Of a stretch of DNA of 25,696 nt, positions 1 through 25,696 are shown one piece after another. The DNA is from a virus, in IMG/VR virus record IMGVR_UViG_3300020183_000411, positions 1 to 25,696 of that record, one strand, 5' to 3'. Below the pieces are notes generated by a model. It did not search any database and was not told the origin of the DNA. It was given only the letters and a program-made list of their open reading frames with translations. How positions within the stretch are numbered: the first letter of the stretch is position 1; each line of letters opens with the position of its first letter. The position numbers were made by a program, and so were the translations under genes.

Positions 1-146
1 ACACCAGGAGGGCCAGCAAGAAGAAGATTAGGAATCTCCCCCTTTGCAACAAACTCCTTAAATGTTTTTTTAGTATCATCGGGGAGAATACAATCTTCAA
101 TTACTTGAGGACGATACTTCTCCACAAAAAGAAATTCACTTGCCAT
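1..146 (-). CDS. 44: Sliding-clamp loader large subunit gp44, N-terminal 48 residues (runs off the window)
   Basis: This is the N-terminal part of the AAA+ ATPase that, with gp62, loads the gp45 sliding clamp onto primer-template DNA. The ATG at 144-146 opens a frame that stays open to base 1. It reads MASEFLFVEKYRPQ, then an IEDCILP segment, and ends in LLLAGPPG, the beginning of a Walker A loop. From memory, T4 gp44 has the same architecture at its start (EQKYRP, then IDECILP, then the P-loop). The start lies 3 bases after the stop of the preceding gene, in the same unit as gp45, so clamp and loader are probably co-expressed. The ATPase core and C-terminus are outside the window. The identification rests on motif order and the gp45 neighbourhood. 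Confidence 0.88.
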   Translation of the reverse strand, partial: MASEFLFVEKYRPQVIEDCILPDDTKKTFKEFVAKGEIPNLLLAGPPG

Positions 147-149
147 AAT

Positions 150-665
150 TTAGTTTACCCAGTCAGGTTTTCGTTGCGGCATACGAAGATAATTAGATGC
201 AACCCAAGGTTTGGATGCAATGTACATCTTGTAAGCAGTAAAAGTGTCAATGCTTTCGTCAAGTTTATACTCATTGGGCATTGCTCTTGCAAAAGGAGTT
301 ACGTTCGTAATCTTACCTTTGGGAAAAATATAATATGCGTGAACTAAAGTATTATAGCACGAGTGTACTTTGTTATACCTCAAAAAATACTCATCACACA
401 AATTCATTCCCCACTTGATTAACCAATAAGCATTGTCGATTGACTTTGCTGCCCATTGAGTGCAAGGATGATTACGAAAAGCACCCTTCTCAGTTGCATA
501 TGGAGTTCCATCTGACTTGGGAAGAGTGCCGTAGTTATGACCCCACTTTTCAGATGCCACAATGGAAAGCATCTGACAGCACTCCAGAGGCATCTTGACA
601 ATATGTTTATCAGGGAGACAAATAGCACTCTCGGCAGGAAATGGCGACGTTACGAAAATATTCAT
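150..665 (-). CDS. Conserved phage protein of unknown function (171 aa)
   Basis: This 171-residue protein sits between the gp45 clamp and gp44. Its ATG overlaps the gp45 stop in an ATGA arrangement (662-665), so translation is probably coupled. Recognisable blocks are DKHIVKM near residue 19, a FRNHPCTQW block at 63-71, a CDEYFLRY block at 90-97 followed by KVHSC, and a C-terminal RMPQRKPDW. I recall this pattern (DKHxVKM, NHPCxxW, EYxxRYxKxH) as a family found in T4-like cyanophages and some bacteria, with no established activity that I can name. Conserved His, Cys and acidic residues would suit an enzyme, possibly acting on nucleic acid given the replication setting, but that is inference. 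No signal peptide or membrane segment is visible. Confidence 0.8.
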   Translation of the reverse strand: MNIFVTSPFPAESAICLPDKHIVKMPLECCQMLSIVASEKWGHNYGTLPKSDGTPYATEKGAFRNHPCTQWAAKSIDNAYWLIKWGMNLCDEYFLRYNKVHSCYNTLVHAYYIFPKGKITNVTPFARAMPNEYKLDESIDTFTAYKMYIASKPWVASNYLRMPQRKPDWVN

Positions 666-1327
666 CCAAAAGTAGAATCAGGTTCCAGAGCAATATAATA
701 CTTCAGGTTGTACTTGGTGTTCGTGAATTGTGACAGAAGTTTAGAAGACACCACCACATCGTAGGCACCAGGAATAATCTTGATGTTCTCCACCTTGAAG
801 TTGAACACAAACTCAGAATCGGCCTCACCAACCACAATAGCGTATTCGTTAGAAGTATCATTCTTCTTATCACGAACCACCAGTTTGATTACACCGTTCT
901 CACCAACCACAGAAAGATCTGGCAGTTGATAGATTGCAGCAGCCTTGAGTAGTTTGTCAAGTTCTTTAGTATCAAGAAGGAAACAAACATCTTCACTGGG
1001 AAGTGAAATAGATTTGTCTGGAGGAGTTACAATTACATTAGGATCTGCAAAGAAATACTTAGACCTAGACTTACCTTCCTTAATCACAACATAACCATCA
1101 TTCTGAAAATCAAGTTCGGCATTCTGATGCAGATTCAATCCATTCAAAAATTGATTCAGATCATAGATACCAAAATCTTTGGGAAGTTCTTCTTCAATTG
1201 TCGCTTCTGCAAGAATATTCTTCATCACAGAAATGGTTCGCAGTTGCTTACCTTCCTTGAACAGAATGGATTGATTGATAGAAGAAAAGTTCTTCAATAC
1301 TGTAAGAGTTTTATCAGAGAGTTTCAT
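662..1327 (-). CDS. 45: DNA polymerase sliding clamp (processivity factor) gp45
   Basis: This is the homotrimeric ring that tethers the phage polymerase to DNA and, in T4, also couples late transcription to replication through gp55 and gp33. The start MKLSDKTLTVLKNFSSIN closely matches T4 gp45 (MKLSKDTTALLKNFATIN, from memory). The C-terminal YIALEPDST block matches the T4 YVVALEADST segment. The product is 221 residues against 228 in T4. An in-frame ATG at 1346-1348 would add MKLKPQT. I prefer the ATG at 1325-1327 because it aligns with T4, although neither start has a clear Shine-Dalgarno. The stop overlaps the start of the next gene. Internal blocks such as FGIYDLNQFL also match the T4 IYDLNGFL region. 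Confidence 0.93.
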   Translation of the reverse strand: MKLSDKTLTVLKNFSSINQSILFKEGKQLRTISVMKNILAEATIEEELPKDFGIYDLNQFLNGLNLHQNAELDFQNDGYVVIKEGKSRSKYFFADPNVIVTPPDKSISLPSEDVCFLLDTKELDKLLKAAAIYQLPDLSVVGENGVIKLVVRDKKNDTSNEYAIVVGEADSEFVFNFKVENIKIIPGAYDVVVSSKLLSQFTNTKYNLKYYIALEPDSTFG

Positions 1328-1353
1328 AGTTTGAGGTTTCAGTTTCATAATAA

Positions 1354-1680
1354 TCAGCGGAACTCAGTAAGTCCATTATCTCGACGGGAATAATGTCCGT
1401 CAAAGTGAAGCAGAAGCATAGCATAGTGAATCACTTTAAGCAAATCGCGTTTGCTGCGTCCATCCTTATCACCATAACGGCTGCCATACTTAAGGATGTT
1501 TGCTTGGCAAAAACCAGGAGCAAGATCCTTTGCTGCCATCAAGTCAATAGTTTGGATATCACTATATTCTTCATTGTGTCCACAGTAGTGACTACCATAA
1601 GTACTAGTTACGTACACCTCAACATCTTTGAGGATTTTATCTTCGTTGTATTTCCAAAGATGATTTTTAGATTCGCTCAT
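1354..1680 (-). CDS. DUF3310-like small phage protein (108 aa)
   Basis: This is a small soluble protein just upstream of gp45. From about residue 38 it shows the DUF3310 pattern as I remember it: an IQTIDLMAAKDL helix, then FCQANILKYGSRYGDKDG, then a DLLKVIHYAMLLLH helix. This matches the family form FclGNalKYlxRxxxK-eDLkKaxxYL. DUF3310 proteins are common in phages, often beside nucleotide-metabolism genes, and have no agreed activity. The N-terminal 35 residues carry SHYCGHNEEY, which might contribute metal or nucleotide binding; that is speculative. It lies 58 bases after the cobS-like gene, separated from it by a GC-rich hairpin, and ends 26 bases before the preferred gp45 start. Confidence 0.75.
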   Translation of the reverse strand: MSESKNHLWKYNEDKILKDVEVYVTSTYGSHYCGHNEEYSDIQTIDLMAAKDLAPGFCQANILKYGSRYGDKDGRSKRDLLKVIHYAMLLLHFDGHYSRRDNGLTEFR

Positions 1681-1707
1681 AATAACAATAAAGTAAAATC
1701 ATTTGCA

Positions 1708-1731
1708 GGGGAAGGCACATTTACCTTCCCC
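1708..1731 (-). terminator. GC-rich hairpin after the cobS-like gene
   Basis: An 8-bp perfect stem (GGGGAAGG pairing with CCTTCCCC) with an 8-base loop begins 7 bases after the cobS-like stop codon. On the minus strand it is followed by TGCAAATG and not by a run of T, so it is not a canonical intrinsic terminator. It could be a weak terminator, an RNA processing site or a 3'-end stabilising structure. It is the only strong structure in this 58-base gap. Confidence 0.4.
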
Positions 1732-1738
1732 AATTATA

Positions 1739-2878
1739 TCAGTTTGTAGTGTCCATGTCAACTTGCCATCCGCCCTCAATTTCAAGTTTAGGTTCGGTAG
1801 GCATCTGGAAATCAGCATCCACCTTATCATACAGTTCCAGGAAGGACTGCTTGGTTTCATCATCAAAGCGGTTCACACACACTTGGATCGCCTTTGCTTT
1901 GTCTTGGAAGATGCTGTAGGCACGGATGATGTGAACCAGACGGCGAGTGCTGATGATTTCCTCAATACCACCATCATAGAACGTCTTACGGATGATGTCT
2001 GCCCAGTCAACCAACCTCTTACAGAAGTCACGATCTTCCACATCCAGATCCAGAGCAATACCTTCCAAGATCTTCTGCTCGGTAGCAGGAGCAGGATAAG
2101 ACTGCTCAAAGGTCACAGGAAAACGCTCAAGAAAAGCTTCGTTAAGCACATTGGTGCCAATGAAACGGCCGTCATCACTACCCTTACCTTTGGTGTTGGC
2201 AGTAGCAATCACGTTGAATCCTGCAGCAGGTTTTACAAAACGACCAATCTTCTTCAGGAAGACACCTTTACCTTCAAGAATAGATTGCAGACACAAAATC
2301 TTATTGGATGCTAGATCAATTTCATCCAACAACAACACTGCACCACGCTCAAGTGCTTCTACTACAGGTCCATTGTGCCAGGCAGTCTCACCATTCACGA
2401 GACGGAAACCACCAATGAGATCATCCTCATCAGTTTCAATGGTAATGTTGACACGGATAAGTTCGCGCTTCAGTTGAGCACATGCTTGCTCAACACTGAA
2501 CGTTTTACCATTACCAGAAAGACCCGTGACGAATGTTGGATAGAAAAGACTGGATTGAATAATTTTTTTAATATCGTTAAAGTTACCAAACTTGACGAAG
2601 GTATCATCTTTATCAGGAATAAGGTTTTGATGAACTTCAGGAAGAACAGACACGTTTTGAAACGAACGCTCAATCTCTTCAACACGTTCTTGCGTCACTT
2701 CAAGATTCCAACGACCACGAGCAGTTTTATATTGTTCAAGACGACGGGTCACAGTTTGATAGTTTAAACTACGAGAAGCACAGAAACCCTTCAGATCACC
2801 AGAAGTGATTTCCGAACCGTAAAGTTCTTGAATAGATGCAATGAGTTGTTCGTCTTTCAAAGCAAGTTTGCGAGGCAT
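1739..2878 (-). CDS. cobS: CobS-like MoxR-type AAA+ ATPase
   Basis: This 379-residue protein has an N-terminal basic, probably DNA-binding-like segment (residues 1-65, helix-turn-helix flavour) and an AAA+ core. Walker A is GLSGNGKT at 119-126, Walker B is VLLLDEID at 181-188, and sensor 1 lies in the IATANTKGKG region near 224-233. The insert with WHNGPVVEAL before Walker B is typical of the MoxR/CobS branch. Cellular CobS works with CobT in the cobaltochelatase that puts cobalt into hydrogenobyrinate diamide. Homologues are widespread in T4-like cyanophages, where the true substrate is unproven. A VWA protein resembling the partner class is encoded upstream at 3705-5846. A terminator (2920-2941) precedes the gene. 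A TATTAT hexamer at 2910-2915 is a weak -10 candidate, and no Shine-Dalgarno is seen. Sampled sequence is noticeably more GC-rich than its neighbours. Confidence 0.85.
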   Translation of the reverse strand: MPRKLALKDEQLIASIQELYGSEITSGDLKGFCASRSLNYQTVTRRLEQYKTARGRWNLEVTQERVEEIERSFQNVSVLPEVHQNLIPDKDDTFVKFGNFNDIKKIIQSSLFYPTFVTGLSGNGKTFSVEQACAQLKRELIRVNITIETDEDDLIGGFRLVNGETAWHNGPVVEALERGAVLLLDEIDLASNKILCLQSILEGKGVFLKKIGRFVKPAAGFNVIATANTKGKGSDDGRFIGTNVLNEAFLERFPVTFEQSYPAPATEQKILEGIALDLDVEDRDFCKRLVDWADIIRKTFYDGGIEEIISTRRLVHIIRAYSIFQDKAKAIQVCVNRFDDETKQSFLELYDKVDADFQMPTEPKLEIEGGWQVDMDTTN

Positions 2879-2919
2879 AATTTAGTTAGGTGGTTTTCTC
2901 AACAAAGCCATAATAGAAC

Positions 2920-2941
2920 AAAAAAAGGGGTTTAAAACCCC
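2920..2941 (-). terminator. Rho-independent terminator
   Basis: On the minus strand the sequence reads GGGGTT, a 3-base loop (TTA), AACCCC and then a run of seven T. It lies directly after the 61-residue gene (stop at 2949) and before the cobS-like gene (start at 2878). It would therefore end the late-type unit that begins near 3699 and insulate cobS from it. The short stem with a long T tract is a classic intrinsic terminator layout. Confidence 0.75.
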
Positions 2942-2948
2942 CCTTGTG

Positions 2949-3134
2949 TCAGTTTGCCAACTGGTTCCGAAGTGTCTCCAAATATTCTTTACTAGCACAA
3001 TGACCTTTATATCCTGGATAATATTTTTCAACTATAGCAGGAATACCCATAGCAGTGATTGAACTTTGACACAACACCCAAACTTCTTTGGTGTCATACT
3101 TAACAACATGTTCAAGTGGAAATTTAGTTTTCAT
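2949..3134 (-). CDS. Small hypothetical protein (61 aa)
   Basis: This 61-residue product overlaps the 3' end of the preceding basic-protein gene by 11 bases and is followed after 8 bases by an intrinsic terminator. It is the last gene of that short unit. The sequence is soluble and mixed, with VWVLCQSS in the middle, two cysteines and a YYPGYKGHCASKEYLETL block near the C-terminus that is predicted helical. I recognise no family. Coupling to the gene above suggests co-expression, but its start (MKTKFPLEHV) does not match the capsid-targeting pattern of that gene. The reading frame is supported by the overlap, the absence of any other frame, and the terminator placement. Confidence 0.6.
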   Translation of the reverse strand: MKTKFPLEHVVKYDTKEVWVLCQSSITAMGIPAIVEKYYPGYKGHCASKEYLETLRNQLAN

Positions 3135-3678
3135 ATGTGAATGTTTTATTTTTTACTTTAGTATCAAATTCGCCAGTTCTACCTGGTTTCATTTTTCCAA
3201 CTTTGACATTTTTACCTTTGCCAGGCCAAGATGTCTTAGAAGTTCCTTTAAGAGTTGCATCACTCTTCGGTTTACGTTGAATCAATACTGAATCTTGATC
3301 ATCCTTTGATGAACCTTTAACATTACGTTTATGCTTTAGTCCACCTTCAGTTCCAAGTTTCTGAATTGTTTTTTTAAATCTTTTCTTACCCATTTTACCA
3401 GAAGAAACTACATGTGATTTCTCACCAACTTTCTTCTCTTGTGGGGTTCCTGGATTTTCGGTGTAACGTCCAGAGACTTTTGTAGGCCCTGGAAGGCCTG
3501 CTCCTCTGATTCTTCTTTCTGTTCTAGCAGATCTTGCTTTATTTTCTTTTTTAGATTTGTCTCCTCTTTGTCCAGAAAGAATTGCTGTTCCACCCTTTTC
3601 AGTCTTTCTCATTACACGAGTAAGAGAAGTCTCTTGAATAGAATAACATTCTATCATAAATTCTTGAAAAGTCTTCAT
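3124..3678 (-). CDS. Probable internal head protein with a T4-type capsid-targeting N-terminus (184 aa)
   Basis: The protein starts MKTFQEFMIE. T4 internal proteins IPI, IPII and IPIII start MKTYQEFIAE, the capsid-targeting sequence that directs them into the prohead before gp21 protease removes it; 7 of 10 residues are identical. A second possible gp21 site of the (I/L)-x-E form, IQE, follows at residues 14-16. The remainder is strongly Lys/Arg-rich, low in hydrophobic residues and probably disordered, as expected for a small basic DNA-associated internal protein. An ATG 12 bases upstream (3688-3690) is in frame. I chose 3676-3678 because it aligns with the T4 signal and leaves room for a leader behind the GATAAATA motif at 3699-3706. 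Body function is unknown. The packaging call is inference from the N-terminus, charge and late-type promoter. Confidence 0.72.
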   Translation of the reverse strand: MKTFQEFMIECYSIQETSLTRVMRKTEKGGTAILSGQRGDKSKKENKARSARTERRIRGAGLPGPTKVSGRYTENPGTPQEKKVGEKSHVVSSGKMGKKRFKKTIQKLGTEGGLKHKRNVKGSSKDDQDSVLIQRKPKSDATLKGTSKTSWPGKGKNVKVGKMKPGRTGEFDTKVKNKTFTYEN

Positions 3679-3698
3679 CTGCCCGAACATATTTTAAA

Positions 3699-3706
3699 TA
3701 TTTATC
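3699..3706 (-). promoter_or_regulatory. Late-type promoter motif GATAAATA
   Basis: This octamer differs by one base both from the T4 late element TATAAATA and from the AATAAATA sites found before structural genes in this window. It ends 20 bases before the chosen start of the internal-protein gene and overlaps the TGA stop of the VWA gene (3705-3707), the same layout as at gp20 and gp67. It marks a late unit inside an otherwise replication-type region. Confidence 0.6.
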
Positions 3707-5846
3707 AGGCAACAAGTTCCACAAATTCGCCAAGAACTTTTTTGTTGAGTTTTTTACTCTTCAAACTCTTAACAAATGCAGATTTGATTTGAGATTTGGA
3801 AGCATCTTCAGCAACATCAAATTCGGTTTCATTACCCAAAGCAGTTGCAGAGATACCAAAGTATTTGTGATATCCAGAACTCTTAATGGAAAAGGTTTTT
3901 TCCTTTCGCCAAAAAGAACTTACGCGATCATACTCCTCTCCATATCCATAATAACGACGGATGAAAGATCCAGCATCACGAGATTCAAGAACACGAATAC
4001 CAATAAAGTTTACTGTTGGAAAACGATCGCGGAGATTGCGAAGAAGAACATCAGTAAAATTATACCATTCAACATTTAGAGAATAGGTATTTCCAGTTTT
4101 ACGATCTCGAAGAAAAGCAGTATTTGGATTGATATTTACAGTTCCAATATAAGGTCCATCTTCCCACTGACGATGAACTTCTTTGTGGCACTTCAGAGGT
4201 GATGCTTCACCATCAGTCAAAACAACACATTGAACTTTTTGTAGTTTATACTCTTTCTGAAACTTTGGAAGAATTTCATGAAGACAAACGAGTGTTTCAT
4301 TCAAAGGAGTTCCGGAAAGATTCCAACCAAGAGGAACACTATAAGAGGTATAAGAACAACGAGCAAATGACTTTGCAATTCGATAAATGTTGATCATTTG
4401 CGCTTCAAGTTCCTTACCATTGACTTTACTTGTCAACATATTCATCAGAGAAAACCACTCAGGAATTGAAATGATTCCATCACGTTTTTCATAAGGTTCT
4501 TGGGGCATAATGGCTTTGTTATTTTCATCGTAACGAACACGAGGATAATCGTGAGTGAATGCATAAACTTCAAAGGGAATATTCACCTTTTTACAAAACC
4601 ACACAAGATTGAAGAGTTGCTTGACAGTATCAAGCATCACATCTTGCATTGAACCAGACCAGTCCAGAATAAACACCAGACCGTGATTCTTACCATCAGC
4701 AAGAGTAGTTACTTTGCGGAATAGATCTTCATTATATTTGTAAGTATGAAGTTTAGTGCAGTCAAGAACACCCGTGCGAGCAGTTGAAGCACGAGCATAA
4801 GAATCTGCTGCCTTACGGCATTCAAATTCTTTTACCAGATAGTTGACTTCTTTCTGTGCCGAACGTTTAAATTCACGATACTCTTTGTCAGATTCGGCAA
4901 AAACATCTTCAGGAAAATATTTTGAATCATTATACATATTCCAAGAAATTTGACAAGACTTATGTACTTCTGCGTTTTTAATAATTAAAGTATCAACATC
5001 AATCTTTGGAATTTCCAAATAAGTATTATCATAACCAGAATTATTCACAAGATCACGAATGGCTTCTTCAAGCGTTTCCATCGTCTTCACCTCAGGATCA
5101 TTCTTTTCCCCACCTTGAGGAGCAGCAGATTTTTCTTTTTTAGATTCAGAAGACGCATCAGATCCAGATCCATCACCACCAGAAGATTCTGGTTGATCAT
5201 TCTCACCAGATTGTTGATCATCAAAATCCGAAGGAGAATTACTTGAGGAACCCACCTCTTGATTGTGAACATCAAAATTAATTTTGGTTTCTTCGTCTTT
5301 CTTTTTCTTGCAATATTCGTAAAGAACTTTTGCGGCTTCAAGCACTTCAGCAAAAGTTTCGGACTTATCAATCAGATTAATAATATCTTGTTCTTCTTGA
5401 TTAAACTGAAGATTGAGAAAGTTGCCAATCTTAAAATAAAGATTTGCACGATCGGCAAGATTCATCTCATCAACTTTTTCACCTTCAAGTTGAAAGAAAT
5501 CTTCATCAGCAAGTTCCTTATAACCGTTGAAGAATGTCTTGTTCAGTCCGGCATAACGACGCTTCATCAGTTTCTCAATGCGAGCATCTTCCACAAGATT
5601 AACGAACTGCAGAGGAATTTTGTAGTCCTCCATCCAATCCTCATCAGGAGTATAGAGAGCGTGGCCAACCTCATGACCAACTAACAGGTCATACACAGTG
5701 TTGCTTGCCTTTTCCCACATCGGCAGAGTCAACACACGAGTATGAACGTTAAACTGTGCAGTCTCACACTTTTTATGCTCTACCACAAGATCCTCAGTGG
5801 CAAGCAGACGGGCAAGTTGTCCTTTGACTTCGTGATTAACAGACAT
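3705..5846 (-). CDS. VWA-domain protein with an HExxH metallopeptidase-like N-terminus (CobT-like)
   Basis: This 713-residue cytosolic protein has three parts. The N-terminal domain contains GHEVGHALYTP (HEVGH at 58-62) and NLVEDARIE at about 83-91, which could supply the two His and a third acidic ligand of a zinc metallopeptidase. A Ser/Gly/Asp/Glu-rich linker (about 197-250) follows. The C-terminal half is a von Willebrand A domain with a MIDAS motif DWSGSM at 395-400 and LTDGEASP further on. CobT-type proteins combine an acidic linker and a C-terminal VWA domain and work with CobS-type AAA+ ATPases, and a CobS-like ATPase is encoded nearby (1739-2878). The pair is likely to act as a MoxR-VWA chaperone or chelatase-like machine. 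The intact HExxH suggests proteolysis instead of, or besides, metal insertion, but neither is demonstrated. Confidence 0.82.
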   Translation of the reverse strand: MSVNHEVKGQLARLLATEDLVVEHKKCETAQFNVHTRVLTLPMWEKASNTVYDLLVGHEVGHALYTPDEDWMEDYKIPLQFVNLVEDARIEKLMKRRYAGLNKTFFNGYKELADEDFFQLEGEKVDEMNLADRANLYFKIGNFLNLQFNQEEQDIINLIDKSETFAEVLEAAKVLYEYCKKKKDEETKINFDVHNQEVGSSSNSPSDFDDQQSGENDQPESSGGDGSGSDASSESKKEKSAAPQGGEKNDPEVKTMETLEEAIRDLVNNSGYDNTYLEIPKIDVDTLIIKNAEVHKSCQISWNMYNDSKYFPEDVFAESDKEYREFKRSAQKEVNYLVKEFECRKAADSYARASTARTGVLDCTKLHTYKYNEDLFRKVTTLADGKNHGLVFILDWSGSMQDVMLDTVKQLFNLVWFCKKVNIPFEVYAFTHDYPRVRYDENNKAIMPQEPYEKRDGIISIPEWFSLMNMLTSKVNGKELEAQMINIYRIAKSFARCSYTSYSVPLGWNLSGTPLNETLVCLHEILPKFQKEYKLQKVQCVVLTDGEASPLKCHKEVHRQWEDGPYIGTVNINPNTAFLRDRKTGNTYSLNVEWYNFTDVLLRNLRDRFPTVNFIGIRVLESRDAGSFIRRYYGYGEEYDRVSSFWRKEKTFSIKSSGYHKYFGISATALGNETEFDVAEDASKSQIKSAFVKSLKSKKLNKKVLGEFVELVA

Positions 5847-5863
5847 TGGTGTGTTCTTTATCT

Positions 5864-6016
5864 TCAGCCATAATACGACGAAACCGCCCCATTGGAGCGG
5901 TTCATGTGACGCTTTTTGAACTGGGACAGGCGTGCTTTTGCCTGACGCAGTGCTTGCGGTTTAAGTTTTCGTTTTTGTTCTTTCTTAGAGTGGTGAAATC
6001 GGTTAGGGACTTGCAT
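5864..6016 (-). CDS. Small basic hypothetical protein (50 aa)
   Basis: This 50-residue, strongly basic product (MQVPNRFHHSKKEQ..., ending SSYYG) is encoded between gp46 and the VWA gene. An in-frame upstream ATG (6044-6046) would start inside gp46 and add ten residues. I prefer 6014-6016, which lies 14 bases after the gp46 stop and gives a start that looks like a bona fide N-terminus. The body is a Lys/Arg/Gln/Ala-rich probable helix (residues 10-37), followed by HMNRSNGAVSS. A role in nucleic-acid binding is plausible from charge alone. I do not recognise a named family. It is probably co-transcribed with gp46 and the VWA gene, as no terminator is visible on either side. Confidence 0.65.
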   Translation of the reverse strand: MQVPNRFHHSKKEQKRKLKPQALRQAKARLSQFKKRHMNRSNGAVSSYYG

Positions 6017-6030
6017 TGTTCTTAGATGAA

Positions 6031-7743
6031 TCAGGACATCATACACGAGAAACCTTTGACTTTATCAAACTTTATGACACTTTGAAATTTGTCCTCCATA
6101 CCAGTCTTATGGGAAATAATAAAAATATTAGCATCTTTAATGACATAACGAATAATCTTGAGAAACTCATCAGTTCCTTGACTGTCAAGAGAACTATCAA
6201 ATACTTCATCTAGAATCATAAGGTTTGTAGAAACTGAATTTTTATATTTAGCTACTTCTCTCCATGTGAATAAAAGTGCTAAATCAATTCTCTGCTTTTC
6301 ACCTTCACTAAATGAAGCATAAGAAAAGTCTTCATGAATAGGTGATTGGACGGTTTCGTTAAATTCTTCATCAAGAGTAAAGTTAATGTAGAAGTCCATC
6401 ATTTGCAAATAACGATTCACCTGCTGATTAATCAAAGGCAAATACTTCTTGATGATTTTAGTTTTAACTCCACCGTCTTTAAGCAAACTATACGAAAAAT
6501 CGTAGTAGTTGATCGAGTCTTTTTTCTCCGCTAATTCAGAGTATGTTGTTTTTAAGTTTTCTTTAAAGGATTCTAATTTCTCATGTTCAATATTTCGGTT
6601 TTCAAGTTGATTGGTAATAGTTTGAATTTCATGTTCAAGGTCTCGGATTTGTCTCTGGTTGAGTGATATCCGAGTATTGTTTTGAGAAATTTCATTGTTT
6701 AGTTTTGAGATCTCCTTAGATAGAGCAATGAATTGACGCTCTCGTTCTTGTTCTACCTTTATAGATTCTTCTAGGTCTTGATAACCTTGTTGAAGTTCCT
6801 TTGCTTTATTTTGAGCGTCTTCAATTCTATTTAATCGAAACTCTTCTTCAATCGTTTGAGTGCAAGTAGGACAAACCGTATTTTCAGTAAAGAACTTATG
6901 CTCTTTAGTAATCGTAGATACTTTCTGAGACACTTTACCTTTTAAATTATTCAGTTTTATTAACTTATCATCGGCACCAATAACATCTTCTTGCTCTTTG
7001 ACATACTTGTATATTTCTTCCTCAGTAACTGCATTTTGAGTCATATAAATGCCAACTTCACTATCTAACTTGGCAATCTTTTCTTTATTGGTATTAATAT
7101 TGGCATTGCCACGGTTCTCCAGTTCTTCAATAAAGTTTTGTTGCATCTCCACTTTATCTTTGAAGGATTCCTTTTTCAACTCTAAAGTTTTAATTTCTTC
7201 TCTTGTTTGACGAATCTTTTCTTTGATAATGGTATTCATAGAAGAAAAGATTTTAATATCCAATAGATCTTCAATGACTTCGCGGCGATGAGCAGCAGGA
7301 AGTTGCATAAAGGGGACAAAAGTACTTGAACCCAAAATGACAATTTGAGTGAACGACTTATAGTTCATTTTGAGAACTGTTTGTTCCAACCATTTCTGCT
7401 GATCCAAAGCAGCTGATGATTGGTCTAAAAGAGAATCATTTCGATAGATTTCAAACACTGCTGGTTTGATGCCGCGAATAACTTTCCAGTTTGTTTTGCC
7501 AATTGAAAATTCAACTTCAACTCTACAATCCTTTTCATTAACACTATTGACAAGTTGTGGTTTGTTAATCTTGCGAAAAGGTTTACCAAATAATGAAAAG
7601 GTAAGTGCATCCAAAATGGTAGATTTTCCAGCACCATTTGTCCCAACAATCAATGTTGTTGTATTTTTTTGAAAATCTATTTCAATTGGTTGGTTGCCAG
7701 TTGATAGAAAATTTTTCCAAGAAATTTTTTCAAATAAAATCAT
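6031..7743 (-). CDS. 46: Recombination endonuclease subunit gp46 (Rad50/SbcC-like ATPase)
   Basis: This is the ATPase subunit of the gp46-gp47 complex, the phage Rad50-Mre11, which resects DNA ends for recombination-dependent replication. The 570 residues show a Walker A GTNGAGKS at 34-41, two long coiled-coil arms (about 165-285 and 295-410), and a zinc hook CPTC at 291-294 between them. Towards the C-terminus come the ABC signature FSEGEKQR and a Walker B LMILDEVFDSS. T4 gp46 is about 560 residues. The start overlaps the preceding DUF3110-like gene by 14 bases. The gp47 gene is just upstream of that, so the two subunits are made from one message with a small gene between them. Confidence 0.95.
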   Translation of the reverse strand: MILFEKISWKNFLSTGNQPIEIDFQKNTTTLIVGTNGAGKSTILDALTFSLFGKPFRKINKPQLVNSVNEKDCRVEVEFSIGKTNWKVIRGIKPAVFEIYRNDSLLDQSSAALDQQKWLEQTVLKMNYKSFTQIVILGSSTFVPFMQLPAAHRREVIEDLLDIKIFSSMNTIIKEKIRQTREEIKTLELKKESFKDKVEMQQNFIEELENRGNANINTNKEKIAKLDSEVGIYMTQNAVTEEEIYKYVKEQEDVIGADDKLIKLNNLKGKVSQKVSTITKEHKFFTENTVCPTCTQTIEEEFRLNRIEDAQNKAKELQQGYQDLEESIKVEQERERQFIALSKEISKLNNEISQNNTRISLNQRQIRDLEHEIQTITNQLENRNIEHEKLESFKENLKTTYSELAEKKDSINYYDFSYSLLKDGGVKTKIIKKYLPLINQQVNRYLQMMDFYINFTLDEEFNETVQSPIHEDFSYASFSEGEKQRIDLALLFTWREVAKYKNSVSTNLMILDEVFDSSLDSQGTDEFLKIIRYVIKDANIFIISHKTGMEDKFQSVIKFDKVKGFSCMMS

Positions 7744-7999
7744 TATCGTCGGGGGGAATCACAAGATCATCTTTAGTAATTATAGTATATTGATAATTAT
7801 GCATTTCGCAAGTTGCAATAATTAAATCATCATCAATTTCAATTACATGCATTTCAGGATATCCATCATCTTCTAACATTATAGCAAAACGAGTAGCATC
7901 ATCCTCTTCTTCAAAAAGATAAAGAATTTGTTCTCCATCTTCATTTTGAACAGCATATGCACCCTCAGTTTCTCGACCCTCAAGTGTTAGAATAAACAT
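7730..7999 (-). CDS. DUF3110-like protein (89 aa) between gp47 and gp46
   Basis: This 89-residue acidic protein has its ATG directly abutting the gp47 stop (TAAATG) and overlaps gp46 by 14 bases, so it is translationally linked to both. The pattern is an N-terminal strand MFILTLEG, then GEQILYLFEEEDDATRFAIMLE, a DGYPEMHVIEID block and a C-terminal DDLVIPPDD. This resembles DUF3110 as I recall it from cyanobacteria (LMFESEDDATRFALMLEAQDFP, VExID, then IPPE). That family has no known activity. The similarity hints at gene exchange with a cyanobacterial host. Its position suggests, without proof, a role in modulating the gp46-gp47 nuclease. Confidence 0.72.
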   Translation of the reverse strand: MFILTLEGRETEGAYAVQNEDGEQILYLFEEEDDATRFAIMLEDDGYPEMHVIEIDDDLIIATCEMHNYQYTIITKDDLVIPPDDNDFI

Positions 8000-9040
8000 T
8001 TAAATCATCTCACATGCTTCCTGATAAACATCTTGGATAATTTTTTGAATCGTAGATTTATCCATTCCAACCTCCGCTTCTTCTATATATCGATTTAAGA
8101 TAGATAGAGTATCTTCATTTTCAAAAGCTTCAAACTCCTCTGACTCTTGAATCTGGAAGTTCTCTACAATTTTGAGTTCTGCAACATTAGAAGAATAAAG
8201 TTTATCAATAAACTTCTCAAATTTCTTTGGATCAGTTTTTTTTCTAACAATAACCTTTGCAATTTTGTTTTGATATTCTGTAGAATCAAATGTCTGATAT
8301 GGAGTGTCTTCGTAGTAAATATTATAAAAAAGTCTATAAGGATTATTGACTGGCGTGAGTTCTAATGTTTCAGTATCGAAAATATGAAACCCACGTTGAT
8401 CGCCTACATCAGTCCAAAACATTTCATAAGGATTTCCTAAGTAGAAGACTTTACCATCGGTTGATCGAGTATGATAATGTCCTGAGAAGACACGTTCGAA
8501 TTTTTCAAATAGTTTGCTCTCCAGTCCATGCTCCATGACGAGTTGTCGATTAACTCTAAATCCCTGGAGTTCAAGATGCCCCATCGCACAAGTGCAAGTT
8601 GTCTTTTGAATAGTTTTAAAAGTAACTTCCTCATTTTCTTGATTGATCCAAGGAATAAAAAGAACGTTTAACTGATCTAATTTTACTTCAGTTGGTTGAG
8701 CATAAACCGTTACATTATCATATTCACGAAGTAGTAAATCCACAGCATTTACTTCGTTAGTATTTTTATAGTAACTGTCATGATTACCAACAATTAAATG
8801 CAATACAATCCCTCTTTCTTTGATCGGATCAAAAATATTATTCTTAGCCCAAGAGAGGGCAGAAAAATCAATTCCTTTCCTACTATCAAAAGCATCACCC
8901 ATATGAATAATTGTTTTTATTCTTTCCTTGTCTATTGTGGGAAAGAAAACGTTATCGTAAAACTTTTTAAAATAATCATGAAAAAGTTTTGAGTTTTTTC
9001 TTGCACCATAATGAGTGTCGGTAATAATTGCGACTTTCAT
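8000..9040 (-). CDS. 47: Recombination endonuclease subunit gp47 (Mre11/SbcD-like)
   Basis: This is the nuclease subunit of the gp46-gp47 complex. The 346 residues carry the calcineurin-like phosphoesterase motifs in order: DTHYG with D8 and H10, MGDAFD with D49 and D52, GNHDS with N86 and H87, then GHLELQG and SGHYHTR, which supply the later metal-binding histidines. Length agrees with T4 gp47 (about 339). The complex makes 3' single-stranded ends for UvsX/UvsY-mediated strand invasion. The gene follows a 45-codon endonuclease VII remnant and a late-type AATAAATA motif, and no sigma70-like promoter was recognised in the 150-base gap upstream. It abuts the DUF3110-like gene at its 3' end. Confidence 0.95.
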   Translation of the reverse strand: MKVAIITDTHYGARKNSKLFHDYFKKFYDNVFFPTIDKERIKTIIHMGDAFDSRKGIDFSALSWAKNNIFDPIKERGIVLHLIVGNHDSYYKNTNEVNAVDLLLREYDNVTVYAQPTEVKLDQLNVLFIPWINQENEEVTFKTIQKTTCTCAMGHLELQGFRVNRQLVMEHGLESKLFEKFERVFSGHYHTRSTDGKVFYLGNPYEMFWTDVGDQRGFHIFDTETLELTPVNNPYRLFYNIYYEDTPYQTFDSTEYQNKIAKVIVRKKTDPKKFEKFIDKLYSSNVAELKIVENFQIQESEEFEAFENEDTLSILNRYIEEAEVGMDKSTIQKIIQDVYQEACEMI

Positions 9041-9041
9041 A

Positions 9042-9179
9042 TTAATCAGAGTGTTGTTTCAAGTATAGCACAGCTTCTTGAAGCAAGTCAAGGTTATCAT
9101 TAAAAAATCCCAATCCTTGATTGCATTTATTGCACAATAACCCTCTAATTTTTCCAGTTGTGTGGTTATGGTCTACTGC
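9042..9179 (-). pseudogene. Remnant of an endonuclease VII-type HNH nuclease (C-terminal 45 codons)
   Basis: The minus-strand frame from 9179 to the TAA at 9042-9044 encodes [20 protein letters not shown] followed by a QGLGFF segment and a leucine-rich tail. This matches the catalytic core of the phage recombination endonuclease VII family (DHDHxTGxxRGLLCxxCN): the D-H-x-H cluster and the C-N-x-C-N zinc/catalytic end are intact. The frame is closed by TAA at 9180-9182 immediately upstream, has no ATG, and lacks the N-terminal zinc-binding CxxC half. It looks like the surviving 3' end of a free-standing homing-type nuclease inserted between gp55 and gp47. The stop lies 1 base before the gp47 ATG. 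Translation from a non-ATG codon cannot be ruled out. Confidence 0.75.
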
Positions 9180-9180
9180 T

Positions 9181-9188
9181 TATTTATT
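9181..9188 (-). promoter_or_regulatory. Late-type promoter motif AATAAATA between gp55 and gp47
   Basis: This is an exact copy of the octamer found before the structural genes. It starts 3 bases after the gp55 stop and overlaps the TAA that closes the nuclease remnant. A transcript would begin within the remnant and run into gp47 about 140 bases further on. It may originally have served the nuclease gene. Confidence 0.45.
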
Positions 9189-9191
9189 CTA

Positions 9192-9686
9192 TCAATATCT
9201 TAACTTACTATGAATCGCATCTTTGATGCTATTATAGTCGGAATAGTTTGATCCGTCAACCGAGCCGTCTTCAAAGACTTGATCAAATCCAGTTCTTTCA
9301 AGAATTTTATTTTTGATTTCCAGTTGCTTCTTTTCTTTCTGAATGCGTCTCAGGAATGCGTAGTGAATAATCTGAGTGAAGTAAGCAAAAGGATTCTGAG
9401 ATTTCTCTGGATTAAAATTATGAATATACTGAACACAATTTTCAATGCCATCACAAATCATATCATCCTTAAACATGTAATTAACAAAATTTGGTTTAAA
9501 GGATAAATGAGTTGCAATCTTTAAAAAGCATTCCCCAATGTATCGTGGAATCTGAGGTTGCGGATTTCCTTGAATCTTCGCAATTTCTCTATCTTCCCTA
9601 TACTTAATTAATGCGGCAAGAAATTCTTTGTTATTAACGTAATGTTCAGATCTTTTTCTTTTAGTCATTACTGCTGTTGTTATCAT
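9192..9686 (-). CDS. 55: Late-transcription sigma factor gp55
   Basis: gp55 is the highly diverged sigma that replaces sigma70 on host RNA polymerase to recognise late promoters, helped by gp33 and the gp45 clamp. The 164-residue frame contains MICDGIENC near the middle and NPFAYFTQIIHYAFLRRIQKEKKQ, the sigma region 2-like -10 recognition helices characteristic of T4 gp55 (185 residues in T4). An alternative start at the ATG of 9666-9668 (MTKRKRSEHY) would shorten it by six residues; no Shine-Dalgarno distinguishes them. Promoter evidence is strong (9713-9741): a sigma70-type element, as expected for a factor that must be made before late transcription starts. It is the probable reader of the AATAAATA sites in this window. 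Confidence 0.92.
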   Translation of the reverse strand: MITTAVMTKRKRSEHYVNNKEFLAALIKYREDREIAKIQGNPQPQIPRYIGECFLKIATHLSFKPNFVNYMFKDDMICDGIENCVQYIHNFNPEKSQNPFAYFTQIIHYAFLRRIQKEKKQLEIKNKILERTGFDQVFEDGSVDGSNYSDYNSIKDAIHSKLRY

Positions 9687-9712
9687 AAGACATTCTAATT
9701 TAATATGTAGGT

Positions 9713-9741
9713 ATTATAACATCTTATACAGGGCTTGACAA
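9713..9741 (-). promoter_or_regulatory. Sigma70-type promoter for gp55
   Basis: On the minus strand a -35 TTGTCA (9736-9741) is followed by a 17-base spacer and a perfect -10 TATAAT (9713-9718). A TG one base upstream of the -10 gives an extended -10. Five of six and six of six consensus positions with ideal spacing make this the best host-type promoter in the window. Initiation is predicted near 9706, leaving a leader of about 20 bases before the gp55 ATG. Confidence 0.8.
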
Positions 9742-9763
9742 GTCTTTAAATTATCAGTAGAAT
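9735..9763 (+). promoter_or_regulatory. Sigma70-like promoter on the plus strand, divergent from the gp55 promoter
   Basis: The plus strand carries a perfect -35 TTGACA (9735-9740), a 17-base spacer and a TAGAAT -10 (9758-9763, five of six). Its -35 overlaps that of the gp55 promoter because CTTGACAAG is nearly self-complementary. No gene lies downstream on the plus strand, so a transcript would be antisense to the 130-residue gene (from 9790) and then uvsW. It may equally be a by-product of the symmetric -35 sequence. Confidence 0.45.
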
Positions 9764-9789
9764 ACCTTTGTCCGGTTTGAAGATGAGGC

Positions 9790-10182
9790 TTAGCTACTTT
9801 TAAAGATCTTTTCTAGAATTTCCTTAGCATCATTGACATTCGCTACGTATCCCATCTTTCTACTGATTTTTGATTGATTGTTTTGAAGTTTTTGATATTG
9901 ACGAACATAAGATTGATACATGGAAATCATTTCAATATCATATGATTCAGACATAGTGAGGATATCATCCATGTTCAGAATGAACATGTCTTCGGAGGTT
10001 GTTTTAAGCCATGGTTCTAACTTATAACCACAGATTCCCATTCTCGTTTTAACTTCACTAATTGATGCAGGATAAGAAATTAAAAGGATTGTTTTATCTT
10101 CCATCTCTTCAGCACATACCTTAGCAAAAATTTCCTCTCCTGTTTTTAATTTAAGAGTTGCATAAAAATCTTCTTCCATCAT
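9790..10182 (-). CDS. Conserved hypothetical protein (130 aa) after uvsW
   Basis: This 130-residue protein overlaps the uvsW stop by 4 bases and is therefore probably coupled to it. The N-terminal half (FYATLKLKTGEEIFAKVCAE, then TILLISYPASI) has the strand-rich look of an Sm/Hfq-like or small beta-barrel fold, with a TGEEI turn. The C-terminal half (about 75-130) is helical, containing DDILTMSESYDIEMISMYQS and a Lys/Gln-rich tail with DAKEILEKIF. I recall similar small proteins after uvsW in T4-like cyanophages but no function for them. An RNA-binding role would fit the fold impression; this is inference only. About 100 bases with divergent promoters separate it from gp55. Confidence 0.72.
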   Translation of the reverse strand: MMEEDFYATLKLKTGEEIFAKVCAEEMEDKTILLISYPASISEVKTRMGICGYKLEPWLKTTSEDMFILNMDDILTMSESYDIEMISMYQSYVRQYQKLQNNQSKISRKMGYVANVNDAKEILEKIFKSS

Positions 10183-11651
10183 TGTTTTAATTGAATTGTA
10201 ATTATTTCATAGTTAAAATTTTCTTCATTATAAATTTTAATTCTTTCGATGAGGTGATTGAGAGTATAATTTTTTCTTGACTTGTACGTGCAATCGTCAG
10301 AAATATCATAAAGAATTGCTTTGGTTTTATTTTTTCCTTTTCTTAAAACTCTTCCGATACTTTGTAAATTTCGAATTCGTGATTTACTTGGCGAAGCAAA
10401 AATGACGTTGTGTAAATTTTTAATATTAATACCAGTACTAAATGTTCCGTAAGATGCAACAATTACTGCGTTATTTTCTTTTTCAGTAATTTCTCTTACG
10501 AGTTCTCTTTCTTCCGCATCCACTCCACCATGAACAAAAAATACTTTACGATCATCTCGCTTATGTGTATTTATCAGATTAAATAAGGGTTCTCCATGGG
10601 TGGCAACCCGACTATAAAGAACTAATGTATTTCCTTTGAGATCTAAAGTTAAATTGGAAATAAACTTGTTTCTTTTTTCGTGAGAGATAAGATATTGAAT
10701 TTCGTCTTCATAAGTTTCAAATTTTTGTGGAGGATGTTTAAGAACAATGCAGTTAATATCTAATGTTGAAAGGTGTCCTTGCTCCATTAATTCTGCAGTC
10801 TTAGTAACCTTATAAGATGGTCCAAACAATCCTTCAAGAACCCATTTATGAGTTTGTGTACCATCAAGAGTTCCAGTAAATCCAAAACGATATTTTGCAT
10901 GATGAAGTTTTGTCATGATAGATATAAGGGATTTACTCTTGAAAAGATGTGCCTCATCGCCTATAATAACATTGTAATCCTCAAAAAATGAACGTTCTAA
11001 TTTATAAATTGATTGCCAAGTTGTGATTGTAACAGAATGTTCATTTGTTTTTTCTCTACCCGAATAGATACGGTGACAATATGACTCAACATCCCATCCA
11101 TAGTCCTGGAAATCCTTGTACATCTGCTCTACAAGAGATGTCGTTGGGACAACTAAAAGAATTTTTTGCCCTCTATCCACATAGTATCTCACGAGGGCGT
11201 AAATCATCAGACTTTTTCCTGACGCAGTTGGACTTATCAATAGCTTTCGATTGTGTCGTAAAGCATCATATACTCCCTCTATTTGGTACTGTCGCGGAGA
11301 ATGAGTACAAATAGATTGCATATAATCCTTTACGCCTTCATAGGAAATATTTTCATTTATTTCAAATGGAAGTCCATAAAACTTATTATCCTCAAACTTA
11401 TATGTGTATCCATATTGATTACAAAAATTGACAATTTTATCTAAAAGACCGACATAGATTTGTTTGCTTCTTGTGTCAAATAAATGTATTTCGCCATTCC
11501 AGTGTTTATTTCTGTACTGAGGCATGAATTTCATATTTGGAACTTCAAATTTGAAATGATCTCTCAGTTCATACTCAATATGAGGTTCTGTTCGTATCTT
11601 AAGAAAAACTTCGTTCGACTTACTGATAACTAAGTTTGTATTATCAACCAT
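10179..11651 (-). CDS. uvsW: UvsW DNA/RNA helicase
   Basis: UvsW is an SF2 helicase that unwinds R-loops and branched DNA, shutting off origin-dependent replication in favour of recombination-dependent replication late in infection. The 490 residues (T4 about 502) show an N-terminal substrate-binding domain (1-115), then PRQYQ at 119-123, Walker A PTASGKS at 141-147, DEAH at 232-235, and FTGTLDG as motif III. The C-terminal helicase lobe contains QSIGRVLRKGKNKT as motif VI. It overlaps uvsY by 8 bases upstream and the 130-residue gene by 4 bases downstream. This arrangement ties expression of the helicase to the recombination mediator. Confidence 0.95.
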   Translation of the reverse strand: MVDNTNLVISKSNEVFLKIRTEPHIEYELRDHFKFEVPNMKFMPQYRNKHWNGEIHLFDTRSKQIYVGLLDKIVNFCNQYGYTYKFEDNKFYGLPFEINENISYEGVKDYMQSICTHSPRQYQIEGVYDALRHNRKLLISPTASGKSLMIYALVRYYVDRGQKILLVVPTTSLVEQMYKDFQDYGWDVESYCHRIYSGREKTNEHSVTITTWQSIYKLERSFFEDYNVIIGDEAHLFKSKSLISIMTKLHHAKYRFGFTGTLDGTQTHKWVLEGLFGPSYKVTKTAELMEQGHLSTLDINCIVLKHPPQKFETYEDEIQYLISHEKRNKFISNLTLDLKGNTLVLYSRVATHGEPLFNLINTHKRDDRKVFFVHGGVDAEERELVREITEKENNAVIVASYGTFSTGINIKNLHNVIFASPSKSRIRNLQSIGRVLRKGKNKTKAILYDISDDCTYKSRKNYTLNHLIERIKIYNEENFNYEIITIQLKQ

Positions 11652-12081
11652 AACCTGCCTGGAATTTTACAAATTCAATTGCATTTTTAATTTGGTATGT
11701 TCTATTTTGAATTACCTTAAGAATGCTCTCTAAGTAATTTAGCATAGTTTCATAGTAGTCAATTTTGAGATTGACATTAGACAATTTCTCATCCGCATCC
11801 AAATATTTTTGCATCGTATCCTTATCCCTGATTTTTTTGGGAAATGGATTCTCTACATAGACATCTGGATCTGCTTTTCCAGCATAATATTCATATCTTT
11901 CGTGACGAATATTTCTTTTTTGCTGCTCTGCCTTTTTCTTGAGAAGAACTAAATTGTTATAAAGATCAAAGTATTTTGCATGTAGTGCTGGAATGTTTAA
12001 AGATTCTGTATGAAGATTATCAATATCAATTTTGGAATCTTTTTCCCACATACTTTGAATCATATCAAGATCAATATTCAT
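11644..12081 (-). CDS. uvsY: UvsY recombination mediator
   Basis: UvsY loads the UvsX recombinase onto single-stranded DNA covered by gp32. The 145-residue sequence (T4 137) begins MNIDLDMIQSMWEKDSKID, close to the T4 start as I remember it, and is helical throughout. It has a basic segment QQKRNIRHERYEYY near residues 53-66 and a long C-terminal helix (about 95-140) suited to the hexameric assembly of this family. The ATG overlaps the gp3 stop by 4 bases and the stop overlaps the uvsW start. The order gp3-uvsY-uvsW is the usual one in T4-like cyanophages. Confidence 0.92.
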   Translation of the reverse strand: MNIDLDMIQSMWEKDSKIDIDNLHTESLNIPALHAKYFDLYNNLVLLKKKAEQQKRNIRHERYEYYAGKADPDVYVENPFPKKIRDKDTMQKYLDADEKLSNVNLKIDYYETMLNYLESILKVIQNRTYQIKNAIEFVKFQAGYG

Positions 12082-12641
12082 AAGGGATCGCCATTTAAAT
12101 CAACTATATCGTAGATAGTATACTTGAAAGATACGTCTGCTGTAAAGTATTGAACATCAGTATCGGTTGCATTAAACTCAAGTGTGGATAATGAGTATGG
12201 CCACAAATCCTTAAATTTAATTTTAAAATTTGTATTATTGCTACTTGTCATTACTTGCAAAGTTCCATCAGAGTAGATATTCATCATTTTTGATGATGAA
12301 GTATTGACTTTGGATTGTTTGTTTTGCAAATCATAGATTTCTTTCAAAGACTCTGGATATCCAAGGCCCCTCATCCAGTTTTGAATTTCCATGTAATTTT
12401 CAAGATCTTCATCTACGAGAAATCTCAAAGTAAAATCTTCAAAAACAATTTTATCTCCAGGATTATCAATATCTTTAAGATAAGATGGTTGAATTGCTAC
12501 ACCAAGAGTCATTCCTGGAATATTAGCCGTATTACTTAAAAAAGCAACTTTGGGCGCCCTATTTAACATGAATTTAAAACCAATCGGGGACAGAAAGTTT
12601 CGATTCTGTATCTGATTATTAAATGCGTTACCGACTGCCAT
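12078..12641 (-). CDS. 3: Tail completion / tail-tube-related protein, probably gp3
   Basis: This 187-residue protein has a tail-tube-like sequence. Residues 19-100 run LSPIGFKFMLNRAP, then NIPGMTLGVAIQPS, FEDFTLRFLVDEDLENY and NWMRGLGYPES, a layout shared with gp19-fold tube and terminator proteins. In T4-like cyanophages the gene between gp23 and uvsY is gp3, which caps the head-proximal end of the tail tube and stabilises the sheath, so I assign that by position. A second tube-fold protein such as a gp54 relative is the alternative. The length agrees with T4 gp3 (176). It is separated from gp23 by a strong terminator, preceded by a weak late-like element (12652-12660), and heads the overlapping gp3-uvsY-uvsW set. 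Confidence 0.75.
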   Translation of the reverse strand: MAVGNAFNNQIQNRNFLSPIGFKFMLNRAPKVAFLSNTANIPGMTLGVAIQPSYLKDIDNPGDKIVFEDFTLRFLVDEDLENYMEIQNWMRGLGYPESLKEIYDLQNKQSKVNTSSSKMMNIYSDGTLQVMTSSNNTNFKIKFKDLWPYSLSTLEFNATDTDVQYFTADVSFKYTIYDIVDLNGDPL

Positions 12642-12651
12642 CTTTTTCTAA

Positions 12652-12660
12652 CTATTTAGA
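12652..12660 (-). promoter_or_regulatory. Weak late-like motif TCTAAATAG before gp3
   Basis: Directly after the gp23 terminator the minus strand reads TCTAAATAG, which shares the TAAATA core with the T4 late element. It lies 10 bases before the gp3 ATG, closer than the 20-35 bases seen elsewhere. A promoter is expected here because the terminator separates gp3 from gp23. Confidence 0.3.
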
Positions 12661-12661
12661 T

Positions 12662-12689
12662 AAAAAAAGAGGGTCTCGAAAGACCCTCT
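12662..12689 (-). terminator. Rho-independent terminator after gp23
   Basis: A 9-bp perfect stem (AGAGGGTCT with AGACCCTCT) closes a loop that reads TTCG on the minus strand, the stable UUCG tetraloop. It is followed by an uninterrupted run of T. It begins 21 bases after the gp23 stop codon and would end the abundant scaffold-capsid message before gp3. Confidence 0.92.
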
Positions 12690-12710
12690 GAGTTCTCTTG
12701 TGAGAATGAC

Positions 12711-14132
12711 TCACATGAGGTTCTTAACAGCAACGCGACGATAGTAGCGGTTGCTGTTAACGCGAAGACGACCCAGACCTTGATCAGTACCTTCTGCAAA
12801 TGGGTTTGCAACGATACCGTAGCGGGTCTTAAAGCCGATCTTAGGCTGGAAGGTGTTCTCACCAACGGCACGAACCATTTGGAGAGGAACATATGGGCAA
12901 TAGAACAGACCAGCATCATAAGGGGAAGAACCCTTATAACCAACAACGTAGTATTGGTTGCTGCCTTGTGCCAGACCGCTGTTATCAGCAGCCAGGTTTG
13001 CCGAATAAGGATCGATATATACGCGATACTTGCCTTGGATTGTACCAGCAAAGGTGTTACCAGTATCATCAACGTTCAGGTTAGCGTTGAGTGCAGGGGT
13101 GTAATCAAGAACACCAGCCATGGTCAGTGCTGAAGCAACGTCAGCAGAGCACATGATGATGTTACCCTTGCCGCGACGAGTTCTCTGAGCGATTCTGTTT
13201 GCATCTCTTTCGATTTGGAACAGAAGACCCTTGAACTTCTCAACAGACCAACGACCGTTGGAGTCGATGTCGAGGTCGAATACACCAGCAGTAGCGGTGT
13301 TTTCTACAGCACCCTGTTCAGCAATCTTGTAGATGGTACGGATAACTTCACGGTTGATCTCAGCAAGAATCTCAGTTGAGAGAATGTTTGCGAGTTCCGC
13401 TTCAGCATTCAGACCATGGATTGCCTTGAGGTCTTGAGCAAGCTCAAGTGAGTACTCAGCCTTCAGAGCGCGTGACTTTGCAGTAACAGTGACTTTCTCG
13501 ATTGAGAATGCCATCTGGTTGAAAGCATTACCAGCACCGTCGCCAAGTGTTTCAGCGTCGCCAGTTGGCATACCTGAACCGACATTATATGCCGTTGAGG
13601 TTGCAGTGCCAACAGGGTTCAGGATAGCAGGGTTGGTGCCGCTTTGAGCAGTTGTACCGATACCAGCATTGGCATCAGCAAAACCACCTTCAACGTTGAA
13701 ACCACTGTCTTGACCTGAGAATGAAGTATCAACTTCATTGAAGAATGCTTCGGTTCCGCCCTGAGTATTGTAGCGGGAACGCATTGCGAAGATCAGTCCA
13801 GTAGGACCGCTCATTGGTTGAACGCCAGCCAGGTCATAAGCGACCAGGTTAGGCATTGAACGACGGATCAGCGAAATCAGAACTGGGTCGAAACCAGCAG
13901 TAGGACCAGCAGCAGTTGAACTACCGCTGAAACCACCAGTGCCAGTTGCGTTGGTTGGGGCTTCCATCAGGTTCATACCTGTGGAGAATGCAGCTTCCTC
14001 ACGGAGGAATTTTTCTTGGTTTTCTAACAGGACAGCGGTTACTGCTCTTCTGTGCGAATCTTTGATTGCATCAAGACCCTCATAGTTGAGGAGTGGAGCC
14101 CACTTTTCCTGCAGATGTTCTGCGTGGAACAT
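12711..14132 (-). CDS. 23: Major capsid protein gp23
   Basis: This is the precursor of the hexameric capsid shell. The 473-residue product begins MFHAEHLQEKWAPLL and contains the gp23 landmarks QMAFSIEKVTVTAKSRALKAEYS, ELANILSTEILAEINREV, VEKFKGLLFQIERDANRIA and the C-terminal MQPKIG-like region FQPKIGFKTRYG. A gp21 protease site of the L-x-E type, LME, sits at residues 55-57, so the mature chain probably begins at Ala58 (T4 removes 65 residues). The start has a reasonable Shine-Dalgarno (AAAGG about 10 bases upstream). No AATAAATA element lies in the 46-base gap to gp22, so expression may come by read-through from the gp22 promoter. A strong terminator follows. The gene is visibly more GC-rich than flanking tail genes. 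No gp24 vertex gene is adjacent. Confidence 0.97.
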   Translation of the reverse strand: MFHAEHLQEKWAPLLNYEGLDAIKDSHRRAVTAVLLENQEKFLREEAAFSTGMNLMEAPTNATGTGGFSGSSTAAGPTAGFDPVLISLIRRSMPNLVAYDLAGVQPMSGPTGLIFAMRSRYNTQGGTEAFFNEVDTSFSGQDSGFNVEGGFADANAGIGTTAQSGTNPAILNPVGTATSTAYNVGSGMPTGDAETLGDGAGNAFNQMAFSIEKVTVTAKSRALKAEYSLELAQDLKAIHGLNAEAELANILSTEILAEINREVIRTIYKIAEQGAVENTATAGVFDLDIDSNGRWSVEKFKGLLFQIERDANRIAQRTRRGKGNIIMCSADVASALTMAGVLDYTPALNANLNVDDTGNTFAGTIQGKYRVYIDPYSANLAADNSGLAQGSNQYYVVGYKGSSPYDAGLFYCPYVPLQMVRAVGENTFQPKIGFKTRYGIVANPFAEGTDQGLGRLRVNSNRYYRRVAVKNLM

Positions 14133-14178
14133 TTGCGTTTACCTTTTGTGAATGTTTACGTTTGATTTAATTTTAAAT

Positions 14179-15300
14179 TCAGTTTTTTGCAACTGCCTGA
14201 AGGGTTCTCAGGTATGCAGCCATCGTTCCCGAAACAGATTCAGGTGATTGATCTACACCCTCAGAAAGGGTTTCAGTGTGTGCCTTTGGAGTTTTACCTG
14301 CTGGGAAATAAGATTCCTTCAGCATCTCCAGTTTTTCACGATATTCTTCTTCACTTTCAAACTCAACACTTTCGGCAAGTGAAGCGAGCTTTTCTTTCTG
14401 AGTAGCAGCAAGGCCCTCAGAAACTTGATCTAAGATTCCGTCAGCAACCGACTCTGCGAGACGCTTGTTAAGGGAAACATTTTTCTCAATCTGCTCGTTG
14501 AGTTTTTCTTCCATTTCATCTAATTTTTCTACCATATTCTCAAGTACATCATATTTGTCTTCAGGGATTGTTACATAATGTTCTTCAAAAAGACCCTTCA
14601 TCCCAGCGATGAAGGATTCAGTAAATTCGGTCTTAAGACCTTGCTCAATTGCGAGTTCGTTCTCAGTGAACCACTCTTCAGCAACATACTCAAGATAAGC
14701 ATCTACGCGATCAGCAAGTGCTTCTTTGATTTCTTCTACTTCTTCAACCAGTCTTTGCTCATACTGAGCTTCGACTGCCTCTCTGATTTGAGCAACTTTG
14801 GATTTCAGAGCTGCTTCAAAGATGGTTTTTGCTTTTTCTTTGAATCCCTCAGAGAGTTCTTCTCCACCAAGAAGAGCATTAACGTCATCTTCAATTTGGA
14901 AAGACTCTTCCATTTCTTCTTCATCTTCCTCTTCTTTTTTGCCTTTTTTCTTATCTTCCTCTTCTTCTTCCTCTTCTTCGTGCTTAGCTTCTAAGAGTTC
15001 TTCTTCATCATCTAATTCAGATTCCTCTTTCATACCCTTCATGGGATCAGCACTCTTAGCACCCTTATTGACAACATCTCTGACTTGCTTCAGAGTTGCG
15101 CCAGGGGTTTTCAGTTTTGCTGAATCGTCGTCGGGACGATAGTTAGAAGGATCTGGTCCACCCAGATCTTCTACGTGTCCAAGTTGTGTGCCTGGATCTG
15201 CCATATGAGGCATTGCTTCTGCTGCTTTGGCATTAGAATTTACAGCAGTTTTGGATTGCTTAGTGCCTACTTCCATTTCTTGTAAATCTCCACGAGACAT
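14179..15300 (-). CDS. 22: Prohead scaffold (core) protein gp22
   Basis: This is the main scaffold around which the prohead shell assembles, later degraded by gp21 protease. The 373 residues are longer than T4 gp22 (269). An N-terminal extension with MPHMADPGTQLGHVEDLGG and a Glu/Lys block (about 108-130, largely E with a KKKGKK interruption) precedes a long helical, coiled-coil-rich body (about 150-340) typical of the family. The IEDDVNALLGGEELSEGF segment near 137-154 is a usual gp22 landmark in cyanophages. The ATG has a GGAGAG Shine-Dalgarno at 15306-15311 and two overlapping AATAAATA late elements upstream (15334-15345). gp21 lies immediately upstream and gp23 downstream. The acidic low-complexity stretch is normal for scaffold proteins. 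Confidence 0.92.
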   Translation of the reverse strand: MSRGDLQEMEVGTKQSKTAVNSNAKAAEAMPHMADPGTQLGHVEDLGGPDPSNYRPDDDSAKLKTPGATLKQVRDVVNKGAKSADPMKGMKEESELDDEEELLEAKHEEEEEEEEDKKKGKKEEEDEEEMEESFQIEDDVNALLGGEELSEGFKEKAKTIFEAALKSKVAQIREAVEAQYEQRLVEEVEEIKEALADRVDAYLEYVAEEWFTENELAIEQGLKTEFTESFIAGMKGLFEEHYVTIPEDKYDVLENMVEKLDEMEEKLNEQIEKNVSLNKRLAESVADGILDQVSEGLAATQKEKLASLAESVEFESEEEYREKLEMLKESYFPAGKTPKAHTETLSEGVDQSPESVSGTMAAYLRTLQAVAKN

Positions 15301-15333
15301 TTGAACTCTCCGTTTAACCTTTGTTATAAACTA

Positions 15334-15345
15334 TATTTATTTATT
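15334..15345 (-). promoter_or_regulatory. Overlapping pair of late promoter motifs before gp22
   Basis: The minus strand reads AATAAATAAATA, giving two copies of AATAAATA offset by four bases. They lie 3 bases after the gp21 stop and 33 bases before the gp22 ATG. The doubling might strengthen initiation for the scaffold-capsid message or simply reflect AT-rich slippage. Confidence 0.65.
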
Positions 15346-15348
15346 AAA

Positions 15349-15999
15349 TTAAAGATTTGAAAGAAAATCATTAAACAGATTTAATTTTTGCTCATCAAGT
15401 TTCTTTTGATCTACAAGAGTATTGATTCTCTTATAAGTTTTAGCGGCATACTTTTCACGAAGAATGCCACCATCCCATACCCATTCTTTACCTTCCATGA
15501 TTCCTGATACAAATGCATCAGGAGCAGAAGGATCAGCAACAATATCAGCAGCAGTGGCAAGCATAAAATCTTCACCAACCATATTGTATCCTTCTCTAGT
15601 CTGCTTCAATGATCCAACACCACGAGAAGAAACACCTAACTTAACTCCTTCACTAATCAAAGATTCTGCAATCTTACCCATTGGAGTATTCAGAATCTTT
15701 GCCTTACCAATAAAGTTCGAACCGCTTTCTCTTAAAGAAGTAATCTTGTGCGAAACTCGATCAAGATTTACAGTAGGTCCATCTGGATGTCCGAGTTCTC
15801 CAAGAGCTCTTCCTGCCATAATGTGATTTTCATTATAGCGAGCAACTTCACGACGAAGAGTTTCCATTGGATACATACGACCATTACGGTTGCAAATATC
15901 ACCTTGAAGGAAAACACCTTCAATGTAAAGTGACTTTTTACCGTTGCGTTCTTCAACGATAAATTCTACTGATTCGATTTCTTCTCTGATAAGTTTCAT
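15349..15999 (-). CDS. 21: Prohead core protease gp21
   Basis: This serine protease matures the prohead by cutting scaffold, core and shell proteins after (L/I)-x-E. The 216-residue product (T4 212) starts MKLIREEIESVEF. His71 in GELGHPDGP and Ser124/125 in LGVSSRGVG are the likely catalytic residues of the herpes-like prohead protease family. An in-frame upstream ATG (16054-16056) would extend the protein by 19 residues into the preceding gene. I prefer 15997-15999 because the shorter form matches the family and starts 1 base after the preceding stop. Its substrates probably include gp22, gp23 (LME at 55-57), the gp67-like protein and the candidate internal protein at 3124-3678. Confidence 0.93.
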   Translation of the reverse strand: MKLIREEIESVEFIVEERNGKKSLYIEGVFLQGDICNRNGRMYPMETLRREVARYNENHIMAGRALGELGHPDGPTVNLDRVSHKITSLRESGSNFIGKAKILNTPMGKIAESLISEGVKLGVSSRGVGSLKQTREGYNMVGEDFMLATAADIVADPSAPDAFVSGIMEGKEWVWDGGILREKYAAKTYKRINTLVDQKKLDEQKLNLFNDFLSNL

Positions 16000-16000
16000 T

Positions 16001-16555
16001 TTACGCTTGACCTGTGATTTGTACTTGTTGAGCAAACATATTTCCCGTTCCTCCATCAGAAATAAATGAAACTTTTAATGAATTTCTTAATTCTGCATAT
16101 GAAGAATTGAAACTGGTTACAATACCTGAAGTATTGGTGCCAATACCAATTCTAGTTGAGAAATACCCATTATAACCAGAAGAAGTGTTTACTGAAATAA
16201 CTGGTTGGTGTGTAAAATCATAATAACTTTGGTCCGATACAACTAAAGATACATAATCTCCAACTTCAAATTGAGAAGCCAAGCCCTCTTCAAAAATAAG
16301 TGTTGTTGTTCCTCCTGTCGTAACACCAACAACTCTTTGAGATCTGGGAGCTCCCAAACTTACAGTTTCAGGATTATTCGTTGTTAAAAAATAATCTACA
16401 TGAGATGCAGTCGGTTCAGTTCCAATGGCAATATGACCTCTTGCGCCAAAGGCAACAACTCTCAAAGTATCAGTTTTATGAACAAATGAACTAGATTTAA
16501 CTGCGCTTCCGGTAGAAGTTACTGTAAATCCCGTTCCAACTGGTTTATGTGCCAT
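16001..16555 (-). CDS. Probable structural protein (184 aa) between the gp67-like gene and gp21
   Basis: This 184-residue protein is rich in Ser, Thr, Gly and Val with a beta-rich look: MAHKPVGTGFTVTSTGSAV at the start, GARGHIAIGTEPTASHVDYFLT near 38-59 and GTGNMFAQQVQITGQA at the end. I recall similar proteins at this position in T4-like cyanophages, annotated as structural or hypothetical. A head-decoration or vertex role would fit the small beta-rich fold and the location in the head cluster, but nothing in the sequence proves it. It has its own AATAAATA element (16580-16587), and its stop is 1 base from the gp21 start, so the protease probably shares this message. Confidence 0.78.
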   Translation of the reverse strand: MAHKPVGTGFTVTSTGSAVKSSSFVHKTDTLRVVAFGARGHIAIGTEPTASHVDYFLTTNNPETVSLGAPRSQRVVGVTTGGTTTLIFEEGLASQFEVGDYVSLVVSDQSYYDFTHQPVISVNTSSGYNGYFSTRIGIGTNTSGIVTSFNSSYAELRNSLKVSFISDGGTGNMFAQQVQITGQA

Positions 16556-16579
16556 TATTTTTTAAAATACACTTTTAGT

Positions 16580-16587
16580 TATTTATT
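16580..16587 (-). promoter_or_regulatory. Late promoter motif AATAAATA before the 184-residue gene
   Basis: This exact octamer lies 24 bases before the ATG at 16553-16555 and 5 bases after the gp67-like stop. It probably drives the 184-residue protein and gp21 together, because gp21 follows after one base with no promoter of its own. Confidence 0.65.
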
Positions 16588-16592
16588 AATTA

Positions 16593-16766
16593 TTATTCTT
16601 CCTCTTCTACTTCCTCTTCGTAATTTGAATCAAATAATGATGATGCAACGACTGGTTTGAAAGTATCAATTTTTTCTGAAGCTTTTGCAAAAAGCAAATC
16701 TTTAATTTTGTCGCTGATTTGAGAAGGACTCTCATCAGTAACAATCATATCCATTAATTCGTCCAT
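16593..16766 (-). CDS. 67: Small prohead core protein, gp67-like (57 aa)
   Basis: This 57-residue frame (MDELMDMIVTDES at the start) has a helical middle, QISDKIKDLLFAKASEKID, and an acidic C-terminus EEEVEEEE. T4 gp67 (about 80 residues), encoded between gp20 and gp21, likewise has an N-terminal helical part with DLIKEEK-like residues and an extremely acidic tail. It is an essential prohead core component cut by gp21. Position, size and acidic tail support the assignment; sequence identity is low, hence the caution. The gene has an AATAAATA element 24 bases upstream, overlapping the gp20 stop. Confidence 0.75.
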   Translation of the reverse strand: MDELMDMIVTDESPSQISDKIKDLLFAKASEKIDTFKPVVASSLFDSNYEEEVEEEE

Positions 16767-16790
16767 AATTTTAAACTTAGTAATCGTTGT

Positions 16791-16798
16791 TATTTATT
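16791..16798 (-). promoter_or_regulatory. Late promoter motif AATAAATA before the gp67-like gene
   Basis: This exact octamer lies 24 bases before the gp67-like ATG. Its first bases are the last bases of the gp20 TAA stop (16797-16799). Spacing and stop overlap repeat the layout at gp20. Confidence 0.65.
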
Positions 16799-18473
16799 AA
16801 ATTTCACCACCCTTAGGCATTTTAATTTCTGGTGGTTCAACTGAAGTTGCATCAACTTGAGGTTCCATTACTGGAGCACCCAAATCTCCGCCACCCATTC
16901 CTGGCATTGGTTGTCCAGTCATTGGATCTACAGTCATCATAGATGGATCTGGAATAATGCCATCAGCAATTTCTTTTTCAATCAGTTCATTTTGTTCAAG
17001 AATTTCCATATCAGTTTGTCGAAGTACTTTTCTACGAATATAATCTTGTGAAAAGTATTTACCAACATAAGGTTCTGCAACTTGAAGGAGATTTAATCTT
17101 TCAGTTAACAGTTCAGATTCTTTTAATTCTGCAAAGTGATTGTCATATAAGAAGTCATATTGAATGTGCTCACTCATTATTTCCCAATCTTCTGGGGTAA
17201 TAATATTTTTAAGAATAAGTTGAGTTTTTAAAATATCATGAAATAATCTTGAAAATCTTTTTCTCAAACGTCCAACAAATTTACTGAACTTAACTTCGTC
17301 TCTTAAGATTTCAGAAGAACGTCCAAGATTAAATCCACCTTCTCCACCAATTCTTGAAGTTGGAACATTCAGTGATCTATAAAGTTTTTCTTGAAAATAT
17401 TTAATATCAGTGATTTCTCCAAGGTTTTGTCCACCTGGAAGAGTTGTGATTTCAGTTCCTCTACCACCTTCACGACGAGGAAGCCAGAAATCTTCAAGCA
17501 TACTCATATACTTTTTATCATCACGAATTTCACCAGTGTTTGCGTCATATACAAGTTTGTTGCGATAACGCATCATTACATCACGCAGATATTGTTCTGC
17601 CTTAACTTTGGGAAGATTGCCAACATCAATATAAAAAATTCTTCTTTCAGGAGCTCTTGAAAGTCTGTAAATGACAAGAGAGTCCTCAATCATGCGAAGT
17701 TGATTGAGTGCTTTAATTGCTTTGTGAAGATATGAAAGATTACTTCCTTTATTTCTATCTACAAGACCTGAAGTGCAATAAGCAATCGCATCTCTTGCAA
17801 TTTTGATTCCTTTGTTATCTCCCAAGGTTGATGGATTAGACGTTGGATATGTTGCTTGAGGAGTATAGATAAAATATTCTTGAATTTCGGGAAATTCATA
17901 TTGCATTGGATCATCTTGATTAACATTCGCTAATCTAATACGATTATCATCACCCGGTTTCTTTTTTGTCTGCCTAACATAACGAATTTTCATTGCATCA
18001 ATATATCTTAACTCCTGAATACCTTCTTCCGGTTTCTTAAGATCAATAACTTTATGATAACAAATTCTACCATCTATATACCAGTTACGATAGATTTCAT
18101 GGCACTTTTTATCAAAATCTAAGAGTTCAAGAATATACTTAAATTCATCACGAATTTTCTTTTTAATTCCATCACTTGCATTGAGATTTGATAACTCAAT
18201 TTCAACAGGACTATCATTCGTATCTGATACAATTGCTTCATTTACAATATCTTCAATAGCACTATCACACTCTGGGTGCAAAGACATTTCACGATATCTT
18301 TTGATAAGATCAAATTCAGTTCTGTAAATACCTTCAATATCAACATATGAACCAAAAAACCCACTGGTTAAATAGTGTTCAACCCCGTCCTCATTATTAG
18401 GAGGAACGGGGGAAACTGTTGTGGGTGAAAGTGATTCGTTATCTTCAATAGAGAAACCAAAAAGTTTTGCCAT
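16797..18473 (-). CDS. 20: Portal vertex protein gp20
   Basis: gp20 forms the dodecameric portal through which DNA enters and leaves the head, and it docks the terminase and the tail neck. The 558 residues (T4 524) start MAKLFGFSIEDNESLSP and carry the gp20 landmarks DPECDSAIEDIVNEAI-like text at about 67-82 (HPECDSAIEDIVNEAI), YRLSRAPERRIFYIDVGNLP near 270-289, a long ALPGGQNL-type loop TTLPGGQNLGEI and KFSKFVGRLRKRFS. The C-terminal 50 residues are Pro/Gly/Met-rich and probably disordered. The region is widely used as a cyanomyovirus marker. The AATAAATA element at 18496-18503 lies 22 bases upstream and overlaps the gp19 stop. Confidence 0.96.
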   Translation of the reverse strand: MAKLFGFSIEDNESLSPTTVSPVPPNNEDGVEHYLTSGFFGSYVDIEGIYRTEFDLIKRYREMSLHPECDSAIEDIVNEAIVSDTNDSPVEIELSNLNASDGIKKKIRDEFKYILELLDFDKKCHEIYRNWYIDGRICYHKVIDLKKPEEGIQELRYIDAMKIRYVRQTKKKPGDDNRIRLANVNQDDPMQYEFPEIQEYFIYTPQATYPTSNPSTLGDNKGIKIARDAIAYCTSGLVDRNKGSNLSYLHKAIKALNQLRMIEDSLVIYRLSRAPERRIFYIDVGNLPKVKAEQYLRDVMMRYRNKLVYDANTGEIRDDKKYMSMLEDFWLPRREGGRGTEITTLPGGQNLGEITDIKYFQEKLYRSLNVPTSRIGGEGGFNLGRSSEILRDEVKFSKFVGRLRKRFSRLFHDILKTQLILKNIITPEDWEIMSEHIQYDFLYDNHFAELKESELLTERLNLLQVAEPYVGKYFSQDYIRRKVLRQTDMEILEQNELIEKEIADGIIPDPSMMTVDPMTGQPMPGMGGGDLGAPVMEPQVDATSVEPPEIKMPKGGEI

Positions 18474-18495
18474 TATTAAAGTTAAAAGTTTCTAT

Positions 18496-18503
18496 TATTT
18501 ATT
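18496..18503 (-). promoter_or_regulatory. Late promoter motif AATAAATA before gp20
   Basis: This exact octamer overlaps the gp19 TAA (18502-18504) and lies 22 bases before the gp20 ATG. It matches the gp67-like arrangement base for base around the stop codon. Confidence 0.65.
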
Positions 18504-19110
18504 AAGCACCAGGAGTCTGTGGATAGAAGTACTGAACTTGGAAATCAACAGTAAATTCTTCAATTGCATCAGTGGTATCGTAAGATAATGCGATATCTGA
18601 AACAGTAGTTGGAAAAATATCAACGAATTGATATTGTGCAAGAATGTTTGCGTTTCCAGAAGTTGTTGCTTGACCCTGAGCAGTAGGAGCAATTCTTCCT
18701 AGTTGATATACAGTGGCATTGCCCATGTAGTTTGCTGGGTTTGTCAAACCAGAGTGATCAGAATATTGAGCAACATTTTGCATCCAAGTTTCAAATGCTC
18801 TTCTGTGACTAAAGTTTGAATCGTTGATTACAGTTACTGTCCAGGTGTCAAAAGTTCTGTCTCCAGCAACTTTTAAAACTCTACCCCTAAATGGAATTTC
18901 AATTGGAGTAACATTGGACGCTGGTAAAGCAGCTGATTTGCAAAGAAATCTAAAGTTGTCCGAATCAAAAGCCGTTACACCTTCGTTTTGGAGATTTAAA
19001 GTTACTGTTGTTGGAAACGTAACTGCAACTTCAAATAAATTTGGACGTGCTCCACCACCTGTTAATTTTGATTTGAAACTGGAGATGTTTCTTGTTGGAA
19101 TTACTGCCAT
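18502..19110 (-). CDS. 19: Tail tube protein gp19
   Basis: gp19 polymerises into the inner tail tube through which DNA passes. The 202-residue product (T4 163) begins MAVIPTRNISSFKSKLTGGGARPNLFEV. It contains the tube-family blocks CKSAALPASNVTPIEIPFRGR (about 52-72), DRTFDTWTVTVINDSNF (about 78-94) and RRAFETWM, and ends in a beta-rich VDFQVQYFYPQTPGA. It follows the sheath gene, as usual. A perfect AAGGAGG Shine-Dalgarno (19120-19126) sits 9 bases before the ATG, the strongest in the window, in keeping with the high copy number needed. No late promoter octamer lies in the 32-base gap, so it is probably read from the gp18 message. Confidence 0.94.
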   Translation of the reverse strand: MAVIPTRNISSFKSKLTGGGARPNLFEVAVTFPTTVTLNLQNEGVTAFDSDNFRFLCKSAALPASNVTPIEIPFRGRVLKVAGDRTFDTWTVTVINDSNFSHRRAFETWMQNVAQYSDHSGLTNPANYMGNATVYQLGRIAPTAQGQATTSGNANILAQYQFVDIFPTTVSDIALSYDTTDAIEEFTVDFQVQYFYPQTPGA

Positions 19111-19119
19111 TTTTAGGTT

Positions 19120-19126
19120 CCTCCTT
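19120..19126 (-). promoter_or_regulatory. Strong ribosome binding site of gp19
   Basis: AAGGAGG on the minus strand, 9 bases before the gp19 ATG, is a full match to the anti-Shine-Dalgarno. Most other genes here have weak or no such site, so translation of the tube protein is probably boosted relative to the sheath read from the same message. Confidence 0.85.
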
Positions 19127-19142
19127 AGTAATTAAATGAGAA

Positions 19143-21323
19143 TTAAACTGTACCAGCAACTTCTTCAAACGAGATGCCCGTTCTTGTTGCAATGAAACTC
19201 AGGGTTACATAATTGATTGACTTGGCAGGTTTGATGAAAATATCAGCTCTAAATTCATTATTATCAATTACATCAGGAGTATTATTAGTTTCATCACAAA
19301 TTACGAGGAAGTCATAAATACCTCTCTTTGCTTGAATATCGCGGAGGTATGGTTCAACAACATTAACAAAGTTTGATCTTGTAATTACATCATTTAATTC
19401 AAACAGTTGAGCATTTGCTGTTCTTTCAAGTGATTGTTCAATAGTGAGGAACAAACGACGAACATTAATTCTGTCAAACGTTGATGCATATCCAAGACCA
19501 GTCTTATCTCCATAGAGGAGAATTCCAATGCCTGGTTGACTTACGATTGAATTAACTCTAACGCCGTACAATTGATCTCTTTGATTTTTTGATGGATTGT
19601 ATGCAAGTTTAATCGCATTATTTAAAATTCCTCTTTGTTGTCCCGCAGGAGAGAACCAAGGGAATGCAACTACGTTTGTTCTAACCATCAATCCCGCAAT
19701 GTCTCCATTGCATGGAATATAACGGAATGTTTTGTTAAATCTATCGTAAGTATATTTGTATCCACTATCAAAAATTGCGTATGAAGAAGATGATAATGGA
19801 GTAAAAAATTCAACAATATTATTTGTTTGTGTTGTTGTGTTAGTTACATTCACAATATCAGATCTATGTGGGGAAATTGTTGCAACACAATCTTTTCTTA
19901 ATTCAGCAACAGAAATTAAATAATTTGCCTTTGCTTGTGATTCAAATTTATTAGAAAGACCAGGACCCATCAGTAAATAATCTACTGCAATTTCATCTTT
20001 ATTGGAAAATAATCCGTAAGATGTTATTAGATCGGAAAGACCTGGACCACCAGAACCATAATTTGCGCCACTTGTTAGTGTATAAGTTACACCTCCAATT
20101 GCGTTAAAAGTTACTCCTTGAGTTGGAACATTCCACTGACCACCACTTTCGGTAATTTTTGTGAAACTTGTCGAAAATCCGGTTGCTAATGGCGAAGTTC
20201 CGTGATAAGAATCTGCACCAACTGATGGGTTATCACCAGCATAAATGTATGGAGAATTTAACGCAAGATAATCTTTCCAGAAAATTTGTTGCGGAGAATT
20301 TACTGAAGAAACAGCATCATTTGCTTTCGAAAGACCAACGTGCTTTTCCAAAACGTTTCCTTGGATTCCCGTTACGGTTCCAAGATCATCCACTACCACA
20401 ACATGAATCTCATCATTTTTTGATGATCTTTGTGATGCATAAGTTGATGTTCTTGGTTTTGGTGCAAGAGACTTCCAATAAATTGTTGAATTTGTTAAAC
20501 CAAGAGTTTGTTCATTGTACCAATCTACAGATGTTGCAATGGTAACTGTGCTGCCAGTATTAATTCCAGAATTATTAACAAAGGTAAGTGTTTCTGCATC
20601 TGGGAACGATGATGCTAAATCACTTTCTTTATATTCTACAGAAGTTTCTGTTCCAGTAGAAGAAACTCTTGAAACAACTTTAACGTCAATGGTACTGTTG
20701 CCATTTGTAGAATCGGTTCTAACACCAGTGATAATACCTTTTAGATATCCATTAAATGTGGTAGTCGTACCATCTCCAGGAATAGTGCTACCATTTAATG
20801 CATAAGTAACACCATGACCAACAACAGCACCTAGAGTACCTAGGTTTGTTGTTGTAATTCCAAGTGTCTGATCGGCTTTATCATCGATGATGCAAACTTT
20901 AAGATTATTTGCCCATTCTCCTGGATTTTTTGCAGAAAAAATCCACTGATGAGAATCGCCAGAATAATTCAGCGAATAATCATCATAGTTTTTAATTTTT
21001 AATGTAGTTGTTGCTGCGTATCCAACAGCAGCATTTGCATTTTTAAGAGAATTGTTGTCAGTTCTTACAACTTTAAGAACACCGCCATAAGATAAAAATG
21101 AAGATGCTGTCATCCAATACTCATACTGTCCGTCTGTTGAGATTGGTTTTCCAAATGTGTTAATTAATTCGTTCTCTGTGGTAATATCAACTGCTTGATC
21201 TACCGGACCAATTGCAAAAGGACCTGCAATTGCTCCAATATTATCAAGAACATTATCAGCTCTCCCTACAGTTAAATCAACTTCCCTGACGATTACGCCT
21301 GGAGATAATTGAGGAGTCGCCAT
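19143..21323 (-). CDS. 18: Contractile tail sheath protein gp18
   Basis: gp18 is the sheath subunit that contracts to drive the tube through the host envelope. The 726-residue frame (T4 659) begins MATPQLSPGVIVREVDLTVG, with the SPGVxxxExD signature of sheath proteins. It contains AIAGPFAIGPVDQAV (about 30-44) and the long insertion domains expected on the outer face. It ends with the conserved C-terminal domain RTANAQLFELNDVITRSNFVNVVEPYLRDI, and then FIKPAKSINYVTLSFIATRTGISFEEV. A GGAG Shine-Dalgarno precedes the ATG. The AATAAATA at 21359-21366 is 35 bases upstream. The extra length over T4 lies in the Ser/Thr/Gly-rich middle (about 150-500). Confidence 0.96.
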   Translation of the reverse strand: MATPQLSPGVIVREVDLTVGRADNVLDNIGAIAGPFAIGPVDQAVDITTENELINTFGKPISTDGQYEYWMTASSFLSYGGVLKVVRTDNNSLKNANAAVGYAATTTLKIKNYDDYSLNYSGDSHQWIFSAKNPGEWANNLKVCIIDDKADQTLGITTTNLGTLGAVVGHGVTYALNGSTIPGDGTTTTFNGYLKGIITGVRTDSTNGNSTIDVKVVSRVSSTGTETSVEYKESDLASSFPDAETLTFVNNSGINTGSTVTIATSVDWYNEQTLGLTNSTIYWKSLAPKPRTSTYASQRSSKNDEIHVVVVDDLGTVTGIQGNVLEKHVGLSKANDAVSSVNSPQQIFWKDYLALNSPYIYAGDNPSVGADSYHGTSPLATGFSTSFTKITESGGQWNVPTQGVTFNAIGGVTYTLTSGANYGSGGPGLSDLITSYGLFSNKDEIAVDYLLMGPGLSNKFESQAKANYLISVAELRKDCVATISPHRSDIVNVTNTTTQTNNIVEFFTPLSSSSYAIFDSGYKYTYDRFNKTFRYIPCNGDIAGLMVRTNVVAFPWFSPAGQQRGILNNAIKLAYNPSKNQRDQLYGVRVNSIVSQPGIGILLYGDKTGLGYASTFDRINVRRLFLTIEQSLERTANAQLFELNDVITRSNFVNVVEPYLRDIQAKRGIYDFLVICDETNNTPDVIDNNEFRADIFIKPAKSINYVTLSFIATRTGISFEEVAGTV

Positions 21324-21358
21324 GTTTTTCTCCGTGAAGTCTCAGTTTATCTAAAAAA

Positions 21359-21366
21359 TATTTATT
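21359..21366 (-). promoter_or_regulatory. Late promoter motif AATAAATA before gp18
   Basis: This exact octamer lies in the 83-base gap between the zinc-ribbon gene and gp18, 35 bases before the gp18 ATG. It is the only one of the set that stands well clear of a preceding stop codon and probably drives gp18 and gp19. Confidence 0.65.
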
Positions 21367-21406
21367 AAAAAGTTACTTTTGAGTGGGGAAACAATACATG
21401 AACATT

Positions 21407-21631
21407 CTACCAGTCAGGATATTCCCATCTATCAAAGATAGTAGTTTGCATTCTACTTACAATTACACGCTTTATAGTGCATTCTTTACACTCATAAGAA
21501 TATGACGATACCCCTGAACCTTTTCTGATTCTATAAAAATCTTCAATGAGATTTTTTTGTTTTCCACAAGATCTACACTTTCGTTCTGTAAAAAATAAAT
21601 GTCCAAGTTTAAGTTGGTCATCCAAGTTCAT
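21407..21631 (-). CDS. Small zinc-ribbon protein (74 aa) between gp17 and gp18
   Basis: This 74-residue product has two CxxC pairs, C19/C22 (KCRSCGKQK) and C48/C51 (YECKECTIKR), spaced about 25 residues apart around DFYRIRKGSG. The layout resembles the N-terminal zinc-binding region of many phage HNH/endonuclease VII-type nucleases (CxxCGxxKxxxxFY...YxCKEC), but no HNH catalytic motif follows. The chosen ATG (21629-21631) shares one base with the gp17 stop (TGATG), a typical coupled start; an ATG 15 bases upstream is also in frame. Co-translation with the large terminase suggests, without proof, a role in packaging or nuclease control. I recall a small gene at this position in related phages. 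Confidence 0.7.
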   Translation of the reverse strand: MNLDDQLKLGHLFFTERKCRSCGKQKNLIEDFYRIRKGSGVSSYSYECKECTIKRVIVSRMQTTIFDRWEYPDW

Positions 21632-23274
21632 CACATATACTCCCACATATATGCACGATCTCCATATTCATCAACATGCCAACGATCTCCATCCACATCT
21701 ACAAAACTTGATTCTTCTGTTCCATCAACAATGAATCCGAATGGTGCCATATCTTGTTCAATCTGATTCTTCTGTTCTTCATATAAACGTTTTCTTACAT
21801 CTTGATCGGTGAGTTCTTTAAAGTAATCTTGTGCAACTAACCAAGCATAGATGACCAAACACATCGCTAAGTCATCATTACAACCTTCTTCTGCCTCAAA
21901 CGAATTGTTTTTTTGAATGAATGTGGTCAATTCACTCATAATTTCATAATCGTTGAAGATGAGTTTATTTTCTTCAACCATTGTTTTGAGATTAAGACAT
22001 CCAACTTTTTTGACTGTCTTAGACATCTTTACGCCAAGTTGTGTTTTCTTTCCAGAAAATCCCTGACCTACAATCTGTCCAGCACGACCACGCATTGAAC
22101 ACATCAAAAGATTATTGTATTCAAGATCATAATGAATAATGGATGCTACTTGGTCTCCAACATCATTGACTTCACAAAGAATAAACGCTCCATTATAATT
22201 TTTTGCAACATCAACAATAATGCTTGGAAAAAGCATCGGTTTGATTTCGTTGTTTCTATATTTCGCCACAACCGTATGAGGAAATTGTGTGATGTCAACA
22301 ACAGTAAATGCTGAATAATCGTTTCCTACCCCTCTGGCTACGTCTACAGTGATGAGATAGTCGTGATCTTCAATAGGATCCACATATACATCTAAACCTC
22401 CACTACGGGTCTTAGGGTGGTCATAGACGAGTGCCCTGAGTTTGCTTGCTGCAATGAGAGTATCAACCGAACCTAAGAACTCACATTCAAATTCAACTTT
22501 AAACTGTTGCTCGGAAGTGTTTGCAATTGTTTGTTTCTTCCAGTTCTCATCTCTTCCAGGAACTTCACTCCAATGAACATCAGTAAATACATATTCATTC
22601 TTACCACGTTCAGCATCGTGCCACATACGGTAGAAGTGATTCATACCATGTGGAGTGGAAACAATAATTACCTTGGTAGATTTACCAGAAGTAATTGTAG
22701 GATAAACTGATGCAAAGAATGAATCTGCAATATGATTTGGAACGAATGCAAATTCGTCCAAGAACAGAATATTGAATGACATTCCTCGGACAGCTGATGC
22801 GGATGTGGATGCTGCAAGAATCTTTGATCCATTTTCAAGTTCAAGAGATCCTCGGTTCCAAATCAAAACACCTTGTTGCATCCACTTTGGAAGATTCTCA
22901 TATGCTGTTTGCAATCTATCTAAAAGTTCTCTTGCAGTTGCTGCTTTGTTTGCAAGAATACCGATGTTTACGTTGTCATTGAAGATTGCATAATGAAGCA
23001 AGAACGACACAACAGTGGTAGATTTACCAGTCTGTCGAGGCATCTTACAGATATTAAATCTATGTTGATGGAAATTATTGACTAACTTTTCTTGAAATGG
23101 ATATAACTCGAAAGGTTGTAAACCCTTATCCAGAGTTACAATTTTGATATAATTTTTTGCAAAATAAACTGGATCTTCTTTACACTTTACAAATTCAATA
23201 ATTTGTTCTTGTGTAAATTCAATTTGTGTATTTGCTTTCTTAAGCAGTGGATTACCAAGATAGACATCACTCAT
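21631..23274 (-). CDS. 17: Terminase large subunit gp17
   Basis: gp17 is the packaging motor that cuts concatemeric DNA and pumps it through the gp20 portal. The 547 residues show an N-terminal ATPase with Walker A PRQTGKST at 79-86 and Walker B ILFLDE at 172-177, followed by a coupling motif STPHGMNH near 209-216. The C-terminal RNase H-like nuclease carries DVARGVGNDYSAF and EVNDVGDQV, which supply acidic metal ligands. T4 gp17 is 610 residues, so this is slightly compact. An AAGG site precedes the ATG by about 10 bases. It is coupled to the small zinc-ribbon gene by a TGATG overlap. Confidence 0.97.
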   Translation of the reverse strand: MSDVYLGNPLLKKANTQIEFTQEQIIEFVKCKEDPVYFAKNYIKIVTLDKGLQPFELYPFQEKLVNNFHQHRFNICKMPRQTGKSTTVVSFLLHYAIFNDNVNIGILANKAATARELLDRLQTAYENLPKWMQQGVLIWNRGSLELENGSKILAASTSASAVRGMSFNILFLDEFAFVPNHIADSFFASVYPTITSGKSTKVIIVSTPHGMNHFYRMWHDAERGKNEYVFTDVHWSEVPGRDENWKKQTIANTSEQQFKVEFECEFLGSVDTLIAASKLRALVYDHPKTRSGGLDVYVDPIEDHDYLITVDVARGVGNDYSAFTVVDITQFPHTVVAKYRNNEIKPMLFPSIIVDVAKNYNGAFILCEVNDVGDQVASIIHYDLEYNNLLMCSMRGRAGQIVGQGFSGKKTQLGVKMSKTVKKVGCLNLKTMVEENKLIFNDYEIMSELTTFIQKNNSFEAEEGCNDDLAMCLVIYAWLVAQDYFKELTDQDVRKRLYEEQKNQIEQDMAPFGFIVDGTEESSFVDVDGDRWHVDEYGDRAYMWEYM

Positions 23275-23291
23275 AATAAATTACCTTTAGT

Positions 23292-24725
23292 TCAGCAATT
23301 CCAAGCTCTAAGAGATTTATTGATTCTTGAATCTGGGTCTCTTGCGGTTTTTGCTGAAGTTAATTTTGCTTTCATTCCTTTCATACGAGCACAAAATGAT
23401 GCTCTACGTGGATTGCCAACCTTCTTTGAAGGTGCTTTGAGGTCACTACCAGGATTCTCGCGTTCATAAGACTTACGTCCTTTCTCATTTAAACCGCCTG
23501 CTTTATTTTTTCCTTCTTTACGTTGCCACGCTGCAACTTCATCTAATTCAACTTCTTCACCATATGTTTTTACATATGCTCTACTTGGCCCAATGGATCC
23601 TGCACTTCCACCTTGAGGAAAACCAGATTGAATAAATGGTTCACCGGGATTAAAATCTGAGACGTGATAAGAAAGCACTGCTGCTCCAGGATATACCTTT
23701 TGAATCTGATCGATGATTTCTCTACGATTCGGCATTCTAACTTGAGGGAAAAACATTTTATTCATATATGTCTTCCCACGCCAAGAAATAATAACAGAAA
23801 TTAAATTTCCATTAGTTGCAGGTAATCTTACTGCTTCTTTAATTGATTCAGTAGTTTCACATTCGCATTTATCTTTTTTGCATTTTGAACAATGCTTCTC
23901 TTCTCCAACTGGAACGCAATTTGGAACGATCTTTTTACCTTTTTTCTTCATTCCAACTTGCTTATAACCAACCCAACACTTTTCATCTAATTCTAACTCA
24001 TTCAGAATTTCTGCTACAATACCTGAATACTCTTCAGACTTATTTCCCCAGTTAGCAGCACCAACTTTGCGACACTTAACAAGTGCTCCTGATGCATATG
24101 CACTAGGCCAAACGCTATATCTTGATTTTACTTTACTATAGCAAGCATCTTTCTTTCCACTACTTTTACCTTTTTTATCTGTCTCTTCATTCATTTCTCC
24201 ACTATCAACATAATCTGCTGCAGAATCTAAGTAATCTGCTGCCTTTGTGATTTTTGATTGCACCCAGGCCTCAATATTACCTTCACCTTTCCCCATTTTT
24301 GCTTTCAATCTTTTTGCTGCACTCACAATCGTAGATAGTTCTGAGCGAGCCATTGAATACTCGTGATCTCTTTCTTCTTTCATTTTCTTTTTGGGGGGAT
24401 CTGTGGAAACGTAAGTTGGTTTTGCTGCACCAGATTTTTGTTGCTGTCCAGGATCTGCTGCTTTTTTTCTTCTAGATGCAGATAATCTTTCTGCCTTTGT
24501 CATACTTGCTCTTTTTGCAGAAGAAACACATTTTGGAGTTCCTTCTCCTGGTTCATCACTTGCACAAGTTCCGCCAGTTACAACATTTACCCAACCAGGC
24601 TTTCCTTCTTTTGAACGAGAACCTTTGAACCATTGATGCAAATTGCCTTCAGTCACATCTTTAAATTTTTTATGATGCTTCTTTGCAATCTGTTCTACTG
24701 TTTTATGGGACTTTAACTTATTCAT
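23292..24725 (-). CDS. Modular Cys/Lys-rich protein (477 aa), probable virion-associated protein
   Basis: The protein is a chain of short basic modules. Residues 32-110 (QWFKGSRSKEGKPGWVNVVT, two Cys, an ERLSASRRKKAADPG block) and 192-225 (DACYSKVKSRYSVWPSAYAS, ALVKCRKVGAANW) resemble the DUF5872-type repeats I recall from marine phages and giant viruses. Residues 118-176 form a helical module. Residues 279-289 carry a CSKCKKDKCEC cluster, and 308-365 form a compact domain (LISVIISWRGKTYMNKMFFP). Residues 398-477 look like DUF6321 (AAWQRKEGKN, GGLNEKGRKSYERENPG, FCARMKGMKAKLTSAKTARD). Candidate gp21 sites of the (L/I)-x-E form lie at linkers: LDE 246-248, IKE 295-297 and LDE 394-396. Function is unknown. 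A late motif (24746-24753) and the structural neighbours suggest a late, particle-associated role. Confidence 0.75.
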   Translation of the reverse strand: MNKLKSHKTVEQIAKKHHKKFKDVTEGNLHQWFKGSRSKEGKPGWVNVVTGGTCASDEPGEGTPKCVSSAKRASMTKAERLSASRRKKAADPGQQQKSGAAKPTYVSTDPPKKKMKEERDHEYSMARSELSTIVSAAKRLKAKMGKGEGNIEAWVQSKITKAADYLDSAADYVDSGEMNEETDKKGKSSGKKDACYSKVKSRYSVWPSAYASGALVKCRKVGAANWGNKSEEYSGIVAEILNELELDEKCWVGYKQVGMKKKGKKIVPNCVPVGEEKHCSKCKKDKCECETTESIKEAVRLPATNGNLISVIISWRGKTYMNKMFFPQVRMPNRREIIDQIQKVYPGAAVLSYHVSDFNPGEPFIQSGFPQGGSAGSIGPSRAYVKTYGEEVELDEVAAWQRKEGKNKAGGLNEKGRKSYERENPGSDLKAPSKKVGNPRRASFCARMKGMKAKLTSAKTARDPDSRINKSLRAWNC

Positions 24726-24745
24726 TCTATGATATTATTCTTTTA

Positions 24746-24753
24746 TATTTATT
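24746..24753 (-). promoter_or_regulatory. Late promoter motif AATAAATA before the 477-residue gene
   Basis: This exact octamer contains the TAA stop of the S74-type gene (24749-24751) and ends 20 bases before the ATG of the 477-residue gene. No terminator separates the two genes, so this site adds to any read-through. Confidence 0.6.
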
Positions 24754-25639
24754 CTCCTAACCTTTTATACAACTCATCAATTTGAGTTTGCTGTTGTTTA
24801 ATTGCTTCAATCAATAATCCAATAAGTCCGTTATAGTTAACTACCTTTGTATCATTATTTTCTCTAACGATCTGTGGCATTACGTTTTCAATTTCTTGAG
24901 CAATAACTCCAGCAGAAGATTGTTGAACGTGTTTCCAATCAAAAGTAACTCCACGAATTTGCATAACTTTTGAGACTGGATCATCAATTGTTTCAATATT
25001 CTTTTTCCACTTAACATCAGATGTTGTGTTAAAATCGGATGATGTAGTTGTTCCCGCAACCCAAACATCTCTCCATTTTTGTGTTGAAGAACCTAAATCA
25101 AATGAATTTGTTGCATTTGGAATTAGATTTGATATAAATTCACCACTAACTGTAATATCATCTGCCGTATTATCTCCAAGAGTTACATTGCCATTTAAAG
25201 AAACATTTCCATCAACTGTTAATTTAGATGTTGGATTTGTGGTTCCGATTCCAACATTTCCATCCAATCTATAAATGTTATCTCCAGTTCCTGCAGTCCA
25301 TCTAGATGCCACAAAGGCACTTCCATTTTGTCTGAAAGTGCCAGTAAAATTAATATCTCCAGCAACATCTAAAGTATATTGTGGATTTGTTGTTGAAATT
25401 CCTACATTTCCCGCAGGAACTGTTGTGATAACTGTTCCACCAAGTCCTACATGCAAATTTGCAAACGTAGAAACCCCTACAGAGTAGATATTTGTATTGA
25501 AACTATCTGGACTTTCAACAGAAAATGAACCTCTAATTGTAGTAACACCAGAAATTATGTTGCCAGTATCTGACAGAGTGATAGTGCTAAGACCACTTCT
25601 ACTTTTTATAGTATTAACTCTAATTTCTGATGATGCCAT
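24749..25639 (-). CDS. Tail-fibre-like protein with a C-terminal S74 intramolecular chaperone
   Basis: This 296-residue protein has a beta-rich N-terminal part with repeated motifs of the form NVGI(G/S)TTNPxxxLxVxG (78-94 and 128-145), common in marine phage fibre and structural proteins. The C-terminal S74 chaperone domain starts at about residue 205. S207-D208 in TTSDVKWKKNIE with the nearby lysines forms the self-cleavage site, followed by GVTFDWKH, AGVIAQEIENVMPQIV and a final coiled coil (about 274-296). Such domains trimerise the fibre, then cut themselves off before the Ser. The host receptor specificity cannot be told. The weak element AATAAACT at 25654-25661 is the nearest late-like sequence upstream. 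The short N-terminal part suggests a small fibre or whisker rather than a long tail fibre. Confidence 0.85.
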   Translation of the reverse strand: MASSEIRVNTIKSRSGLSTITLSDTGNIISGVTTIRGSFSVESPDSFNTNIYSVGVSTFANLHVGLGGTVITTVPAGNVGISTTNPQYTLDVAGDINFTGTFRQNGSAFVASRWTAGTGDNIYRLDGNVGIGTTNPTSKLTVDGNVSLNGNVTLGDNTADDITVSGEFISNLIPNATNSFDLGSSTQKWRDVWVAGTTTSSDFNTTSDVKWKKNIETIDDPVSKVMQIRGVTFDWKHVQQSSAGVIAQEIENVMPQIVRENNDTKVVNYNGLIGLLIEAIKQQQTQIDELYKRLGE

Positions 25640-25672
25640 TTTTATTTCTTATGAGTTTATTAGTGAAGGGGA

Positions 25673-25696
25673 CTACGCGCTCTCAAGAGCAGCAAC
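25673..25696 (-). CDS. C-terminal end of an upstream gene (7 codons, partial)
   Basis: The last 24 bases read V-A-A-L-E-S-A followed by TAG (25673-25675) in the minus-strand frame starting at 25696. VAALESA is a typical ending of the C-terminal coiled coil of S74-type phage structural proteins, so the neighbour may be another fibre-like gene. Another frame is also open here, so the call is weak. The remaining bases to 25640 are a leader with no clear Shine-Dalgarno. Confidence 0.4.
   Translation of the reverse strand, partial: VAALESA

What the first reader, a model, noticed from the sequence alone, without database searches (positions are those of the whole stretch)
2920..3706. Separate late-type unit encoding a candidate packaged internal head protein within the replication genes
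The basic protein at 3124-3678 starts MKTFQEFMIE. T4 internal proteins IPI-IPIII start MKTYQEFIAE, the capsid-targeting sequence; 7 of 10 residues agree and the changes are mostly conservative. A GATAAATA late-type motif ends 20 bases upstream, and a terminator follows the downstream 61-residue gene, so the unit is bracketed inside an early/middle-type region. T4 IPI is injected to inhibit a host restriction enzyme. A marine relative with an unrelated body would suggest an undescribed set of injected or head-condensing proteins. The targeting match and the promoter are seen; packaging and any effector role are inferred.
Basis: partly seen in the sequence, partly recalled or inferred. Interest (0 to 1): 0.78.

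Follow-up and report, generated by a model that had tools for sequence, protein, structure and literature searches.

The report
Cyanophage SAM lyase tagged for packaging
A marine cyanobacterial virus carries an enzyme of a family that destroys the methyl donor SAM, with the same short front-end address label that phage T4 uses to pack proteins into its head, so the virus probably delivers it into the host with its DNA.

Summary
The 184-aa basic protein at 3127-3678(-) begins MKTFQEFMIE. It has a GATAAATA late motif 20 nt upstream and a terminator behind its 61-aa downstream gene. The body is not an orphan: it is a SAM-lyase-family (PF23780, PII-like) domain. The catalytic residues are invariant in 46 homologues, and Foldseek ranks T3 and Svi3-3 SAM lyases first.

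Packaging is supported several ways. Positions 4, 7, 8 and 10, which matter in T4's capsid-targeting sequence (CTS), are conserved in homologues. A prohead-protease-type site ([I/L]xE|[TS]S) before the domain is conserved. The late motif precedes 47 of 53 homologues. The S-CREM2 homologue was found in CsCl-purified virions (19 unique peptides).

The same tag marks unrelated enzymes reported in cyanophage virions (NMNAT, kinase, Cas9-like) and is enriched in the S-CREM2 virion proteome (5 of 52 versus 0 of 167, P = 6.5e-4). Some relatives are polyproteins with the lyase behind a protease site.

Most likely this is a CTS-packaged, gp21-trimmed SAM lyase delivered with the DNA, probably as counter-defence. 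Packaging is well supported by homology; catalysis, ejection and purpose are inferred. The S-CREM2 authors already proposed a virion SAM hydrolase; I found no earlier report of the shared tag or polyprotein layout.

The parts
3699..3706 (-). late-promoter-type motif GATAAATA, ends 20 nt upstream of the start codon
   Evidence: matches the NATAAATA late promoter of S-PM2/Syn9 (PMC2984593); conserved upstream of 47/53 homologues
3127..3678 (-). CDS of the 184-aa CTS-tagged SAM-lyase-family protein (stop 3124-3126)
   Evidence: pI 10.4, net charge +28
3649..3678 (-). capsid-targeting-type sequence MKTFQEFMIE (residues 1-10)
   Evidence: T4 determinants from PMC9026906
3628..3639 (-). predicted prohead protease (gp21) site IQE|T, cut after E16
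   Evidence: E invariant 46/46, I/L at P3 in 42/46; aligns with the T4 IPI site ITE19|A
3136..3588 (-). SAM-lyase / PII-like domain (about residues 31-181), with catalytic-residue equivalents G70, Y72, E86, Q128, D129
   Evidence: PF23780; A1/A2 alignments; Foldseek
3310..3351 (-). 14-residue insertion (about residues 110-123) just before Q128, absent from more distant homologues; lies at the B-loop beside the predicted active site
   Evidence: alignments
2949..3134 (-). 61-aa ORF overlapping the end of the lyase gene; same late unit; neighbour in many relatives, function unknown
2922..2945 (-). intrinsic-terminator-like hairpin closing the unit
15349..16056 (-). gp21-type prohead protease gene, the enzyme expected to trim the tag
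   Evidence: ORF; assigned by gene order and by matches to annotated cyanophage portal-protease-scaffold-capsid blocks; not profile-tested

Best explanation
The gene encodes a head-packaged SAM lyase. It is transcribed late from GATAAATA. Residues 1-10 (MKTFQEFMIE) act as a T4-type capsid-targeting sequence that docks the protein on the prohead scaffold, and gp21 protease then cuts after E16 (IQE|TSL). The released, strongly basic lyase stays with the DNA and is delivered into the next cell with it. There its PII-like trimer would cleave SAM to MTA and homoserine lactone before any phage gene is expressed, starving SAM-dependent defences (restriction-modification, BREX) or other host methylation. 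It is one of a small set of equally tagged cargo proteins in these cyanophages (NMNAT, APH-like kinase, Cas9-like nuclease, small ORFs). Shown here: tag, cleavage motif, domain, active-site residues, late motif. Shown by others for homologues: presence in virions. Inferred: cleavage, ejection, catalysis, purpose.
For: SAM lyase family: PF23780 matches all 46 homologues, best 1.4e-21, the window member 5.5e-7 and above the cut-off. Equivalents of Svi3-3 G56, Y58, E69, Q104 and E105 are invariant as G70, Y72, E86, Q128 and D129 (roles from PMC7877911). The best PDB fold matches are T3 SAM lyase 8bb1 and Svi3-3 6zm9/6znb for two models, and viral-library matches include annotated SAM hydrolases. 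CTS: positions 4, 7, 8 and 10 are conserved in homologues as required in T4 IPIII. The tag-to-domain linker varies in length while both ends stay fixed. Virion: S-CREM2 ORF6 has 19 unique peptides. Tag enrichment in the S-CREM2 virion proteome is 5/52 against 0/167, P = 6.5e-4, while plain MK/MR starts show none. Unrelated bodies share the tag: NMNAT of S-CREM2, S-SCSM1, S-SM2, S-SZBM1, P-SSM2 and others, S-CRM01 kinase, Cas9-like proteins. NMNAT/cytidylyltransferase is virion-detected in S-CREM2, S-SCSM1, S-SZBM1 and S-SM1. Fusion relatives carry CTS + basic modules + lyase, with [I/L]xE sites few and mostly at module borders. Late motif.
Against: No proteomics or enzymology exists for this phage's own protein. 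The S-CREM2 authors themselves note possible carry-over in CsCl preparations. Sequence search alone finds no PDB relative, and pairwise BLAST to T3 SAM lyase is not significant. The models have modest confidence (pLDDT 54 and 65). The window subfamily has an insertion right before Q128, which could change substrate or activity. One tagged ORF of S-SCSM1 (SSCSM1_30) is not labelled a virion protein. The P-SSM2 homologue is divergent and lacks the late motif. Net charge +28 is unlike T3 SAM lyase (+2), so DNA binding could be the main job.
Confidence: 0.66

Rival explanations
1. Packaged but not an enzyme in practice: a CTS-tagged basic internal protein that reuses a PII-like fold to neutralise and condense head DNA (or to bind SAM or a nucleotide as a regulator), like T4 IPII/IPIII.
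For: pI 10.4, net +28, far more basic than T3 SAM lyase (+2) and T4 IPs (+2 to +9); fusion relatives are chains of lysine/arginine-rich modules; the window subfamily has an insertion at the active-site loop.
Against: Five active-site equivalents, including the critical Glu, are invariant over 46 sequences down to 53% identity, which a pure condensing protein would not need.
Confidence: 0.17
2. Packaged and catalytic but on a related substrate such as SAM-AMP, acting as an anti-type-III-CRISPR enzyme.
For: The SAM-AMP lyase family shares the fold and the key Glu and Gln (PMC12255297); 9gab (SAM-AMP lyase) appears low in the fold list; the active-site loop insertion could alter specificity.
Against: The residue four after the Gln is L132, hydrophobic as in SAM lyase (Ile) rather than the Thr of SAM-AMP lyase; the top fold hits are SAM lyases.
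Confidence: 0.08
3. An ordinary late-expressed intracellular SAM lyase; the N-terminus resembles the CTS by chance and the S-CREM2 detection is carry-over.
For: CsCl preparations can carry abundant soluble proteins, as the authors say.
Against: The tag is conserved at exactly the T4-defined positions, is shared with unrelated virion proteins, is enriched at protein starts, and precedes a conserved protease site even in fusions.
Confidence: 0.07

Closest known systems
Bacteriophage T4 internal proteins IPI, IPII, IPIII (capsid-targeting-sequence cargo)
   Same: N-terminal tag with F/Y at 4, F at 7 and a gp21-type L/I-x-E site; small, basic, dispensable-type cargo; the junction aligns with the IPI site ITE19|A.
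   Different: The body has no similarity to IPI or IPIII beyond the N-terminal region; it is an enzyme-family domain.
Phage SAM lyases (T3 SAMase, Svi3-3; Pfam PF23780)
   Same: PII-like alpha-beta domain with Gly-x-Tyr, Glu and Gln-Asp/Glu active-site residues.
   Different: [quoted passage not shown] this one has a capsid tag, a protease site and a late motif, and is very basic with an active-site loop insertion.
Synechococcus phage S-CREM2 ORF6 'SAM hydrolase' (virion protein, PMC10665884)
   Same: Direct homologue (46% identity over the first 171 residues), same tag type (MKDFDSFLEE), late motif 21 nt upstream, detected in virions.
   Different: 414 aa with an extra C-terminal part, and a different gene neighbourhood (beside Dam methylase and gp46/47). 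In the text I read, the authors do not mention the tag, the protease site or the catalytic residues.
Polyvalent proteins of phages and plasmids (PMC5512222)
   Same: Some relatives (L015, L100, L102, L110, L160) are multi-module chains, a lyase module among them, as expected of injected proteins.
   Different: Here modules are separated by L/I-x-E sites and headed by a T4-type CTS; the window protein is single-domain.

Membership tests
Phage SAM lyase family (PF23780) | profile match above curated cut-off | tested here: met
   30.0 bits against cut-off 28 for the window protein; all 46 homologues match, best 1.4e-21
Phage SAM lyase family (PF23780) | ferredoxin/PII-like fold (b1-a1-b2-b3-a2-b4) | tested here: met
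   modest-confidence models with that order; top PDB hits are SAM lyases, then PII/CutA among the next
Phage SAM lyase family (PF23780) | conserved Gly56, Tyr58, Glu69, Gln104 (and Glu105) of Svi3-3 | tested here: met
   G70, Y72, E86, Q128, D129 invariant in A2; G, Y and Q also aligned with T3. The Glu is offset in the T3 row of that MAFFT alignment
Phage SAM lyase family (PF23780) | SAM cleavage to MTA and homoserine lactone; trimer | not testable with these tools
   needs purified protein
T4-type CTS internal head proteins | N-terminal CTS: aromatic at 4, Phe at 7, hydrophobic at 8, Glu at 10 | tested here: met
   41/41, 41/41 (39 F, 2 Y), 41/41 and 39/41 (35 E, 4 D) in homologues
T4-type CTS internal head proteins | gp21 cleavage motif L/I-x-E after the tag | tested here: met
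   motif at E16: E 46/46, I/L at P3 42/46; actual cleavage not tested
T4-type CTS internal head proteins | late expression | tested here: met
   GATAAATA, motif conserved upstream of 47/53 homologues; transcription itself not measured
T4-type CTS internal head proteins | physical presence in the virion head and ejection | tested here: inconclusive
   homologue in S-CREM2 virions by published mass spectrometry; not shown for this phage, location in head and ejection not shown
T4 IPI/IPII/IPIII by descent | homologous mature body | tested here: not met
   BLASTP to IPI and IPIII aligns only the N-terminal region significantly
Polyvalent proteins | several unrelated domains in one chain | tested here: not met
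   window protein is single-domain; true only of fusion relatives

The most novel reading that the evidence does not exclude
T4-like cyanophages run a general, tag-directed protein delivery system. A short CTS (M-[K]-x-F-x-x-F-[LIM]-x-E), trimmed by the prohead protease, loads a shuffled set of unrelated enzymes (SAM lyase, NMNAT, kinase, Cas9-like nuclease, acetyltransferase, small proteins) into heads. Some are carried as polyproteins that the same protease separates into modules inside the prohead, so the host is hit by SAM- and NAD-modifying enzymes at time zero.
Probability: 0.5. Interest if true: 0.82.

Novelty: new variant of a known kind. Interest (0 to 1): 0.64.

Why it matters
T4 internal proteins were the model for injected anti-restriction factors, and a review (PMC9026906) suggested the CTS could be a general loading mechanism. 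Here a conserved tag links it to catalytic cargo in abundant ocean viruses. That would explain why NMNAT, kinases and a SAM hydrolase turn up in cyanophage virion proteomes, where authors could not exclude contamination. It gives a sequence rule for predicting which cyanophage proteins enter the cell with the DNA, and a SAM lyase acting at time zero would be a direct way to disarm SAM-dependent defences. The rule can be checked by re-reading existing mass-spectrometry data for peptides starting after the tag.

Tried and rejected
phmmer and profile search of the PDB by sequence gave no relative. PADLOC and NCBIfam gave nothing for this protein. Pairwise BLAST to T3 SAM lyase is not significant, so membership rests on profile, residues and fold. 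The 61-aa downstream ORF has no significant family (N4_GP8 at E 0.079 rejected as chance). The ATG at 3690 (MFGQMKTF) was rejected because homologues start at MKTF and it sits only 8 nt from the late motif. Cleavage after residue 10 as the main site was demoted: position 10 varies and some short forms lack it (MRTFAEFVELQE), while E16 is invariant. A second tag test in S-SCSM1 was too small (NMNAT is a virion protein, SSCSM1_30 is not labelled). The single genome-contig scan was not spent; cellular relatives such as DUF3293 (weak hits) were not pursued.

Full report
What is there. The window is a 25.7-kb fragment of a T4-like cyanophage (IMG/VR record). Its closest named relatives are Synechococcus phages such as SynMITS9220M01, Bellamy and S-SM2 at about 77% identity over parts. 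All genes of interest read on the minus strand. The finding lies between a VWA/peptidase-like gene (5846-3705; phrog_459) and a MoxR-type AAA gene (2878-1739), near clamp-, gp46-, gp47- and gp55-like genes. The protein is 3678..3127, 184 aa, pI 10.4, net charge +28. GATAAATA ends 20 nt before its ATG and a hairpin with a T run at 2945-2922 closes the unit behind a 61-aa ORF.

Is the promoter more than chance? Cyanomyoviruses use NATAAATA as late promoter (PMC2984593). In this window AATAAATA precedes gp22, the gene at 16555, gp20, gp18 and the 477-aa gene at 20-37 nt, and TCTAAATA precedes the gene at 12641; six other late-side genes have none, and none of 12 replication-side genes checked has it. 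Across 53 non-redundant homologues, 47 have TAAATA within 80 nt, mostly 18-24 nt from the ATG, although the surrounding sequence differs. Random same-strand windows have it in 4.9% and other ORFs in 12%. A late unit inserted among early/middle-type genes is therefore well supported, though transcription was not measured.

What the body is. Pfam places it in PF23780, S-adenosylmethionine lyase (30.0 bits against cut-off 28), and all 46 diverse homologues match, best 1.4e-21. In the Svi3-3 enzyme Gly56, Tyr58, Glu69 and Gln104 contact SAM, Glu69 is critical (mutants about 1500- to 4500-fold down) and Glu105 helps (PMC7877911). The equivalents G70, Y72, E86, Q128 and D129 are invariant in the 46 sequences, and G, Y and Q align with T3 SAM lyase too. 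AlphaFold models are of modest quality (pLDDT 54 and 65) but have the b-a-b-b-a-b order. Their best matches among 350,542 PDB chains are T3 SAM lyase and Svi3-3: ranks 1-3 for the window model, ranks 1-7 for the shorter homologue, with PII/CutA proteins further down. The residue four after the Gln is Leu, nearer to the Ile of SAM lyase than to the Thr of SAM-AMP lyase (PMC12255297). A caution: the window subfamily has a 14-residue insertion just before Q128, at the active-site loop, and pairwise sequence searches do not reach T3 or the PDB.

The N-terminus. In T4 IPIII the first ten residues suffice for head targeting; mutational analysis puts targeting at residues 4 and 7 and processing at 8 and 10, and gp21 cuts after L/I-x-E (PMC9026906). 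In 41 homologues with an intact start, position 4 is F/Y in all, 7 is F/Y in all, 8 is M/V/I/L in all, and 10 is E/D in 39. The linker between tag and domain varies in length, yet [I/L/M/F]-x-E before [S/T/A]S is kept in 46 of 46 (I/L 42). BLASTP against T4 IPI aligns MKTFQEF---MIECYSIQETSLT with MKTFKEFTSTTTPVSTITEATLT. IPI has 95 residues and its mature form 76 (PMC3012670), so it is cut after E19, exactly the aligned site. The expected mature N-terminus here is therefore residue 17.

Evidence for packaging. The S-CREM2 homologue ORF6 (46% identity; MKDFDSFLEE; late motif 21 nt upstream) was detected in CsCl-purified virions with 19 unique peptides (PMC10665884). I translated all 219 S-CREM2 CDSs and asked which carry the tag. 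Five do, by a loose rule chosen after seeing the virion N-termini, and all five are among the 52 virion proteins (Fisher P = 6.5e-4; a rule nearer to T4's gives 4 against 0, P = 0.003). Starting with MK or MR alone is not enriched (P = 0.7). The five are the SAM lyase, NMNAT, the APH-like kinase and two hypothetical proteins; the virion-detected Cas9-like protein has the tag after an N-terminal extension. The same tag heads the NMNAT/cytidylyltransferase of S-SM2, P-SSM2, Syn30, S-SSM5, S-SZBM1, S-SCSM1, S-H34 and P-TIM68 (not the annotated one of P-HM2), the S-CRM01 kinase, and small proteins. NMNAT is virion-detected in S-CREM2, S-SCSM1, S-SZBM1 and S-SM1 (PMC10665884, PMC9602691, PMC9146016, PMC3037559). 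In five genomes the strict tag occurs 11 times at ORF starts against about 0.16 expected from its internal frequency. The S-CREM2 and S-SCSM1 authors could not exclude contamination; a shared targeting signal makes that less likely. Counter-example: tagged SSCSM1_30 is not labelled a virion protein.

Fusion relatives. In several metagenomic relatives the lyase is the last module of a longer chain that itself begins with a tag (MKTYQEFTTEA, MRTYQEFVSEM, MKTFQEFMIEA). L/I-x-E sites in these chains are few (from one in L160 to four in L100, L102, L110 and L015) and lie mostly at module borders, always including the one before the lyase (L100, L102, L110, L135, L160, L015). These look like cargo polyproteins cut apart in the prohead (inference).

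How it probably works. Late expression, docking on the scaffold through the tag, trimming by gp21, confinement with the DNA (helped by the positive charge), and ejection with it. T4 carries about 360 copies of each IP and 20-200 copies of CTS fusion proteins. With Svi3-3's turnover of about 9.5 per second, 100-300 copies would cleave roughly 1000-3000 SAM per second; if a small cyanobacterium holds 10^3 to 10^5 SAM molecules (my assumption), the pool falls within seconds to a minute or two. That would fit a time-zero counter-defence such as that of T3 SAM lyase against restriction and BREX, but purpose is inference. The 343 and 349 relatives found with two queries in IMG/VR (overlapping sets) show it is common.

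Known versus new. Known: T4 CTS and internal proteins; phage SAM lyases; a virion SAM hydrolase in S-CREM2 and the suggestion that it enters the host. Apparently new, within a limited paper library: the tag and protease site on this family and on unrelated virion enzymes, the conserved late motif, the catalytic-residue check, and the polyprotein layout. I file it as a new variant of a known kind.

Noticed in passing
window 23292-24725 (-): 477-aa protein (phrog_727, DUF6321 at the C-terminus) with AATAAATA 20 nt upstream; it shares a module (ISWRGKTY...QKVYPGA) with the C-termini of fused lyase proteins (L107, L113, L117) and with tagged small proteins (S-SCSM1_30, L226). Possibly another head cargo family.
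   Followed up: partly
L100, L102, L110, L135, L160, L015: Multi-module basic proteins headed by a capsid-type tag, with the lyase module last and L/I-x-E sites mostly at module borders: possible prohead-cleaved cargo polyproteins.
   Followed up: partly
L082 2769-5378; L083 3965-6898; L221 6243-9161: Cas9-like protein (virion-detected in S-CREM2) carries the tag after a short N-terminal extension such as MSxSRWSRW (e.g. GFSSFLKEA), also in S-H34, S-N03 and S-CRM01 g128.
   Followed up: partly
L223 546 (+) (S-CRM01 139045): Tagged 131-aa protein (MKTFDEFLTEG...) that looks by eye like a GNAT acetyltransferase, with a TATAAATA motif upstream.
   Followed up: no
L225 (G003 contig, minus strand): Tagged 418-aa proline/glycine-rich protein MKSFREFMIEA... 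behind a terminator-like stretch and a TATAAATA motif; unknown function.
   Followed up: no
L082 6947-7837 and 5459-6028: In S-CREM2 the virion SAM lyase lies beside a DNA adenine methylase gene (also in S-H34) and near an EcoRI-like endonuclease gene, a possible functional link between SAM depletion and self-methylation.
   Followed up: no
window 2949-3134 (-): 61-aa ORF overlapping the lyase stop; matched downstream of the lyase gene in many IMG/VR relatives, no family known.
   Followed up: partly
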